From NCBI RefSeq assembly GCF_001888165.1, contig NZ_CP015455.1, forward strand, positions 2,474,001 through 2,538,000: 64,000 bases of DNA, given 5' to 3'. Shown piece after piece: positions 1 through 64,000 of this stretch. The stretch is from Syntrophotalea acetylenica (GTDB lineage: Bacteria > Desulfobacterota > Desulfuromonadia > Desulfuromonadales > Syntrophotaleaceae). The notes under the pieces were generated by a model that searched no databases, was not told where the DNA came from, and saw nothing but the letters and a program-made list of their open reading frames with translations. The position numbers and the translations under genes are program-made. Each line of letters starts with the position of its first letter. The stretch's first letter is position 1.

Positions 1-348
1 CGCGTCGATGGCAACTACGGCAGTACGCTCGGTTATGAGCCCAACGGCTACGGCGAATGGCAGGAACAGCCCGAATACGCCGAACCGCCGCTGGAACTCT
101 CGGGGGCGGCGGCGCACTGGAACCACCGGGAAGATAATGACGATTACTACAGCCAACCGGGCGACCTGTTCCGACTGATGAGCCCCGAACAGCAGCAGGC
201 CCTGTTCGGCAACACCGCCCGCGCCATGGGGGACGCCCCGCGCGAAATCAAGATCCGCCACATCGGCAACTGCATGAAAGCCGATCCGGCCTATGGCCGG
301 GGCGTCGCCGAAGCCATGGGCATTCCGCTGGAGGAGATCCCCGAATAA
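1..348 (+). CDS. Catalase, C-terminal part (5' end outside window)
   Basis: The reading frame is open from base 1 and stops at TAA 346-348, giving 115 residues. The segment with [15 protein letters not shown], then [20 protein letters not shown], and the end with [20 protein letters not shown] is the typical C-terminal region of small-subunit haem catalases, which convert hydrogen peroxide to water and oxygen in the cytoplasm. The haem-binding and active-site residues lie upstream and cannot be checked. A hairpin terminator follows at about 403-447, so this is probably the last gene of its transcript. Family assignment is confident; the subgroup is not. Confidence 0.93.
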
Positions 349-402
349 GCGTCATCGCACGGCAAGGGCACTCTCCAAAAAGATGGAAGACCTGTCGTTT
401 AT

Positions 403-447
403 GGCCGGGGCCAGGTTGCCTGAGCGCACCGAAACCCCGGCCTTTTT
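403..447 (+). terminator. Intrinsic terminator after catalase
   Basis: GGCCGGGG at 403-410 pairs with CCCCGGCC at 435-442 and is followed directly by five T residues. The loop is long (24 nt). It lies 55 bases past the catalase stop and ahead of the next gene on the same strand. Confidence 0.7.
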
Positions 448-512
448 ATGGGGACCGCCTCTTGCGCGAGGGCCCCATCGAAATCCAACTTTCAGATCCG
501 GGATGGTTCTTT

Positions 513-1262
513 ATGAAATCGTTCAATTGGCAGGTGCTGCTCGGTGCCACGTTGCTGCTGTTGTCCATTCTCGTCTATATCCTGCATTACCTGATCTTCA
601 AGGATCTTCACCATATTCTTATTTTCCTGGTGGAGGACATAGCGTTTGTATTTGTGGAAGTTTTGCTGGTTACCCTCATCATTCACCGCGTACTGCAGGA
701 GCGGGAGAAAAAGAAGCGCCTTGAAAAACTGAACATGGTGATCGGGGCTTTTTTCAGCGAGGTGGGAATCGGCCTGTTACGCCTGATTTCAGGATGGGAC
801 GCTCAGTCCGAAAATATCGAAGCAGCCCTTGATACGCGGCAGGACACCGCCAGTGAAGGCTACAGAAAGTTGTGCGGATATCTCAGGAAGCACAGCTATC
901 AGATTGATCAGAAAAAGGCTGAATTGACAAAACTGAAAGAATTCCTGGGGCCGAAGCGCGATTTTCTGCTGAGACTGCTGGAAAACCCGAATCTTCTGGA
1001 ACATGGAGCCTTTACGGATGTTCTCTGGGCGGTGTTTCATCTGACCGAGGAGCTTGAAGCCCGGGAAACCTTCGATGGGTTGCCGGCTTCCGACAGCACC
1101 CACCTGTGTGGCGATGCAGGGCGCGTCTACGGGCAACTGAGCCGGCAGTGGCTCAACTATATGCAGCACCTTGAAGCGGCTTACCCCTACCTTTTTTCAC
1201 TGTCCTTGCGAAAAAACCCTTTTGACCGCAATGCCTCGCCCATTGTGCAGGGCCCGCTTTAA
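513..1262 (+). CDS. Two-helix inner-membrane protein of unknown function
   Basis: This 249-residue protein starts with two hydrophobic segments (about residues 8-28 and 33-55), followed by a basic EREKKKRLEK stretch and a long soluble helical region of about 190 residues. That layout suggests membrane anchoring with a cytoplasmic helical domain. I chose ATG 513 because the first hydrophobic segment follows it immediately; a TTG at 462 would add 17 polar residues. I do not recognise a named domain. It lies alone between the catalase terminator and a convergent gene. Confidence 0.75.
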   Translation: MKSFNWQVLLGATLLLLSILVYILHYLIFKDLHHILIFLVEDIAFVFVEVLLVTLIIHRVLQEREKKKRLEKLNMVIGAFFSEVGIGLLRLISGWDAQSENIEAALDTRQDTASEGYRKLCGYLRKHSYQIDQKKAELTKLKEFLGPKRDFLLRLLENPNLLEHGAFTDVLWAVFHLTEELEARETFDGLPASDSTHLCGDAGRVYGQLSRQWLNYMQHLEAAYPYLFSLSLRKNPFDRNASPIVQGPL

Positions 1263-1332
1263 TCCAGAGTGGACAATGGCCGTCCCTGCCACAGGGACGG
1301 CCAACGGGTGGATCAACAAAGCGGCTGGCGTT

Positions 1333-3552
1333 TCAGCGTTGCTTGCGAAACATGCCCTTGGCGGATTTTTTGCCGCCCTGCTTGAATTCGTAGTACCGCA
1401 CCGCCCATCGCCACCACGCGGGCAGCGGATGCCCGAGGCGCCTGCAGTATGTCTGGATAAAGAGTTCACGATCCGGCCAATCCAGCTTGTAACAGATCCG
1501 CATCAGATCCAGCACGCGATGCCTGTCGTTGACCTCCTTCAGCACCCGGGCGCGGCCGATGTCGATCAGGTAGGGTGTTATGCGGCCGTCGGCCTTCTGG
1601 GTAAGCATCAGGTTGCCGACGGAAAGATCCCGATGCAGGATGCCGGCCTGGTGCATTTGGAATATGAAGCCGCTCAGCATATCGAACCACTGCTGCTTAT
1701 CGTAGCCACGGTAGCCGGACTCCCCCTGGCTGAAGGCCCGGCAAACGTGACGGGAGGAAAAAGCGTCGGGAATATACTCGCAGATATAATAACTGTCCCG
1801 GATGCCGCTGAAGCGATGACGCTCGTAAAAAGCGATGGGCGTCGGGGTACCGATGCCGTGCCTGAGCATGTGCGCTGCCGTATTCCAGTGCCGCACGCCC
1901 TTGCTGGGCTTGAAAAGATAGGCCAGTCGCTTGATGCCCCGGGGGCGGTTGAACTTCACGGTGAGCTGCTTTGCCGGATCCTGCGGATGTGCGATATTCC
2001 ACAAGCGGTTGCGCCGGTCGCGCAGCACTTCGCGCTCGGGAAGGCAGGTCAGATTTTCCGGGGCCAGAAGATCCCCGAGATCTCCGGACGGGCAATGACG
2101 GCTGCGAATAAAAGCGCCGCGCCACGCCTGGTTTCGCCAGGGCATGCCCTGCAGGTCGGGAAGATGGGGATATATGATTTTCGAATCGCAAGTGTTCATG
2201 ACAGACAGATGCTCCGGCAGAAGTTGCTCACGCAGCCCCGGAAAATCGATGAACAGGGGCCGCTCGTTGATAACCGTGGGAAAAGCGACGGGATTGCCGC
2301 GAAAATCCGAGAAAACGGCACCCTGCAGTTGATCCGCACCATAAAGATCCGACAGCCGCAACGCCTGGCCGTCGCGGCACCAGCCAACGTGAAAGAGCCG
2401 TCCGTCGGAACCGGTGAAGGCAAAAAGCCTCGCCCCCCGGCTGTGACCCGACACCAGGTCGCAACGGGCGCCGCGCAGCCGGCGCGCGACATGACCCAGC
2501 GCGTGAAACGCAGGCATAATGACCAATGCGTCGACCGCGCCGCGTACCGACCGGTAAAAGGTTGATTGGTCGACCTTGGGATAGCCGCAGGCCCGATCGT
2601 CGATCAGCCCGTCCCGGCCACAGATCATCGGCCCCCAGAAAACCCGGTCCAGAGCACCACTGCTGGCGGCCAGCAGCAGGTAGCGGATCAGATAGTCGAC
2701 CTTCTTTTCCTGGGGAAACACGGACCAGCGCATCAGGCGCCTGGTGGACCAGAATTGACAGGTCGCAACGGTCTTCAGGCACCCGGCTCTTTTTCCCAGG
2801 CCTTGCAGCAGGCGGGCTTTTTTTACCAGATCGAACCCGAGCAGATCGGTCGCCCAACGCCCCAGCACACGATGATCGCGTGCTTCCGGTTCGATAACCC
2901 GCTCCACAAACAGGTTGTTGGTATGGATCCGCGGCACGTGGCCCATGCGCCGCATGGCGTTGAGAATGACGGCATTATAAAAAGGCTCGAAATCCTGCAC
3001 ATTGGGACCGGCCAGGGTCACAGCGCGGGGCGCGGCCTCTTCGCAGGCAATCTGCCAGGCCCGCAGGTAGCCGCTGGGCCTGAAGCCGGACCACCGACGG
3101 CGGTTGGGCGTGCTGCCGATCTCAAAATCCGCGACTTTTCCGGCATAGCGGCCAAAAACCCCGCGAACAAAATGCCGCCAGCGCTCCCGGCTCTGGTTAT
3201 CGGTCAACATACGCGCGGCGTCCTCTCGTGGAGGAAGCAGCACCAGGCTGACCGTGAACTCGGCGGACAGAAGTCTGTCAAGCATCCTCTGCGCCGGGCC
3301 GTTCAAACTGCAATAGGAAAAAGCCAATCGGACATTGCGGATATCGAGCTCCCGCAAGCGGGCGATCACGTAATCATCGCAGCGTTCATCTTCGGAGGTC
3401 GCAATGTTGATGCCGAAAAAATCCTCGGGAATAGATAAAGCATCCCCCCGCCGCCGCGCCGATCGCCTCGAACCGGAAAGTGAACAAAACACGGCGGCCA
3501 GATCCCGGGCGGCCAAAAGCAGGCAAAAACGAAATTGATGGAGTGTATTCAA
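1333..3552 (-). CDS. Glycosidase-like domain fused to WaaP/InaA-type kinase
   Basis: This 739-residue protein has two parts. Residues about 40-400 look like a TIM-barrel glycoside hydrolase: an early FFGINIA strand, and FEIGSTPNRRRW near 143-154 where clan-A enzymes carry the N-E-P acid/base motif. Here N-E-P reads S-T-P, so the catalytic Glu appears to be missing. Residues about 540-739 are a protein-kinase-like domain with HRD at about 640-642, N at the expected downstream site and a metal-binding DIGRAR at about 664. This matches the lipopolysaccharide core kinase family (WaaP/InaA/Kdo kinase), which phosphorylates sugars of the LPS inner core. The start is a TTG with only a weak ribosome site and is uncertain by up to about 35 residues. 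The exact substrate is unknown. Confidence 0.8.
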   Translation of the reverse strand: MNTLHQFRFCLLLAARDLAAVFCSLSGSRRSARRRGDALSIPEDFFGINIATSEDERCDDYVIARLRELDIRNVRLAFSYCSLNGPAQRMLDRLLSAEFTVSLVLLPPREDAARMLTDNQSRERWRHFVRGVFGRYAGKVADFEIGSTPNRRRWSGFRPSGYLRAWQIACEEAAPRAVTLAGPNVQDFEPFYNAVILNAMRRMGHVPRIHTNNLFVERVIEPEARDHRVLGRWATDLLGFDLVKKARLLQGLGKRAGCLKTVATCQFWSTRRLMRWSVFPQEKKVDYLIRYLLLAASSGALDRVFWGPMICGRDGLIDDRACGYPKVDQSTFYRSVRGAVDALVIMPAFHALGHVARRLRGARCDLVSGHSRGARLFAFTGSDGRLFHVGWCRDGQALRLSDLYGADQLQGAVFSDFRGNPVAFPTVINERPLFIDFPGLREQLLPEHLSVMNTCDSKIIYPHLPDLQGMPWRNQAWRGAFIRSRHCPSGDLGDLLAPENLTCLPEREVLRDRRNRLWNIAHPQDPAKQLTVKFNRPRGIKRLAYLFKPSKGVRHWNTAAHMLRHGIGTPTPIAFYERHRFSGIRDSYYICEYIPDAFSSRHVCRAFSQGESGYRGYDKQQWFDMLSGFIFQMHQAGILHRDLSVGNLMLTQKADGRITPYLIDIGRARVLKEVNDRHRVLDLMRICYKLDWPDRELFIQTYCRRLGHPLPAWWRWAVRYYEFKQGGKKSAKGMFRKQR

Positions 3553-3692
3553 AACGTACCGGACCAGTTGAAAGAATCTTGAAGGAATGCCTGTCCAAGC
3601 AGAACGGCATTATGCCTTCGCGGCAATACGAATGTCCACTCCAAACCTGTTAAATTCCGTCAACCCCGTATTATCAGCGAATCACCCCCCTC

Positions 3693-4895
3693 TCACTCAT
3701 GGCGCAGAGCGTCGATAGGATTGAGGGCCGCGGCGCGCCGGGCGGGAAAATAGCCGAAAATCACGCCGATGGCCGCAGAAAACACAAAAGCCAGCAGGTT
3801 GATGCCCGGATTGAAGAGATAGGGAATTCCCATCAGCCCGGCCAGAAGCATGGAGGCCACGGTGGCCAGCACGATCCCGACCAGACCGCCGAGGCTCGAC
3901 AGCACCACCGCCTCGATCAGAAACTGCAGCAACACCTCTCTCTCCAGCGCGCCGATGGCAAGACGGATGCCAATCTCCCGGGTGCGCTCGGTCACCGACA
4001 CCAGCATGATATTCATGATGCCGATGCCGCCAACCAGCAAACTTACCGCCGCCACAGCGCCCAGCAGCATGGTGAGTATTTTGGTGGTGCCGGTCAGGGT
4101 TTCCGCGATCTGCCGCGTGTCCATGACCCGGAAGTCGTCGTCTTCGGTTTCGGAAATATTGCGCCTCTCCCGCATCAGCAGGGCCAGCTGCTCCTTGACC
4201 TTGTCGATCGAGGCGCCATCGCGCACCGAAATCATCAGTCGATTGATGTCCTGGCTGCCGGCCAGCCGGCGCTGCACGGTACGCAGGGGCATCACCACGG
4301 TGTCGTCCTGATCCGATCCCATGGCCGATTGCCCCTTGGCCTTGAGCAAACCGACGATTTCGCAGGAAAATTGCTTGATGCGAATCTCGGCACCCAGCGG
4401 ATTCTGTCGGCCGAACAGCTTTTCACGCACCGTTTCGCCAATGACGCACACCGCTTTGCCCGACCGCTGCTCGGCTTCGCTGAAAATCCTCCCGGATGCC
4501 AACTCCCAGCTGCCCGCGTCGAAATAATCATCGTTGCTGCCGGCAATGGAGGTCGACCAGTTTTGAGCCTGGTATACGGCGGTCGCCGATGCGTTGACCA
4601 CTGGCGCCACCAGACTGGCACCACTGATCTGGTTGCGAATGGCTTCGACATCGGCACTCTTGAATTTGGGCGCATCCGCCGAACCGGGGCCGAAACGCTG
4701 GCCCGGCATCACCATCAGCAGGTTGCTCCCCATGCTGGAAATCTGATCGGCTACCGACTTGGTGGCACCATTGCCGAGGGTCACCATGGTAATGACGGCG
4801 GCCACACCAATGACGATGCCAAGGATGGTCAGAAAAGAGCGCATCAGGTTGCGCCGAATCGCCCGCAGAGCAAGCAGCAGCGTATTCCACAGCAT
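3693..4895 (-). CDS. MacB-type ABC transporter permease (FtsX family)
   Basis: This 400-residue protein has an N-terminal transmembrane helix (about residues 15-45, MRSFLTILGIVIGVAAV), a large periplasmic MacB core domain, and three C-terminal helices of FtsX type (about 275-395) with the conserved ERTREIGIRLAIGA loop. It is the permease half of a MacAB-TolC-like tripartite pump, exporting or extracting a substrate from the periplasm at the cost of ATP. It is last in an operon with the outer-membrane channel, adaptor and ATPase; its ATG overlaps the ATPase stop by one base (TGATG). The substrate cannot be told from sequence; macrolides, peptides or lipids are known for relatives. Confidence 0.92.
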   Translation of the reverse strand: MLWNTLLLALRAIRRNLMRSFLTILGIVIGVAAVITMVTLGNGATKSVADQISSMGSNLLMVMPGQRFGPGSADAPKFKSADVEAIRNQISGASLVAPVVNASATAVYQAQNWSTSIAGSNDDYFDAGSWELASGRIFSEAEQRSGKAVCVIGETVREKLFGRQNPLGAEIRIKQFSCEIVGLLKAKGQSAMGSDQDDTVVMPLRTVQRRLAGSQDINRLMISVRDGASIDKVKEQLALLMRERRNISETEDDDFRVMDTRQIAETLTGTTKILTMLLGAVAAVSLLVGGIGIMNIMLVSVTERTREIGIRLAIGALEREVLLQFLIEAVVLSSLGGLVGIVLATVASMLLAGLMGIPYLFNPGINLLAFVFSAAIGVIFGYFPARRAAALNPIDALRHE

Positions 4896-5602
4896 CAGGC
4901 CACCTCCCCGCTGGAACGATCCGATTCTACCCGGCCATCGACAAAGCTGATGACCCGCCGCGCGTAAGCCGCCATGTCCGGTTCGTGGGTAACCATCAAC
5001 ACGGTGATGCCCTGTTCGCGATTGAAACGCCCTATCAGCTCCATGATTTCCCGGCTGGTGCAGGTGTCGAGGTTACCGGTGGGCTCGTCAGCCAGCAACA
5101 CCCTGGGACGGGTAACCATGGCGCGGGCGATGGCGACGCGCTGCTGCTGGCCTCCGGACAGTTCGGCCGACGTGTGATGTTCCCATCCCTTGAGTCCCAC
5201 CTGTTCCAGAGCAGCCCGCGCCGCGGCATGCCGCGCCGCGATCGGCTCGCCGCGATAGATGAGCGGCAATTCCACATTCTCGAGAGCGGTGGTGCGGGAC
5301 AGCAGATTGAACCCCTGAAAAATGAAACCGAGAAAATGCCGCCGCAGCAAGGCACGCTGGTTGCGCGACAGGGCCTCGACAGCCACCCCCTGGAACTGGT
5401 AACTGCCGCCGCTGGGCGTATCGAGGCAACCGAGGATATTCATGGTGGTGGACTTGCCAGAGCCGCTGGGACCCATGACCGCCACGAACTCGCCGGCATT
5501 GATCCTCAGATCGATACCTTTAAGCGCCTGGAACGCTGCCTGGCCACTACCGTAAGTCTTGGTGATCCCGACAAGCCGGATCAGAGGTGACGATGCGTTC
5601 AT
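4895..5602 (-). CDS. ABC transporter ATP-binding protein, MacB/LolD type
   Basis: This 235-residue ATPase carries Walker [10 protein letters not shown] (about 44-52), Q-loop FQGFNL, signature LSGGQQQR (148-155) and Walker B VLLADEP (168-174), followed by the switch histidine VTHEPD. These place it in the MacB/LolD/FtsE subgroup that powers FtsX-like permeases. Its ATG overlaps the stop of the adaptor gene (ATGA) and its stop overlaps the permease start, so translation is probably coupled. Unlike E. coli MacB, the ATPase and permease are separate polypeptides. Confidence 0.95.
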
Positions 5603-6951
5603 GATTTTGAACTCAGCATTTCGGTAATCACTTCCACACCTTCTTGTAATTCATCGCCCAAAATCTCGGTGTAGCGGCCATTGGTGGCGCCAGCTTTCAC
5701 CTGTACCGACACAGCCTGTCCGTCACGCAACACCCAGACACGCTGCAAGCCGTTTTGCGTGCCTGCCGACCCTTGGGATTTTTGTGTCGGACGGGGCGGA
5801 CGCGGTATCAGTGACCCGACCAGCCCCCGGCCCGACGATTTGGCCGGCGCGGCTTCCGAGGGACTGAAGCGCAGCGCGGCATTCGGCACCAGCAGGGCAT
5901 CCTTGCGCGTGACGGTAGTGATCACGGCTGTAGCGGTCATGCCCGGGCGCAGAATAAGATCATTATTGTCAACCTGCAGTACCGCGGGATAAGAAATAAC
6001 CCCATCGTCGTCGGCCGCGTTGAACCCGACCCGGGTAATCGTCGCCTCAAAGGTTCTGCCCGGCCAGGCATCGACGGTGAAGCGGGCCTTGAGCCCCGCT
6101 TTCACCTGACCGACATCCGCTTCATCCACATCCACCTCCAGTTCCATCTGGGAAAGATCCTCGGCCAGGGTGAACAGCGTCACCGCCTGCAGTGAAGCCG
6201 CCACCGCCTGCCCCGGATCGACCGCCCGCTCCAGCACCACGCCGTCGATGGGCGAGCGGATATGCGCCTTATCGAGATTCGTTTCATCGCTGCGCAATGC
6301 GGCCTTGGCCTCGGCGATGCTCGCCCGGGCACTCGCCAGATTGGCCTGGGCGCGGGAATATTCGGCCTCGGCGGTTTCCATCTCGGTGCTGGACGGCACC
6401 TTGCCATTGGATAAATCCCTGACCTTCCGGTATCGCTGGAGTTTGAGGCGCGTTTCCTCGACCGTGGCGCCAGCCTGTTGCAGACTTGCTTCGGCGGCCT
6501 GCACCGTTGCTCTTGATTTGGCGACGGCATCCTCGAACTTCGAAAGATCGAGTACCGCCAACACCTGGCCTTTGCTGACCCGATCATCGTCATCGACGTA
6601 CACTGCGTCGATAGTGCCGGACATTTCGCTGCCGACTTCCACCTTGTTGGTCGGCTCGAGATTTCCTGTAGCCGTTACCGTCACAATCAGGGTGTCGCGG
6701 GCCACCTTTTCAACCAGATAGCGCGGCTCTCCGCTGTCACCGCTGCCCCGCAGCAGAAAATAACCGGCTACCAGCAACAGAACCGGCAACATGACCAGGG
6801 CCCAGCGCCAGCGGCGCCTGCCGCCGCGCTTTTCAGCGGAAAGAAGCGTTTCGAATGCGATTTCGGACGTGTTGTCATTGGGGGGGAGATATCGTTCATG
6901 ACGCGTTCCTGGTGTCTTCGGGTTGGGAGTTAGGCGACCAGCCACCGCCAA
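5599..6951 (-). CDS. MacA/HlyD-type periplasmic adaptor; start disrupted by a C7 tract
   Basis: The frame encodes an RND/MacA-type membrane fusion protein: a single N-terminal helix (RRRWRWALVMLPVLLLVAGYF), a lipoyl-like half-motif, a coiled-coil hairpin, a second lipoyl half and a beta-barrel domain. It links the inner-membrane pump to the TolC-like channel. The start is problematic. The expected ATG at 6899 has a good AGGA site and overlaps the upstream stop as ATGA, like every other junction of this operon, but it is out of frame. A run of seven C (complement of 6880-6886) lies just downstream, and one extra C would restore the frame. As given, only a TTG at 6951 or GTG at 6945 opens the frame, overlapping the tolC-like gene by about 50 bases. 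The explanation is a sequencing error, a real frameshift or slippage-based phase variation. Confidence 0.85.
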   Translation of the reverse strand: MAVAGRLTPNPKTPGTRHERYLPPNDNTSEIAFETLLSAEKRGGRRRWRWALVMLPVLLLVAGYFLLRGSGDSGEPRYLVEKVARDTLIVTVTATGNLEPTNKVEVGSEMSGTIDAVYVDDDDRVSKGQVLAVLDLSKFEDAVAKSRATVQAAEASLQQAGATVEETRLKLQRYRKVRDLSNGKVPSSTEMETAEAEYSRAQANLASARASIAEAKAALRSDETNLDKAHIRSPIDGVVLERAVDPGQAVAASLQAVTLFTLAEDLSQMELEVDVDEADVGQVKAGLKARFTVDAWPGRTFEATITRVGFNAADDDGVISYPAVLQVDNNDLILRPGMTATAVITTVTRKDALLVPNAALRFSPSEAAPAKSSGRGLVGSLIPRPPRPTQKSQGSAGTQNGLQRVWVLRDGQAVSVQVKAGATNGRYTEILGDELQEGVEVITEMLSSKS

Positions 6952-8359
6952 GAGCCTTGTAGAGCTGGATCTGGGCGCCGCTCAGCTGGCCGGAGCTGGA
7001 AGCAAGATCGTTTTCAAGATTGAGCAGGGTACGTCGGCTGTCAAGCACGGTGAGAAAATCCGTCAATCCACCGGCGTAACGCTGCTCGGCCAGTTGCAGG
7101 GTTTCACGCGCGGACTCCGCCGCCTGCTCCAGCCGCTGCCGCCGCTCGTCCGCATCCGCCAGCGCAGCCAGCGCGTTTTCCACATCTTCAAGGGCGGTCA
7201 ACACCGCGGATTTGTACCCCAGAAGAGCCTGTTCGAGCAGAGCGTCCTGCGTCGCGATGTTGGCTTTAATGCGGCCCGAATCGAAAATCGGCGCGGTGAT
7301 GGAAGCGAGCAGTGAATAGACAGACGCACCGCTGTTGCCAAGCGCTGACAGGGCAAAAGCCTCCAGCCCGATGGACCCGGAAAGATTAAAGCGTGGATAG
7401 CGTTCTGACTGGGCCTCGCCCAGCCTCGCGGTTTGTGCCGCCAGGCGGCGTTCAGCCGCCCGCACATCGGGGCGCCGACGCAGCATATCGGCCGGGATGC
7501 CAAGCGCCGCCGAGCGCTCCGCCAGGGGGATGACCCCGGTGGCTGCCAGGCGATTCATCAATGCGCCCGGAGCGCTCCCAAGCAATACCGCCAACCGGTT
7601 GCGGGCCTCTACCATGGCGGTACGCAGGGCGGGCAACCCGGCACCTGCGCTCTCGACCTCGGTGCGCGCCTGGGCAACATCCAACTGTGAGACCAGACCG
7701 GCCTGCAGGCGCCACTGGGCAAGCTGCCGAATCTCCTCCAGCGCCGCGATATTGGCCTCAGTGACCGCCAGGCGACGTTCCGCGGTGCGCAGATCCACGT
7801 AATTCAGCACCACCTCGGCCACCAGCGATACCTGCGTATCGCGCAGGCTCTCGACGCTGGCTTCGACATCCGCCTCGGCAGCCTCGACCCCGCGACGCAG
7901 ACCGCCGAACACATCGGCCTCCCAGCCCGCATCGAAACCGGCGCTGTACAGTTCACGGCTATTGCCTCCGCCGGTTTCCTCGCTGGACTGGCTGCGGGAA
8001 GCCGAAGCGGACACATCCACCGACGGTCCGAGCTGCGCCCCGGCCAGAGCCCGCCGCGCCCGCGCCTCACGCAGCTGCGCCCGGGCCGTGGCCAAATCGA
8101 GGTTGGCCGCCAGCGCATCGGCCACCAATGCCTCAAGCACCGGATCGTTCAACTCGCGCCACCAGCGCGCCATATCCGTCGGGGCGGAGACAGTGCGCTC
8201 CGCGTTGGCGCCCGGGTCGGAGCGACTCCAGGCCGAAGGCACATCCACCGACGGCGTTTGATAATCGGGGCCGACCGCAACACATGCCGCAAGGCCCGAA
8301 CCGGCAAATATCGCCAACATGCATGAACCCAGTTTTTTCTTCACCTTGCAGAACCTCAT
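6896..8359 (-). CDS. TolC/NodT-family outer-membrane efflux lipoprotein
   Basis: This 487-residue protein begins with a lipoprotein signal peptide ending in a LAAC lipobox (Cys about residue 26) and continues with the two tandem helical/beta repeats of the outer-membrane efflux protein family (NodT subgroup). It forms the outer-membrane exit duct of the tripartite pump encoded directly downstream (adaptor, ATPase, permease). First gene of the minus-strand operon. The gene ends GCGTCATGA, with the stop sharing ATGA with the expected adaptor start. Confidence 0.93.
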   Translation of the reverse strand: MRFCKVKKKLGSCMLAIFAGSGLAACVAVGPDYQTPSVDVPSAWSRSDPGANAERTVSAPTDMARWWRELNDPVLEALVADALAANLDLATARAQLREARARRALAGAQLGPSVDVSASASRSQSSEETGGGNSRELYSAGFDAGWEADVFGGLRRGVEAAEADVEASVESLRDTQVSLVAEVVLNYVDLRTAERRLAVTEANIAALEEIRQLAQWRLQAGLVSQLDVAQARTEVESAGAGLPALRTAMVEARNRLAVLLGSAPGALMNRLAATGVIPLAERSAALGIPADMLRRRPDVRAAERRLAAQTARLGEAQSERYPRFNLSGSIGLEAFALSALGNSGASVYSLLASITAPIFDSGRIKANIATQDALLEQALLGYKSAVLTALEDVENALAALADADERRQRLEQAAESARETLQLAEQRYAGGLTDFLTVLDSRRTLLNLENDLASSSGQLSGAQIQLYKALGGGWSPNSQPEDTRNAS

Positions 8360-8844
8360 CTATTGCGACATCCTTCGAATCATCGATAAAAACCCGCCCC
8401 CTGCGAAACAGCGTGACGGTAATAACTGATAACAGAAGATATTGCAGGAAATATGGATAGAATGCACAAAAAATCCCCGGCAGGAAGAGCCCCCGAGAAG
8501 ATCGCTCCGAAAGCTGCCTTGAAACAGGCGATGGGTCTGCCCGACACCGCCTTTTCAAGGGTCGCTCAAAAAAACCGTCCCCGGGCGACGTCAACAAAGG
8601 GGTGTCCATCCTGATACTCCGGATGGATACAGCGTGGTTTTCTTATGAAAAAGGGGCCATTTCCCGGATGACAAAAAAATTACCCTGCGGTTCCTTGAAA
8701 CCATGGGCATCCGGCGGATCCGCTGCATTTGCCCCGTCAATTTTGATGATCGACGGATCTTCTGACATGATATCATGGGTCTGAATGACAGACCGAAATC
8801 ACAGCTAGCGTGCCTCAAGCAACAGATCAACGGGACAGGTACCC
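8360..8844. other. Divergent intergenic region between efflux operon and P-type ATPase
   Basis: About 485 bases with no convincing gene on either strand. It must hold the leftward promoter of the efflux operon and the rightward promoter of the ATPase. The only clear elements I see are the rightward promoter-like hexamers and the CATGATATCATG palindrome listed separately. Confidence 0.6.
8743..8777 (+). promoter_or_regulatory. Candidate promoter of the P-type ATPase with palindrome
   Basis: TTGATG at 8743-8748 and CATGAT at 8766-8771 are separated by 17 bases. The -10 element is part of a perfect 12-base palindrome, CATGATATCATG (8766-8777), which could be an operator. The start codon lies about 70 bases downstream. 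Support is from sequence pattern only. Confidence 0.35.
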
Positions 8845-11532
<2,688 letters not shown>

Positions 11533-11730
11533 AGCGGGGACAGCACCACGTTGCCCTTTAAACAGAATCCCTGTCATCGAGGGAGAACACCTCCGGATCC
11601 GGGGAGCCCAAGAGTTCAAAACGGCAAAACCGTTGTCCTTGTAAACCGCAGCCCTTGTGAAAACGTCGGTTACCAAGGTATATGTAGCAAGAAAACCCTT
11701 CCCGGGATAAGAAAACGACAAGGAGACACC

Positions 11731-12405
11731 ATGGAACAACTGCATGAAATTGCCAGCATCATCGCTCTGACCATGGGAGTAGCCTGGGCCAGCGGAATCA
11801 ACCTGTACGCCACAATCCTGGTGCTTGGCCTGCTCGGCGCAACGGGCGGCATGGTTCTTCCGGAAAACCTCATGATTCTGACCGAGCCGATGGTCATCGG
11901 AGCGGCAGGCCTGATGTATGCCGTGGAGTTTTTCGCCGACAAGGTTCCGGGGGTGGATACCGGCTGGGACGGCCTGCACACCTTCATTCGCATACCTGCC
12001 GGCGCCCTGCTGGCTGCGGGCGCCGTTGGCGAGGTGCATCCGCCGCTTGCCCTGGCGGCGGCGATCGTCGGCGGCGGCCTCGCCGCCGCCACTCACGTGA
12101 CCAAGGCCGGAACCAGGGTGTTGATCAACACCTCACCGGAACCGCTGAGCAACTGGGGCGCTTCTCTGAGCGAGGATCTTGTGGTCGTTGCCGGCCTCTG
12201 GGTCGCCCTGAATCACCCGTTGCTGTTCATCGGCCTGCTTATTCTGTTCATTTTACTCATGATCTGGCTGCTTCCGCGGATATGGACAATAATCAAAAAA
12301 ATCTTCGGGTCCCTTGGACGGCTGTTCAGATCCGCAGAAAAGCCTGACCGCCCGAGCCCTGCCCCCACCCCGAAAGAGATTGACATCCCGCCCGATTTAG
12401 GCTAA
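11731..12405 (+). CDS. DUF4126 family membrane protein
   Basis: A 224-residue hydrophobic protein with about five or six helices and a basic, Pro-rich C-terminal tail. The pattern GVAWASGINLYATILVLGL at the start and FFADKVPGVDTGWDGLHTF near residue 70 are hallmarks of DUF4126, a family of unknown function. ATG 11731 was chosen for its AAGGAGACACC ribosome site. The TAA stop (12403-12405) lies inside the -10 element of a promoter that once served tRNA-Thr, now split by the prophage. Confidence 0.85.
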   Translation: MEQLHEIASIIALTMGVAWASGINLYATILVLGLLGATGGMVLPENLMILTEPMVIGAAGLMYAVEFFADKVPGVDTGWDGLHTFIRIPAGALLAAGAVGEVHPPLALAAAIVGGGLAAATHVTKAGTRVLINTSPEPLSNWGASLSEDLVVVAGLWVALNHPLLFIGLLILFILLMIWLLPRIWTIIKKIFGSLGRLFRSAEKPDRPSPAPTPKEIDIPPDLG

Positions 12406-12408
12406 ATA
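12380..12408 (+). promoter_or_regulatory. Orphaned chromosomal tRNA-Thr promoter
   Basis: TTGACA (12380-12385), a 17-base spacer and TAAATA (12403-12408) end 20 bases before the 26-nt tRNA remnant at 12429. A transcript starting about 12415 would have had a short leader in front of the uninterrupted tRNA. After prophage insertion it can only make the tRNA 5' piece followed by the terminator at 12476-12520. The -35 is perfect; the -10 matches three of six. Confidence 0.6.
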
Positions 12409-12428
12409 CATGGACCTCATAGAGTTTC

Positions 12429-12454
12429 GCCACCCTAGCTCAGCTGGTAGAGCA
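12429..12454 (+). repeat. attL: 26-bp direct repeat, 5' fragment of tRNA-Thr
   Basis: Identical over 26 bases to 48799-48824, with identity ending sharply on both sides (C versus T before, GGTGCA versus ACTGAT after). It covers the acceptor 5' strand, D-arm and the first base of the next stem of tRNA-Thr. Joining it to 48825-48874 rebuilds an intact tRNA, which defines the pre-integration site. Confidence 0.92.
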
Positions 12455-12475
12455 GGTGCATAGCTAAAAAATGAC

Positions 12476-12520
12476 AAACGCTGCATCCCTTCGGGTTTGC
12501 AGCGTTTTTTTGTTTTTTTT
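12476..12520 (+). terminator. Terminator just inside attL
   Basis: AAACGCTGCA (12476-12485) pairs with TGCAGCGTTT (12498-12507) around a TCCCTTCGGGTT loop, followed by a long T-rich run to 12520. It stops transcripts that start at the orphaned tRNA promoter before they enter the prophage. On the minus strand it could also end the leftward integrase transcript, with TTTTTT some bases beyond the stem. Confidence 0.85.
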
Positions 12521-12570
12521 GCTACAAATATAAATTTTGTTAATTTAAAAATTCGCGTAACTTGTTGTTA

Positions 12571-14055
12571 TTATTGTTTTTTGACTTTGTAGACTTGGCG
12601 GGGTCCGGCGGGCTTTTGCCTCTCTGGCAGGTGGATTCTGGCGATATTGTCGCCGTTTTCGTTGCGGGGGAATCGATAAGTGATCAGGGCGTAGGTCGGG
12701 AAGATCCTGATCTGCGCAATGAGTGAGGCGATGACTTCGCGCTGTTCGGCCTGGTAAAGATGGTCGAAGGCCTGCCGGGTGATCTTGAGAGCGTCCCAGT
12801 CGGGGGCGATGGCTTGTGCGGAAAGGAGCCCGGCACGTTTTTGATTAAGGGTCCCGATGGTGTTGTCGATCTCATTTCTTTTTTGGCGGACGTCTGCGGG
12901 GCTGAGCAGGCCGTCGGCGACGGCTTCTACGAGGCGCTGTTTTTTGGTGTGACACTTTTCGATTTCGCGATCGATGTCGGCGAGTTTGCCGGGTGTGTCA
13001 TCCGAATCTTGTCTGGCCTCCCATGCTCGCTGCAGTTCGGCGGCTTTTGACAGAAGGCCAAACAGGTTGGTCAATACTCTCTCCTCGAGGATGTGGGTCG
13101 GGATCATGCGGCTCTGGCATGCGTCGCTTTTGTCTTTGTGCCGGCAACCGTAGTAATCGAGGCGGGTTCCGTCGACGCGGGTGCGGCCGTTTTTCCATGC
13201 GCGGTAGGAGTGTCCGCAATATCCGCAGGTGAGGATATCGAGATTGCTGAGCATGGCGGCGTATTGTCTGCGCGGGGCTTTGCGGCGGCTGCCGCGGTTG
13301 CGGCGAATCCGCTCTGCTTGTAAGTGGTCGATAACGGCGGGCCATTGCCCGTCGATAGTGGCCCCGGAGTCGGGATCGCGGCGGGCGCCTTGATACATCA
13401 GGAGCCGATCGTCGCTGATCGCCCGGCGCACGGTAACGGATGGTATCCCTACCCTGTCGGCGACTTGGGATGCGGGGTAGAGTTCGGCCAGGCGCATCAT
13501 CTTGCGAAAGGTCGGCATTTGATCGGGATCGACGATTAGCCCTCCGGCCCCGCGGTCGTATTTGTAGGGCATTGGTGGGTTTCCGGACAGCCATTTCCCG
13601 GCGCGGTAGGCTTCTGCCCTGCCCTCGGCCATCCTCGCCTGCAATACCTTCATTTCTACGCTGGAGAAACCGCCCTCCATGAGAAGTAGCATCCAGTCGC
13701 TATGTTGGGATGGGTCCAGCTGGCGTGATGGTGTGGCGAGTTTTACACCGTGTTGTGAGCACAGGTACAACCAGGAGACGTAATCTTGCAGACTATCATC
13801 GCGGCTCAGGCGCGATAGCTCGATGACCAGGATCAGGTTGATCTTTCCGGATCGCACGTCGCTCTCAAGGCGGGCGCGTTCGTGCAGTTCTTCGACCTTG
13901 CCGCGGGCCGCACTGGCGTGGCCGTCGTCGTAGATTTCAACCTGCCAGCCTTGGGCCAGGGCATATGCTGGCAACTGCTCGCGCTGGACGGTGAGCCGGT
14001 GGGAGGGTTTATTTTTATCTTCGCGGGATTTTCGGATATAGACTGCTGCGATCAT
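12571..14055 (-). CDS. Large serine recombinase (phage integrase)
   Basis: A 494-residue site-specific recombinase. The N-terminal resolvase domain has the catalytic serine in AVYIRKSRED (Ser 9) and the LSRLSRD helix (about residues 81-87). A recombinase domain follows (about 150-260, with GNPPMPYKYDRG), then a zinc ribbon (CGYCGHSYRAW near 290 with the second cysteine pair YYGCRHK and DAC), a coiled coil, and a C-terminal domain. It should integrate and excise the prophage at the tRNA-Thr site next to it. Last gene of the leftward unit, 12 bases after the upstream gene. Serine integrases more often target protein genes, so the tRNA 5' end is a notable target. Confidence 0.95.
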   Translation of the reverse strand: MIAAVYIRKSREDKNKPSHRLTVQREQLPAYALAQGWQVEIYDDGHASAARGKVEELHERARLESDVRSGKINLILVIELSRLSRDDSLQDYVSWLYLCSQHGVKLATPSRQLDPSQHSDWMLLLMEGGFSSVEMKVLQARMAEGRAEAYRAGKWLSGNPPMPYKYDRGAGGLIVDPDQMPTFRKMMRLAELYPASQVADRVGIPSVTVRRAISDDRLLMYQGARRDPDSGATIDGQWPAVIDHLQAERIRRNRGSRRKAPRRQYAAMLSNLDILTCGYCGHSYRAWKNGRTRVDGTRLDYYGCRHKDKSDACQSRMIPTHILEERVLTNLFGLLSKAAELQRAWEARQDSDDTPGKLADIDREIEKCHTKKQRLVEAVADGLLSPADVRQKRNEIDNTIGTLNQKRAGLLSAQAIAPDWDALKITRQAFDHLYQAEQREVIASLIAQIRIFPTYALITYRFPRNENGDNIARIHLPERQKPAGPRQVYKVKKQ

Positions 14056-14067
14056 GGGTTTTTGGTC

Positions 14068-15042
14068 TTACTCTTTGTCTTCACCTACATCAACAATCAT
14101 GGCCTGAGTTACTTGTCCGTCAATTTCTTTCCCGTTTATTCTTAGAAAAATTGGCGATTTCCCCCACTCGGCATCTTTTAACTCTTTAAGGTGGGCGGCC
14201 TTGCGAAAAACCCATTTATCTTCGAGTGTGGCAGTAAAGATTCGCCCGTCTTTTTCCGACTTCACCCCGATGTAAAAGGCCTCAGGTTTGGAGGAATCGA
14301 CCTTTTGAATACGATACATGCCGTTAAGTTGGGTCTTTATGCTGCGAGTTCGAGTCTGTCTCACAAGTTCTCGGACAACGTCTTGCGAAATACTGTGCCC
14401 GCCGATTTCCAGATGATCGGCCTCACTTGCTCCTTTTAACAGCTTATTAATTGTGTCTTCTGCTCGTTCATATGCTGGAACCAATACGGGATTTTTTTGC
14501 ATAGCGTCAGCAAAGATTTGCATACGCTTTGTTTCTTGTTCGCTCAAAAGAGAGGTCATTTCGATTTGCTTTTTCTGGCGCACATGATCAAGGTAAGCTT
14601 TGGTTATGGTGACCCCACCCCAAATCAAGGCACCTCCTAGAACAACGGAGACAATCTCTGTGCCAGTCATTTTGGTAACCGCTCCATTGGCAAAAGTTTC
14701 AAGTGCAGATTGCAGGTCAACTTGAAAAAAGGATGAGCCTTTTTCAACTTTAACAACAATTTCCAGCTCATTGCGTTCGGCTTCGCTAAGTGCTCTAGCT
14801 GTTGATTTATTGTAACGCATTTGAGCATATGTTCGGTTAAGATTTTTTTGAAGATCGATAAAGCTCTCCATAACCTTAACGGTCAAGGATGAGTTAAATT
14901 TATCGCCCTGCAGCTTAAATTCCAAAACCGGCCAACCGTCAAATTCAATTTCAACCAGCCCTTTTGTCAAGCCATCAGTGACGGATTCTTTTAAAAATTC
15001 CCAAGCATCTTCTTCGTTTGAAATAGTGAGAGTTGTTGCCAC
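14068..15042 (-). CDS. Unknown 324-aa protein with one membrane helix, AT-rich
   Basis: I do not recognise the family. The N-terminal 130 residues are acidic and mixed alpha/beta; a hydrophobic segment follows at about 130-152 (GTEIVSVVLGGALIWGGVTI); the C-terminal half is helical then beta-rich with EDKWVFRKAAHL. By eye the gene is clearly more AT-rich than the phage core, suggesting separate acquisition. It lies between repressor-side genes and the integrase, a usual place for lysogeny-expressed cargo such as superinfection exclusion or anti-phage functions. That role is inference from position and topology only. The start is ATG 15042. Confidence 0.7.
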   Translation of the reverse strand: MATTLTISNEEDAWEFLKESVTDGLTKGLVEIEFDGWPVLEFKLQGDKFNSSLTVKVMESFIDLQKNLNRTYAQMRYNKSTARALSEAERNELEIVVKVEKGSSFFQVDLQSALETFANGAVTKMTGTEIVSVVLGGALIWGGVTITKAYLDHVRQKKQIEMTSLLSEQETKRMQIFADAMQKNPVLVPAYERAEDTINKLLKGASEADHLEIGGHSISQDVVRELVRQTRTRSIKTQLNGMYRIQKVDSSKPEAFYIGVKSEKDGRIFTATLEDKWVFRKAAHLKELKDAEWGKSPIFLRINGKEIDGQVTQAMIVDVGEDKE

Positions 15043-15122
15043 TGGTTAATGCTCCTTTTAATAACATTCCACATTATCACTGTTCATTTTTCATTTGGTT
15101 AGGACAACAGTTTTTTCCCTAA

Positions 15123-15443
15123 TCAGTTATCAACATAAATCCGTTCGACGGGGTATTTTGTAGAGGGAAACTCGACGGTCATGTGTACGGATTCGCCTTG
15201 TTTCATCCGGCCGCCGTCCACTTCGACGCAAACTTTTTTATTATTGCCCGTCACTCCGCAAACGGTTTGTAGCAGCGAGGATCGAGCGCCGGATCTGGCC
15301 AGGGTGATGGTGATGTTGGCGGAGCTGGCGCCGTAGCCGTTGCGGTACATCTGATTGACCTTGACGCGCCAGACGTCGTTGCGATGGGCTATGGCCGGGG
15401 TGGCTAACAGTATCAGGCTTGCGATAATGATCAGTTTTTTCAT
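15123..15443 (-). CDS. Small exported protein of unknown function
   Basis: A 106-residue protein with a clear Sec signal peptide (MKKLIIIASLILLATPAIAH, cleavage after AIA). The mature part is beta-rich with two cysteines (about 63 and 72) that could form a disulfide. A GGGTAGGACC ribosome site precedes the ATG. It follows another small exported protein in the leftward lysogeny unit, so a lysogen could secrete both to its periplasm. Function not recognised. Confidence 0.65.
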   Translation of the reverse strand: MKKLIIIASLILLATPAIAHRNDVWRVKVNQMYRNGYGASSANITITLARSGARSSLLQTVCGVTGNNKKVCVEVDGGRMKQGESVHMTVEFPSTKYPVERIYVDN

Positions 15444-15470
15444 GGTCCTACCCTTCTTTCGCTAGAAATA

Positions 15471-15806
15471 CTATTTGCATTCTGCCCCGCCGAGAACTTT
15501 CCAATTCTCTCCACGGACGACAGATCCGTAATCAATAATTTCAATGCGTATAGACTGACCGGACATTCCATGCTCTGCCAAAACAAGGCAAACATAATCT
15601 GCAAACCCGTCGCGCTGGGAGCCATTGTCAAAAACGCCAATTTTCAGGAGGAAATCGGTAGCCCACATGGCGTCTTTTACCTGCGGTTCCTGGCCGCTTT
15701 TTAAGTATCGAAGAACCTCTTGCCGCTGCTGTTTTTGATCAGCATGTACGGTAGATAATGACATGGCTATAAAGAGTGCCACGACGAAAAAAACCATGCG
15801 TTGCAT
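15471..15806 (-). CDS. Small exported protein of unknown function
   Basis: A 111-residue protein with a Sec signal peptide (MQRMVFFVVALFIAMSLSTVHA). The mature part has RQEVLRYLKSG, then DGFADYVCLVLAEHG and a C-terminal GGAEC, leaving two cysteines. The site GGAGAAAGG lies upstream. It resembles small periplasmic proteins carried as phage cargo; I cannot assign a family. Confidence 0.65.
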   Translation of the reverse strand: MQRMVFFVVALFIAMSLSTVHADQKQQRQEVLRYLKSGQEPQVKDAMWATDFLLKIGVFDNGSQRDGFADYVCLVLAEHGMSGQSIRIEIIDYGSVVRGENWKVLGGAECK

Positions 15807-15831
15807 GATGCCTGCCTTTCTCCAAGTGGAT

Positions 15832-15969
15832 TTAACCTCTGCCCCTAAGCGCCTCCTGCGTCTCTCTTATCCTTTTAATCATCCTCAACGCCCTATCTCG
15901 TGCTGCAGACCGCAATATGCGAAGGCAAAAAATAACGTCAGCTTCCTCGTTTGTTACCTCTAGCTGCAT
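15832..15969 (-). CDS. Small basic protein, 45 aa
   Basis: An ATG at 15969 preceded by GGAGGGATTC opens 45 codons ending at TAA 15832-15834. The peptide is helical and charged (RDRALRMIKRIRETQEALRG). It fits between the repressor and the two exported proteins on the same strand with normal spacing, which supports it as a real gene. Function unknown. Confidence 0.5.
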   Translation of the reverse strand: MQLEVTNEEADVIFCLRILRSAARDRALRMIKRIRETQEALRGRG

Positions 15970-16070
15970 GAATCCCTCCATGATGTTGACGCAATGCTAA
16001 TTCAAAATCATGGGCGATTATTAAGGCAAAAGATAAAAAAATATAGACTTTTTAATCTGTTGGCGATCCG

Positions 16071-16505
16071 CTATTCTTGAGGGTTTTGCTTGCTCCGCTG
16101 CAGCAGCCACAGTTCGCGGAGGGTGTCCATGACATCGGCGCGATCCTGTGGATCGAGCTCGCGCATAAACTCCACCATCATGGCTTCCTGCTGGGTCAGT
16201 TTGAGAGGTTCGGTCGATGGATGCCCTGCCGACCACTCGATATCACAGGCCCGCACCAACTCGGACTCGTTGGTGTCGCTGGCGGCCCCCGATGGGCGCA
16301 TTTCTCCGTCGCCGGTTTTTAACCAAGAGAAGCTTACACCTGTCAGCTCGGCTACCTTCGCAATGCTCCCATCTGGGATTTTTTTTCGCCTCTTCCACGC
16401 GCTCCCTGCGCTGTCTGAAAATCCCATAGATTCAAGCATTTGGGCCATATTCTTGGCCCCTGTCGCCTGAATCATTCGTTCAATTATCTGCAAAACACCG
16501 GACAT
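16071..16505 (-). CDS. CI-type phage repressor, short form
   Basis: A 144-residue protein whose residues about 8-68 match the phage CI repressor helix-turn-helix domain: NMAQMLESMGFSDSAGSAWK, IPDGSIAKVAELTGVSFSWL and GDGEM. The C-terminal half is helical and has no S24 peptidase motif, so RecA-stimulated self-cleavage is not expected; derepression must use an antirepressor or another route. It should hold the lysogenic state by binding the operators at 16497-16514 and 16527-16544. No ribosome site is visible before ATG 16505, so leaderless translation is possible. One operator overlaps the start codon, suggesting autoregulation. Confidence 0.85.
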   Translation of the reverse strand: MSGVLQIIERMIQATGAKNMAQMLESMGFSDSAGSAWKRRKKIPDGSIAKVAELTGVSFSWLKTGDGEMRPSGAASDTNESELVRACDIEWSAGHPSTEPLKLTQQEAMMVEFMRELDPQDRADVMDTLRELWLLQRSKQNPQE

Positions 16506-16514
16506 ATGTTCGCT
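16497..16514. promoter_or_regulatory. Operator 2, overlapping repressor start codon
   Basis: ACCGGACATATGTTCGCT matches the perfect palindrome at 16527-16544 at 13 of 18 positions and shares its near-dyad core. Centres are 30 bases apart, close to three helical turns. It spans the repressor ATG (16503-16505). It also comes one mismatch from a GAAC-N4-GTTC dyad, so a host regulator cannot be excluded. Confidence 0.5.
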
Positions 16515-16521
16515 TTTTTTG

Positions 16522-16550
16522 TTGACACCTGACAGATGTCAGGTTACTGT
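16522..16550 (+). promoter_or_regulatory. Early rightward promoter with operator 1 in its spacer
   Basis: TTGACA (16522-16527), 17-base spacer, TACTGT (16545-16550). The spacer is a perfect 8-2-8 palindrome, ACCTGACAGATGTCAGGT (16527-16544), so bound repressor would sit exactly between -35 and -10. It faces the early genes. The -35 is perfect and the -10 weak. Confidence 0.6.
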
Positions 16551-16673
16551 TCCAAGCACGAGGAGGAAACACCCAAAACCCTAAACACGGAGGCGGAGAT
16601 GGCGACAGTCCAAAGCAGTGCATGGAGCAAGTTTTTTGGTGAATCTCTACGAACTCCCGGCGCCGCCTGTTTT

Positions 16674-16907
16674 TTACGCCGGTTTTTCTCCTATGCCGAA
16701 AAGCGATCCGGCGATGGTTGCGATGACTCCGGGCGGATCGTATCGGAACTCGGCCAGTAGTTTTTCAACCATGTCATCGGGGACCTGCTTGCTCATGCCG
16801 GTTTTTACTTTCGCCGACATGTTCTCTTTGGCCCATGCCAGCAGCTCAGCCTCTGGTTTGCCAAAAAATTCGGAGAACACTTTGGTGTACAGCTCAAGTC
16901 GGGTCAT
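16674..16907 (-). CDS. Small phage protein, 77 aa, opposed to the early operon
   Basis: Starts at ATG 16907 after AAAGGACCAAAA and ends at TAA 16674-16676. The peptide is well behaved (TRLELYTKVFSEFFGKPEAE, ending with a Gly-rich hydrophobic tail) and helical. A TATAAT on the minus strand (16981-16986) could be its -10, though no good -35 is seen. It reads toward the repressor and could be the first gene of the lysogeny transcript. Function unknown. Confidence 0.5.
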   Translation of the reverse strand: MTRLELYTKVFSEFFGKPEAELLAWAKENMSAKVKTGMSKQVPDDMVEKLLAEFRYDPPGVIATIAGSLFGIGEKPA

Positions 16908-17042
16908 TTTTGGTCCTTTACAAAGGATGCCTAACAATTTTGCGACTGCTTAAGCGTATCAAAGCTCGTTTCGGTAACGAATTATATAGCGGTTTTGAAT
17001 AGTTGGCGCTGCCATCAGGGAATCCGCAAAAAAACTAAGGGT

Positions 17043-17059
17043 AATGTTCTAGGAACATT
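17043..17059. promoter_or_regulatory. Palindrome upstream of the gp16-like regulator
   Basis: AATGTTC TAG GAACATT is a perfect 7-3-7 dyad 24 bases before the ATG at 17084. Its size and place suit an operator, perhaps for the small DNA-binding protein encoded next. It does not resemble the CI operators. Confidence 0.4.
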
Positions 17060-17083
17060 AGCAATAATGAAGGATTTTGGCAA

Positions 17084-17317
17084 ATGGAAAACAAGACGGT
17101 TTCTCACATTCCTGATTTTGACAAGCCGGCTACTGTGGCGAACATCCGCTCCTATTACGGGAGCGTGGCGGAGGCGTGTCGGCGTTTTGAAGTTGAGCGC
17201 CGGACGTTTGATGCGGCGCTCAACGGGGAGCGCGGCCGGCGCCGCGCGAACAGCATCGCGGCGCAGGTTATCCGACGCTTGGACGATCAGGGTCTGCTGG
17301 TAAAAAAACCAGCATAG
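17084..17317 (+). CDS. BcepMu gp16-like small DNA-binding protein
   Basis: A 77-residue protein whose centre (IRSYYGSVAEACRRFEVER, FDAALNGERGRRRANSIAAQ) matches the phage-associated BcepMu gp16 family. In that family a short helix-turn-helix is followed by a basic GxRGRR motif. These are early regulators in Mu-like and other phages. As first confident rightward gene, it sits in the Cro position and is a candidate for antagonising the repressor. Confidence 0.75.
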   Translation: MENKTVSHIPDFDKPATVANIRSYYGSVAEACRRFEVERRTFDAALNGERGRRRANSIAAQVIRRLDDQGLLVKKPA

Positions 17318-17363
17318 CAGTTTTTTATGGGACAGTTTTAGGATGTTTTAAAGGGGGCTAATT

Positions 17364-17837
17364 ATGGCGGGGATCGCACACAATCCACCGGAAGAGACGT
17401 TGCGGGAAATGCTGTATCGCTGGGCGAAGGCCCGGCCTCTGACGCTGAAACGGCAGGCGGAGCACCTGGGCCTGGCCGAGAGCACGCTGGGGAACAGCAT
17501 CAATCCTCACATCGAGGCGATGGAATACAAGCTGGCCTGGCTGATCCCGCACATGCTCCTGAACGATAGCCTGGCGCCGTTGGATTATCTGGAGGCGTGT
17601 GTGGGCCGTGTGGCGTTCGATCTGCCCCAGGCGCCCGAGTGCGTGGCGAATCTGCAGGCGGAGCTGGCGCGCACGATTAAAGAGTTTGGAGATGTGATCG
17701 CGGCCTCGGGCACGGCTCTGGAGGACGGAAGAGTTCAGCGGAACGAAGTGAAGCGCATCGAGCAGGAAATTAACGAGATGGTCCGTCAGGCGTTTGCTTT
17801 TTTGCAAGCGGTGAAGGACCGCATGGAGCGTTACTGA
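17364..17837 (+). CDS. Phage regulatory protein, CII/CP76 family
   Basis: A 157-residue protein with N-terminal helix-turn-helix (LTLKRQAEHLGLAESTLGNSI), then a helical body and a C-terminal coiled coil (VKRIEQEINEMVRQAFAFL). The order fits the phage regulatory CII family (CP76-like), which acts in the lysis-lysogeny decision. An AAAGGGGG site precedes ATG 17364. Its stop overlaps the next start (TGATG). Confidence 0.75.
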   Translation: MAGIAHNPPEETLREMLYRWAKARPLTLKRQAEHLGLAESTLGNSINPHIEAMEYKLAWLIPHMLLNDSLAPLDYLEACVGRVAFDLPQAPECVANLQAELARTIKEFGDVIAASGTALEDGRVQRNEVKRIEQEINEMVRQAFAFLQAVKDRMERY

Positions 17838-17989
17838 TGGCTGCGGACCGTCGTAAAAGATCGGAGCAGTTGCGCCGGGAATGGTTCAGTGCTGAGCAGT
17901 GGGCGCATGCGGAGGGGGTTGTTTTCCCGCTGCTGCGCGAAATGGCGCGGCGGGCCCATGAGCGCATGGGCCGTTCGGAGGCGCAATGA
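17837..17989 (+). CDS. Small phage protein, 50 aa
   Basis: ATG 17837 overlaps the upstream stop and TGA 17987-17989 overlaps the next start, so it is embedded in a chain of coupled genes. The peptide is basic and helical (AADRRKRSEQLRREWFSAEQ). Support comes from the junctions; function unknown. Confidence 0.55.
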   Translation: MAADRRKRSEQLRREWFSAEQWAHAEGVVFPLLREMARRAHERMGRSEAQ

Positions 17990-18279
17990 TTGGGTTTTTG
18001 CGGATGATTATGGAGCGGCGGCATGTGAGTAAGCGCCTGTCCCGCATGAACCTGCGGCCATCCTTAGCTCACTCGCCAAAGCTGGTACCAACGAATTGCC
18101 CTGTCTGCGGCCGCCCGATTGCGGGACCGGTGTTCCGTAAGGTGCAAACGACGGCCGCGGGCGATCGTGACATTTTGGTTTGTACGGCCTGTCATGTGCT
18201 GGGCCCGATGGACAGCATCCTGACCGCGGCGGCGGAACGTGCGGCCGCTGATCACCCCGACCTGCCTGCTCCTGGCTAG
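17986..18279 (+). CDS. Zinc-ribbon phage protein
   Basis: A 97-residue protein with CPVCGRPIAG near residue 38 and CTACH near 67, forming a four-cysteine zinc ribbon after a basic N-terminus. Starts by ATGA overlap with the preceding gene. Small zinc-ribbon proteins of this kind are common in phage early regions; likely nucleic-acid or protein binding. A 120-base gap with a hairpin follows. Confidence 0.6.
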   Translation: MIGFLRMIMERRHVSKRLSRMNLRPSLAHSPKLVPTNCPVCGRPIAGPVFRKVQTTAAGDRDILVCTACHVLGPMDSILTAAAERAAADHPDLPAPG

Positions 18280-18329
18280 ATCCGCCCCGGGCCGTCCCTC
18301 CCGGGCCCCAAAAAAAGGGAAGTTGTCAA

Positions 18330-18366
18330 GGCGCTCGAGGTTTTTGACCCTCCGGCCTCGAGCGCC
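18330..18366 (+). other. Strong hairpin between early genes
   Basis: GGCGCTCGAGG (18330-18340) and CCTCGAGCGCC (18356-18366) form an 11-bp perfect stem with a 15-base loop. No T-run follows, so it is not a classical terminator. It lies 34 bases before ATG 18401 and may influence RNA stability or translation of downstream early genes. Confidence 0.5.
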
Positions 18367-18400
18367 GGGTTTATCCCTCGGGAGGGCAGCTGGAGGCATC

Positions 18401-18640
18401 ATGATTGTGGCCGATTTTAGTGGACAAGTTCTTGTTTTGGATTCGCTGCAGGACGCCGAAGCGCTGCTCGGGATCATTTCCCGGGGCAAGCCTGTCCGGT
18501 GGGATCACCGCCTGCCGAACGATGCGTGCTATGTCGAGGGGGCTACCCGGCGGTGTTTGGAGCTCACGGTGTCGCCCAGTCGGGTTGTGACCGAGGAAGA
18601 GGCAGGCAGGTTGTTGTCGGTCAAGGAGGCCGGCAAATGA
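18401..18640 (+). CDS. Small phage protein, 79 aa
   Basis: ATG 18401 has the site TGGAGGCATC. The protein has a beta-rich first half (VADFSGQVLVLDSLQDAEAL) and a helical end. No family recognised. Its stop overlaps the start of the next gene (ATGA), so the two are co-translated. Confidence 0.6.
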   Translation: MIVADFSGQVLVLDSLQDAEALLGIISRGKPVRWDHRLPNDACYVEGATRRCLELTVSPSRVVTEEEAGRLLSVKEAGK

Positions 18641-18915
18641 GCCGGTTTGTTTGTTGCTGGTGCGGTGCGCTGTTTGGCGCGGCGCGGACTCCAGAGCCAA
18701 GCCATGGTACGTGTCCGCGCTGTGCGGCCCTGGGCTTTGCAGCGCTCGATGCTATGGCGGGGCCCTGTGTCAGCGTCCCCCTGTCCCCCGGGGTAAGGCG
18801 GTGGCTCATGGATGATCTGCTGGACCAATGGGTTGAGGCTCTGGCGATATTTGCCACCTGGATGGGTGTGTTGGTATTTGCCGGGCAAATCATCAGGGGG
18901 TTTTGTGGCGCGTAA
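18637..18915 (+). CDS. Zinc-ribbon protein with C-terminal membrane helix
   Basis: A 92-residue protein: CCWCGALFG and CPRCAAL form a zinc ribbon in the first 35 residues, and WVEALAIFATWMGVLVFAGQ (about 65-85) is a membrane helix. AAGGAGG precedes ATG 18637. A membrane-anchored zinc ribbon in an early region is unusual; possible host-takeover role, unproven. Confidence 0.55.
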   Translation: MSRFVCCWCGALFGAARTPEPSHGTCPRCAALGFAALDAMAGPCVSVPLSPGVRRWLMDDLLDQWVEALAIFATWMGVLVFAGQIIRGFCGA

Positions 18916-19081
18916 CGAGATGATTGCAGCGATGCACAAAGCAGAGGCCCGGATCAGGGCTTCGTTGTCGGGCCAGGTCAGAGTTTATACGCGGGAGGAG
19001 ATCGATGTCATTGCAAAGACCCTCGAGCCGCCGCGGGTCGTCCGAAGCGACCCGTATTTTTACGGCGTCAGATATCGATGA
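18905..19081 (+). CDS. Small phage protein, 58 aa
   Basis: GTG 18905 after AGGGGG, or ATG 18920 in the same frame; ends at TGA 19079-19081. Its sequence (EMIAAMHKAEARIRASLSGQ, REEIDVIAKTLEPPRVVRSD) is protein-like and helical. It overlaps the previous gene slightly and the next gene by 77 bases if that starts at 19005. Confidence 0.45.
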   Translation: MARNEMIAAMHKAEARIRASLSGQVRVYTREEIDVIAKTLEPPRVVRSDPYFYGVRYR

Positions 19082-19919
19082 CTGGATGGCGGCGCACACG
19101 GTGAGATGTGAGCGGTTGGGATCGCGTATCGAGCCGGGCTTTTGCAAGAGCTACCGGCAGGACAGGATTGCTTGTCATGGTTGCCTGCAGGCCGCGGAGA
19201 TGGATAGGCTGGCACAGGGTCATAAAGAGATTATCAAAGAGGAGGTGGATGTGGGTACAGGGGAAACAAAGGCATGTTTGGAGTGTAGAGCAACCGGCAA
19301 GAGGATCATCGGGCGAGGTCTTTGCGGGGCGTGTTACAGCCGCCTCCGCGCCTCCGGCGGTCTGGACGCAAAGTATCCCAAGGGCGGCAGGGCTACCGCC
19401 AGTAACCCTGAAACCGGTGTCACTCCCTCGCCCACGGTCGAGACTGACGAGGAGGTGGAACAGCCCACAGCGGGGCAGCCTGTGGCAACGATCGCCACGC
19501 GGTATGACGACTGTCCTGGAATTACCGCCGCCCGCGAGTGGGCCGAATCCCGGCTATGCCCTGAAGAAGGTGCTGATCCCTCACCTACAGTTGGTACTGA
19601 AGAGACCGTCGCTCCGCCCACAACGCCACGGCCGGTGAAGGTGGAGGGCCCATTATCTGACTCCCAGCAAGGGGTCAGTGCCTTTGACCAATTTGTCTCA
19701 AACGCGATAGCCAGCATACAGAATCGGTTAAGTGGGGTTACCCCGGAAGACGTACTGATCGATGGCCTTGATTTTGTCCACGTCCGTTTCCTGCCGGGTG
19801 ACGCGGATCTGTTGGCGTTTCTGCAGGGCTGGGCACGCGAAGAGCGTCGCACCGTCGAGCAGCAGATACTCGCGATCCTCGACAACGCCAAGGCCGCGGC
19901 GGATAAGGAGACGATATGA
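19005..19919 (+). CDS. Cys-rich phage protein with zinc-binding N-terminus
   Basis: A 304-residue protein. The N-terminal half has CKSYRQDRIACHGC near residue 48 and CLECRATGKRIIGRGLCGAC near 88, two likely zinc sites. A low-complexity Pro/Thr/Glu linker (about 135-225) includes a repeated SPTVxTxEE-type motif. The C-terminus is a compact helical domain (DGLDFVHVRFLPGDADLLAF). ATG 19005 has an excellent GGGAGGAG site but overlaps the previous gene by 77 bases; ATG 19086 would avoid overlap but lacks a site. Possibly DNA binding; function unknown. Confidence 0.6.
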   Translation: MSLQRPSSRRGSSEATRIFTASDIDDWMAAHTVRCERLGSRIEPGFCKSYRQDRIACHGCLQAAEMDRLAQGHKEIIKEEVDVGTGETKACLECRATGKRIIGRGLCGACYSRLRASGGLDAKYPKGGRATASNPETGVTPSPTVETDEEVEQPTAGQPVATIATRYDDCPGITAAREWAESRLCPEEGADPSPTVGTEETVAPPTTPRPVKVEGPLSDSQQGVSAFDQFVSNAIASIQNRLSGVTPEDVLIDGLDFVHVRFLPGDADLLAFLQGWAREERRTVEQQILAILDNAKAAADKETI

Positions 19920-20149
19920 TCTACCGCGATTGTCTGACCTGTCGTCAGCAAGCCCTCTGCCCGGCCAAGCCCGAGCATTGCCGCGAGGCGTTGTTTGCCC
20001 ATGGTCGCGGGGTTACCCCACCAGTCTGTCGGGACTACCAGCCTCGCTACTCTCGTGGTGTTGATGGTGTCCTCGATGTCGCTCCCTCCCCGCGCCCCTC
20101 CCATCCCCGTGGCGTCACCAGTATTAATCATGGAGGTTCGGCATGTTGA
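19916..20149 (+). CDS. Small Cys-rich phage protein, 77 aa
   Basis: Starts by ATGA overlap at 19916 and ends a few bases inside the next gene. IYRDCLTCRQQALCPAKPEH has four closely spaced cysteines that could bind a metal, and the tail is basic and Pro/Ser-rich. Gene junctions support it; function unknown. Confidence 0.5.
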   Translation: MIYRDCLTCRQQALCPAKPEHCREALFAHGRGVTPPVCRDYQPRYSRGVDGVLDVAPSPRPSHPRGVTSINHGGSAC

Positions 20150-20778
20150 GCATCAAGCTCGAGGGTATAGAGCAGGCCATGCGGATGTTTGACCCCAAGG
20201 TCGTCAGCCCCGCCGCCAGCCAGGCAATCAACGATGCGGCCCGAGCGGGGCGGGCGGAAGCGGCACGTGCTCTGCTGGGCAAATGGAATCTGAAAGCGGG
20301 CAAGGTCAACGCCGAACTCAAGAATATCAAGTTTGCCAGGATCGGGGATCTGACCGCCACTATCCAGGCGAAGGGCCGCCCGATCAGCCTGCAGTATTTT
20401 GGCTTCAAGGAAGTGCGCCGCACGGTCAAAGGCAAGGGCGGGAAGTATCGGCAGGTCAAGGGTGTCACCGGCTCGGTGCTCAAGGCCGGTGGTGGCAAGT
20501 CCTACCCTGGCGCCTTCACGGCAACCATGCTCAGCGGACACAATGGCGTGTTCATGACTGAGAAGCGATTCTTTGGCCTCAGCGATTACGGGTACAACAA
20601 GCCGACCCGGGGCAGGTACGCCGGGCAGCGCGGCAGGACGCCTGTGGTCAGCATGTCGACCGTCACCATCGCCACCATGTTCAACCAGGTCCCCGTGCAG
20701 CAAGCCACGGTCAATGCTGTCGAGGCACGGTTCCAGTCACGGTTTGGGCACCACATTGACCGGCTCATGGACAAATGA
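20143..20778 (+). CDS. Minor tail protein Z-like, located in the early region
   Basis: A 211-residue protein with the features of the prophage minor tail protein Z family: an N-terminal helix with repeated Ala (SPAASQAINDAARAGRAEAA), a basic VRRTVKGKGG stretch, SYPGAFTATM in the position of the lambda gpZ PGAF motif, and PVVSMSTVTIATMFNQ near the end. gpZ helps complete the tail end that joins the head. It is normally in the head-tail region; here it is 19 kb upstream among regulatory and replication genes. It may be displaced or serve another use of the fold. Confidence 0.65.
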   Translation: MLSIKLEGIEQAMRMFDPKVVSPAASQAINDAARAGRAEAARALLGKWNLKAGKVNAELKNIKFARIGDLTATIQAKGRPISLQYFGFKEVRRTVKGKGGKYRQVKGVTGSVLKAGGGKSYPGAFTATMLSGHNGVFMTEKRFFGLSDYGYNKPTRGRYAGQRGRTPVVSMSTVTIATMFNQVPVQQATVNAVEARFQSRFGHHIDRLMDK

Positions 20779-20886
20779 TCGCGGGTCCTCCCTGGCGATC
20801 CGGTGATTACGGGCGGCAAAGCCCCGGGCTTTGAGTCCATTTAAATTTTTTGTTGGTCGTGAAAAATTGAATGAGGGTTGCAAAAA

Positions 20887-21321
20887 ATGGCGCAATTTCG
20901 GGAGGTTGCAAATAGCGAAGGGCTGCAGGGGCCTGTCAGTTGGTTGCCCGATGATGTGGTGGCTGAATTGTCGGCCCGGTTTTTTGACGCGGACACCTGC
21001 ACGGACTGGTTCCTGGGCCGCTGTTATCCCGACGGGCCGGAGTGTCCTCGCTGCGGCGCGCCGATCACCGGCGAGCGGGCATTGGCGCGCTGGCGGGCGT
21101 TGCAGCGCCTGACCTGTCCGCATTGCGGCCGCAAAGTCAAGGCGACCACGGGGACCCTGCTCCAGGAAGCCCGCATCGATCCTCGCCAGCTATTTATCGC
21201 CCTGTCCATGCTCGGCCTCGGCGCCGATCCGGCGGCCATCGCCCGCATTGTTGGCGTCACCCCCGCGACGGTGTTGACCTGGCGTGACAAGGTCCGCGCC
21301 CTGGCGGAGGTCTGCCAGTGA
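20887..21321 (+). CDS. Transposase-type zinc ribbon plus helix-turn-helix protein
   Basis: A 144-residue protein: CPRCGAPITG and CPHCGRKVKATTGT form a zinc ribbon (about residues 55-90), followed by a helix-turn-helix (DPAAIARIVGVTPATVLTWR). This is the N-terminal DNA-binding layout of IS1 InsA and IS1595-type transposases, but no catalytic domain follows. It probably is a domesticated DNA-binding protein used in phage replication or regulation. The stop overlaps the primase GTG start (GTGA). Confidence 0.65.
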   Translation: MAQFREVANSEGLQGPVSWLPDDVVAELSARFFDADTCTDWFLGRCYPDGPECPRCGAPITGERALARWRALQRLTCPHCGRKVKATTGTLLQEARIDPRQLFIALSMLGLGADPAAIARIVGVTPATVLTWRDKVRALAEVCQ

Positions 21322-23024
21322 CCGACCCACAAAACAAAGTGGTCGATCTGGCCGCCCAGGTCGAAGAACGCCTCCGGCAGGAAGCCGCCGAACTCGCGGC
21401 GGCAGAGCCGAAAAAAGACGAGGCCCCGCCGGCAACTGGCGGACCCGACGACCCACGATTTATTATGCGGTGCCTGGCAAACAACGAGCGTGGCGACGGG
21501 ATACTGTTCACCGCGCTGCAGCGGGACCAGTACGTCTACAACAAAACAAATGGCCTGTGGTACCAGTGGGAAGGTCACCACTGGAGCATCGATAAGCTCA
21601 ACCGCGCCACAACAGCCGTCGAGAGCGTTGCGGTCAAATATCTCGACGAGGCGGCAAAACTCCGGGCGGAGGTCGACGCATTGTCTTCCGACATGGCCGC
21701 CGCGGAAGAAAAAGCCGAAAATTGTCGCACGGCCAAGGACGAATCCGGGGCCCGAAAGGCCACGGCACTAGCTGGCCAACTCGCCGTACAGATCGATCGC
21801 GTCAACTCCAAGCTCAAAAACCTCAAAAAGCGGGTTGAGCGCCTGCGCAGTGTGCGCGGCGCCGCCAACTGCCTCACCTGGGCCCACTGCGTCGAGCAAC
21901 CACTCGCCATCGTCGGCGACGAAATTGACAAAAAACCGATGCTGCTGGCCTGCAAAAATGGCGTCATCGACCTTGAAACCGGCCGGCTATACCCAGGCAA
22001 TCCCAGCGACTACCTGGTGCGCGCCATCCCCGTCGAGTATCACGGCATCGATTGCGTCAACCAGGACTGGGAAAAATTCCAGAGGGAGATCCACGGGGAG
22101 GAAAACACCCTGGTCGATTTCGTGCGGCGCTATTTTGGGTACAGCATCACCGGCCTGACCACGGAACAGTACCTGTCAACCTTCATCGGCGAGGGCGCTA
22201 ACGGCAAGGGAACGATGTTCGAAACGCTCCACGAAGTTCTCGGGGAGCTCGCCTGGTCCATTGACCCCGAGATGATCCTCGAGCAAAAAAACGCTAAAAG
22301 CTCCGCCGGGCCCTCGCCAGATATCATATCGCTCTACGGGCGAAGGCTGGTCGTTGCCTCCGAGACAGAACAACATCGCCGCATCAGCGGAGCCAAAGTT
22401 AAACGCCTGACCGGCTCCGACACCCTCACCGGCCGGGCGCCCCACGACAAATACGAGGTCAACTTTACGCCGACGCACACCCTGGCCCTGGTGACCAACC
22501 ACGCACCCAAAGGGCTGGCAGCCGACTTCGCGCTGTTTCGGCGGCTGCTCTACCTCGAATATCCGCTGCGCTACGTGGCCGATCCCGCGCTCGAAGCCCG
22601 CAGCGATCCCCAAAACGCGGCTATATATCGTCAGCGAGACCCCGATCTGCCGCGACGACTGCTCGCCAATCAACCCGGGATCCTCGCCTGGCTGGTGCGC
22701 GGCTGCCTCGAATGGCAGCGCGACGGTCTCAAGCCCCCCGACAAACTACGCGCCGCCGCCGAAGCGATCCGCCGCAACGAGGACCATCTCGCACGGTTCA
22801 TCGAAGAATCCTGCCGCCGCATCGACAACGACAGTCGGCTACTGTTCAAGCTCTTTTACGGCAAATTTGAGGAGTGGTTCGCCGAAAATGTGGACGAGGA
22901 AAAACGCTACAAGCCAACCAAGAAATCCATCGCCGACCAGTTGCGCCGCAAGGGCTATCAAGTCGAAAACACCGGGGGGCAGACCTACGTCTACGGTCTC
23001 GACGTCGAAGGCCTGCTGGCATGA
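21318..23024 (+). CDS. D5-type phage primase/helicase (SF3 ATPase)
   Basis: A 568-residue replication ATPase. An N-terminal region with a coiled coil (about 110-177) is followed by the D5_N domain (NGVIDLETGRLYPGNPSDYL near 214) and a superfamily-3 helicase core: Walker A GEGANGKGT (291-299), Walker B and motif C region with VVASETEQ and ALVTNHAP. A C-terminal winged-helix primase domain follows. It should open and unwind the phage origin. Starts at GTG 21318 overlapping the previous stop. With the TOPRIM primase downstream it forms the replication module, with a repeat-rich intergenic region between them. Confidence 0.9.
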   Translation: MTDPQNKVVDLAAQVEERLRQEAAELAAAEPKKDEAPPATGGPDDPRFIMRCLANNERGDGILFTALQRDQYVYNKTNGLWYQWEGHHWSIDKLNRATTAVESVAVKYLDEAAKLRAEVDALSSDMAAAEEKAENCRTAKDESGARKATALAGQLAVQIDRVNSKLKNLKKRVERLRSVRGAANCLTWAHCVEQPLAIVGDEIDKKPMLLACKNGVIDLETGRLYPGNPSDYLVRAIPVEYHGIDCVNQDWEKFQREIHGEENTLVDFVRRYFGYSITGLTTEQYLSTFIGEGANGKGTMFETLHEVLGELAWSIDPEMILEQKNAKSSAGPSPDIISLYGRRLVVASETEQHRRISGAKVKRLTGSDTLTGRAPHDKYEVNFTPTHTLALVTNHAPKGLAADFALFRRLLYLEYPLRYVADPALEARSDPQNAAIYRQRDPDLPRRLLANQPGILAWLVRGCLEWQRDGLKPPDKLRAAAEAIRRNEDHLARFIEESCRRIDNDSRLLFKLFYGKFEEWFAENVDEEKRYKPTKKSIADQLRRKGYQVENTGGQTYVYGLDVEGLLA

Positions 23025-23378
23025 TGACCATGAGGTTGCTGAAGGATACTGTCAAGGGGGAAAGGGGCATGATGATATGACAATTCAAAAAACCGCAAAA
23101 AATCATCATCATGGCCATAAACCACCAAAAACATTCACCATTTTAAGCAACCATGATGAAATGATGATTTTCCTAGAAACCCTCACGTGCGCGCACGCGC
23201 GCGCGTTAAGTAGAAGGGGATCGGCCAATAGCGGATAGGTTTTTATATATTACCGTTTTTAGGAAAATAATCATATCGTCATATTTGATAAAAAGACTCT
23301 GTAAAAACAATAACTTAAAACCAAGATGATGATTTTTGCAGTAAAAACAAGATCATCATCATCATGGCTGGATAAAAA
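23025..23378. other. Repeat-rich AT-rich region, candidate phage replication origin
   Basis: This 354-base gap is strikingly AT-rich. It holds many ATCATCAT or ATGATGAT clusters in both directions, including an AAAATCATCAT core near 23096 (direct) and near 23161 and 23324 (inverted), plus GATCATCATCATCATGG near 23351. A 23-base alternating purine-pyrimidine run (23184-23206) has Z-DNA potential. The place between helicase and primase genes suits an origin with iterons. A 53-codon ORF at 23077-23238 overlaps the repeats but looks like a by-product. Confidence 0.5.
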
Positions 23379-24758
23379 ATGACTGTCCTTGATCTCGCAC
23401 AGAACCGCATCGCCGGGTTGAAAAAGAAAACCGCCAAAGAATGGGCCGGCCCCTGTCCTGCTTGTGGTGGCACTGACCGGTTTGTTGTTTGGACCGACCG
23501 CGACGCCTGGTATTGCCGCGGTTGCGCCAAGGGCGGCGACGCCATTGAATTTTTGCGTATGACCGAGGGCCTCTCCTGCCCCGACGCCCACGAGGCCCTC
23601 GGTCTGCCCTGTAGTGCCGCCTGCTGTCCGGCCCGCGAAAAATGCCGACTGGGCGATGGCAAGCCTGGGGCCGCGCCTCGCGACCCGATGTTGTCCACCC
23701 CGGCCATCAAACAACCACCCCGCCAGGACTGGCAGCCCTCCGCCGCTACGCAACCCGCCGATGCATGGGCTCAAAAAGCCGAAAAACTGACCGAATGGGC
23801 TCATCAGCAACTACTAGGCAACGAGATCCAGCTGGACTACCTGGCCGCCAGGGGCCTGCCGGCCGCTGCCGTCCGACGCTTCCGGCTGGGCTACGTGCCG
23901 GCCGATCTGTATCGCGAGCGGGCCGCATGGGGGCTGCCCGCCGAAACCAGCGACCGCACCGGCAAGCCTAAAAAACTCTGGATACCCCAGGGCCTCCTGA
24001 TCCCGTTTATGGCCGACGGCATCATCCATCGCATCCGGATCCGGCGCCACAAGGCCGACGGCACCCAGCCGCGCTATTACTGGTTGCCGGGCAGCGGTAA
24101 CGATGTTGTCATCATCAACCCCAGCGCCCGGGCATTTGTCGTGGTGGAATCCGACCTCGACGCGCTCGCGGTCGTCCATGCCACCGGCGACCTGATCGGC
24201 GGTGTCCCCCTGGGCACCTGCAGCGCCAGACCCAAAACCCACGCCGACGAGGTCCTCGGTCGTGCCCTGTGTATCCTGGTGGCCCTCGATGTCGACCAGG
24301 CCGGCACTAAAAACTGGCCATGGTGGCGCGACCATTACGCCCGCGCCGACCGCTGGCCCGTACCCGCCGGCAAGGATCCCGGCGACTACGTCAAAGACCA
24401 CGGCGGCGATCTGCGCGCCTGGGTCGAGGCCGGCCTGCGCAAACTCTGCCCGGCCTTCGCCCTCCCGACACCGGGCCCCGCCTCAAATCACGTAGAAAAA
24501 CCGGAACCGCCTGCCGAAAACTTCCCGCACCACCACAAAGGCATCAGCGCCGGCGGCTACCCATTCGTCATCGCCCACCACGCCGATCATGTCGACGCCC
24601 TGGTGCAGATGTACCCGGATATTCCGGTGTTTTCGCCCGCCGAGATCAAAGCTCTGGAAGGGATGACCAAACAAGAAGCCGAAAAAGTGCTGCGGGCCAA
24701 ACAGATCTTCGGGCCGGGCACGCAAGTATTGGGGACCAAGCCGATCCCCAAAATCTAA
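23379..24758 (+). CDS. DnaG-like primase with CHC2 zinc finger and TOPRIM domain
   Basis: A 459-residue protein. The N-terminal zinc finger has CPAC (26-29) and CRGC (46-49) around DRFVVWTDRDAWY. A DnaG-type core follows (YLAARGLPAAAVRRFRLGYV), then TOPRIM with VVVESDLDALAV near 255 and the second acidic motif ALDVDQAGTKNW near 304. It should make RNA primers for phage replication. It follows the candidate origin and the D5-type helicase. The start ATG 23379 has only a weak site (GGCTGGAT). Confidence 0.9.
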   Translation: MTVLDLAQNRIAGLKKKTAKEWAGPCPACGGTDRFVVWTDRDAWYCRGCAKGGDAIEFLRMTEGLSCPDAHEALGLPCSAACCPAREKCRLGDGKPGAAPRDPMLSTPAIKQPPRQDWQPSAATQPADAWAQKAEKLTEWAHQQLLGNEIQLDYLAARGLPAAAVRRFRLGYVPADLYRERAAWGLPAETSDRTGKPKKLWIPQGLLIPFMADGIIHRIRIRRHKADGTQPRYYWLPGSGNDVVIINPSARAFVVVESDLDALAVVHATGDLIGGVPLGTCSARPKTHADEVLGRALCILVALDVDQAGTKNWPWWRDHYARADRWPVPAGKDPGDYVKDHGGDLRAWVEAGLRKLCPAFALPTPGPASNHVEKPEPPAENFPHHHKGISAGGYPFVIAHHADHVDALVQMYPDIPVFSPAEIKALEGMTKQEAEKVLRAKQIFGPGTQVLGTKPIPKI

Positions 24759-24775
24759 ACCAAACGGAGGAGAGG

Positions 24776-25237
24776 ATGATTAACACATCAAAAGCCGACT
24801 GGCAGGGGCCCTTCATTCTGTCGCTGATCTGCGCGCTGGCCGACGGCCTGCAGCGCGCCGAACCGGTCAACCACAGCGCCCGGGCCAACCGGCTGGCGCG
24901 GATCGAAGAGGCCGCCTTTAAAACGATCCCGTTCTACCCGCCCACCGAGTTAACGCCGCAGGTACAGGATCTGGCCGGGGAGTTTTTCGGGAAAATCCAG
25001 GCGCTGTTCAACGACACCCTGTCGCCCGAGGCCGAAAAACACCGCCAAAAACAAATCATCAGCCTGGTCGGCACCAGCGTCGACGATTGCCGCGCCACCA
25101 TCGCCCTGATGGACGATGCCGCGTTGATGCAGGCCACCCTGGACTATATGGATCAAAACGACATCGAGGGCAAAACCCGCCGTCAGGTGCTGCAGCGCCG
25201 CATCCGCGCCATCAAAAAAGAGGCCGCGAAATGTTGA
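24776..25237 (+). CDS. Phage protein, 153 aa, helical
   Basis: GGAGGAGAGG precedes ATG 24776. The protein is almost entirely helical, with an Ala/Leu-rich N-terminus (FILSLICALADGLQRAEPVN) and a basic end (RRQVLQRRIRAIKKEA). It overlaps the next start. No family recognised; its place after primase suggests a replication-linked role. Confidence 0.6.
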   Translation: MINTSKADWQGPFILSLICALADGLQRAEPVNHSARANRLARIEEAAFKTIPFYPPTELTPQVQDLAGEFFGKIQALFNDTLSPEAEKHRQKQIISLVGTSVDDCRATIALMDDAALMQATLDYMDQNDIEGKTRRQVLQRRIRAIKKEAAKC

Positions 25238-25971
25238 CCTGCGCAACCCCCGATCAGCAGCCAGGCCGCGCCAACTGCCCCAACTGCGGCGGCCACCTGG
25301 CCAACATCGGCAGCGGCCTGCGCGAATGCGAACAATGCGGCTTTCTGGCTAAAAATAACCCACAAGAGGACACACAAACCATGCAGATTGACACCCGTGA
25401 ACCGTCACCGCAAAACCCCGCCGCCACGCCGCAACCGATGCCCACCGCCGGCCGCCGCGACGTGCTGCCCGAGGTCATCGCCGACCTGCAGTCCCGCGAC
25501 GCACTCGGCCGCCAAAAATACGGCACCACCCTGCAGACCCATAACGGTCGCGATCCGCTGATGGACGCCTACCAGGAGCAGCTCGATCACTGTATGTACC
25601 TCAAGCAAGCGCTCATGGAGCGAGGCACTCCCGAGGTTGTCTACAACTGGCCCGCGGTCAAGTTTTCCCAGACCAACAGCCAGGCCGACCAGTTCGCGCA
25701 CATCCTCAGCGAGATCGACGAAATCAACGAGATCGGCCCGTTTTTTGGCCCACTGCTGCATATGGAGCTCGCCGATCTGCACCACAGTATCGAGACCTAC
25801 TGGCGCATCGCTGCCAAACGCTACGGCCAGGAGCACATCGACGCAATCTTTCAAGCCGTCGAGAACAAAAACCGCGCCCGCGGTTACTATGACATCGCCA
25901 CAGAGGCCGCACCGTGCCCCGGCCTCGACGGTCCCTATGGGCACATGCCCTACGGAGGAGGTGCGGAATGA
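25231..25971 (+). CDS. Zinc ribbon plus MazG-like nucleotide pyrophosphohydrolase-type protein
   Basis: A 246-residue protein. Residues 16-37 form a zinc ribbon (CPNCGG, CEQCG). Residues about 78-130 (VIADLQSRDALGRQKYGTTL, DAYQEQLDHCMYLKQAL) match a common phage domain related to MazG-like pyrophosphatases. A second helical segment with SEIDEINE and HMELADLHHSIE gives the acidic ExxE/ExxD pattern of all-alpha NTP pyrophosphatases. It may clean the nucleotide pool and feeds logically into ThyX, whose start overlaps its stop. The assignment to MazG-like is moderate. Confidence 0.6.
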   Translation: MLTCATPDQQPGRANCPNCGGHLANIGSGLRECEQCGFLAKNNPQEDTQTMQIDTREPSPQNPAATPQPMPTAGRRDVLPEVIADLQSRDALGRQKYGTTLQTHNGRDPLMDAYQEQLDHCMYLKQALMERGTPEVVYNWPAVKFSQTNSQADQFAHILSEIDEINEIGPFFGPLLHMELADLHHSIETYWRIAAKRYGQEHIDAIFQAVENKNRARGYYDIATEAAPCPGLDGPYGHMPYGGGAE

Positions 25972-26651
25972 TCCTGGTCACGCCATCGGTCGAGGTCCTA
26001 CACATCACAGAACGTCCCCTGCACCTCATCGAGGCCGCCGGGCGCACCTGCTACAAAAGCCAAGCCCATCCGATCACCATCACCACCGCCGGCCAGTTCG
26101 CGCAGATGCTGGTCCGGCGTGGCCACGAGTCGGTCCTCGAACACGCCCACGCCACCCTGCGCATCGTCTGCGATCGCGGCGTGTCCCACGAGATCGTCCG
26201 CCACCGTCTGGCCAGCTACAGCCAGGAGAGCACCCGGTATTGCGATTACACCAGAGGTCACGTGACATTTATCATCCCGCCGTGGGTGGATGTTGATCCT
26301 GACGTTGTCGATATGACTGTTCCGGACGCCGATGCGGGGCTAGCCCTCTTGGCGCAGCAGCCGCAGGATTATGGCTGGCTGCTGGCGTGCTCTTATGCGG
26401 AGCAAACGTATCGATCCCTGCGCCAGGACGGATGGACGCCCGAGCAGGCCCGCACCGTGCTGCCCAACAGCCTCAAAACCGAGATTGTCATGACGGCCAA
26501 CCTGCGCCAGTGGCGGCATTTTTTTACGTTGCGCACCGCCCCGGCGGCCCATCCCCAGATGCGCGAGTTGGCCGACTTGGCCCTGGCCGCCCTGCGCGAG
26601 CAAATCCCCGTAGTGTTTGACGACATCGAGGCCGGCCATGGCTCCCGATGA
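25968..26651 (+). CDS. thyX: FAD-dependent thymidylate synthase
   Basis: A 227-residue protein with the ThyX signature RHRLASYSQESTR (78-90) and the upstream HESVLEH motif (53-59). ThyX makes dTMP from dUMP using methylenetetrahydrofolate, NADPH and FAD. In phages it supplies thymine for DNA replication. The C-terminal region (NSLKTEIVMTANLRQWRHFF) also matches the family. ATG 25968 overlaps the previous stop. No key motif appears to be missing. Confidence 0.95.
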   Translation: MILVTPSVEVLHITERPLHLIEAAGRTCYKSQAHPITITTAGQFAQMLVRRGHESVLEHAHATLRIVCDRGVSHEIVRHRLASYSQESTRYCDYTRGHVTFIIPPWVDVDPDVVDMTVPDADAGLALLAQQPQDYGWLLACSYAEQTYRSLRQDGWTPEQARTVLPNSLKTEIVMTANLRQWRHFFTLRTAPAAHPQMRELADLALAALREQIPVVFDDIEAGHGSR

Positions 26652-26820
26652 GCTGATCATCTACATCGTGCGGCATTTTGACAGCCGCTACCTGGTGCCG
26701 CTGTCGGAGCAATACGCCGCCGATGCCTGGAACGCAGCCATGCGCCGGGCCATCCAGCACCGCGCGACCGTGGCGACAGGTAACGAAACAAGGAGAAGCC
26801 ATGCCCATCAGAACCTATGA
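26638..26820 (+). CDS. Small phage protein, 60 aa
   Basis: Starts at ATG 26638 inside the end of thyX and ends inside the next gene. The peptide reads naturally (IIYIVRHFDSRYLVPLSEQY, AADAWNAAMRRAIQHR). Function unknown; overlaps on both sides support translational coupling. Confidence 0.5.
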   Translation: MAPDELIIYIVRHFDSRYLVPLSEQYAADAWNAAMRRAIQHRATVATGNETRRSHAHQNL

Positions 26821-27061
26821 AATCCGGCTAGAGATCTACGCCACGGTCCACCTGCCCCTACCCGATGACGGTGAGGACCGTAACTGCTGTGACATCGACG
26901 ACGCCGTCACGGACCGCGACGCTATAGAGGCTGCTATATCAGGTGCTATTTCACAGCGCCGCGAGGTGTTTGTTTTCGGTGAGGATAAAGACCCGGCACA
27001 GGTGTTTATTGACCTGGATTTGACCAACGACATGCACATCGAGGGGTGCGAGGATGAATAA
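26801..27061 (+). CDS. Phage protein, 86 aa, acidic
   Basis: AAGGAGAAGCC precedes ATG 26801. The protein starts with a beta-strand (IRTYEIRLEIYATVHLPLPD) and is rich in Asp/Glu, including two adjacent cysteines. No family recognised. Overlaps the next gene by eight bases. Confidence 0.55.
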   Translation: MPIRTYEIRLEIYATVHLPLPDDGEDRNCCDIDDAVTDRDAIEAAISGAISQRREVFVFGEDKDPAQVFIDLDLTNDMHIEGCEDE

Positions 27062-27356
27062 ACATAACGACCCGACCATGGCCGCAAACATGCTCGAACG
27101 CGTCGAGGCCACCCAAACGGCGCTGCGGAAAATAATTGCCACCCTGGTCGATCTGATGGAGCGATCCGATATGGAAGAATTCGGCGAAGCGTGCCAGCCG
27201 GTCACGAATGGCGAATGGTTCGGCGCCATCGAGGAGGCAAAGGCCGTTATAGCCTCCGCACCAAAAACCAAAAAGATCGGGTTCAGATGCATATATTGCG
27301 GCCAGGAGTTTTCGACAGTGGAGGCGTGCAATGTCTGCGAAAAAAGCCACCTGTAA
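27054..27356 (+). CDS. Phage protein with C-terminal zinc finger, 100 aa
   Basis: Residues 1-75 are helical (MLERVEATQTALRKIIATLV); the end has RCIYCGQEFSTVEACNVCEK with CxxC and CxxC in a zinc-finger spacing. The stop lies 26 bases inside the next gene. Confidence 0.55.
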   Translation: MNKHNDPTMAANMLERVEATQTALRKIIATLVDLMERSDMEEFGEACQPVTNGEWFGAIEEAKAVIASAPKTKKIGFRCIYCGQEFSTVEACNVCEKSHL

Positions 27357-27813
27357 ATCCGTTGGGGGAGACCCGTGGCCCTATGTTGGTCCCATCGCCC
27401 GCGCCGACGGCGAGGGGCCGTACAACATGTTTCTTTTGCCCCTGCCCGGTGATAGTTGGTGGGCCAATTACGAACTGGGCACCCGTATTGATCCCCGCTG
27501 GCATTTTGATGTCGTGGCGCTGGCCGACGGTCGGTTTTCCACGGTAGGCCAGGTGACGGCCATCGAGAGAGGGACGGACAGCCACGGCCGTCAGGTGGTA
27601 TTCCCTGACCGGATTGCCGCGGTTCGTGCCGCCTGCGCCCGCATGATTCGGCAGGCCCGTGACTCCCGAGATTGGGGACCGATGAGCGGGAAGTTAGAAG
27701 GGGCCCTGCTGGCCATGGTCATCAACTGGGCCCGCGACGTCGTCGCACGGGAATCCGGTAGGCCGCGCCCGAGGTCGGCGAAGGTCGCCGAACCCGCACC
27801 AACGACGGCATAA
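27331..27813 (+). CDS. Phage protein, 160 aa
   Basis: The central part (DSWWANYELGTRIDPRWHFD, VVALADGRFSTVGQVTAIER) is globular and conserved-looking, followed by a helical tail. I do not recognise the family. The TAA stop (27811-27813) lies inside the GCATAAC box of the first attC-like site, so this gene borders the cassette-like stretch. It overlaps the upstream gene, so it is probably phage backbone, not cassette cargo. Confidence 0.55.
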   Translation: MSAKKATCKSVGGDPWPYVGPIARADGEGPYNMFLLPLPGDSWWANYELGTRIDPRWHFDVVALADGRFSTVGQVTAIERGTDSHGRQVVFPDRIAAVRAACARMIRQARDSRDWGPMSGKLEGALLAMVINWARDVVARESGRPRPRSAKVAEPAPTTA

Positions 27814-27856
27814 CGCTTGAACTCAGCGGGCGGGCCGATTGAATGATTGGTTATCT
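27808..27856 (-). repeat. attC-like site a
   Basis: Outer boxes GCATAAC (27808-27814) and GTTATCT (27850-27856) enclose TTGAACTCAGCGGGCG and TTGAATGATTG arms. Read on the minus strand, GCTGAGTTCAAGC followed by GTTATGC matches the L'-R' end of integron attC sites such as that of aadA (GCTTAACTCAAGC then GTTAGAT). At 49 bases it is shorter than usual, with almost no central loop. The extra unpaired base lies in the arm expected for minus-strand polarity. Confidence 0.6.
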
Positions 27857-27868
27857 GTGGAGGTCAAT

Positions 27869-28336
27869 ATGAATTTAATCAAACAACCGAACCATTGGAC
27901 CTGTGCCGCAGCTTGCGTATGCATGTTGACCGGCACCACGTTGGAAGAGTTCTACGTATACTGCGGGCACGATGGATCGGAAGACGTGCAACCGACGAAA
28001 AAGCGCCCGTTCGGCAAGAGATGCTTTTCATGCCGAGAATTGTATGGCTACCTGCTCAGCCATGACATGACTATCGGCTGGGGATGTGTGCCCGGGGAGG
28101 GTTTTGACCCCAGAACGCAGACTCTCAGCGTAGACCTGGAGCGTTTACCCGCATTGGTCGATGTCATGTCTGTTCGGCCCGATGTCGTTCATTGCGTGCT
28201 CTGGGATGGGAAAAGGATTATTGATCCACACTTCCCGGAAAACAAACTCATGCCGGACGATTACACCGTGATCGGATGGTGGCCCGTGACGAAGTTATGG
28301 CCGGACGATTTGATGCCTTTGCGGCAAAAGCCTTAG
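27869..28336 (+). CDS. C39-like papain-fold cysteine peptidase, cassette-borne
   Basis: A 155-residue protein with QPNHWTCAAACVCMLTG at residues 5-21, matching the catalytic Cys helix of C39-like peptidases (QxxxxxCxxAxxxM), and VVHCVLWDGKRIIDPH near 108-123 carrying the His and Asp-Pro motif. It lacks a signal peptide. ATG 27869 is chosen for the GGAGGTCAAT site. It lies between attC-like sites a and b, and its TAG stop (28334-28336) falls in the first box of site b. Base composition seems lower in GC than neighbours. Target unknown; candidates are self-peptides, toxins or host defence proteins. Confidence 0.7.
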   Translation: MNLIKQPNHWTCAAACVCMLTGTTLEEFYVYCGHDGSEDVQPTKKRPFGKRCFSCRELYGYLLSHDMTIGWGCVPGEGFDPRTQTLSVDLERLPALVDVMSVRPDVVHCVLWDGKRIIDPHFPENKLMPDDYTVIGWWPVTKLWPDDLMPLRQKP

Positions 28337-28382
28337 AACGTTGGAATTAAGCGGCGGACCCGGCGCGAAGAGTGATTTTTCA
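28333..28382 (-). repeat. attC-like site b, decayed
   Basis: TTAGAAC (28333-28339), then TTGGAATTAAGCGGCGGACC, a GC-rich centre, and GAAGAGTGATTTTTC. On the minus strand GCTTAATTCCAAC then GTTCTAA matches the same L'-R' pattern as sites a, c and d with changes in the core box. It abuts site c directly. Probably an inactive attC. Confidence 0.45.
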
Positions 28383-28470
28383 GCATAACAACTTGAACTC
28401 AGCGGGCGAGCCGATGCGGACGGCTCGAAGAACCCCGCTTATCCCCGTCCGCTGGAGTGATTGGTTATGC
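28383..28470 (-). repeat. attC-like site c, best preserved
   Basis: This 88-base imperfect palindrome has perfect outer boxes GCATAAC (28383-28389) and GTTATGC (28464-28470). Its inner L boxes pair as ACTCAGCGGGCG with CGTCCGCT-G-GAGT, that is 12 pairs (one wobble) plus one extrahelical G. Unpaired spacers lie between R and L boxes, and a variable terminal structure carries its own CGAGCC/GGCTCG hairpin. This is the full architecture of a folded integron attC. The unpaired base position and homology to aadA attC both put its top strand on minus. Confidence 0.7.
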
Positions 28471-28733
28471 CATACAAACCATGCCGATTTGATCGAAAAG
28501 ACTACCTGTCCGACGCCCAGTCATTCGAGGCCGGAAACATTGCCAATGCAGAGACGGAGTTGTGCGAGTTTAACGAGGACGCGGAAGACCTCGCGTTCGA
28601 ATTGGCGTACACCAGGTACAGAGTTGCAATACTCGAACAATTCATCAAAAACGCGACCGAGCTTGGATATATAACCGTGCCGGATCAGCCAGATCCAGCC
28701 CGGCAAATGATATTCGAGATTTTAAAGGCATAA
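28467..28733 (+). CDS. Small cassette ORF, 88 aa, bounded by attC-like sites
   Basis: The ATG (28467) lies inside the GTTATGC box of site c, with GGAG at 28454-28457 inside its L arm as a ribosome site. The TAA (28731-28733) lies inside the GCATAAC box of site d. The protein is acidic and helical (ETELCEFNEDAEDLAFELAY, RVAILEQFIKNATELGYIT). Function unknown. Such exact fit between the ORF and both sites is what a gene cassette would look like, although the ORF runs opposite to the inferred attC polarity. Confidence 0.6.
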   Translation: MPYKPCRFDRKDYLSDAQSFEAGNIANAETELCEFNEDAEDLAFELAYTRYRVAILEQFIKNATELGYITVPDQPDPARQMIFEILKA

Positions 28734-28754
28734 CGAGTGAATTAAACGGCGCTC
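28728..28754 (-). repeat. attC-like site d, half site
   Basis: GCATAAC (28728-28734) followed by GAGTGAATTAAACGGCGCTC. On the minus strand this is GTTTAATTCACTC then GTTATGC, again the L'-R' end pattern. No matching second half is seen before the next gene, so the site is truncated. Confidence 0.45.
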
Positions 28755-28772
28755 TTACTACGGAGAAACGAT

Positions 28773-28970
28773 ATGAAGAAACCGAATTGCATCATCGCTG
28801 GGGACACAAAGATCGAAGTCAACGAGGACGAATACGAGGATTTTCCTGACCTGCTGATTATCCAGTGCCACGACCGGGAGCAGATACGCCAGGCGATCAG
28901 GACGGGAAAAATTGAGTTCACCATTTTCGGTGGCGAACCGCAAAACCCCGTAATAGGAACTTTTCGGTAA
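28773..28970 (+). CDS. Small acidic protein, 65 aa
   Basis: ATG 28773 with GGAGAAACG. KKPNCIIAGDTKIEVNEDEY and LLIIQCHDREQIRQAIRTGK read as a small alpha/beta protein. It lies just after half-site d and may be part of the cassette stretch, or phage backbone. AT content appears higher than in the terminase genes. Function unknown. Confidence 0.5.
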   Translation: MKKPNCIIAGDTKIEVNEDEYEDFPDLLIIQCHDREQIRQAIRTGKIEFTIFGGEPQNPVIGTFR

Positions 28971-28998
28971 TACCGTAAAGTCCACAACTCGAAATTTA

Positions 28999-29382
28999 AT
29001 GACCCCAACGAAACCAGCCATGCCAACAACGCAACTCGGATTATTTGAAACCACAACCGCGCCGCAGGACAAAGGGTCCGCCATCGCGCGGCACAAACAC
29101 CTGTGGCGTGTCTGCTGGGGGTGGGATGGTCCAGCGGTCGGCGGATATTGCGAGGTCAACCAGCTCTGCGCCGATCTCGCCACACCTGCCGCCGGCGGGC
29201 CGTCCTGCATCTACGCCTACATGGAGCGCTGCAAAATATTGCAGCAACTGGACGATGATCACTGGCTCTGCGAAATCGCCATGGGTATCGTCCACGGCCA
29301 GCCGTGGGACAAAGACGGCACCCGCGTCATACTGGACACCCTGAACATCTGGCCGCCAACCAGGGACCTGCGCAGGAGATAG
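28999..29382 (+). CDS. Phage protein, 127 aa
   Basis: The centre (HKHLWRVCWGWDGPAVGGYC, IYAYMERCKILQQLDDDHWL) is well formed; no family recognised. ATG 28999 or ATG 29020 are possible starts; neither has a clear ribosome site. It ends three bases before the small-terminase-like gene. Confidence 0.55.
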   Translation: MTPTKPAMPTTQLGLFETTTAPQDKGSAIARHKHLWRVCWGWDGPAVGGYCEVNQLCADLATPAAGGPSCIYAYMERCKILQQLDDDHWLCEIAMGIVHGQPWDKDGTRVILDTLNIWPPTRDLRRR

Positions 29383-29384
29383 AC

Positions 29385-30128
29385 ATGTTCCAACGCGTAC
29401 AACAACTGATCCAGGTCGCCGCCCAGCACGACAAAATCGAGCTGGGCACCCTGCACAACGCCGTCATCCAGTGCATGCAGGAGTATCGCGACGCCAGCAC
29501 CGCCGCCAACAAACGCAACTGGGACGCCGCCAAATCCGGCCTGCAGGAGTGCCTCGACCGGCTCTGGCCGGTGTATTTCCCCTCCGAAGAGGCGTCAGTG
29601 GATCCCGAAAGGTTTGACCAGCAAAAGGCCGCCCGCGATTACCTGCTGAATAAAGGCTACAAAGTCAGTGCCGGCAAGTTTTCAACGGACTGGAACAACG
29701 GTAAGGTAAGGGTCCAACGCGATGGGAGTGTGCGGAGGGCCGATCTGCTCGAATATGCCACGACCCTTGACCTCGACCGGAAAAAGATCGCCAACATGGA
29801 GCATCTCGAGCGCCGCAAGGCCGAACTCGAAGTGCAAAAGCTCGAACAGCAGGTCAAAAAAAGCGATCTGGAAAATCGCAAAGAGGATGCCCGCTGGGTG
29901 CGTAAGGAAGACGCCGAAATTCAAACTGCCACGCTGGTCGGATTGCTGCAGGATTCCCTCAACCACCACCTGTCCCAACATCAGGCCCAACTACTGCATG
30001 CCTGTGGTGGCGATCACGGCCGCGTCGCTGAATTCGCCCAAGCGCTTGAGGACGTCGTGGCTGGCGCGTTTAACGAGCTGGCCAACGGCAGACAGTTCGA
30101 TGTCGACATCGAGGAGGATGAGGAATGA
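29385..30128 (+). CDS. Terminase small subunit-like protein
   Basis: A 247-residue protein. Residues about 65-125 (FDQQKAARDYLLNKGYKVSA, GSVRRADLLEYATTLDLDRK) resemble the Nu1-type winged-helix, followed by a long coiled coil (about 130-185) and an acidic C-terminus. That order and its position, overlapping the large terminase start by ATGA, fit a small terminase that recognises the packaging site. Family assignment is from layout and context. Confidence 0.65.
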   Translation: MFQRVQQLIQVAAQHDKIELGTLHNAVIQCMQEYRDASTAANKRNWDAAKSGLQECLDRLWPVYFPSEEASVDPERFDQQKAARDYLLNKGYKVSAGKFSTDWNNGKVRVQRDGSVRRADLLEYATTLDLDRKKIANMEHLERRKAELEVQKLEQQVKKSDLENRKEDARWVRKEDAEIQTATLVGLLQDSLNHHLSQHQAQLLHACGGDHGRVAEFAQALEDVVAGAFNELANGRQFDVDIEEDEE

Positions 30129-32059
30129 GTCAAGGCCGGGACCTCAACACTCAAGGCGCCCTTCTGCCCGACAGAATTCTTAGCCGGTCGACCGTCGCTC
30201 GCTACCTGCGATCTGAGCTGATAGGCCGCATTCCCGATCGGATTCAACTGTGCATCACGGCTGCAGTGCGGCATCGCCTGCGGCGGCCCGAACGGATGCC
30301 GGTCAGCCAATGGTGCGAAGCCTACCGCATCATGCCGTCGGCCGATGCCATGCCAGGCAAGTGGCGGCGTGAGCTGGCACCGCACGCCGTGCGTGTCATG
30401 GATACCTGGGCCCTGCCCTGGGTGCGCGAAGTATGGTTTTGCGGCCCTGACCAGGCGAGTAAAACCAACGCCATGCTCGGCTGTATGGGCTACAGCATCG
30501 ACCGGGCCCCGGGCAACATCTTTTACACTATGCCCAGCCAAGATGCAGCCAAAAGGATTTTGGGGCAAAAACTGATCCCCATGCTGCAGCTCACCCGTCC
30601 CCTGGCCAAGTTGATCAGTAAGCGCGCCGACGACACCTCACAAGGCATGATCCGCATGGCCAACGGCGTCGCCATCTATCCGGCCTGGGCCAACTCAGCC
30701 ACGTCAACAGCAACGTTTTCGGCCAAATATACATTCAATGATGAGGTCGATAAGTGGGAGATGGTCGGTACTGAGACCGACCCCATCCGTCGCCTGCGCA
30801 AACGCGCCAAAAAATATCGTTTTCACAAGCACTTTTTCGGAAGCACCCCAGCCGGCAAATACATCTACTCTGGGGCCATGGCTTGTCAGCAGGTACAACA
30901 GTATGCTAACCGCTGCCCCCATTGCGGTGAACTGATCATTATGGATACCGATCATATCATCATCCCGAAAGGCGCAAGCGTCGATGATATCAAGCGAGAT
31001 CCCGGCGCGATTGGCTATGCCTGCAATTCGTGCGGTTCCCTGTGGAATGAGGCCGACCGCTCGCGATCATTTGAACAGGGGGACTGGATCATCGTTAAGG
31101 GGCCCGACTGTCACAGACCTGTCGATGTCGGGTTTTTGCTCAGCGGTATCGCCACGCCCGACATGAAGCTGGCCGACATCGCCTGCACCATTGTCCAGGC
31201 TGAGGCCGGTGACCTTTCCGCCAAGCGCGACCTAGCCCACGGCATCCAGTGCATCGACTATGAACCCGAAACCACCGCTGCCCGTGAAGACGACCACCTG
31301 CTGCGCTATCGCTCCGGCCTGCCGCGCAACGCCGTGCCGCTCGGTACCGCCATGCTCGGACTGCTGGCGGATACCCAGCAGGATAGTTTTTACTATGAGT
31401 TGTGGGCCTACGGATACGCGCCGGAGATCGACATGCGTATGATTCGACACGGCATCCTGCCGAGCTTCGTCGACCTGGAATACCTGCTCCACCAGGAGGT
31501 GTTCGCCGATGCCGATGGTAAAGAGTTCCGCGTACAGATCGGCTTGATCGACTCCGGAGGCACGCGCAAGGGATGGCAAAAACACAGCCGCACCGTCGAG
31601 GTGTACGACTGGTGCAGCAAGCATCGCATCATGATCCCGATCAAGGGCATCTGGTCGCGCCGAGATGGAGATATGATCAGTTACAAAACCGTCGAGACCT
31701 TTCCAGGCACCAGTAAGCGCATCCCTGGCGGCCTAGTGCGCGCTAACCTCAAGGTCGACTACTTCAAAGACGAACTGGCCAGACGCCTGGCCATCGAGCC
31801 GGACGACCCCGGCGCGCCGCTGTACCACGACGATATCGACGAAGCCTTTGCCAAGCACTACACCGCCGAGGTCAAAGACGAAGAGAGCGGCGAGTGGAAA
31901 CACGACAAAAAGAAAGGCCGGAACGACTTTTGGGATTGCAACGTGTACGCTATTGCCCTACGCGAGATACTCAAGACGCGGATCCCAAGGCGACCGGACG
32001 ATCCTGCCAATGTCGCGCCGCAGCGGCGCATCTATTCCAAAGGAGCGCACCGTGACTGA
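30125..32059 (+). CDS. Terminase large subunit, GpA family
   Basis: A 644-residue packaging motor. Walker A-like GPDQASKTN at 107-115, Walker B-like TFNDEVDKW near 203, a zinc knuckle (CPHCGELI and CNSCGSLW), and a C-terminal nuclease with IGLIDSGGT near 471 are those of the lambda GpA family. It cuts and translocates phage DNA into the prohead. The length matches lambda gpA (641). First of the head genes, following the small subunit. Confidence 0.95.
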   Translation: MSQGRDLNTQGALLPDRILSRSTVARYLRSELIGRIPDRIQLCITAAVRHRLRRPERMPVSQWCEAYRIMPSADAMPGKWRRELAPHAVRVMDTWALPWVREVWFCGPDQASKTNAMLGCMGYSIDRAPGNIFYTMPSQDAAKRILGQKLIPMLQLTRPLAKLISKRADDTSQGMIRMANGVAIYPAWANSATSTATFSAKYTFNDEVDKWEMVGTETDPIRRLRKRAKKYRFHKHFFGSTPAGKYIYSGAMACQQVQQYANRCPHCGELIIMDTDHIIIPKGASVDDIKRDPGAIGYACNSCGSLWNEADRSRSFEQGDWIIVKGPDCHRPVDVGFLLSGIATPDMKLADIACTIVQAEAGDLSAKRDLAHGIQCIDYEPETTAAREDDHLLRYRSGLPRNAVPLGTAMLGLLADTQQDSFYYELWAYGYAPEIDMRMIRHGILPSFVDLEYLLHQEVFADADGKEFRVQIGLIDSGGTRKGWQKHSRTVEVYDWCSKHRIMIPIKGIWSRRDGDMISYKTVETFPGTSKRIPGGLVRANLKVDYFKDELARRLAIEPDDPGAPLYHDDIDEAFAKHYTAEVKDEESGEWKHDKKKGRNDFWDCNVYAIALREILKTRIPRRPDDPANVAPQRRIYSKGAHRD

Positions 32060-32309
32060 GACGATCAGCCGTGCCGACATCGATCGCGTCAAGCGCGAGT
32101 TTATTCTGGACAACACCCTTCTCACGCCGGGCAAGGTTGCCGAGATTCTCAGCTATTCTGTGCGAAAGGTCTACTATCTGATCGACGCTGGCGAATTGAC
32201 CGCGGCAAACGATACCCCGGCCCGTAAGGGGTTGAGAATCACCGCTCGTTCAGTAGAGCAATACAAGTGTCGCTGTGTGGAGCGAGCTTCGGCCCATGGG
32301 GTAACGTAA
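32052..32309 (+). CDS. Small helix-turn-helix protein
   Basis: GTG 32052 with AAAGGAGCGCACC; 85 residues. LLTPGKVAEILSYSVRKVYY followed by LIDAGELTA and RITARSVEQYK is an excisionase/MerR-like winged helix. In this spot, between terminase and gpW, it could assist packaging or act as an excisionase-type factor. A serine integrase normally uses a separate directionality factor, so that role is possible but unproven. Confidence 0.65.
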   Translation: MTETISRADIDRVKREFILDNTLLTPGKVAEILSYSVRKVYYLIDAGELTAANDTPARKGLRITARSVEQYKCRCVERASAHGVT

Positions 32310-32434
32310 TTTTTAAAAACCACAAGATATCGTGCAAATACCTGCAATAGATACTTTCCATTGTGTTTTGCCCTCCATTAAAATATCCGGGATTTTAGGG
32401 AAAAAATCTTTCCGCTAACTTTTCGGAGCTGCTC

Positions 32435-32668
32435 TTGGCTGGGATCACATCAGAACACGCCGAAGCTCAACTCGCCCTGTGGCTGGCCGCCGACGCGGCG
32501 GTCAGCTCCAATCAGTCCTACACCATTGACACAGGTGGCAGTAAGCGCACTGTCACCCGTGCAGACGCCCTTGAGATCCGCAACAACATCGACTACTGGG
32601 ATAACTGGTGCCGACGCCTCGACAGCAGCAGGCTCGGCATACAGGCTATCGGGGTGATCACACGATGA
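32435..32668 (+). CDS. gpW-like head-completion protein
   Basis: A 77-residue protein starting at TTG 32435 after CGGAG. EAQLALWLAADAAVSSNQSY, TVTRADALEIRNNIDYWDNW and the Arg-rich end match small gpW/DUF6148 proteins, which plug and complete the head after packaging. Its position before the portal gene is the lambda order (A-W-B). A 125-base AT-rich gap precedes it. Confidence 0.75.
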   Translation: MAGITSEHAEAQLALWLAADAAVSSNQSYTIDTGGSKRTVTRADALEIRNNIDYWDNWCRRLDSSRLGIQAIGVITR

Positions 32669-34218
32669 GCCTGCCGAAAATCACGCCCACCTGGCTGGAC
32701 AAGGCCATCGGCTTCATCTCTCCGGCCACCGGCGCACGGCGGCTGCAGGCGCGCATGGCCATGGCCATTTCCGGCGGTTACACCGGAGCCCGCACCGACC
32801 GACGCCAGACTTACAACTGGGGTCTGCGCGACAGCGACGCTGACAGCGCCATTCTTGGCGACCTGCCTACCCTGCGCGCACGTTCCCGCGACCTGGAGCG
32901 CAACGCGCCCCTGGCCTCCGGGGCCATCAATACCAAAGTCACCAGTATCGTCGGCAGCGGCCTCAAGCCGCGCGCCGCCATTGATCGCGACATCCTCACC
33001 GGACTCACCGAAGAGCAGGCCGACGCATGGGAGCGCGCCGCCGAGCGCGAGTTCAAGCTCGCCACCGGCACCGCCGACTTCGACATCGAGCGCAGCCACA
33101 GCTTTCTGGCCAGCCAGGCGCTGGTGCTGCGCGGGGTGCTCAGCGCCGGCGATATCTTTGTCAACCTGCCGCGCAAGTCCCGCCCTGGCAACCCCTACAC
33201 CCTGCGGGTCAACTTCATCGAGGCCGACAGGGTCTGCAACCCCGACGGTAAGCCCGACACCGCCACCCTGGTGGCCGGCATCGGTAAGGACTCCGACGGT
33301 GCCCCGGTGCGCTGCCATGTGACCAAGCACCACCCCGGCAACCTGCGCGCCGCCAAAAAGCGCGAGTGGATCCCCCTCGAATACTACAGCAAAGACGGCC
33401 GGCGCCTGGTGCTGCACATCTATCGCAAGTTGCGCCCGGGACAGACCCGCGGCGTGCCCGACCTGGCTCCGGTCATCGAGCTGCTCAAGCAGTACAGCAA
33501 ATACACCGATCACGAGATCCAGGCCGCGGTGGTCAGCTCGCTGCTCACCGTGTTTATCAAAAACACCACTGGCAACCCGCAGATCGCCATGCCCGCCGTA
33601 GGTGGCATCAGCCAGACACAGGACCAGATCGACACCGAAGGCATGGAGCTCGGATCCGGCGCCGTGCTCGGGCTGCTGCCCGGCGAAGACATCGAAGTTG
33701 TCGACCCCAAGCGACCCAACACCGCCGCTGAAGCCTTTTTGGGCGCCATGGCACAACAGATCGGCGTGGCCCTCGAGCTGCCGCGCGAGCTGCTGGTTAA
33801 AAACTTCACCGCGTCCTACAGCGCCAGCCGCGCTGCCCTGTTGGAAGCCTGGCGCTTTTTCATGACCTCGCGCACCTGGCTGGCCGAGCAATACTGCCAG
33901 CCCATCTGGGAGGCCGTCATCACCGAGGCCGTCGCCCGCGGGCGTCTGGCCGCACCGGGATTTTTCAGCGACCCGCTGGTCCGCATGGCGTACCTGGGCT
34001 GTGAGTGGACCGGCGACGCCATGGGCCAGCTCAACCCGGTTCAGGAAGTCACCGCCGCCCAGCTCAAGGTCGAGGCTGGGTTCAGTACCCGCAGCCGCGA
34101 GACCGCCGGCCTCAACGGCGGCGACTGGGAGCGCGACGAACGCCAGAGGGCCAAAGAGCAGAAAGCCGAGGCCAAGCGCTTGCCGGTTGAACCGACACCC
34201 GAAGGGAGCGCGCCATGA
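32665..34218 (+). CDS. Portal protein, lambda gpB family
   Basis: A 517-residue protein with the lambda-type portal pattern: RDLERNAPLASGAINTKVTS near 75, VLRGVLSAGDIFV, VNFIEADRVCNP, and the C-terminal KNFTASYSASRAALLEAWR. It forms the dodecameric DNA gate at one vertex. ATG 32665 overlaps the upstream stop (ATGA), and its stop overlaps the protease start. Length is close to lambda gpB (533). Confidence 0.94.
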   Translation: MSLPKITPTWLDKAIGFISPATGARRLQARMAMAISGGYTGARTDRRQTYNWGLRDSDADSAILGDLPTLRARSRDLERNAPLASGAINTKVTSIVGSGLKPRAAIDRDILTGLTEEQADAWERAAEREFKLATGTADFDIERSHSFLASQALVLRGVLSAGDIFVNLPRKSRPGNPYTLRVNFIEADRVCNPDGKPDTATLVAGIGKDSDGAPVRCHVTKHHPGNLRAAKKREWIPLEYYSKDGRRLVLHIYRKLRPGQTRGVPDLAPVIELLKQYSKYTDHEIQAAVVSSLLTVFIKNTTGNPQIAMPAVGGISQTQDQIDTEGMELGSGAVLGLLPGEDIEVVDPKRPNTAAEAFLGAMAQQIGVALELPRELLVKNFTASYSASRAALLEAWRFFMTSRTWLAEQYCQPIWEAVITEAVARGRLAAPGFFSDPLVRMAYLGCEWTGDAMGQLNPVQEVTAAQLKVEAGFSTRSRETAGLNGGDWERDERQRAKEQKAEAKRLPVEPTPEGSAP

Positions 34219-35555
34219 AAAAAGGAGCAGGGATATCAATGCTTACAGATAAGTTTTTGCTTCTTTCAAGCTCTTTCGCGACAACATACCTGTCGCATGT
34301 TGAGTCTTTCACCAGCCCGGCCAACGCCGGTCGTATCGACGACTTTTTAAAAGAACATTTCGAATCGAAAATAGCTGCCGCGAAAGACATCTATCAATTT
34401 GATGGTGTCAATGGCCATATCCGCATCAATGGCCCGATGTCCCCGGAAGGTCCGGACCTCTATGATCTTTTTTACGGTTTTGGCGGGGTGGCCTACGCGG
34501 ATATTCTGGATAGTATAGCGCAAGCAAAACAGGACATCGACCCTCAGAATGGCCAGCTGTATCTGCACACCAACACCCCCGGTGGAACGGTCAGCATGGT
34601 CGACGATGTATACCAGGCACTGAAAAGTTGCACGTTCAAGACGGTGATGATCAACAAGGGGATGGTCGCCAGCGGTGGCATGTGGATCGGTGCGGCGTGC
34701 GACCGGATCGTAGCATCAACCCCGGTCGCCTTTACCGGATCGATCGGCGTCGTTATTTCCTGTTACGACGTCACCGGCATGCTGGAAAAGCTGGGCGTAA
34801 AAAGGGTGGTCATAACCAACCACGAAGCCAGTAACAAGGTTCCGGATATAAGCACAGACGAAGGGCAGAAAGTCATCCAGGAAGAGTTGAACGCCATCTA
34901 CTCGGTTTTTAAGGACCGGGTCGTTAAGGGCCGCTCCGGGAAAATTTCGGCAGAGACCATTGACGGGCTCAAGGGCGGGGTCAGAGTCGCTGCCGACGCT
35001 TTGGCGGTCGGCCTTATCGACGCCATAACAGAAACCGTCGGCAAGATTGCAGCGCCGGCAAAATATCAAACCAAGGCCCCGGCCGGTGTCGCCCGGGTCG
35101 CAAACCAGAAAGGACAAAAGATCATGACTCTCGACCAACTGAGAGCAGAGCATCCCGACCTGGTCGCGGCAATCGCTGCCGAGGCCACCGAGGGGATGAT
35201 CACCGCAACCGATCTGCAAACACAGCTCGCCACCGTCAAAGCCGAAGGGGCCGCCGCCGAGCGCGCCCGCATCCAGGCCGTCGAAGATCAGCTGATCCCC
35301 GGCCACGAAGTGCTGATCGCCGGGCTCAAGTTCGATGGTAAAACCTCCGGACCTGAAGCCGCTGCCCAGGTGCTGGCCGCCGAAAAAGGCGCCCGCGCCA
35401 AAGCCCTGGCCGACCTCAGTGGAGAAGGCAACCTCGTGGTGCCCGCCGCCGCCCTCGGCGACGGCGCACAGACCATGAAACGGTCCGAATTCAATGCTTT
35501 GGACCAACCGGGCCGCCGAACGGCCATAGCTGCCGGCGTCAAAATCGTTGACTAA
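34215..35555 (+). CDS. S49-family head maturation protease with C-terminal scaffold
   Basis: A 446-residue protein. Residues about 60-265 are a ClpP/SppA-type S49 peptidase: LHTNTPGGTVS, then INKGMVASGGMWIGAACDRI with the nucleophilic serine and GSIGVVIS. The last 140 residues are a helical, Ala-rich scaffold-like region. This is the layout of lambda gpC, which includes scaffold Nu3 as its C-terminus. It removes scaffold and trims head proteins during maturation. Confidence 0.9.
   Translation: MKKGAGISMLTDKFLLLSSSFATTYLSHVESFTSPANAGRIDDFLKEHFESKIAAAKDIYQFDGVNGHIRINGPMSPEGPDLYDLFYGFGGVAYADILDSIAQAKQDIDPQNGQLYLHTNTPGGTVSMVDDVYQALKSCTFKTVMINKGMVASGGMWIGAACDRIVASTPVAFTGSIGVVISCYDVTGMLEKLGVKRVVITNHEASNKVPDISTDEGQKVIQEELNAIYSVFKDRVVKGRSGKISAETIDGLKGGVRVAADALAVGLIDAITETVGKIAAPAKYQTKAPAGVARVANQKGQKIMTLDQLRAEHPDLVAAIAAEATEGMITATDLQTQLATVKAEGAAAERARIQAVEDQLIPGHEVLIAGLKFDGKTSGPEAAAQVLAAEKGARAKALADLSGEGNLVVPAAALGDGAQTMKRSEFNALDQPGRRTAIAAGVKIVD
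35124..35555 (+). CDS. Nested scaffold protein (Nu3-like), internal start
   Basis: An in-frame ATG at 35124 inside the protease gene is preceded by AGAAAGGACAAAAGATC, a good ribosome site. It opens a 143-residue product (MTLDQLRAEHPDLVAAIAAE) equal to the scaffold part of the long protein. Lambda makes Nu3 from within gene C in the same way. Internal initiation is inferred from the site and analogy. Confidence 0.6.
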   Translation: MTLDQLRAEHPDLVAAIAAEATEGMITATDLQTQLATVKAEGAAAERARIQAVEDQLIPGHEVLIAGLKFDGKTSGPEAAAQVLAAEKGARAKALADLSGEGNLVVPAAALGDGAQTMKRSEFNALDQPGRRTAIAAGVKIVD

Positions 35556-35592
35556 TCGCAATTAACGACAAATCTTATAGAGGAGCACAACC

Positions 35593-36735
35593 ATGGCCAA
35601 CACCCTCACTGGGCTCATCCAGTACATCTACGACACCGTAGATAACGTCAGCAACGAGCCGACCGGGCTGATCAACGCCGTGTCGGTCAGCGGCAAGGCC
35701 GAAGAGGCTGCGCTCAACCAGGACATCACCTATCCCATCACCGCCGTCGGCGCTGAGCGCAACATCACCCCCGCCGCCACGCCTCCTGTATTCGTCGATG
35801 AGACGGTTGCCACCGGCACCATGAAGCTGACCAAGGCCAAATCAGTGCCGTTTTACTGGACCGGCGACGACGAGGCCAAACTCGGCATGGAAGCCAAAAA
35901 CGGCATTCAGGACAACAAGATCGCCCAAGCGATCCGCCGGCTGCGCAACCTGATTGAGATCGACCTGGCTGCTCTGCAACTTTACGCGTCCCGCGCCTAC
36001 GCCGCCCACGCCACCACCCCGGCGGCACTCTTCGCCAGCAACCTCGGCGAGGTGGCCCAGGCCCGCAAAATCCTCGTCGATAACGGCGCGCCGGCCAACG
36101 ACATCCAACTGGCCCTCGACACCGTGGCCGGCGCCTCCGTCCGGACCCTGGTCGGCCTCGGTTCTTTTCAGGGCGCCAGCATGCTCAACACAGGCGAGCT
36201 GATCGACATCTACGGCGTCAAGCTGCGCGAGTCGGCCGCTATCGTCACTACCACCGCCGTCGGCAACAACACCGGCCCCTACGTCGTCAACGGCGCCCAC
36301 GCCGCTGGCGCCACCACCATCACCCTCAAGACCGGCACCGGCACCATCCTGACCGGGGACGTGGTCACCTTCGGCAGCAACACCAAGGACAAGTACGTCG
36401 TCCAAGTTGGCCTGGCTGCCGCCGGCGACATCACCATCAACGCCCCGGGCCTCAAAAACGCCCTCTCCGACGGTGACGCCATCGTGGTGGTCGGCACCTG
36501 CACCCGCAACATGATTTTCGCTCGCTCGGCCATCCACCTGCTGGCCCGTTTGCCCAAGCAGCCCACAGGTGGCGACGCAGCCACTGACGAACTCATCGTG
36601 CAGGACCCGGTAACCGGCCTGCCCTTTCGTTTTGCGCAGTACAAGGGATATCACGCCAACCAGTTCGAGGTCGGCATCGCCTGGGGCGTCAAAAACGCCG
36701 TCCCCGAGCATACCGCCCTGCTGCTTGGTAACTAG
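35593..36735 (+). CDS. Major capsid protein, P22-coat type
   Basis: A 380-residue protein starting MANTLTGLIQYIYDTVDNVS. KAKSVPFYWTGDDEAKLGME, RRLRNLIEIDLAALQLY and the inserted domain with TGDVVTFG near 255 fit the P22 gp5-like branch of the HK97 fold; lambda gpE features are absent. About 400 copies would build the shell. GAGGAGCACAACC precedes ATG 35593. A stable hairpin (36752-36770) follows. Confidence 0.85.
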   Translation: MANTLTGLIQYIYDTVDNVSNEPTGLINAVSVSGKAEEAALNQDITYPITAVGAERNITPAATPPVFVDETVATGTMKLTKAKSVPFYWTGDDEAKLGMEAKNGIQDNKIAQAIRRLRNLIEIDLAALQLYASRAYAAHATTPAALFASNLGEVAQARKILVDNGAPANDIQLALDTVAGASVRTLVGLGSFQGASMLNTGELIDIYGVKLRESAAIVTTTAVGNNTGPYVVNGAHAAGATTITLKTGTGTILTGDVVTFGSNTKDKYVVQVGLAAAGDITINAPGLKNALSDGDAIVVVGTCTRNMIFARSAIHLLARLPKQPTGGDAATDELIVQDPVTGLPFRFAQYKGYHANQFEVGIAWGVKNAVPEHTALLLGN

Positions 36736-36751
36736 GGAGGCCGTTGATCGA

Positions 36752-36770
36752 GGGCCGATCCTATCGGCCC
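36752..36770 (+). other. Hairpin after coat gene
   Basis: GGGCCGAT (36752-36759) and ATCGGCCC (36763-36770) form a tight stem with a three-base loop, without a T-run. It may protect the coat mRNA 3' end or attenuate read-through. Confidence 0.45.
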
Positions 36771-36798
36771 AACCCTGAACGCACTTTAAGGAGACCAC

Positions 36799-36969
36799 AT
36801 GCCACCCAAAAACAAAAAGATGGTCGTCGATATGTCCCCACCCCCACAGGTTGATGCGTTGATCCCCGTCACCAAGAACGGCCAGACGATCAGGGTCTGC
36901 CACGCACAACTCGAACAGCACCAGTTCCTCGGCTGGATCGTGCACGCCCACGCCACCGGCGACAACTAA
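36799..36969 (+). CDS. Small phage protein, 56 aa
   Basis: ATG 36799 follows TAAGGAGACCAC. IPVTKNGQTIRVCHAQLEQH and FLGWIVHAHA read as a small globular protein, probably a head decoration or head-tail accessory judged by position after coat. It ends just before a strong terminator. Confidence 0.6.
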   Translation: MPPKNKKMVVDMSPPPQVDALIPVTKNGQTIRVCHAQLEQHQFLGWIVHAHATGDN

Positions 36970-36987
36970 CCCCTGTCCCCAACGACA

Positions 36988-37043
36988 GCGCGGGGCCGCA
37001 CTATCGGCGGTCCTCTTCTCCACGCCGGGCCCCGCGCATTTTT
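36988..37043 (+). terminator. Intrinsic terminator within the late region
   Basis: GCGCGGGGCC (36988-36997) pairs perfectly with GGCCCCGCGC (37028-37037), followed by ATTTTTG. The loop is 30 bases. It separates packaging and capsid genes from lysis and tail genes, so coat mRNA would exceed downstream mRNA unless an antiterminator acts. Confidence 0.75.
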
Positions 37044-37051
37044 GAGAATCT

Positions 37052-37258
37052 ATGCCGCCGGAACTGTTGCAAATAGCCGTCCTCGGGTTGCTTGGCCTAC
37101 TGAGTATCGCCACCACGATCATCGGTTTTTTCGTGGCGCGCACCATGGCCAAAGTGGATGCCAATCAGACAATTTTGTTCGAGCGGCAAACGGCTCTGGA
37201 GAGACAGTTTTTTGAACTGCTGGGCGAACACAGGGCGAGGCATAAGGGAGAACGATGA
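37052..37258 (+). CDS. Small membrane protein, holin or spanin-like
   Basis: A 68-residue protein with one N-terminal helix ([24 protein letters not shown]) and a charged, coiled-coil tail ([20 protein letters not shown]). It overlaps the muralytic enzyme start by ATGA. Size, topology and linkage suggest a lysis accessory or holin; no direct proof. Confidence 0.55.
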
Positions 37259-37878
37259 TCGCTAACCGCGAAACCCGATACGACGAACGCATCAAAACCG
37301 CCGTGCTGCGGCATTTCTCCGAGTTGCTGACCGACTTCGGCCCGTTCGGCTGGCTGTGGATCCGTGCCCAGATCTGGCAGGAGTCGCGGTTTGACCCCCG
37401 CGCCAAATCCCCGGCGGGGGCCATGGGCCTGATGCAGCTGATGCCGGACACCGCCGCCGAGTTGGACGTGACCGCGCCGTGGGACCCGGCACAAAACATC
37501 GATGCCGGGGTGCGCTACCTGGCGGATCAGTATCGCCACATGACCGAGATCCCGACGTTTGCCGAGCGCATACGCTTTGCCCTGGCCGCCTACAACGGCG
37601 GGCGCGGCTACGTCAATTTCGCCCTGGTGCTGGCTCGCGACGCCGAAGGATTGCCCGCCAGCTTTACCCGCTGGCGCAAGCTCGGCAGCCTGCCGGGGCA
37701 GTGGCAGACCTGGAAAAACAGCGCGCCGTATCTGGACGATCCGCGCTGCCGACCCGGCGGCCGCCGCGCCGACGCCCGGCAGATGTGGGGCTATGTTGCC
37801 AAAATCGAGGCACGCTATCAGCACTACCTGCGCACCGCGCTGTCTGGCCAGGGGCAGGTGCTGCATGCCGGCCACTGA
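37255..37878 (+). CDS. Lytic transglycosylase, SLT domain (endolysin candidate)
   Basis: A 207-residue protein with the SLT signature [20 protein letters not shown], catalytic Glu at about residue 43, then [20 protein letters not shown] and [10 protein letters not shown]. It cleaves the MurNAc-GlcNAc bond of peptidoglycan. No signal peptide, so export would need the holin-like neighbour, or it may act as a virion-associated enzyme. It belongs to a small lysis-like block. Confidence 0.88.
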
Positions 37879-38029
37879 TCCGGCCAGATGGGGCCGCTGC
37901 GTCTACAGCGCCACCGGCCGCTGTCCGGCAGCCGGGCGAGGTGCGCTGATCTGCGCCGCGACCTCCTGCCCGGGACATAAGGAGACCGATGACTCAGACC
38001 GAACTGATCAAACGTGCCCAAAACGGTGA
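37865..38029 (+). CDS. Possible small Cys-rich ORF, 54 aa
   Basis: ATG 37865 overlaps the end of the transglycosylase gene and runs 54 codons into the next gene in another frame. It has several cysteines ([20 protein letters not shown]). It bridges the 110-base gap, as small phage genes often do, but the long overlap with the following gene weakens the case. Confidence 0.3.
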
Positions 38030-38519
38030 TGTGCTGCTGGTCAAAAGCGACAGCGCCGTCGGCAAGGCGATCCGCTGCCTGACCGGCGAGAGCTACAGCC
38101 ATGTGGCCGTGCTGGTGTGGGTGCCCGGTCTCTACGGATTTACGCTGCGGGTCTACGAGTTTGCCGAAGGCGTCGGCCACCAAACTCTGCCGCTCGATGA
38201 CTGGCTGGCGCAGCGCGAATCCCAGGCCCTGTTTTACGGTGTCGCGCCCGAGCCCGTGCATGCCGCCCCGACCAGGGCCCGCACGGCCGCGGAATACTAC
38301 ACCACCGCCTCACGGCTGCAGCGCGGTTACGGCTATCTGAGCCTGGTCAAGGTGTGGCTCAGCCAGCTGATCCGCTGCCGCATCCCGGTACGGCAAAAGG
38401 TCTGCTCGACCTATGCGCAGGAGATCTGGCGCGCCGCCGGGTTTGATGCCATCGGCCGCACTGCCGACCCGGGAGACATCGCCGAACACTGTCAAACCCT
38501 CTACCCGCTATGGAGATAA
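37989..38519 (+). CDS. Papain-like NlpC/P60 (YiiX-type) enzyme
   Basis: A 176-residue protein with the permuted papain-like pattern of YiiX/NlpC-P60 proteins: [20 protein letters not shown] near 14, YSHVAVLVW with the His near 37-38, and KVCSTYAQEIWRAAGF carrying Cys near 137. Such enzymes cut peptidoglycan cross-link peptides or lipids. AAGGAGACCG precedes ATG 37989. Together with the SLT enzyme it would break both glycan and peptide parts of the wall. Confidence 0.75.
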   Translation: MTQTELIKRAQNGDVLLVKSDSAVGKAIRCLTGESYSHVAVLVWVPGLYGFTLRVYEFAEGVGHQTLPLDDWLAQRESQALFYGVAPEPVHAAPTRARTAAEYYTTASRLQRGYGYLSLVKVWLSQLIRCRIPVRQKVCSTYAQEIWRAAGFDAIGRTADPGDIAEHCQTLYPLWR

Positions 38520-38520
38520 C

Positions 38521-39042
38521 ATGCGTCCGCAAACCTTTGCCCTGATCGGATTGCTGCTGCTTGGCACCCTGACCCTGCTGGTGGTCGGCTGCTGCACGAC
38601 GCCGTCGGCCAACGACCCCGTCGGCGCGGCCTTCGACCGCCACGAGCCCGCCCTGCGCCTAGCGGTCAACATCGCCGTCGGCCAATGGCTCACCGCGCAT
38701 CCGGCATGGGCGGTGCCCGCCGCCCGCATCGCCGAAACCGTGGCCGCCGAACTGGAGACACAAGGTCTGACCAGCCTGGCATCCCTGCAACAGCAAGTGT
38801 CCGCCCATATCGATTGGGACGCGTTGCCCCCGGCCGAGCACAGCCTGATTGTCAGCGTCATCGATACCGCCGCGCAGGCCATCACCCAGAGGCTGGACGC
38901 CGCCGGCCTGACCGACCCCAACGAGCGCAAGATCCGCGCCGCCAAGGTCCTGCGCTGGATCGCCGAAACCGCCCGCGCCCGATCCGGCAGCGCCGCCGCC
39001 AAAAACGCCGCCCGCGGGCCACGCTACCAGGTGCTGGCATGA
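38521..39042 (+). CDS. Membrane-anchored or lipoprotein phage protein, 173 aa
   Basis: Starts with a strong hydrophobic segment ending in VVGCCTTP, which could be a lipobox, followed by an Ala-rich helical region. It directly follows the two wall-degrading enzymes; an outer-membrane spanin partner or lysis regulator is possible. Its stop overlaps the next start by ATGA. Confidence 0.6.
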   Translation: MRPQTFALIGLLLLGTLTLLVVGCCTTPSANDPVGAAFDRHEPALRLAVNIAVGQWLTAHPAWAVPAARIAETVAAELETQGLTSLASLQQQVSAHIDWDALPPAEHSLIVSVIDTAAQAITQRLDAAGLTDPNERKIRAAKVLRWIAETARARSGSAAAKNAARGPRYQVLA

Positions 39043-39326
39043 TCGATGCCGGCGAGGTGTTTGACCTGGCCCTGGGCGACTGGGGCGAGACGGTCATGGT
39101 CGGCGGTCAGTCCATCACCGCCATTTTCGACGTGCCGTTCGCCGTCGCCTCGCCGCGCGACTACGGCGTCGAATCCTCTGGCCCACTGCTTGTTTGCAAA
39201 ACCACGGATCTGCCTGCAGGCACCGATCACGGCACCGCCATTGCGGTGCGCGGCAAACCTTACACTGTCGCCGGTATGGAGGATAACGGCCTCGGCGACA
39301 CTGTCCTGACATTGGTGGCCGTATGA
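39039..39326 (+). CDS. Head-tail attachment protein, gpFII-like
   Basis: A 95-residue beta-rich protein (GEVFDLALGDWGETVMVGGQ, PYTVAGMEDNGLGDTVLTL) whose size, composition and place before the tail terminator match lambda FII-type attachment proteins. ATGA overlaps on both sides. Confidence 0.65.
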   Translation: MIDAGEVFDLALGDWGETVMVGGQSITAIFDVPFAVASPRDYGVESSGPLLVCKTTDLPAGTDHGTAIAVRGKPYTVAGMEDNGLGDTVLTLVAV

Positions 39327-39754
39327 CGATCCGGCAGCAGATCATGTCCGCCGTCATCGCGCGGCTGCAGACCATCACGCCCGACAACGGCTACGGCTTT
39401 GACCTGTCGGCCAACGTCGAGGAATGGCCCGCCACCAACATCGGCCCCAACAAAGTGCCGGCCGCCATCGTCTCCGACCCCGGCGGCGGCATGCAGGATG
39501 CCGGGGTCTCCGGCCGCCTCGATCACCAGCTGGAGATCGAGATCGAATTGATCGTCAAGGGTACGGCCGCCATCGTCCGCGCCCTGGCCGGCGATGTACT
39601 CCAGGCCATCGGCACCGATCCGACCTGGTCCGGCCTGGCCGTCGATACCACGGCGACCGGCGTGCAGATTGCCGTCGAACAGCACCAACACCTGTTTTCC
39701 GGGGCGCAGATCGACCTGACCGTCATGTATCGCACCACCAAGTGGTCCCTGTAG
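39323..39754 (+). CDS. Tail terminator/completion protein, gpU-like
   Basis: A 143-residue protein: helix IRQQIMSAVIARLQTI, then a strand DHQLEIEIELIVKG and a final YRTTKWSL. This is the alpha/beta layout of tail terminator proteins, which cap the tail tube at the head side. It precedes the tube gene as expected. Confidence 0.7.
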   Translation: MTIRQQIMSAVIARLQTITPDNGYGFDLSANVEEWPATNIGPNKVPAAIVSDPGGGMQDAGVSGRLDHQLEIEIELIVKGTAAIVRALAGDVLQAIGTDPTWSGLAVDTTATGVQIAVEQHQHLFSGAQIDLTVMYRTTKWSL

Positions 39755-39785
39755 ATTTTTGCGGCCCGCATAAGGAGCTTTGACC

Positions 39786-40898
39786 ATGTCCATTTTTCGC
39801 AAATCCAACACCACCGTCTACGCCAAGATGCAGGCCGCCAAAGATGCTGCGGCTGTGGTGGACGGCGCCAATGCCATTGACGTGCTGCAGGATTCCGCGT
39901 TCGTGCAGCCCAAGGGCAATCTCATCGACCGCGGGCTGATCCGCGGCGGCCGCTGGCCCAGCAAAAAGGTGGTCGGCGGTCGCTGGGGCGAAGGTCCCCT
40001 CAATCTGGAGATACGCGGCAGCGGCACCGCCGGCACCGCGCCGGAGTTCGGCCCACTGCTCCAGACCCTGCTCGGCACCGCGACCACCAACAGCGCCGGC
40101 ACCGTGGCCGACGTGGCGGCCACCACCACCGAATTTGACAGTGCGCTGGATCTGACCGTTGGCCAGCTGGTGCGGGTCGAGATCGGCAGCGGCTACGAGG
40201 TGCGGCGCATCGCCACCAAGGACGGTGTTGGCCCCTTCACCTATACCGTGCATCGGGCCTTCTCCCAGTCACCAGCCGACGGCGCGGTGATCGCAGCCGG
40301 CGTGACCTACCATCATCTTGGCACCGAGACCGAGAGCTACATGACCCTGGAGCAGTATCTCGACGGACTCAAGTTGCTCTGCACCGATGCGGTATGCGAA
40401 AAGCTCGACGTCGCCACCACCGAAAAAGAGGTCATCAAAGGCACCTTTGCGATCCGCGCCATCGGCTGTGCCGAGAGCAACGACAGCGACAGTCTGACCC
40501 CGGCCTACGACGATACCGACCCGCTGATCGGCACCGATTGCAACCTGCTGCTCGACGGCACCGCTCTCAACATGAAGAGCATGGAGTTCAGTCTCGGCAC
40601 CCGCCGCGAGCGTGGCGGCGTCAACTCCACAGGCATCAGCGAGCTGCCTTTTAGCAGCAAGTTCGAGGCAACCTGCAAGCTCACTCCCTGGGTCGAAGAC
40701 AAGACTCCCTTTACCAATTTCTTTGCCGGGGCTCTGGCCGATGTCGAGATGACCAAGGGCGCCACTGCCGGCAACATCTTGCACATCCTCATCGAAGACG
40801 TGCAACGCGAAGGCCCCAGCATTGGCGACGACGACGGCGATTTTACCTGGGAGGATTCGTTGACCGTCACCGGCGGGATCTGCATCGGGTTTTTCTAA
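39786..40898 (+). CDS. Major tail tube protein
   Basis: A 370-residue protein (MSIFRKSNTTVYAKMQ) with beta-rich sequence and inserted Ig-like segment. It contains LNLEIRGSGTAGTAPEFGPL, ESYMTLEQYLDGLKLLCTDA and TFAIRAIGCAESNDSD, typical of siphovirus tube proteins that use a thick N-terminal domain plus extension. ATG 39786 is preceded by TAAGGAGCTTTGACC. Confidence 0.75.
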   Translation: MSIFRKSNTTVYAKMQAAKDAAAVVDGANAIDVLQDSAFVQPKGNLIDRGLIRGGRWPSKKVVGGRWGEGPLNLEIRGSGTAGTAPEFGPLLQTLLGTATTNSAGTVADVAATTTEFDSALDLTVGQLVRVEIGSGYEVRRIATKDGVGPFTYTVHRAFSQSPADGAVIAAGVTYHHLGTETESYMTLEQYLDGLKLLCTDAVCEKLDVATTEKEVIKGTFAIRAIGCAESNDSDSLTPAYDDTDPLIGTDCNLLLDGTALNMKSMEFSLGTRRERGGVNSTGISELPFSSKFEATCKLTPWVEDKTPFTNFFAGALADVEMTKGATAGNILHILIEDVQREGPSIGDDDGDFTWEDSLTVTGGICIGFF

Positions 40899-40907
40899 GG
40901 GCGATTA

Positions 40908-40988
40908 TTTACCGCAAAGATCTCAGAGACCGCCGAGGTTAAAACCAAAAACAAGGGGGTTGCATCTCTCTGCGTGCTCTGCGGTAAA
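40908..40988. repeat. 81-bp palindromic repeat element
   Basis: TTTACCGCA (40908-40916) and TGCGGTAAA (40980-40988) are perfect inverted ends, and the next bases continue pairing (CAGAGA with TCTCTG). The layout of ACCGC..CAGAGA..TCTCTGCG..GCGGT resembles interspersed palindromes I associate with Geobacter-like and other deltaproteobacterial chromosomes. It lies between tail tube and tape measure genes. Confidence 0.55.
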
Positions 40989-41006
40989 ACGCGAGAGGTT
41001 TTGATC

Positions 41007-41117
41007 ATGCGCAAACCTTTTAAATACATCGGCTACCTGCTGCGCTACCGGCGCGGCTTTATCCGGATCTGGCGTGGCAACCACCGCAAACTGAGGATGG
41101 CCAATGGCCAAGGATAA
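41007..41117 (+). CDS. Tiny basic protein, 36 aa, before tape measure
   Basis: ATG 41007 after GAGAGGTTTTGATC opens 36 codons ending 41117, overlapping the tape measure start. The peptide is strongly basic (YLLRYRRGFIRIWRGNHRKL). It occupies the place where a frameshifted tail-assembly chaperone pair usually lies. Confidence 0.45.
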   Translation: MRKPFKYIGYLLRYRRGFIRIWRGNHRKLRMANGQG

Positions 41118-42558
41118 AAAAATATCGCTGATCATCAGCGCCAAAAATCAGGCCAAGGGAGCCTTTGCGTCGGTCAAGAAGGGTTTGTCTGACATTGGCG
41201 GCCTGGCCAAAAAGCTCTTCAGCCCCACCGGACTGATCCTGGGCGGTCTCGGCGCGCTGGGCCTGGGCAAACTGGCCTCATCGTTTATCGAGACGGCCAG
41301 CAGTTTCGAAGGGTTGGAAGCGTCGCTGACCACCACTCTGGGCAGTCTTGACCTGGCGCGGCAGGCCATCGCCTACGCCAACAAAGAGGCCGCCGCCAGT
41401 CCTTACACCGTTTTGGAGTATGGCGAAGCGATCAAGACCCTGTCGGCCTACGGTATCGACTACGCTGCCGTCATGCAAACCGTCGGCGATACCGCCGCCA
41501 GCATGGGCAAACCACTGCAACAGGCTGTCGAAGCCCTGGCCGACGCCCTGCAGGGCGAAGGGGAGCGTCTCAAGGAATTTGGCATCAAGCAAAAGATTGC
41601 CGGTGACCAGATCACCTATACCTGGGTCGACGCCATGGGCAAGGTGCGAAACACCGTCGCCCAAAACAGCCCGGAGATTATCCAGCAGACCCTGCTCGCC
41701 ATCTGGAACGAAAAGTACCAGGGCGGCATGGAGAAATTCGGGACGACCTGGAAGGGCCTGACCAGCACCGCCAAGAGCCTGTGGGACGAATTCAAGCTGG
41801 CGATCGCCAACAGCGGCACCTTCGAATTGCTCAAAAACGGACTGCAGGTCGTCATCGGCAAAATCAACGAGGCCAAAAAAGCCGGCGATTTCCAGAAATG
41901 GGCCCAGCAGGCCGGCGAAGCCGTGTTTACCGTCGCCCGGGCGATTGTCGAGAGCATTCCGCGAGTGCTGATCATGACCTTGGAAGTGATCAGCAAAATC
42001 ACCATGGGGTTCCGTGGCTGGCAAATGCTGATCGGTGAACTGAAGATCGCGTTTCTCGGCTTCGCCCGGATCGCGCAATCCGTTCTCGGCGGCATCGCCG
42101 AGGGCGCCGCCAAGGTCTGGTCCATCACCAATATCTTCGGGCAGTCAGATGACCTGATCAACGATTTGCGATCGTTCGCCGATAATCAAAAACTCGTCGC
42201 CCAACAGCTGCATGCCGACCGCGACGCGGAGATCCGCAAACAACAGCAAACCATTGCGGGATACACCAAAGAGCAGCAGGAGATCGAAGGCTACAAGCGC
42301 AAGGTCGCGGAAATGGAAGGGGCGTTTAAAAATTTCGTGGCCCAGGTCAACACCGCGGCCGCCGCCCAAAAGGAAACCGGGGAGGCGGCCAAAGAAGGCT
42401 CGGCCGTGGCGATCAACGCCATGCAGGATGAGGGGCGCGCCATTGAAGCGTTGATCGCAAAATACCGCCGTCTCAATGAGGCGGCGGGCCGCCGGGGCGG
42501 CAGTTTTTCGGTCGCCGGGCTCGACCAGGCGCTGGATGACGCGGAGCGCACCGAATGA
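41104..42558 (+). CDS. Tail tape measure protein
   Basis: A 484-residue protein: helical N-terminus (ISLIISAKNQAKGAFASVKK), hydrophobic patches (GLILGGLGALGLGKLASSFI; VLIMTLEVISKITMGFRGWQ), and long coiled coil toward the C-terminus. The region SSFEGLEASLTTTLGSLDLA with YTVLEYGEAIKTLSAYGI matches phage tape measure proteins. At roughly 0.15 nm per residue it predicts a tail near 70 nm, short for a siphovirus. Confidence 0.85.
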   Translation: MAKDKKISLIISAKNQAKGAFASVKKGLSDIGGLAKKLFSPTGLILGGLGALGLGKLASSFIETASSFEGLEASLTTTLGSLDLARQAIAYANKEAAASPYTVLEYGEAIKTLSAYGIDYAAVMQTVGDTAASMGKPLQQAVEALADALQGEGERLKEFGIKQKIAGDQITYTWVDAMGKVRNTVAQNSPEIIQQTLLAIWNEKYQGGMEKFGTTWKGLTSTAKSLWDEFKLAIANSGTFELLKNGLQVVIGKINEAKKAGDFQKWAQQAGEAVFTVARAIVESIPRVLIMTLEVISKITMGFRGWQMLIGELKIAFLGFARIAQSVLGGIAEGAAKVWSITNIFGQSDDLINDLRSFADNQKLVAQQLHADRDAEIRKQQQTIAGYTKEQQEIEGYKRKVAEMEGAFKNFVAQVNTAAAAQKETGEAAKEGSAVAINAMQDEGRAIEALIAKYRRLNEAAGRRGGSFSVAGLDQALDDAERTE

Positions 42559-45008
42559 TCCCTGCCGATTTTTACGTCCACATCGAGGATGCCTCACTGG
42601 CGTGGATCGACGTGACCGAAAAGCTGCGCGGTCTGAACGATGGTACCAGCGGCGAGTCACAGATCATCCCGACCGTCCATTTGACCTTTGCCGCTGATGT
42701 CGACGCCGAGTTCACCGCACTGCTCAATCCGCAGATCAACCCGTCCCGCGCGCGGATCCGCATTACCGATGGCGCTCTGGCCACCTATTACCTGATGGAA
42801 AAACAATCCGGCACGGTCCAGAAGGGCCTGCGCTATCCGACCGTCACCGGCCGCGCCTGGGCCGGCGTGCTCGACAACTGGCGGCCGCTCTCCTACACCT
42901 GGCCGGAGGATATGCTGTGCAGCGCCATTGCCGCGCAGGTCGCCCACCGCGATGTGGCCAACCAGTCCGGCGAGGTGGTCGGCGTGGTCTGGCAGGCATC
43001 GCTCGATCCGACCATCCCTGGCGGCCGCTACAAGATCAGCAAAAAACGCCGCCGCGACATCATCACCGAATTGGCCGAGGCGTGTGCGGCCCGTGTGCGC
43101 GTCTCGGCCAATGGTCGGTATCTTGAGGTGTACGATCGGCCGTCGCGGGCACTCACGGCTGCGGCCGTGCGCAATTTTACCGAGGCGCTGGACCTGAGTT
43201 ACGAGATGGCCCGCGTCGATGAACCGGCCAACGCCGTTCGCGTGCAGGGCGAAGTCCTCAATTACACCCGGCCGAGTCTGCCGGTGGTGCGTGTCACCCT
43301 GGTGCCGGGCGATATCGAGGCCGACGGCTCGGACCAGGCCTCGGCCGTGGCGCGTGTCTATGACAGCGGCGGCAATCCGGCGCAGCACAAAGCCATCGTC
43401 GATGAGGCGATCAGTGCTGGCAGCTATACGCAGATCCCTGTTTCCGGATGTTTTGCCGTGGACGGCGTGTGGCTCAACACCGGCACGCAGGACAGCCCCG
43501 TCAAAGGGGCCAAAGTTGCCCCGACCGGGTTTGACGCCTCCACCATCACCGTGCCGGATAATGGCACCCAGCTGTTTATCGTCAGTTACACGCAGGCCGA
43601 GTCGGTCAGTTGGTCGAGCGCTGATGTGCAGCGGCAGATCGATGGCGAGGCGCATGCCACCGCGGGGTTGTTGGCCGTCGCCACCAGCTACGCCATCGGC
43701 ACGGTGCGCGGCGTCTACCGCGCCACCGATACGAATCGCAGCGGCACCAACTACTACACCGGCGGCAGCGCCACGGCGGGCGGCACCAGCATCACGCTGG
43801 GCATCTCGCCGGGCCCGGCCGGCACCGCCGTTATCGTCGATTACGATCAGTACGAGGCCACCCCGGCGGTCAACATCAGCCCGGCGACCAGCCTGTGCGA
43901 CGCCGAAGGCAAGGCGCGCACCACGGTCGGCGCGGGCACCAGCGTCGGCACCATCGCCATTGTCGCCAGCGCCCTGGGCCAGAGCGGCAGCGCCAACCTC
44001 AGCCTGACCGGCGATGCCGTCGGGGCGCTGACGGTGACCGCCGATCCGCAGACCATCCGCGCCAAACAGAGCGCGACCGCCACCACGACATTCACCGGCG
44101 AGGCCTGCCAGACCGCCGCCGATGATGACGGGCATATCTATGTGGCGGTCGACAACCTGGTCACCTACTGCGGCAGCGTGCTGCTCAGCGGCTGGGGCAA
44201 CGCGCCGGTGCTGAGCTGGACCAACAACGCCGCCTCCGGTGACTACCGCATCTATCTGGCCACCAGCGCGCCGGCCGGCGTCGCGGGCAGCGCCACCTAC
44301 ACCGGCCGCGAGATCATCGACGAGGCCGACCAGACCAGTGATATTATCGCCAGTGTGCTGACCCGCGCCGGCAGCCCGGTCAGCGACGGCACCGAGGTCA
44401 AGTTCGAGCTGCTGGGCGCTACCGGCGGCGCGACCCTGAGCGCCCAGCAGCAGACCACCAGCGGCGGCACCGCCAGCGTCACCCTGACCGCCGGCAGCGT
44501 CGCGCAGTTTGAGGTGCTGGTGACCGCCGGCCCCTACCGCGCCAGGGTGGCGATCACCGTCACCGACCAGCCGCTGGCCGCCGAGCAGACCGCCGGCACC
44601 AGCAGCGGCAGCGTGTCCAGCGGCAACAGCGACCCGGAGCAAACAGACGATAGCCAGGACCAAGAGCCAAAACTAAAACTCGACGAGGACGAATACGTCC
44701 GCAGCGATGGCCGCATCTGCCGGCTGGTGCTCAAGGACTGGGAGGACGCCGACGGCAACATTCGCGGGCGGAGACAAGCCGTCGACTGTGACGGCGAGCC
44801 GATCTGCGGGGAGGATGTCCTCGTTGATGGAGAGGATTCCGGCAGTACGGACGGTGAGGGGTATTTTCGATTTTCGGTGACCGAGTCTGGCTCGCATACG
44901 GTCAAAATCGACGGCATCGAGACGACATTCCATGTCGCCGCCGGTGGCGACATGCGATGGGTCCCCGGTAGCAGCGATCGCTGGTACGAGGTATGCCGCG
45001 ATGGGTGA
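42555..45008 (+). CDS. Tail tip/baseplate protein with Ig-like domains
   Basis: An 817-residue protein. Residues 1-240 look like a tail hub domain (FYVHIEDASLAWIDVTEKLR, SYEMARVDEPANAVRVQGEV). The middle and C-terminal parts hold bacterial Ig-like (Big_1 type) repeats: DAEGKARTTVGAGTSVGTIA and SGGTASVTLTAGSVAQFEVL. A Ser/Gly/acidic linker (about 685-710) leads to a final beta domain. Such proteins cap the tail and may touch surface glycans. ATGA overlap with the tape measure gene. Confidence 0.75.
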   Translation: MIPADFYVHIEDASLAWIDVTEKLRGLNDGTSGESQIIPTVHLTFAADVDAEFTALLNPQINPSRARIRITDGALATYYLMEKQSGTVQKGLRYPTVTGRAWAGVLDNWRPLSYTWPEDMLCSAIAAQVAHRDVANQSGEVVGVVWQASLDPTIPGGRYKISKKRRRDIITELAEACAARVRVSANGRYLEVYDRPSRALTAAAVRNFTEALDLSYEMARVDEPANAVRVQGEVLNYTRPSLPVVRVTLVPGDIEADGSDQASAVARVYDSGGNPAQHKAIVDEAISAGSYTQIPVSGCFAVDGVWLNTGTQDSPVKGAKVAPTGFDASTITVPDNGTQLFIVSYTQAESVSWSSADVQRQIDGEAHATAGLLAVATSYAIGTVRGVYRATDTNRSGTNYYTGGSATAGGTSITLGISPGPAGTAVIVDYDQYEATPAVNISPATSLCDAEGKARTTVGAGTSVGTIAIVASALGQSGSANLSLTGDAVGALTVTADPQTIRAKQSATATTTFTGEACQTAADDDGHIYVAVDNLVTYCGSVLLSGWGNAPVLSWTNNAASGDYRIYLATSAPAGVAGSATYTGREIIDEADQTSDIIASVLTRAGSPVSDGTEVKFELLGATGGATLSAQQQTTSGGTASVTLTAGSVAQFEVLVTAGPYRARVAITVTDQPLAAEQTAGTSSGSVSSGNSDPEQTDDSQDQEPKLKLDEDEYVRSDGRICRLVLKDWEDADGNIRGRRQAVDCDGEPICGEDVLVDGEDSGSTDGEGYFRFSVTESGSHTVKIDGIETTFHVAAGGDMRWVPGSSDRWYEVCRDG

Positions 45009-45732
45009 GATTGACCGCATCGCGTTTTGTGATCCGGCGCAGCAATCGCCGGAACCGGAGGAGGTCGTGTTTTGCGATCCGGCGCAACAATCGTCAGAGC
45101 CGGAGGAAATCGTGTTTTGCCAAAGGTGCGCAGGCCTGCCTCCGCTGAGGGTTGCCGGCCCGGATACTCCTGACCTCGGGGATAAATACGCAGCCACTGG
45201 CGGAAAAGCACCGTACGATTGGCACATCAGCGCCGGCGAGATCGACACAAAAACCGGCGTCGTCACGAATTTGTCTGGCGCCTGTGGTACCGGCTCGGTA
45301 TCGGTCACCGACGCCTGCGGCAACACCGCCAGCATAGACGTGCGATTCCCCCTCGGGCAATGGGTGCAGGTGGACACCGAGCCGTTGGAGTATTACGACG
45401 ATATCTACAGCTGTTGGTGTATCCAGACCGTCATTGTTGGCTGTAGGCGGTATCGAATAACCTGGGTTCCGGTCTGCAACGGGTACACATCGTATTACGC
45501 CAACCAATGCCTGGGATACGATAGCATCATTTATCCGGCGCCAGCCTACTATGTGGACGAAAACGGCGACCACCCACCATCCCATAACCTGCCCGGAACC
45601 ATGAGTTGTGACCACTCATCCAGTTATACGGGCAACTGTTATGTGCTCTATAACCCCGCTGGGACAGCGATTGTCGGATGGAGAGGCTACGGTCGCAGCC
45701 ACCAGAGGATTGACGAATGGCAATGTCCATGA
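45001..45732 (+). CDS. Cys-rich tail protein with N-terminal 15-residue repeats
   Basis: A 243-residue protein starting at ATG 45001. The N-terminus repeats VFCDPAQQSSEPEEI-type units two and a third times. A beta domain (YAATGGKAPYDWHISAGEID, GTGSVSVTDACGNTASIDV) resembles an Ig-like fold; the C-terminal half is rich in Cys and Tyr (CWCIQTVIVGCRRYR), which may bind metal or form disulfides. Probably part of the tail tip; function unknown. Confidence 0.6.
   Translation: MGEIDRIAFCDPAQQSPEPEEVVFCDPAQQSSEPEEIVFCQRCAGLPPLRVAGPDTPDLGDKYAATGGKAPYDWHISAGEIDTKTGVVTNLSGACGTGSVSVTDACGNTASIDVRFPLGQWVQVDTEPLEYYDDIYSCWCIQTVIVGCRRYRITWVPVCNGYTSYYANQCLGYDSIIYPAPAYYVDENGDHPPSHNLPGTMSCDHSSSYTGNCYVLYNPAGTAIVGWRGYGRSHQRIDEWQCP
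45021..45110 (+). repeat. 45-bp tandem repeat in tail gene
   Basis: Units 45021-45065 and 45066-45110, plus the start of a third (CGTGTTTTGCC). Units differ at a few positions, mostly silent or conservative. Being a multiple of three, copy changes keep the frame. Confidence 0.75.
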
Positions 45733-45998
45733 TTGTTGAGCGAATCTATCGAGGCGAAACCGCCGCGCAGATCGGTATTACGGCACAGCAGTACGACAGC
45801 CGCAAGGAGACACTGGATCGGTATCTGCGGCAAAGCAGCGGACGTTTCGAGCCGGGCGATTATCTGCGCTGGCTGGCCGCGGACGAGACCGGGGCCCGAG
45901 GAGACAGCGGGGGAGCCTGGCAGCACACCAGCCGCCCTGCGTCCGGGCGACATGCCCCCGTAAAATGCCGCGCTTGCGGAGGAGGGAAAATCCGATGA
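45717..45998 (+). CDS. Small phage tail-region protein, 93 aa
   Basis: Overlaps the end of the previous gene. SMIVERIYRGETAAQIGITA and DRYLRQSSGRFEPGDYLRWL read as helical protein; VKCRACGGG at the end gives a CxxC. Function unknown; it overlaps the next gene by four bases. Confidence 0.5.
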   Translation: MAMSMIVERIYRGETAAQIGITAQQYDSRKETLDRYLRQSSGRFEPGDYLRWLAADETGARGDSGGAWQHTSRPASGRHAPVKCRACGGGKIR

Positions 45999-46258
45999 CA
46001 CGCATCGTCGCCATTTTCGGCGCCTACATCATCACCGCCGTGATCACCGGCAGCAGCCTGTTTGCCGCCACCCGGGCCTGGATCGTCCGGCGCACTCCGC
46101 GACTGCGGCCGGTGCCGGAGCATCCGCATTTTATCGAGTGCCGGCTGTGCCTCGGCTTTTGGGTCTCGCTGGGCATCACGCTGGTACTAAACCTGCCATG
46201 GACCGACCTGCTGCTGATCTACGGCGGCAGCTATTTTCTCGCCACCCAGGAGCGATAA
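45995..46258 (+). CDS. Two-helix membrane protein, DUF1360-like
   Basis: An 87-residue protein with helices at about 5-25 (IFGAYIITAVITGSSLFA) and 52-80 (LGFWVSLGITLVLNLPWTDL). The motif ECRLCLGFWVSL is typical of DUF1360 proteins found in phage tail or lysis regions. It may be a holin; a conventional holin is otherwise not obvious in this phage apart from the 68-aa protein at 37 kb. Confidence 0.6.
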   Translation: MTRIVAIFGAYIITAVITGSSLFAATRAWIVRRTPRLRPVPEHPHFIECRLCLGFWVSLGITLVLNLPWTDLLLIYGGSYFLATQER

Positions 46259-46259
46259 T

Positions 46260-48395
46260 ATGGGCACCACCCTGGCCTTGCAAAGCGCCACCGTTGTCGG
46301 GTTTGCCAATCATCCGACCCTGCCGCGCATCATCGTGTTTAGCACCCAGGGGGTGGATGTCTACCGTGCCAGCGATATGCAGCGCGTCGCCTGGGCCGCC
46401 ATCGGCAACGTCACCTGCGGCGCCGCCAACAACAACGGCATCTATGTCGGTACCTCGGATGCCGGTATCTACCGGCTGCCGCTGACTATCGCGGATGCAG
46501 CTAACGGTGATATGACCAACGTTTTTAGGAGCCTCATCGGCAACGACGACATTCGCGACATTGCCGGCCACGGGACGGCCTTGGCAGTCGCCCATGGCAG
46601 CGGAGTGACCTACCTGCCGTCCCCGTCCATCGGCCAGTCGCTGTCAATAGCGGGCGGCGCACGGTGTGTCGCTCTCGACGCGGCCCACATGGCCTGGTGT
46701 GATACAGCGGCCGTTTATATGCGGAGCATCCCCGCTGGTGGCGCCTTGACGGAGGTAGCGCCATGCCGATGGGGGGCTGCCAACCGTCTACGATTTTATG
46801 ACGGCGACCTCTACATAGCATGTGCTGATGGGGTCACCGTCGCCGATGGTTCGACGGGCCAAGTCCACACCGATTTTGAGGAGTACGAGCCCGGCATCCC
46901 AGACAACTGGTCGGAGCATTGGAACACCACCGCCGGTTCGGTCACCATTGTCGACGATAACGGTGATAAAAAACTGCAACTCAACAAAACTGAAAATAAT
47001 AGATGGTCGGTGGCGTTTGATGACTTTGGCGAGCCGTCTGACGCGCTGTTTTTCTACCGTATCACCATGGGTAGTAGTACTGGAGAGCGTGGGATATGCG
47101 CCAGGGGAGCAGGATCTGCTGGCGCGGAAACAGCGACCATCTTAACGTGGTACCCCTCCGGCAACCTGCTGAGAATCCGGCAATACAACGCCGGAGCGCT
47201 ATATGGTGTAGCCGAGGTGACGATGACGTTTACTCCCGGAGCCGCCTATTGCATTGTCTTGGCGGTGACTGGGGATGCGGGAGCCGTGCAAGTCAAGGCC
47301 GCCATCTGGATCGACGGTGAGCCTCCGCCGATCGGTTGGACGATCGAGGGGACCAGCATTTACGGCATCGCGTCCGGATGGGCCGGGCTTACGGCATACT
47401 CCTCCAGCTCCAACGACGTCGTCGAGTCCGCTGCCGTGTGGCTATCCTCTCCAAGCGACGAGCCGGATTACGGGGCCACAGACCTTGGCGCGGTTGTAAA
47501 TTGCATGGATTTATTGTTGATTGCCGGGTTGTTGGCATATGGCACCTCCGACGGGGAGGGCGGCGGCCGATTCGGGGTTCTGGATATTAGCGGTACACCG
47601 ACAAACAAAACCACTGTCTCCGGCGACTGCAGCGCGGTTTGGGTTGACGACGCCCTGACCTCTGTGATCTACAACAACACCCACGAGCGCTACCGCATGG
47701 TGGCGCAGATCAGCCCCGGCGCCAATGCCATCGCGGTGCGACGCGATTGGACCTTCTACGCCGAAATCACCGACGCCCTGGGCGGCATCCAGGCCGGCAC
47801 CGTCGCCCTCACGATCAACGGTCAGGCGGTCACCCCGACCACCAGCGCCATCACCAACGGCTACGCGGTCGCCTACACCCCCGGCAGCAGCAGCGGGTAT
47901 GCGGAGCGCGTCGCCATCGAGCTGTCCGGCACGGACGCCGACGGCAACACCGTCAGCAGAATCTGGTCGTTCGTCGCCGCGACGGCCCCGGGCGCCACGG
48001 TCACCGACAGCACCCCGCCAAACGTCGTCTGCACCCGCGACATCGGTCTGTCAACCGCCGAAGCCGATGAGCAGGTCGGCGGGGTCAATGTGATCTGGCT
48101 GGAGGATATCGCCGGGCCGTTGGTTGTCACCGATGCACAAGCCGTGGCCGTCGGCACCCTCGCCATCGACGAAGTCACCTACCATCGCCACATCCGCACC
48201 ATGACCGTCATGCCTGCCGACGCCAACGGCCTGCCGACCCGCGACCTGCGTACGGGCCAGGTGGTCACCATGACATGCCCCGCCATCGGTATGACCGCGC
48301 AAAAATGCGAAGTTCTCGCCATCCAGCGCAAAATCGATGATCAGGACGATATCACCTTCACGCTGCAAATCGCCTATTACGAGGCCGTCACATGA
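46260..48395 (+). CDS. Tail fibre/tip protein with propeller- and lectin-like domains
   Basis: A 711-residue protein. Residues 1-200 have repeating beta motifs (RIIVFSTQGVDVYRASDM; NNNGIYVGTSDAGIYRLPLT) suggestive of a beta-propeller. About 215-400 resembles a concanavalin-like domain (FDDFGEPSDALFFYRITMGS). Later there is an Ig-like segment and a C-terminal part with TYHRHIRTMTVMPADANGL. This is the best candidate for host recognition. Domain names are by pattern only. Confidence 0.6.
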   Translation: MGTTLALQSATVVGFANHPTLPRIIVFSTQGVDVYRASDMQRVAWAAIGNVTCGAANNNGIYVGTSDAGIYRLPLTIADAANGDMTNVFRSLIGNDDIRDIAGHGTALAVAHGSGVTYLPSPSIGQSLSIAGGARCVALDAAHMAWCDTAAVYMRSIPAGGALTEVAPCRWGAANRLRFYDGDLYIACADGVTVADGSTGQVHTDFEEYEPGIPDNWSEHWNTTAGSVTIVDDNGDKKLQLNKTENNRWSVAFDDFGEPSDALFFYRITMGSSTGERGICARGAGSAGAETATILTWYPSGNLLRIRQYNAGALYGVAEVTMTFTPGAAYCIVLAVTGDAGAVQVKAAIWIDGEPPPIGWTIEGTSIYGIASGWAGLTAYSSSSNDVVESAAVWLSSPSDEPDYGATDLGAVVNCMDLLLIAGLLAYGTSDGEGGGRFGVLDISGTPTNKTTVSGDCSAVWVDDALTSVIYNNTHERYRMVAQISPGANAIAVRRDWTFYAEITDALGGIQAGTVALTINGQAVTPTTSAITNGYAVAYTPGSSSGYAERVAIELSGTDADGNTVSRIWSFVAATAPGATVTDSTPPNVVCTRDIGLSTAEADEQVGGVNVIWLEDIAGPLVVTDAQAVAVGTLAIDEVTYHRHIRTMTVMPADANGLPTRDLRTGQVVTMTCPAIGMTAQKCEVLAIQRKIDDQDDITFTLQIAYYEAVT

Positions 48396-48646
48396 GTCTG
48401 AAAAAACTGCGCAAACGCCTGGCCATCGATCAACGCAATATCCTGATCGGCACCGTCCTCCGCGACGGCACCCACACCGTCCGGATCCGCACCAGCAAAG
48501 GCGAAATCCGCGACGCCCTCAAACCGGCCGCCACCACCTACAACACCGGCGCCCGCCTCGAATTGCGCACCGACGGACGAAGCCTGCAGGTCACCGGCGA
48601 AGCCCCCCTCGCCGACCTGGATGGTGAGGTGGTGTATCAGGTGTGA
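48392..48646 (+). CDS. Small phage protein at prophage end, 84 aa
   Basis: ATGA overlap with the tail fibre gene. KKLRKRLAIDQRNILIGTVL and TVRIRTSKGEIRDALKPAAT form a basic N-terminus and beta-rich body, ending YQV. Last late gene before the right attachment region; function unknown. Confidence 0.6.
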   Translation: MSLKKLRKRLAIDQRNILIGTVLRDGTHTVRIRTSKGEIRDALKPAATTYNTGARLELRTDGRSLQVTGEAPLADLDGEVVYQV

Positions 48647-48664
48647 CCATACGAGGCTTTGTGC

Positions 48665-48693
48665 TTGACACCAAAACGGTTATCGGGTACAAA
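48665..48693 (+). promoter_or_regulatory. Phage-borne promoter for tRNA-Thr
   Basis: TTGACA (48665-48670), exact 17-base spacer, TACAAA (48688-48693), pointing at the tRNA. Transcription from about 48700 gives a 100-base leader with a GTTTTGG/CCAAAAC hairpin (48725-48731 and 48746-48752). It replaces the chromosomal promoter left behind at 12380-12408. Confidence 0.6.
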
Positions 48694-48798
48694 TCCCCGT
48701 ACAAAATACAGAGGTTTTTGCCATGTTTTGGCCCGTTTTTGTAGACCAAAACAGAGAAAATCACTTGTAAAAACAAAATGTTAAATCAATTACTAATT

Positions 48799-48874
<76 letters not shown>

Positions 48875-48878
48875 ATAA

Positions 48879-48918
48879 AAACAGGCACTTAGGATGAATT
48901 TCCAAGTGCCTGTTTTTT
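48879..48918 (+). terminator. Terminator after tRNA-Thr
   Basis: AACAGGCACTT (48880-48890) pairs with AAGTGCCTGTT (48904-48914) with a 13-base loop, followed by a T-run. It ends four bases past the tRNA CCA, as expected for a monocistronic tRNA. Confidence 0.88.
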
Positions 48919-48942
48919 GTATTTCAAATTCGCTGACACTTT

Positions 48943-49422
48943 TTAGGGACTAAATTCTTTTTCAGATTTTTCCCAGGCATCCGCAAGAGCCTTATATGCG
49001 TCAGAGAACCCATCTTTCATGTGGTCCCAGGCATCGACTGAACTGGCCTTCATGCTCTCATACGATTCGGCAACTTGATTCCGTTGCTTGCGAAGGGCTT
49101 CCAAGTTGGCACGCGCTTTTTCACGAGCGGCCTCGTTCATTTGATTCCAGTTGCCGTCGATACGTTTTTCCAGTGCATCTATACGCTCATCCAGATTACT
49201 TAAAGCCGTTCTGGCCCTCTGAACCGCTTCGTCCCGCTGATCGGCGGTATAGGCCTCAAGTGTTTGAATCAAATCCTGCGTTTCCTGTTTCACCTCATTT
49301 ATGGAAGTTTCGTCTTCAGGTATCGCCTTTTTTTCTTCAGATGTATCTGTGCAGCTTGTCAGTGTAATTAAGAGCAGAGCAACTAACATGAGTATAGAGT
49401 TGTTAGTTTTTATGTACTTCAT
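48943..49422 (-). CDS. Coiled-coil lipoprotein, stress-type
   Basis: A 159-residue protein with a lipoprotein signal (LVALLLITLTSC, Cys about 24). The rest is a long coiled coil (TALSNLDERIDALEKRIDGN, EALRKQRNQVAESYESMKAS). The end, WDHMKDGFSDAYKALADAWE, resembles that of the next gene's product, suggesting paralogs. AAGGAGATAGCAA precedes the ATG. Related proteins are often stress-responsive; specific role unknown. Confidence 0.75.
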   Translation of the reverse strand: MKYIKTNNSILMLVALLLITLTSCTDTSEEKKAIPEDETSINEVKQETQDLIQTLEAYTADQRDEAVQRARTALSNLDERIDALEKRIDGNWNQMNEAAREKARANLEALRKQRNQVAESYESMKASSVDAWDHMKDGFSDAYKALADAWEKSEKEFSP

Positions 49423-49506
49423 TTGCTATCTCCTTGACATGTCTTGGGTAAATGACCTTTAGAATAAATGATTTCTACTTTAAATGTCCAAAATCTAAAT
49501 AATTAA

Positions 49507-49794
49507 TTACTTAAACCTGGAAACAGCCGACTTTAAAGCGTTGCCGAGCGAGTTGTAAGCACTATCGATACCTGATTTGAGATCATCCCATGCGTCATCA
49601 CTGGCTTCCCTAAGTTTCGCAAGTCTTCTGTTGGCCGTCTCATGCATGGAGCGAAGATCTTCAATTTTTTTGTAGTACTCAATTTGTGCATCGGCCTCCA
49701 CTTTATCAGCTTTCGCTTTGAGTTTGTCAATCTCTGCATTCCACTCGTCTAATTGAGCCTGAAGCTTCTTTTGGTATGCTTCTTTCATGCTCAT
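49507..49794 (-). CDS. Small cytoplasmic coiled-coil protein
   Basis: A 95-residue, nearly fully helical protein (KLQAQLDEWNAEIDKLKAKA, ANRRLAKLREASDDAWDDLK). Its last third, DDAWDDLKSGIDSAYNSLG, parallels the end of the lipoprotein downstream, but there is no signal sequence. AAAGGAGAAAAATC precedes the ATG. It resembles the small Sll1863-type stress-response coiled-coil proteins of bacteria. Confidence 0.75.
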   Translation of the reverse strand: MSMKEAYQKKLQAQLDEWNAEIDKLKAKADKVEADAQIEYYKKIEDLRSMHETANRRLAKLREASDDAWDDLKSGIDSAYNSLGNALKSAVSRFK

Positions 49795-49944
49795 GATTTT
49801 TCTCCTTTGTAAGTATCCCCGGACAAAATTGTGCGCTTTTTGGATGTATCATTCAAAATAGCGGGTCAACAGAAAAGGGCCACCCCCTGCCTGACCCTCC
49901 TTCACACCCAGGCGGCTCCACTACCTGTCGGTCAAGGAGTTCAT

Positions 49945-51393
49945 TTACGCTGGATTTTCTTCGAGAAGGTTATCGCCCTCCTCAGGGACTCTGGAGTTGC
50001 GGCCCTGCTCACGAAGCTGCTTGTCTTCGCTGGCAAGATTCCCTTCAGCCTCAGTGGTGTCCGCTTCCGTACCGACGAACGGCGGGGTGGTCTTGGCAGG
50101 CGATTCCTCCGTTCGCCTGACAGGCAACGCCTCCGACATGCGGACCGATACCCCTTCGGGGAAAAGCACCTCTCTGGCCTCGTCGGGCATCGAAATCTCA
50201 TGTTCCTGGAAGACCCGCTTGACCATTCGGATCAGCGAGGATTTGACCTTGGGTCCGTTGTAAGCCGAGCCGTCATACCAGAAGTAAATTTTGAGGTTCA
50301 CAGTGGCTGAACCAAGCCGGTCGACCAGAACCAGGAACTCAGGGTCCCTGAGTACCGCAGGGTGCTCATTGAGAATATCCCTGACTAAATTCTGGGCAAG
50401 GGAAATGCTGTTCTCGAAGCCGATCCCCACCTCGAAGTTCTCCCGACGGTTGGGATTGGCGGTGTAGTTGTGGATAATGCTCTTATATACCGTCGCGTTG
50501 GGAATCTGTACGTGGTTGCCGTCCAAATCCATCAGCACCGTGCCGCGGGTCGTTACCCGTTGCACGAGGCCGGTATGCCCGACAATCTCCACCATGTCCC
50601 CGATCCGGAAAGGATTACGAAGGCTGATCAGGATGCTCGCGAGATAGTTTTCCAAAATATCGCGAAAGGCAATCCCCGCCACCAGACCGGCTACCCCCGT
50701 GCCGCCAAGGACCGTGGCGGCAAGACCTGAGAGACCGACGACTTGCAGGACCAGGTACAACCCGAGCAGAAAAACAAAAACCCCCAGCAACCGCGCCGCC
50801 ACATCGCGCAAAAGAGGATTCAGCCTGTTCCCAAAAGTTTTCCTCACCCCGTGGGCCACCATCCAGGCGGTGACTCCGGCCATAAACAGAACCAGCAGGC
50901 CAAGCAGGAGCCGCGGCACTCTTTGCAGGGTCATCTCCCAGAGGGCCTGCAGCTCATTTACTGCGGGGGAATAATCCCAAGGAGAAATTTCAGCTATCTG
51001 AATACGGTTGACCACCGCTACCACGTCGCTGGTTTTTCTGGCCAAATCCCCGGCCCAGGTTCGGTAGTCCGCAGAACCGGTATGTCCGTCGAGAAAAACC
51101 ACTCCCTCTTCGACCTGCACAGCAATGTCCGAAAACCATCCGGTCGCCTCCATGATTCTGGTCAGGCGTGTGTCGATCGCCTGATCGTTGGAGACCGGCT
51201 GAACCTCGATTCGTTCGGCAACCTGAGTGGTCTCCTCGGTGAAGAGCGACTCACTGGTTTCCAGGGAAGGTTTTCGTTGGGCAAAAGCGGAACAGATGAT
51301 CACCCCGGAAAACAACACGCTGAGCAAAAGCCGCAGGTTAATACGATGGAGGCTGGCAACCTTTGGTCGCCAAGGGTTTCGCGGGAAGTTCAT
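49945..51393 (-). CDS. MscS-family mechanosensitive channel with BON domain
   Basis: A 482-residue protein. A hydrophobic signal-like start is followed by a periplasmic BON domain (about 70-140; DTRLTRIMEATGWFSDIAVQ, GVVFLDGHTGSADYRTWAGD) and three membrane helices (about 165-265). The MscS core has the pore helix GLSGLAATVLGGTGVAGLVA and GDMVEIVGHTGLVQRVTTRG. It opens under membrane tension or osmotic downshock. The C-terminal tail is acidic and low-complexity. BON-MscS fusions are a known variant. Confidence 0.88.
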   Translation of the reverse strand: MNFPRNPWRPKVASLHRINLRLLLSVLFSGVIICSAFAQRKPSLETSESLFTEETTQVAERIEVQPVSNDQAIDTRLTRIMEATGWFSDIAVQVEEGVVFLDGHTGSADYRTWAGDLARKTSDVVAVVNRIQIAEISPWDYSPAVNELQALWEMTLQRVPRLLLGLLVLFMAGVTAWMVAHGVRKTFGNRLNPLLRDVAARLLGVFVFLLGLYLVLQVVGLSGLAATVLGGTGVAGLVAGIAFRDILENYLASILISLRNPFRIGDMVEIVGHTGLVQRVTTRGTVLMDLDGNHVQIPNATVYKSIIHNYTANPNRRENFEVGIGFENSISLAQNLVRDILNEHPAVLRDPEFLVLVDRLGSATVNLKIYFWYDGSAYNGPKVKSSLIRMVKRVFQEHEISMPDEAREVLFPEGVSVRMSEALPVRRTEESPAKTTPPFVGTEADTTEAEGNLASEDKQLREQGRNSRVPEEGDNLLEENPA

Positions 51394-51961
51394 GGCGCCG
51401 ACCTCTGTTCAGGCTCTGCTGCTCAAGCCAAAGCACTTTCCCATAGCTCCAAAAATGATCAGATGCTGGCAACGCTGGTTTTCACCGGCGACTCGCATCC
51501 TCTGCGCTTCCTGCCACGGATCGAAACAATCTTGATCGAGGATGCCCCGCGTACCGATAAAACAACAGATAACCAACCCTACAACTGAGTCTTCAACAAA
51601 GCTTATCCAATCGGCAGGAATACACAACTATTGGAGCTTCCCGGCCAAGGTGAAGATGACAATTAATGCCGAAGTTAAACTAATGGAATAAACTCAAAAA
51701 GTGGGCCACAAACAGTACCAGGATGCAAACCGCCCCCGACCCGGAATCGGTTCGGGGGATTTTATTGGGTACGACGCATTATGACAGAGGACAACTGCAA
51801 AACGGCAATACTGCTTTTCCTTGTGATAGTATTCTGACTATGGGGTAGCTTGTAACGAGTTCCCCGGACAGGCTATACCAGGCAGCCAGAAAAGCCCGAG
51901 CGACAGCTCCCAGAGAATTCGTCTGTACTTTTTACGATGGTTTTTTTGCAGAGGAGACGGT
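51394..51961. other. 568-bp gap between mscS-like and DUF362 genes
   Basis: Divergent intergenic stretch. A minus-strand 72-codon ORF (51409-51627, TTG start) is weak and I do not call it. A hairpin CCCCCGA/TCGGGGG (51733-51739 and 51752-51758) followed by ATTTTATT resembles a rightward terminator, but no gene on that strand precedes it, so a small RNA is possible. Promoters for both flanking genes must lie here; I cannot point to one. Confidence 0.4.
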
Positions 51962-52897
51962 ATGAATCGACGGCGTTTCTTGCAGGAAGCAGCCCTCTGG
52001 TCTCTCACCTTTTCCCTGGTATTGCAATGGCCCTTCACCTGCAATGGCAACAGGGCAAAAGCACAGGTCGCGCCGGCCCGGTTACCGCGAGCACGGGTCG
52101 GGATCGCCAGGGGCAAGAACTACGCGGATCTGGTGCGTCGGTCGGTGACCCTTATCGGAGGCATGCAGGCTTTTGTGCGGCCGGGCGCCAGGGTGGTGAT
52201 CAAGCCTAACATTGGCTGGGACCGCAGTCCGGAACAGGGAGCCAACACTCATCCGCTGGTGGTGCGCACCCTGGCGGAAATGGCCCTTGAAGCCGGCGCC
52301 AGGCAAGTGCGCATCTTTGACCGGCCCTGCAACGAGGCGCGCCGCTGTTATACTCACAGCGGCATCCTGCCGGCCATCGAAGCCCTTAACAGCGGCAAGG
52401 TGCGCTGCGAGTACATCGACCGGCGCAAGTTCGTCGAGACACCCATCCCCCGGGGACGGGTGCTGAAAAGCTGGTCGATCTATCGCGATGCGCTGGAAGC
52501 TGACTGTTATATCAATGTACCGGTGGCCAAGCACCACGGTCTGGCCGGCCTGACCCTTGGTCTCAAAAACAGCATGGGGGTACTGGGAGGCAATCGGGGT
52601 CGGCTGCATCACAAGCTGGACCAGAATCTTGCCGATCTGGCCACGGTTATCCGTCCCTCTCTGACGGTTATCGACGCCACCCGTCTGTTGCTGCGCAACG
52701 GTCCGTCGGGCGGCGACCTGCGGGACGTGCGCATCGAGGATACGGTGCTCGCCTCCGCTGATCCAGTAGCGGCCGATGCCTGCGCCACCCTCTTGTTCGG
52801 ACGTGATCCTGACGATCTTGGAAGCTCGGTCGCTGCAGCCAACATGGGACTTGGAACGCTGCGGTTGAGCCAGATTCAGCGGCTAGAGGGACCATGA
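51962..52897 (+). CDS. DUF362 protein with Tat signal
   Basis: A 311-residue protein with a twin-arginine-like start (NRRRFLQEAALWSLTF), then the DUF362 pattern: ARVGIARGKNY, VVIKPNIGWDRSPEQGANTH, INVPVAKHHGLAGLTLGLKN and SMGVLGGNRG. DUF362 proteins are often linked to iron-sulfur proteins; function unsettled. GCAGAGGAGACGGT precedes ATG 51962. Its stop overlaps the polyferredoxin start (ATGA), so the two probably form one unit, exported and membrane-bound. Confidence 0.88.
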   Translation: MNRRRFLQEAALWSLTFSLVLQWPFTCNGNRAKAQVAPARLPRARVGIARGKNYADLVRRSVTLIGGMQAFVRPGARVVIKPNIGWDRSPEQGANTHPLVVRTLAEMALEAGARQVRIFDRPCNEARRCYTHSGILPAIEALNSGKVRCEYIDRRKFVETPIPRGRVLKSWSIYRDALEADCYINVPVAKHHGLAGLTLGLKNSMGVLGGNRGRLHHKLDQNLADLATVIRPSLTVIDATRLLLRNGPSGGDLRDVRIEDTVLASADPVAADACATLLFGRDPDDLGSSVAAANMGLGTLRLSQIQRLEGP

Positions 52898-54462
52898 AGA
52901 AGCCATACCTGCCAATCTTGTGGAGGCGCCTTAGCCAGCTTCTGTGTTTTGCCGCATTCCTGTTCCTGTTCGTGCGTACTGACTACCAGGGGCAGGACGA
53001 GTTGTCCGGCGCCGTCAACCTGATCTTTCGCATCGACCCGCTGATCGCGCTGGCGACTTCCCTGGCAAACCGCACCTTCATCACCCTGCTGCTGCCGGCG
53101 CTTTTCGTGCTGCTGGCCAGCCTGCTGCTGGGGCGCTGGTTCTGTGGCTGGGTCTGCCCCATGGGCACTCTTTTCGACTGGTCGCGCCCCCTGCTGGGGC
53201 GCCGCGACCGGTCCCTGCCCGCCGCCCTGCCGAAATTACGTTATGTCCTGCTGCTTTTAACCCTGGTCAGCGCCCTGTTCGGCCTGCCCCTGGTCGGCTT
53301 CCTGGATCCCTTTTCGATCCTCGTGCGCGGGCTGACCATGGCCATCTATCCGGCCTTCGGCCTGGCCATCGAAAAGTTGTTTACCATCACCTACCAACAC
53401 GGGCCTGCCTGGCTCAACGCGGCCAGCGAACCCGTCTATCAGTTCCTTCGGGAAACAGTGCTGCCCTTTCAGCAGAAAGTATTCACCAACGTTTTGCCCG
53501 CTGCCGCCATGCTCCTGACGCTATTGGCCCTGGAATGGATGCAGCGCCGCTTTTTCTGCCGCAACCTCTGCCCTCTTGGAGCCCTGCTTGGACTGGCGGC
53601 ACGTTTTGCTCCCTGGCGCATTGCCAACCGCCAGCCGACCTGCTCCGTCTGCAGTCAGTGCAGCACTCTTTGCCGAAGCGGCGCTATTAACCATCAAAGG
53701 CAGGTCAACCCCGAGCGCTGCATTCTCTGCCTCGACTGCCTCATCCATTGCCCACAGCAGAACTTCTCCTTCGGCCCCTCACGCAGGACTGCCTTTTCGC
53801 TGGCCGAAGGCCTCAGCCGGCGGGCCTTCCTCGGCACAGCCTTGACGGGGTTGGCGACGCCTTTTCTGTTCGCTGTGCGCCCCCTCAAAAGGCAGCCGCA
53901 ACCGAATCTGATCCGGCCGCCGGGCGCCCTGGCGGAAGATGCGTTCCTGAACCGGTGCGTGCGCTGCGGCGAATGCATGCAGGTGTGCATCGGCAATGCT
54001 CTGCATCCGGCCTTGACCGAAGCCGGAGTCGAGGGGATGTTCACCCCGCGCCTGGTGCCCCGCATCGGTTATTGCGAGTATCAGTGCACCCTCTGCGGCC
54101 AGGTCTGCCCCACCGGCGCCATCAAGCATCTGTCGGTCAACGAAAAGCAGGCGGTCACCATCGGCCAGGCCTACATAGACCGCAACCGCTGCCTGCCCTT
54201 TGCCAGAGCCGTGCCCTGCATGGTCTGCGAAGAACACTGCCCAACCCCGCAAAAAGCCATCCGCTTTCGCCAGGCCACGGTCCTCAACGACCAGGGTCAG
54301 GCTGTCACCATCAGGCAGCCCTACGTGGTCGACGAACTGTGCATCGGCTGTGGCATCTGCGAAAACAAGTGCCCCCTTCCCGGCCGTAGCGCCATTCTCG
54401 TCACCTCGGCGGGTGAATCTCGCCGAAATGACGGTTTTACCGATACGCCAGGATACAGATAA
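52894..54462 (+). CDS. NapH/NosR-like membrane polyferredoxin
   Basis: A 522-residue protein with N-terminal helices and the FCGWVCPMGTLFDW motif of NapH/CcoG/NosR-like proteins. It then has several [4Fe-4S] motifs: CSVCSQCSTLC near 250, CILCLDCLIHCP near 276, CVRCGECMQVC, CTLCGQVCP, CMVCEEHCP and CIGCGICENKCP near the end. A second twin-Arg-like segment (SRRAFLGTALTGLATPFLFA) lies in the middle, as if two units were joined. It is likely to move electrons across or along the membrane, with the DUF362 protein as partner. Electron donor and acceptor unknown. Confidence 0.88.
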   Translation: MKKPYLPILWRRLSQLLCFAAFLFLFVRTDYQGQDELSGAVNLIFRIDPLIALATSLANRTFITLLLPALFVLLASLLLGRWFCGWVCPMGTLFDWSRPLLGRRDRSLPAALPKLRYVLLLLTLVSALFGLPLVGFLDPFSILVRGLTMAIYPAFGLAIEKLFTITYQHGPAWLNAASEPVYQFLRETVLPFQQKVFTNVLPAAAMLLTLLALEWMQRRFFCRNLCPLGALLGLAARFAPWRIANRQPTCSVCSQCSTLCRSGAINHQRQVNPERCILCLDCLIHCPQQNFSFGPSRRTAFSLAEGLSRRAFLGTALTGLATPFLFAVRPLKRQPQPNLIRPPGALAEDAFLNRCVRCGECMQVCIGNALHPALTEAGVEGMFTPRLVPRIGYCEYQCTLCGQVCPTGAIKHLSVNEKQAVTIGQAYIDRNRCLPFARAVPCMVCEEHCPTPQKAIRFRQATVLNDQGQAVTIRQPYVVDELCIGCGICENKCPLPGRSAILVTSAGESRRNDGFTDTPGYR

Positions 54463-54563
54463 ACAAAAGATCAGGAGCATGAAACAGCGGGGATAGCAGG
54501 AGTTCGATTCTTCAATGACCAGGGCCCGCGCCAGTCACGGCACTATGCGCCAGGTCTGGAGCG

Positions 54564-54598
54564 AAAAAAAAAGAGCCCCGCGATTTCTCGCGGGGCTC
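54564..54598 (-). terminator. Terminator of cold-shock gene
   Basis: GAGCCCCGCGA (54573-54583) pairs with TCGCGGGGCTC (54588-54598) with a four-base loop. On the minus strand it is followed by nine T residues (complement of 54564-54572). Strong intrinsic terminator. Confidence 0.92.
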
Positions 54599-54625
54599 CT
54601 TGATGATCCACTTTTATGGACTTGC

Positions 54626-54826
54626 TTAGATTCTGCGCACGTTGGCAGACTGGGGGCCTTTTTGACCCTGGGTGACATCGAAAGCCACGCGGTCACCTTC
54701 GGCAAGGGACTTGAATCCATCACCCTGAATCGCAGAAAAATGAACAAACACGTCAGGTCCGTTATCCTGCTCGATAAAACCAAAACCTTTTGCGTCGTTA
54801 AACCATTTCACAGTACCTTCAGCCAT
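54626..54826 (-). CDS. Cold-shock protein, CspA family
   Basis: A 66-residue single cold-shock domain with RNP1 KGFGFI and RNP2 VFVHFSAI, starting [17 protein letters not shown]. It binds single-stranded RNA/DNA and melts secondary structure at low temperature. GGAGAAAAA precedes the ATG. Monocistronic with a strong terminator and a structured leader. Confidence 0.96.
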
Positions 54827-54920
54827 TTTTTCTCCATGCTCCCGATCGGGACTTTTTTGTTGTGTAAACACACTCACCCGGAAAATAAAAAAACACACAA
54901 CCCAAGGGGTTTGTGTGCTT
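54827..54920 (-). promoter_or_regulatory. Structured 5' leader of cold-shock gene
   Basis: The leader holds CCCGATCGGG (54841-54850) just before the ribosome site and a longer hairpin CACACAACCC/GGG-T-TTGTGTG (54894-54917). Long structured leaders are usual for cspA-type genes and may act as thermosensors; here that is inference. Confidence 0.4.
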
Positions 54921-55059
54921 GATCCATGTTGACACCTTGTCAATCTGGCGAGCGTAATACTCTTACACAAACTTGCTTAAGTAAAAGCACCATAGCACGG
55001 TACGGTTTGAAAGAGCAAGGCATAAATACACATAAAAAAATAAAAATATCGGACAACCG

Positions 55060-56115
55060 TCAATAGAGCCTGCGAAAAGCCGAAGCCTTGATCACCGCAA
55101 CAACTTCCCCGCCTTCCTCCAGACCCAAATCCCTGACGGCCTCACCGACTACCTGGGATATCAGATGCCCGTCGCCACAATCGAGTTCGATGCCGACCCG
55201 GTTTCCGGCCTCAAAGATCTTTTTGACGCGGCACCGCAGCATATTGCGCGCACTGGTTGCTTCAGGGTGCCGTTTGAACAAAGTTATCTCCCTGGAAGAA
55301 AGTTCAAACATACCCGAGGACTCCTGTTCATCGGCCGTCAAAACGAACTCCTGCGTGCCCCACCGGTAGATGCACAAACCGTTATGCGGACGGGGATCCT
55401 GCAGCTCCAGCAGGTTGACATAGCCCGTCGGTGCGCTTCCCATGCGACGCAGAGCCAGTTGATGCGGGGAGGTCCGGGAGCAGAGGCGACCATCGGCGAG
55501 TTCCAGCACCTGCTCGGTCATCAGCCGCATTTCGTTGAGAGAGTGGCTGATGAACATAAAGGGGATGCCGAACTCGGCAAATACCTTTTTCAGATAGGGG
55601 ATAATCTGATACTTGAGCCCCTCGTCCAGACCGCTCAGGGGTTCGTCCATCAATATGAGCCGCGGGCACGACAGGATTGTGCGGCCGAGAGCCACGCGCT
55701 GACGCTCACCACCAGAAAGGGACTCGACACCGCGATCGAGCAATGGACCAAGGTTGAGTACTTCGATCAGGGATTGCGGCACGATCCTGCGCTGCCGGGC
55801 CGGCAGGCGCTTGTAACCGTACAGCAGGTTGCGTCGAACCCCCATGTGCGGAAACAGGTGAGCATGCTGAAAAACCACGCCGATGCGTCGTTTTTCCGAA
55901 CAATGGTTGATCTTCGAACTGCCGTCAAAAAGCGTCTCGCCGTCGAGCCGGATAAAGCCACGATCCGGCCTGAGCAACCCGGCCAGCATGTGCATCAGGG
56001 TTGACTTGCCGCTGCCTGAAGGGCCGAACACCCCGACCCGCCGGCAGTTGAGGGAAAATTCTGAAGCGAAGCAAAAAGCACCCAGTTGTTTTTCAAGCGC
56101 GACTTCGAGAGTCAT
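55060..56115 (-). CDS. modC: Molybdate ABC transporter ATPase ModC
   Basis: A 351-residue protein with Walker [10 protein letters not shown] (31-39), signature LSGGERQRVALGR, Walker B LILMDEPLSGLD, and a C-terminal TOBE/Mop domain (ARNMLRCRVKKIFEAGNRVG). These identify ModC, which powers molybdate uptake. ATG 56115 overlaps the modB stop (ATGA). Last gene of modABC. Confidence 0.94.
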   Translation of the reverse strand: MTLEVALEKQLGAFCFASEFSLNCRRVGVFGPSGSGKSTLMHMLAGLLRPDRGFIRLDGETLFDGSSKINHCSEKRRIGVVFQHAHLFPHMGVRRNLLYGYKRLPARQRRIVPQSLIEVLNLGPLLDRGVESLSGGERQRVALGRTILSCPRLILMDEPLSGLDEGLKYQIIPYLKKVFAEFGIPFMFISHSLNEMRLMTEQVLELADGRLCSRTSPHQLALRRMGSAPTGYVNLLELQDPRPHNGLCIYRWGTQEFVLTADEQESSGMFELSSREITLFKRHPEATSARNMLRCRVKKIFEAGNRVGIELDCGDGHLISQVVGEAVRDLGLEEGGEVVAVIKASAFRRLY

Positions 56116-56801
56116 GGCCGCATTCTCCGCCGAAAACGTTTGATCAAACCTTCATTGAACACCAGCACAGCCAGCGCCAGGGAGATGGATACCAGACACA
56201 GGCCCAGGGCCATGGGGTCACCGCCGGGACTGCTGGAATAATCGAAAATGGCCAACGGAATGGTCTGGGTCACGCCCGGAATGTTGCCCGCCAGGACAAT
56301 GGTCGCACCAAATTCGCCGAGGCTGCGCGCAAACATCAGAGTCGCACCGGCCAGCATGGCCCGTCCCGACAGCGGCAGGATGACGGTGAACAACACATCG
56401 TACCATCGCGCGCCGAGCGTGCGGGCCGCCTGGATCAGGCGGCCGTCAATATCCTCCATGCCGATGCATATGGCACGCACCAGCAGGGGAAAACCGACCA
56501 CCATCGAGGCAACCACTGCCGCTTTCCAGGTAAAAATGACACGCACGCCAAATCTGGCGAGTATTTCTCCAAACCAGCCGTGACTTCCGAGGGACAGGAG
56601 CAGAAGATAGCCGACCACCACCGGCGGCAGCACCAGGGGGAGATTGACCAGGCCAGCAATAAGGGGCTTGCCGGGGAACCGTGAAAAAACCAACAGATAG
56701 GCGACCGCGAAACCGAAGGGGATGGAAACCAGGGTGGCGGTAAACGCCACCCTGGCGGAAAGCACAATGGCCTGAATGTCCGTGGGAGAAAATTCGATCA
56801 T
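56112..56801 (-). CDS. modB: Molybdate ABC transporter permease ModB
   Basis: A 229-residue membrane protein with five or so helices, the permease loop ARTLGARWYDVLFTVILP and ARSLGEFGATIVLAGNIPG, which are typical of ModB. I chose ATG 56801; an in-frame TTG at 56822 would add seven residues. It lies between modA and modC. Confidence 0.92.
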   Translation of the reverse strand: MIEFSPTDIQAIVLSARVAFTATLVSIPFGFAVAYLLVFSRFPGKPLIAGLVNLPLVLPPVVVGYLLLLSLGSHGWFGEILARFGVRVIFTWKAAVVASMVVGFPLLVRAICIGMEDIDGRLIQAARTLGARWYDVLFTVILPLSGRAMLAGATLMFARSLGEFGATIVLAGNIPGVTQTIPLAIFDYSSSPGGDPMALGLCLVSISLALAVLVFNEGLIKRFRRRMRP

Positions 56802-56834
56802 GACTGGGCACCATCCGGACAATTATTCAACCTG

Positions 56835-57572
56835 TCAACGAACGACAAATCCGTGTTTTTTCAACAAACCGGCAGCCTCGCCGCTTTTCAGAAAATTGAA
56901 AAAGGCGATTGCCGAGGGGTTTTGGGCACCATCCGTCGTCAGGGCGATGGGATAGGTCACTTCATCGTAGAGACGTTGAGGAACTTCCAGCAAAATGGCC
57001 GCCCTTTTGGCCAACAAAGCGTCGGTTCGATAAACAAAGGCCCCGTCCACCTCACCCCGGTCGGCATACATGAGTGCCTGCCGCACATCCTTGGCAAGAA
57101 TCAGTTTGGGCTGAATTTGTCCGAGCAGACCTGCCCTGCCAAGGGCCTGTTCTGCATACTGGCCGGCAGGCACGCTTTTGGGGCTGCCGATAGCGATGCG
57201 TTGCAGCGTGGCGATATCCTTGAGGGAGCTGACCGGCAGGTCCTGGGGCCCTACAAACACCAGCGTGTTGTAGGCAAGGGTGCCTACGCCTTTGCCCGGC
57301 ACCCGATTATTCTCTACCAGGTAATTCATCCACTTGGGATTGGCTGAAATATAAATGTCCGCAGGCGCCCCCTGAACGATCTGTTTGGCGAGAGCCCCGG
57401 AAGACGCGAAGTTAGGCAGGACGGTGGCATCCTCCCCTTTCTTCGCATAGACAGTGACGATTTCCTTGATCGCATCGGTCATACTCGCCGCCACGGAAAG
57501 CCGGACTTCCGTAGCAAAAGCAGACGAGCAAAAGGCAAGGGACAAGAGCAGAACAACCAGGAGGGAGCGCAT
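56835..57572 (-). CDS. modA: Molybdate-binding periplasmic protein ModA
   Basis: A 245-residue protein with a Sec signal (MRSLLVVLLLSLAFCSSAFA) and the ModA pattern: LSVAASMTDAIKEIV, FASSGALAKQIVQGAPADIY, ALMYADRGEVDGAFVY. It captures molybdate or tungstate for ModBC. ATG 57572 was chosen because it directly precedes the signal peptide; a longer frame upstream is non-signal sequence. Confidence 0.94.
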   Translation of the reverse strand: MRSLLVVLLLSLAFCSSAFATEVRLSVAASMTDAIKEIVTVYAKKGEDATVLPNFASSGALAKQIVQGAPADIYISANPKWMNYLVENNRVPGKGVGTLAYNTLVFVGPQDLPVSSLKDIATLQRIAIGSPKSVPAGQYAEQALGRAGLLGQIQPKLILAKDVRQALMYADRGEVDGAFVYRTDALLAKRAAILLEVPQRLYDEVTYPIALTTDGAQNPSAIAFFNFLKSGEAAGLLKKHGFVVR

Positions 57573-57738
57573 GGAGAGAATCCTTTCACACTGAAATGAA
57601 GAGCTTTTTCCCAGACTGCCGCAACCTGCAGAAGACCTGCCGATTGCACTGGCACCGTTATTCGGCGCATGGCGCCATGATAGTGGCACCGCGCTACAAT
57701 AATGTCAATGGGAAATTCAGTGCAGGAAACGATGTTGA

Positions 57739-58419
57739 CTACGGTTGCAACGTCTGGAAGGTGGAAAGGATTCTTCGGAAAACGCCGCCGAAGACTTCTG
57801 CATCGGCTTCCGGGGCGCTGTACACAAGGGCATAAAACCCCGATGATACCGGGACAACCACCACCTGTTCGAGAACCGTCACCGCACGGGCCATGCGTTC
57901 GCGGGATTCGTAAACCCTGGGATCCCTGGTGTCGGACGGTTCGCCGGATGGGCCAAGGATATTCACAAGGGGGACAAAACGGTATTGTTGCCGGGTGAAG
58001 CTCAGGGCTTTTTTGCCATCAACAAGCAGTTCGCGGGGCGCTTCGCTGCGAGCATTTTCCATGTTTCCCGGGAACGGGCGGGAATGTTCCCGGACAAACG
58101 CTTCCAGGGAATGGCCGCGAGGCCTTCCTTCAGCGTAATAATGCAGAGATATCGTCACCGGCACCTCCCCGGGCCAGGGGCTGTGGAGAATCACGCCATG
58201 CCCTTCGCCGACAGTCATGCCGGTTTCCGGTAAAGATTTCTCTTTGATCCACTGTACGGGAACTTCACAGGTGAAAAATTCATCGAGGGTCCACCGCTCA
58301 ACGGCATCCTGCGGCCGGGCCATATCAACCGCCGACGCAACGTCCCTGACGCAGCCCGCCCCCAACGCTATCAGCAAAACAAAAAACCAGTACAGCTTAC
58401 AGTCCCGGCCTTTTTTCAT
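57739..58419 (-). CDS. Putative lipoprotein, DcrB-like
   Basis: A 226-residue protein with a lipoprotein signal (YWFFVLLIALGAGC). The mature part, EVPVQWIKEKS, then VTISLHYYAEGRP and SSGFYALVYSAPEADAEVFG, resembles DcrB/PsbP-like envelope proteins. ATG 58419 (KKGRDCKL) is preferred over 58428. First of a series of small envelope genes. Confidence 0.65.
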   Translation of the reverse strand: MKKGRDCKLYWFFVLLIALGAGCVRDVASAVDMARPQDAVERWTLDEFFTCEVPVQWIKEKSLPETGMTVGEGHGVILHSPWPGEVPVTISLHYYAEGRPRGHSLEAFVREHSRPFPGNMENARSEAPRELLVDGKKALSFTRQQYRFVPLVNILGPSGEPSDTRDPRVYESRERMARAVTVLEQVVVVPVSSGFYALVYSAPEADAEVFGGVFRRILSTFQTLQP

Positions 58420-58473
58420 ATCGCGCACCCCGATGCCCGGGCCTTGACAGCCCCCTGTCGTCCGGCCCTGTTC

Positions 58474-58893
58474 TCACCATTTTTGCCGCAGGATCTCGCG
58501 ACGCTTGTGTGCATACTCGGCATCCGAGATAAGTCCGTCACGCTTGAGCACTTCAAGTTTGCGCAGACGCTGTTCGAAATCCAGCATATTGTCTTGATCC
58601 GGGCCGTCGCCCGAGGCCTCGATTTGCAGATCGAGCAAGGTGTCCGGTTGGGAGCGTCGGCTCGCCGCCAGCCATTTCGCATTAAACAGGATGATAGCCA
58701 CGCAGGCCACCACCCATATCAGAAAGAAGGCGCCCGTCAGCAGCTTGAGGGCGACTTCGGAACGGGGCATGTCGTACCACACCACCCCGCCAAAAATCAG
58801 CCCGAAAAACAGAAACAGAACGGCAATTACTATCCCCGCCTTCGCCTGCACCTGGGTCAATCCGCCAGGAGCCACATGCACTTTGCGCGTCAT
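58474..58893 (-). CDS. Two-helix membrane protein with SHOCT domain
   Basis: A 139-residue protein: helices at about 18-40 (AGIVIAVLFLFFGLIFGGVV) and 50-70, then a C-terminal SHOCT motif (RLRKLEVLKRDGLISDAEYA, HKRREILRQ). SHOCT is a short oligomerisation domain. Function unknown. Confidence 0.75.
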   Translation of the reverse strand: MTRKVHVAPGGLTQVQAKAGIVIAVLFLFFGLIFGGVVWYDMPRSEVALKLLTGAFFLIWVVACVAIILFNAKWLAASRRSQPDTLLDLQIEASGDGPDQDNMLDFEQRLRKLEVLKRDGLISDAEYAHKRREILRQKW

Positions 58894-58908
58894 GCAAAAC
58901 CTCCAGAG

Positions 58909-59262
58909 CTAGGGACGAAGCCACTGGCCGGCGAAATTTTCGTTAACAACAATGGGATTACCCAGAGAAAAAGGCTGGTGCGCGGACAGTTCCAGCTCTT
59001 CGAGGGAAAAGCGGATGGGGATCTTCCGGGGCATGGCTTTGCAGTCATCCCGCCGCAGCCGGAAAAAGGTCAGGGTGGCATCCTTATATTCCGCGCGGAA
59101 GTCCTGCTTGACCGTGCAACCGCTGCTCGCCACTTCGATGACGATCTGTTGGTTCTCAAAATCAGTATTCAAACCAAGCAGAAGTTCCGGGTGATCCTGC
59201 CCGGCCACAGCCGGCGCAACCAGAAAACATGCCAACAAGGCGCTGCAAACAATCCGTCTCAT
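58909..59262 (-). CDS. Small exported protein, 117 aa
   Basis: Sec signal (MRRIVCSALLACFLVAPAVAG) followed by a beta-rich domain with two cysteines (SSGCTVKQDFRAEY, RRDDCKAMPRK). Family not recognised. It is transcribed together with the SHOCT gene, 15 bases downstream. Confidence 0.65.
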   Translation of the reverse strand: MRRIVCSALLACFLVAPAVAGQDHPELLLGLNTDFENQQIVIEVASSGCTVKQDFRAEYKDATLTFFRLRRDDCKAMPRKIPIRFSLEELELSAHQPFSLGNPIVVNENFAGQWLRP

Positions 59263-59483
59263 TACCTGCCTCTCATTCCAGATTGAAAAAACCCCGCACC
59301 TTCAAGAAAAACGCCGGGTGATACCGATAATCTCAGAAAACCGTTGTCAAAGGCCACAAATTTATATGGCTTTCCACTATCGACTGCCTATATATTTTTC
59401 TTTGTTTACGGCACGGTCGGGGAGCCACCACGATGGGCGGTCCGACCATGCTGCCCTTTATCCTTTTTTCGGAGGTGAACACC

Positions 59484-59708
59484 ATGAAAAAATGCATGAC
59501 CGGCCTGCTGTTGCTGACTTTGCTGATAGCCCTATCGACCCAGGCGATTGCCGATTGTGGTTCCGACTGCGCCAGCAGTTGCTCTGCCGCCAGAGGCAAG
59601 GGTTATGAAGAGTGCATGCGCAGCTGCCTGTCCGGCTGCATCGACTACGACCCCCCTCAGGTGCCCGATGTTCCCGAACCGACACCCGTGGAAACCGACA
59701 ACCAGTAA
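59484..59708 (+). CDS. Small exported Cys-rich protein, 74 aa
   Basis: A Sec signal (KKCMTGLLLLTLLIALSTQA) precedes a Cys-rich core (DCGSDCASSCSAARGKGYEE, CMRSCLSGC) and a Pro-rich tail. The regular CxxxC spacing suggests a disulfide-linked helical hairpin. CGGAGGTGAACACC precedes ATG 59484. Function unknown. Confidence 0.65.
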   Translation: MKKCMTGLLLLTLLIALSTQAIADCGSDCASSCSAARGKGYEECMRSCLSGCIDYDPPQVPDVPEPTPVETDNQ

Positions 59709-59823
59709 CCCTTCGTAATTCAGCGGAGTCCGCCGCCAGCAACCTGGCCGGCAGTCCTCGGCCGGGCTGCCGGCCTCGGCCATGGTCTCGACGTTTTGGT
59801 CCTGCTGTTCTCCCCCTGCACCC

Positions 59824-60111
59824 TTATCGCCCCGCCGCCGGCTGTCCCGTGCGCGCCCGCAATCTGTATCCTTCCATTTCACGCTGGAAATCATCGACAC
59901 TGGCCGCCACAACCCCGACCGCCAGCAGCAAAACCAGGGCTGCGGCCAGACGGCGCCAATTGCGACAGGCGTAAAGGGGGTAAACGGCAAACAGCGCCGC
60001 GACGCAGGCCGCCAGCAACTGTCCGGAGCAGGATCCGATGGCGCCCGCGACCAGAAGCATGAACCCCGCCGCCCAAAGCATGGTGTTGGATGAGGTTGCT
60101 GTCGTTTTCAT
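59824..60111 (-). CDS. Small membrane protein, 95 aa
   Basis: Three hydrophobic segments (MLWAAGFMLLVAGAIG; LLAACVAALFAVYPLYA; LAAALVLLLAVGVVAAS) and a basic tail. ATG 60111 fits the start of the protein better than 60120. Function unknown. Confidence 0.55.
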   Translation of the reverse strand: MKTTATSSNTMLWAAGFMLLVAGAIGSCSGQLLAACVAALFAVYPLYACRNWRRLAAALVLLLAVGVVAASVDDFQREMEGYRLRARTGQPAAGR

Positions 60112-60284
60112 AGGCAACAAAAAACCGCCTTTCCCATAACCGTGGTGAGGTACCGCTCAACCCATCGTAATGCAGCCACGCTGCATCGCGCACCTTGTAA
60201 ACAAGAACCCCGGATCCCGAGGATGCGGAGGTTCTTGTCTGCACATTCGCTTTTTTCGTATTGCACATCCGGACGCAAAGCGTC

Positions 60285-61007
60285 TTATTCCTGCGCCTGG
60301 GGCGGTTTGACTTCCAGCAGTTCCACCTCGAACAGCAAGGTGGCATTGGGGCCGATGCGGGGGCCGGCGCCACGCTCGCCGTAGGCCAGCTCAGCGGGAA
60401 GCACCAGTTGCCATTTGGCGCCTTCCTTCATCAACTGCAAGGCCTCGGTCCAGCCGGGGATGACCCCGCCAACAGGAAATTCGGCCGGCTCATTGCGCTC
60501 GTAGGAACTGTCGAATTCCGTGCCGTCGATCAGCGTGCCGCGATAGTGAACCTTGACGATATTCTCGGCGGTCGGCTGTTTGCCGGTACCCTCCGTGATC
60601 ACCTTGTACTGAAGACCGCTGGGCAGAGTGACCACTCCCTCTTTTTTGGCATTGGCTTCCAGGTATTTTTTGCCTTCTGCGGCGTTTTTAGTCGAGGCTT
60701 CTTCAAGGCGCGTCTTCTCACGCTCGATCATTTCCTGCTGAAAAGCTACCATGGTTTCCCGAATCTGCTCCTCGGTCAGCAGCGGTTCGGCATCGCCCAG
60801 GCCATCCTTTATCCCCCTCATGAGCAAATCGGGATTCAATTCCACCTGCTGGGCCTTGAAGTCTCGCCCGATGCGCAACCCGATACCATAGCTTACCTTG
60901 TCCTGCAGCGACTCCATCTTGACGGCTGCTTGCTCCTTGCCGGAACAACCGCTGCCCATAAGCAGCACCAGGGCCGCGATCGAAAAGATTCCCATTGTGC
61001 GTTTCAT
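60285..61007 (-). CDS. FKBP-type peptidyl-prolyl isomerase lipoprotein (Mip/FkpA type)
   Basis: A 240-residue protein with lipobox LLMGSGC (Cys about 21), an N-terminal helical dimerisation domain (QDKVSYGIGLRIGRDFKAQQ, a long helix 90-120), and a C-terminal FKBP domain (GLQYKVITEGTGKQPTAENI, VHYRGTLIDGTEFDSSY, GWTEALQLMKEGAKWQLVLP). It assists folding of envelope proteins. GGAGGTAAGGCA precedes the ATG. Confidence 0.93.
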   Translation of the reverse strand: MKRTMGIFSIAALVLLMGSGCSGKEQAAVKMESLQDKVSYGIGLRIGRDFKAQQVELNPDLLMRGIKDGLGDAEPLLTEEQIRETMVAFQQEMIEREKTRLEEASTKNAAEGKKYLEANAKKEGVVTLPSGLQYKVITEGTGKQPTAENIVKVHYRGTLIDGTEFDSSYERNEPAEFPVGGVIPGWTEALQLMKEGAKWQLVLPAELAYGERGAGPRIGPNATLLFEVELLEVKPPQAQE

Positions 61008-61168
61008 TGCCTTACCTCCAGGGGCAAAAAGGACTGTTTCTGAAAAAGACGCGTCAGACTACCTTGAGTCAGAGAAACTGTAAATACCTTTATGAATCGG
61101 GGCGCCAATTCTCCTTGTGCACCCTGCAAACGCCGTCGATGAAGAGGACCGCCCTGCATTGCCGACGA

Positions 61169-62011
61169 TCATTCGGCGGCAACATCCCCGAGCGTTTCCA
61201 TACTGATGCGGCCCAGTCGGCCAGCCTGCAATTCGTGCAGCAGAAGTTCAGAGGCCCGTTGCCGATCAACGACACCGCCGGCCGCCAGACAGCCACGCCG
61301 GCGGCCCACTTCAACAAGCAGCGCTTCGCCGTTTTCGGGAAGCTCCTTCAGCCGAAAGCGTTGCGAAACCTGCAGCGGATATCGCTCCAGAAGAAAATCG
61401 CCAACAAAAATTGCGATCCGCTCATGCTCCATGGCGTTGTCGCCGATGGCTCCGGTGGCGGCCAGACACAGAGCCCCGCGCTGGTCTTCCAGGTTGGGGG
61501 CCAGCACGCCGGGGGTGTCGAACAGGAAGATACCGTTACGCAGATCGACCTGCTGCGAAGTGCGGGTGATGGCCGGCCGGTCCCCGACCCTGGCAATCCT
61601 GCGGCCGCAAAGGGTATTGATCAGCGTCGATTTGCCGACGTTGGGGATGCCGACAATCATGATGCGCAGCGGTTTGCCGGGGCCACCGCGATGCGGCACC
61701 AGGCCGCGGCTCAGGCGAATCAGCCGGGATGCCTCGTTTTTCTGGGTAGCGTCGATAGCCAGGGCCTTGACCCCCTTGGCGTGTTGTTCAAAATAACGCA
61801 CCCAGGCTTTGGTGATTTCGGGGTCGGCCAGGTCGCTCTTGTTCAAAACCTTGATGCAGGGTTTGGCGCCGCGCAATTCCTCCAGAAGCGGATTGCTGCT
61901 GGCGACCGGCAAGCGTGCATCGAGCACCTCGACCACCAGATCGATTTTCGGCATGTCCCCGGCTATCTGCTTCCGGGCACTGTGCATATGTCCTGGGAAC
62001 CAATTAATCAT
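61169..62011 (-). CDS. rbgA: Ribosome biogenesis GTPase RbgA/YlqF
   Basis: A 280-residue circularly permuted GTPase: G4 NKSD (57-60) comes before G1 GIPNVGKST (121-129), with WFPGHMHSARKQI at the start and DTPGVL as G3. This order is diagnostic for YlqF/RbgA/MTG1, which acts in late assembly of the large ribosomal subunit. The C-terminal RNA-binding domain is shorter than in B. subtilis RbgA. Confidence 0.92.
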   Translation of the reverse strand: MINWFPGHMHSARKQIAGDMPKIDLVVEVLDARLPVASSNPLLEELRGAKPCIKVLNKSDLADPEITKAWVRYFEQHAKGVKALAIDATQKNEASRLIRLSRGLVPHRGGPGKPLRIMIVGIPNVGKSTLINTLCGRRIARVGDRPAITRTSQQVDLRNGIFLFDTPGVLAPNLEDQRGALCLAATGAIGDNAMEHERIAIFVGDFLLERYPLQVSQRFRLKELPENGEALLVEVGRRRGCLAAGGVVDRQRASELLLHELQAGRLGRISMETLGDVAAE

Positions 62012-62124
62012 TCAGCTTTTCACCGTATGTCCCGGACCCTCCGGGGACCGGTCCTTTCAAGTTGACGTTTCGGACAAGCAGCAAGCATCATGCCGCCATG
62101 CTTCTCTTCACGGGGGCGAAATCC

Positions 62125-63531
62125 CTAGCGGGTGTTCTGCAAAGCCTCCAGAACCCTTGCGGCCACCCTGTTGGCCCTCGCAACACAATCATTGAGGCCG
62201 ACACCGAAGAAGGCATTTCCCGCAAGAAACAGGCCGGGATAACGACCGGCCGCGGCCTCCAGAGCCCGCAGGCGCGCGCCGTGGCCGGCTACATACTGGG
62301 GAATTGCCGCCTCGTGACGGATGATTCTAACAAAATCCGGTGCTTTTGTGATCCCCAGGGTTCGTGCCAGATCCTCCCTGACGCAGCGTTGCACATCCTC
62401 GGCACTAATCTGCGCGGCATCCGGGCGGGTGGCGCCGCCGAACATGGTCCGCAGCAACACGTGTCCGTCGGGGGCTCGCTGCGGAAAAATGCTGGAAGAC
62501 CACAACGTCCCGAGACTGTTCAGCCCCGAACGGCGCGCAGCCAGATATCCGAAGCCGTCAAGCTCCCGGGGAACGGCATTTTTGCGGTACCCGAAGCAGG
62601 CCACCTGTAGCGGTGCGTAAGGAATCTGTTGCAGCAACGCGGTCATGGCCGGAACGGATTTTTCAAGCTGCAAAGCCAGGTCCATGGCCGGCAGCGCCGC
62701 TACGACGATCCGCGTCCTGCACACCTGGCCGTCGCGGCACTGCAAGACAAACCCCTGTTTTTCGGGAATAATAGCCTCGACATCGATACCCAGCCGCAGG
62801 CAGCCTTCCAGGTGCCGGGAAAGGCCATCGGTCAACTGTTGTATGCCGCCGGCAAAAGAGGTGAGAATGCCGCCCGGCCCGGCCGCCCCGGACACCACTT
62901 TGCCGGCCCGGATCTCGGCGCGCTTGCGCCGCGCCAGGCGCAGCATCGCCCGGATCAGGCCGCCATACTGCTGTTCCAGCTCGTAAATGCGGGGGAAACA
63001 GCTGCGTAGACTCATGCTCTCAGGGTCGCCGGCGAAGATGCCGGAGGCCATGGGTCCGACCAGTTGATCAAGGGCTTCCCGCCCCAGACGCCGCCGCACG
63101 AACTCCGCCAGGGTTTCATCCGCACCGTCGGCACGGCGCGGCACCAGAAGTTCCGCGACGAGACGGCATTTACCCGGCCAGGAAACCAGTTGTGATCGGA
63201 AAAACCCCCCGGCCGAATCCGGTACCCGCTGCAAGCGGCCATCGGAGAAAATGAAACGCCTGCGGGCGGCGTCGCTGGAAGGCAACAAGTCTCCGCCAAG
63301 ACCTGCGTCCCGGCACAAGTCAAGGGTCGCCGGCTTGCTGTCGAGAAAACCGTTCGGTCCCCATTCGCACAGATAACCGCCGATCTTCTCAGAGCGGATC
63401 TTGCCGCCGGCACGGCGCTGCTTTTCCAGAATCGTGAGATTGATTTCCAGACCAAGACGACGGGCACCCTGCTGAATGGCAAAAGCCGTGGCCAGCCCGG
63501 AAAGACCGCCGCCGATGATGGTTACATTCAT
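62125..63531 (-). CDS. Protoporphyrinogen oxidase, HemY-type
   Basis: A 468-residue FAD enzyme with the dinucleotide motif [19 protein letters not shown] at the start, then the PPO pattern: [58 protein letters not shown] and the end [20 protein letters not shown]. It oxidises protoporphyrinogen IX to protoporphyrin IX in haem synthesis. ATG 63531 has GGGAAAAAGACA upstream. It diverges from the dnaJ gene. Confidence 0.92.
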
Positions 63532-63659
63532 TGTCTTTTTCCCTTGCCTGTCGACGTCCACCGCTGCAAGTGTACAAATCAGCCATTACAGGAGCCTTGA
63601 CGCACGGGTTTGCGCTACTTATATTAGCCAGTGACATCGCCTTTTATTCAGGAGAAACC

Positions 63660-64000
63660 ATGGCCAAGGACTATTATGCCATTCTGGGCGTCGCCAAGGA
63701 CGCCGATACCGACACCATCAAAAAAGCCTACCGCAAGCAGGCCCTCAAATACCACCCGGACAAAAACCCCGGGGACAAGCAGGCCGAAGAGCGGTTCAAG
63801 GAAATCACCGAAGCCTATGCTGTGCTCTCGGATGCCGACAAACGCCGGCAGTACGACCAATTCGGCGAAGCGGGCTTCCACCAGCGCTTCAGCCAGGAAG
63901 ACATTTACCGCAATTTCGACGTCGGCGATATGTTCCGTGAGTTCGGCTTCGACACCAACGACATCTTCGGGCGGCTGTTCGGCGGCGGCGGCCGGGGCGC
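63660..64000 (+). CDS. DnaJ-family chaperone, N-terminal part (3' end outside window)
   Basis: The 113 visible residues are a J-domain with HPD at about 33-35 ([34 protein letters not shown]) followed by a Phe/Gly-rich region ([19 protein letters not shown]). CAGGAGAAACC precedes ATG 63660. It stimulates DnaK. Whether zinc-finger DnaJ or CbpA type cannot be told because the rest lies outside. Confidence 0.92.

Follow-up and report, generated by a model that had tools for sequence, protein, structure and literature searches.

The window, i.e. the whole stretch of 64,000 nucleotides of Syntrophotalea acetylenica analysed here, holds a prophage. PHROG matches reveal an integrase/invertase (12571-14055), a primase, a portal protein, a head protease and a tape measure protein, and Pfam a terminase. 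Between the replication genes and the terminase lies a series of small genes separated by boxes GCATAAC and GTTATGC, and the gene order is primase, attC array, terS, terL, with no integrase among them. No integron integrase gene (intI) was found in the window; the best tblastn match between primB and terS has an E-value of 0.31. Features are collected in Table 1.

Table 1. Genes and recombination-site features between the replication genes and the terminase of the prophage. R1 and R2 are covariance models of attC sites; L049 and L075 are loci of related genomes, described below.
Feature	Position	Strand	Basis
primA, primase/helicase-type replication gene, left landmark of the module	21318-23024	+	PHROG primase 7.2e-80; 59% identical homolog in L049
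primB, zinc-finger primase gene	23379-24758	+	Pfam Zn_ribbon_DnaG 3e-08; 42% identical homolog in L049
ORF160, cassette-type gene, stop in R'' of site a	27331-27813	+	60% identical over 143 aa to L075 cassette gene
attC site a	27808-27856	+	R'' GCATAAC, R' GTTATCT; R1 31.5 bits, E 1.4e-5; R2 29.7 bits, E 9.4e-5
ORF155, second cassette gene, stop TAG in half-site b	27869-28336	+	own start behind GGAGG; SD -10.0 kcal/mol
half-site b, R''-L'' alone	28333-28357	+	likeness to d judged by eye
attC site c	28383-28470	+	R'' GCATAAC, R' GTTATGC; R1 49.4 bits, E 3.7e-10; R2 50.3 bits, E 1.2e-9
GGAG in L' arm of site c, likely Shine-Dalgarno of ORF88	28454-28457	+	sequence; -5.9 kcal/mol with anti-SD
R' box GTTATGC of site c, crossover after G	28464-28470	+	read directly in the sequence; holds the ORF88 ATG, 28467-28469
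ORF88, third cassette gene, 88 codons from the R' of c to the R'' of d	28467-28733	+	
half-site d, R''-L'' alone	28728-28752	+	sequence
ORF65, no family found	28773-28970	+	ORF list; Pfam and PHROG searched
ORF127, no family found	28999-29382	+	ORF list; Pfam and PHROG searched
terS, terminase small subunit-like	29385-30128	+	PHROG 6.4e-4; 51% identical to its L049 homolog, which immediately follows intI
terL, terminase large subunit, GpA type	30125-32059	+	Pfam GpA_ATPase 1.9e-42, GpA_nuclease 1.6e-32

ORF155, which the ORF list begins at TTG 27839, has a single weak PHROG match (E 0.009, to a family of unknown function) and no relative in Pfam, phage records or viral contigs; by eye, its product (27869-28333) looks like small cysteine-peptidase-like proteins. 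ORF160 has no match in phage records and, searched as a single sequence, none in viral contigs; a single-sequence search with the terS of the window found no relatives in viral contigs either. A weak second terS-like match elsewhere in the same genome (C1:2338786-2339034) suggests another prophage. Upstream of the array, a thyX-type thymidylate synthase gene is present at 25914-26651, and the L015 phage, which carries an ORF88 homolog, has a thyX nearby too (44% identity).

attC sites and cassette boundaries

Candidate sites were scored with two covariance models. R1 was built from 17 sites, none from the window, originating from Luteimonas, Pseudoxanthomonas, two MAGs and three viral contigs, and R2 from 24 phage sites. 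By R1, after sites c and a, the next other place in the window reaches 10.4 bits, and site c has a clear strand preference, with 49.4 bits against 13.1 on its opposite strand; R2 also ranks c, then a, first, again well ahead of any other place. Both sites have the R''/R' and L''/L' inverted repeats in correct order and strand, and they share 23 of the 24 bases that follow the box. Half-sites b and d match neither R1 nor R2, and are not complete attC sites, their second half being absent. The original prediction, whose coordinates for box, ORF and stops proved exact base for base, had treated all four, a to d, as recombination sites; the two models bear this out for a and c, and b and d are reduced to R''-L'' halves. 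Counted over the whole window, the box GTTATGC shows no enrichment (7 copies against 5.3 expected); four of the copies lie inside 927 bp, a clustering reached in none of 300 first-order Markov simulations.

Among the 24 phage sites, 11 of the 12 L''/L' pairs have changed on both sides, and 95.7% of the cells pair, which none of 500 shuffles equalled; in both cases the alignment had been fitted to the model, which favours such figures. Other searches were blank: Rfam at gathering threshold returned one tRNA and nothing else over the whole window, and blastn of site c against plasmids gave chance matches only (E about 2). Sites a and c are separated by 526 bases with no intI nearby, which is the arrangement (at least two close attC sites, no intI) defining a CALIN. 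As judged from sequence, integron attC sites are truly present at a and c, where recombination is predicted, and the segment 27331-28752 is, on the same grounds, a small integrase-less attC cassette array (CALIN) in a prophage.

Cassette boundaries follow a simple rule. In 28 of 35 neighbouring pairs, R' and the next R'' are complementary at the four variable bases, versus a mean of 1.4 and a maximum of 7 in 2000 shuffles, and R'' and R' of one same site never match at all four bases (0/47). The ORF88 cassette obeys this rule: its 5' end, TTATGC, is exactly complementary to its own R'' box, GCATAAC, in half-site d. At its 3' end, half-site d stands in place of a complete attC. The 5' end of the ORF155 cassette does not match half-site b (GTTATCT versus GTTCTAA), and ORF160 has no cassette 5' end in the window; its relative in L075 is a complete cassette, running from TTATGC to GCATAAC with the stop in the box, in an array that has an intI. 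At two other loci, L094 and L101, 236 bp of a 326-bp cassette are common at 100% identity, behind attC sites that are 88% identical, and the remainder is missing from L094, a pattern such as exchange plus loss would give.

Integrases beside the terminase in related phages

The terS protein was searched in 277 genomes of the class and matched in 18, the own genome included; the five genomes of the own genus gave no match. Among the 17 others, 12 have a match to TIGR02249 over its cut-off somewhere in the genome, and 6 (G132, G037, G251, G030, G194 and G257) have an IntI within 4 kb of terS and on the same strand; the G194 match is partial and below the cut-off, the other five being over it. IntI precedes terS with gaps of 48 to 604 nt in all of these except G257, in which it is located between terS and terL. 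The remaining 11 genomes have no IntI within 4 kb of terS.

In L049 (G132) and L075 (G037), the order is primA, primB, attC array, IntI, terS. The window, L049/L089 and L075 have homologous flanking genes in common, with the array between primase and terminase in each. In L054 (G030), primA, primB, IntI, terS and terL are consecutive, and the best attC match, at 16.2 bits, is not a confident one. Four loci (L050, L051, L052 and L080) have attC sites upstream of terS like the window, and no IntI match in the stretch read; L084 has its sole attC downstream of a weak terS match. A complete integron, with intI beside the array, is present in relatives such as L049, L075 and L096-L099, and absent from the window. 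An attI-like left end was sought across the loci and none is shared; that of the L075 array has no match at any other locus.

Viral contigs extend these observations. A search of IMG/VR, whose contigs are predicted viral and may in some cases be bacterial, with the L049 IntI gave 17 loci, among them the near-copies L092/L093 and L103/L104, and L101 and L105, which hold only part of IntI. At 14 of the 17, terS or terL lies downstream (13 by tblastn, L101 by a PHROG terminase match). A profile search with nine IntI sequences then yielded 429 relatives, of which the best 80, chosen by likeness to the phage IntI, were kept. Among these best 80 of 429, a homolog of the terS or terL queries lies within 2.5 kb in 18 of the 71 loci having at least 1.5 kb downstream, and 9 of these 18 are contigs of the first set. 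PHROG matches of 20 downstream ORFs at other loci comprised terminase large subunit (6), phage integrase (4), methyltransferase (3), and primase, ParB-like, HNH, tail sheath and endolysin (1 each), with one family of unknown function and one ORF without match.

The position of attC sites relative to intI was counted with R2, at E-values up to 0.001, at 68 loci; the remaining 12 of the 80 are contigs searched separately. Nearly all of the 106 sites (100) are upstream of intI on the same strand and none is upstream on the opposite strand; the exceptions are one site downstream on the same strand and five downstream on the opposite strand. At least one upstream attC is present at 35 of the 68 loci. 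L100 and the phage record L106 each have one site downstream of IntI. Two viral contigs have long arrays: L026 (9978-13824) contains eleven consecutive attC matches, accompanied by small genes and an ORF resembling a methyltransferase, and L101 (1262-6535) nine attC sites followed by an integrase fragment of 182 codons and a terminase large subunit gene.

We then placed the phage integrases on a tree of 30 out of 42 IntI hits, after removal of duplicates, near-copies, fragments and one weak hit; the partial L059 and L077 were kept. Twelve phage IntI form one clade (supports 96/98) and three more a second one (100/100), in a tree whose deep branches are weak and in which L106 has a long branch. 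The phage label requires 3 changes on the tree, against 9.1 when shuffled (0 of 500 shuffles as low); "phage" here covers the viral-contig and phage loci used, among them L099, L100, L102 and L106, loci where no terminase is shown, and "chromosomal" means only that the gene is not next to a terS match. G037 and G030 each have a second IntI besides the phage one, at a separate place in the tree. Conserved columns include R (30/30), H (30/30), R (30/30), H (29/30) and Y (29/29), the catalytic set of tyrosine recombinases.

Translation signals of ORF88 and of other cassettes

The original prediction held that ORF88 takes its start codon from one box and its stop codon from the next, with the GGAG of site c as ribosome-binding site. 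This last role is likely, given the pairing energy of -5.9 kcal/mol and a position nine bases ahead of the ATG. An in-frame TGA (28458-28460) leaves TTG 28461 and ATG 28467 as first possible starts, and since GGAG sits only 3 nt from the TTG, ATG 28467 is the sensible one. The R' junction is described as 5'-G↓TTRRRY-3' in the relevant passage of Qi et al. (2023, PMC9892861). With the crossover between G and TTATGC, the ATG belongs to the cassette of ORF88 itself, and the Shine-Dalgarno alone would be borrowed; the start codon is thus not lent by the upstream box. The stop does lie in an attC-like box as predicted (TAA 28731-28733 within GCATAAC 28728-28734), which is the R'' box of ORF88's own cassette. 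The ribosome-binding site of ORF88 is therefore probably borrowed from the preceding attC, c.

Homologs of ORF88 are found in two phages, L015 (51% identity over residues 8-58) and PPpW-3 (ORF45, 41% over residues 33-85). Homologs starting well away from the box had been named as evidence against the predicted start; the L015 homolog, the sole one covering the N-terminal part, starts close by, three residues nearer the FDR motif that they share. It has no attC, so that the gene also lives outside cassettes. Behind the homolog, L015 has an almost perfect hairpin (6550-6611), possibly a terminator, whose arms contain ATAAC and GTTAT. Among 244 genomes of the class, ORF88 was found in its own genome only (1/244), as was the own attC pattern.

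ORF88 may on the other hand be hardly translated from the box, or not at all, if the array is decaying and the ATG of R' is there as a side effect of the CATAAC form. The halved sites b and d suggest such decay, and in the predicted mRNA fold the attC hairpin keeps the AUG largely base-paired, with an unpaired probability of 0.03-0.10, the four GGAG bases being free at 0.44, 0.39, 0.17 and 0.08. Opening the start region would cost 11.3 kcal/mol, above 8 and below 4 of 12 other prophage genes (2.6 to 17.2). Against this, the phage homologs jointly cover residues 8-85, an in-frame stop lies just upstream of the start, and the Shine-Dalgarno energy is the strongest among the sites with an ATG in the box; the next one, -5.7, belongs to a two-codon frame. 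The scarcity of open box-ATG frames in relatives (below) adds to the case for little or no translation from the box, which we nevertheless regard as somewhat unlikely.

To what extent boxes supply such codons was surveyed at 53 attC sites outside the window, in arrays of related phages, taking the longest ORF in front of each. The stop of the upstream ORF is inside R'' at 29 of 53 sites, before R'' at 15 and inside the attC at 1, and 8 sites have no upstream ORF of 40 codons. As R'' usually spells NNNTAAC, a frame that reaches it would stop there by chance about one time in three; the observed 29/45 exceeds this, in a count that the choice of the longest ORF biases. In the window, the neighbours of ORF88 do likewise, as had been noted: TAA 27811-27813 is in GCATAAC 27808-27814 and TAG 28334-28336 in TTAGAAC 28333-28339. 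An ATG in R' is present at 8 of the 53 sites and opens at least 60 codons at 2 of them (L089 and L080); L089 also offers a start further in, preceded by GGAGG. At 23 of the 53 sites, the downstream ORF begins 8-60 nt into its cassette and has a Shine-Dalgarno energy of -5 kcal/mol or lower.

Three other viral arrays (20 sites) have 9 stops in R'' and 11 box ATGs, 4 of which open at least 60 codons; the 6 sites of the host integron have 1 stop in R'' and no box ATG. In L018-L023, 6 of the 15 box ATGs listed by a regular-expression scan, which left out sites with more than 2 box mismatches, open 84-135 codons. R'' thus often provides a stop, and R' seldom provides a start in these phages, though it does so in other arrays. 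The expected sharing of codons with boxes is common for stops and rare for usable starts, and the idea that any ORF-only cassette inserted in this way would be translated was overstated. The translation signals supplied by attC sites are many stops and, for ORF88, probably the ribosome-binding site, and not the start codon in the sense first meant.

Origin of the array and known integrons

The window array is quite probably a CALIN that remains from a phage-lineage integron, at a fixed place between replication genes and terminase. Comparison of sequences gives the attC sites, the gene order, the homologies and the covariation in relatives on which this view is built. Because neither intI nor a convincing remnant of it is seen in the window, its loss there is something we infer. 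Other points that speak against this view are the 5' ends of ORF155 and ORF160, the ORF88 homolog of L015 with no attC, the exceptions to the array-before-intI layout, the pairing of the ORF88 AUG in the predicted mRNA, and the search for attI, which gave no site.

A fuller scenario, towards which we lean with some reserve, is that of a tailed-phage lineage with a resident integron of reversed layout, in which cassettes are followed by a co-directional intI abutting the terminase. With such a layout, the phage transcript would replace the integron promoter, and IntI would be inherited with the phage, swapping small accessory genes between phages. The window would be an integrase-less descendant, with one cassette relying on its neighbour's attC for ribosome binding. 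In the first and more probable view, some relatives keep the complete form, primA, primB, cassettes with attC, intI and terS on one strand. The integrase, acting on folded attC sites, would have exchanged cassettes, which would be expressed from the phage transcript. Each cassette begins with the TT of an R' box and ends with the G that precedes the following crossover, which makes its 5' end complementary to its own R'' box. An R'' of the form NNNTAAC contains a TAA that can end the gene, and the CATAAC form imposes GTTATG at the other end of the cassette, hence an ATG. ORF88 would use this ATG without a leader of its own, the ribosome-binding site coming from the L' arm of whichever attC precedes.

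Another possible source of the cassettes is the host, in a phage without an integron of its own. The host chromosome has a complete intI (485 bits) and an attC array 262 kb from the window array, and seven of its sites score 40-50 bits by R2, equal to site c and better than a. Site type thus does not separate a phage from a host source. By R1 the best host site reaches 44.6 bits and four others score lower, 15-25 bits, which would speak against a host origin, though R2 gives no such difference. What makes this origin unlikely is that relatives of the prophage carry intI in the same phage interval, and that the ORF160 family is a cassette in one such phage integron (L075).

The own genome was also scanned with R1, scoring 150 of 2,605 first-look candidates. 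At least 4 sites were obtained: c, a, one beside the host integron, and a stray one at C1:518967-519069. Near the latter (L033, 868-1506), a lone GNAT-like gene has its TAA inside the TCATAAC of an attC-like site, which scores 28.3 bits, is placed by the model on the other strand, and is perhaps a single stray cassette. Around the host integron (C1:2793692-2812807, L010 and L011), the intact intI has attC sites by R2 on either side, and a piece of another, broken intI is present at 2812421-2812807. A strict attC pattern gave no match in the own genome; this is uninformative, since its RYYYAAC cannot fit the box GCATAAC.

It is highly improbable that the repeats are phage terminators or regulatory hairpins carrying GCATAAC and GTTATGC by chance, as the incompleteness of b and d and the hairpin behind the L015 homolog might suggest, given the R1 and R2 scores, the strand preference of c, the covariation in relatives, the cassette boundary matches and the company of intI.

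Integrons in phages are already published. Qi et al. (2023) report 3 complete integrons, one In0 and 17 CALINs in 10,705 genomes, and five of six attC sites tested from virulent phages recombined with IntI1 (PMC9892861). Their phage attC arrays without integrase are like that of the window; one of them, the CALIN of Shewanella prophage M16-3, has tail, scaffold and terminase genes around it. The sections of that paper on phage arrays differ from the present observations: they describe neither a position ahead of the terminase common to several phages, nor an array that precedes intI, nor a clade of phage IntI. In the published CALIN phage TJE1, R1 finds two weak matches (26.9 and 23.0 bits). 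In the literature covered, which includes few subscription journals and no preprints, no account turned up of a phage lineage whose intI precedes the terminase.

Atypical Treponema integrons, as far as the corresponding parts of their description go (PMC3607928), have array genes co-oriented with intI as in these phages, and in T. phagedenis an intI-less remnant at a syntenic place, like the window. They differ in being chromosomal, with genes between intI and a transposase, and not an array leading into intI and terminase.

According to the relevant sections of a review (PMC8876359), about 20% of cassettes have no proper TIR; TIR-deficient cassettes are helped by ORF-11 of attI1, and attC hairpins lower downstream translation (PMC8876359, PMC4670013). 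ORF88 is similarly without its own initiation signals and dependent on a neighbour. The help comes, in the cases covered by these sections, from a short ORF in attI1 or attC, and for ORF88 it would come from the GGAG of the preceding attC together with the R' ATG.

Should phages maintain integrons of their own, cassette capture would not be solely a bacterial or plasmid trait, and phage accessory genes and bacterial cassettes would have one exchange pool in common. The reversed layout suggests a way of expressing cassettes without the integron promoter. The original point survives in a smaller form: a cassette can be leaderless if the attC next to it provides for ribosome binding. The larger one concerns the place of the window array, at which some related phages keep a whole integron.

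How genes become cassettes is, to our knowledge, an open question, and the ORF88 family, with attC in the window and without it in L015, offers a place to study it. The Luteimonas and Pseudoxanthomonas attC arrays (L018-L020 and L023) have the same GCATAAC/GTTATGC boxes as the window; they differ in being bacterial, and their box-ATG frames are known as open frames alone.
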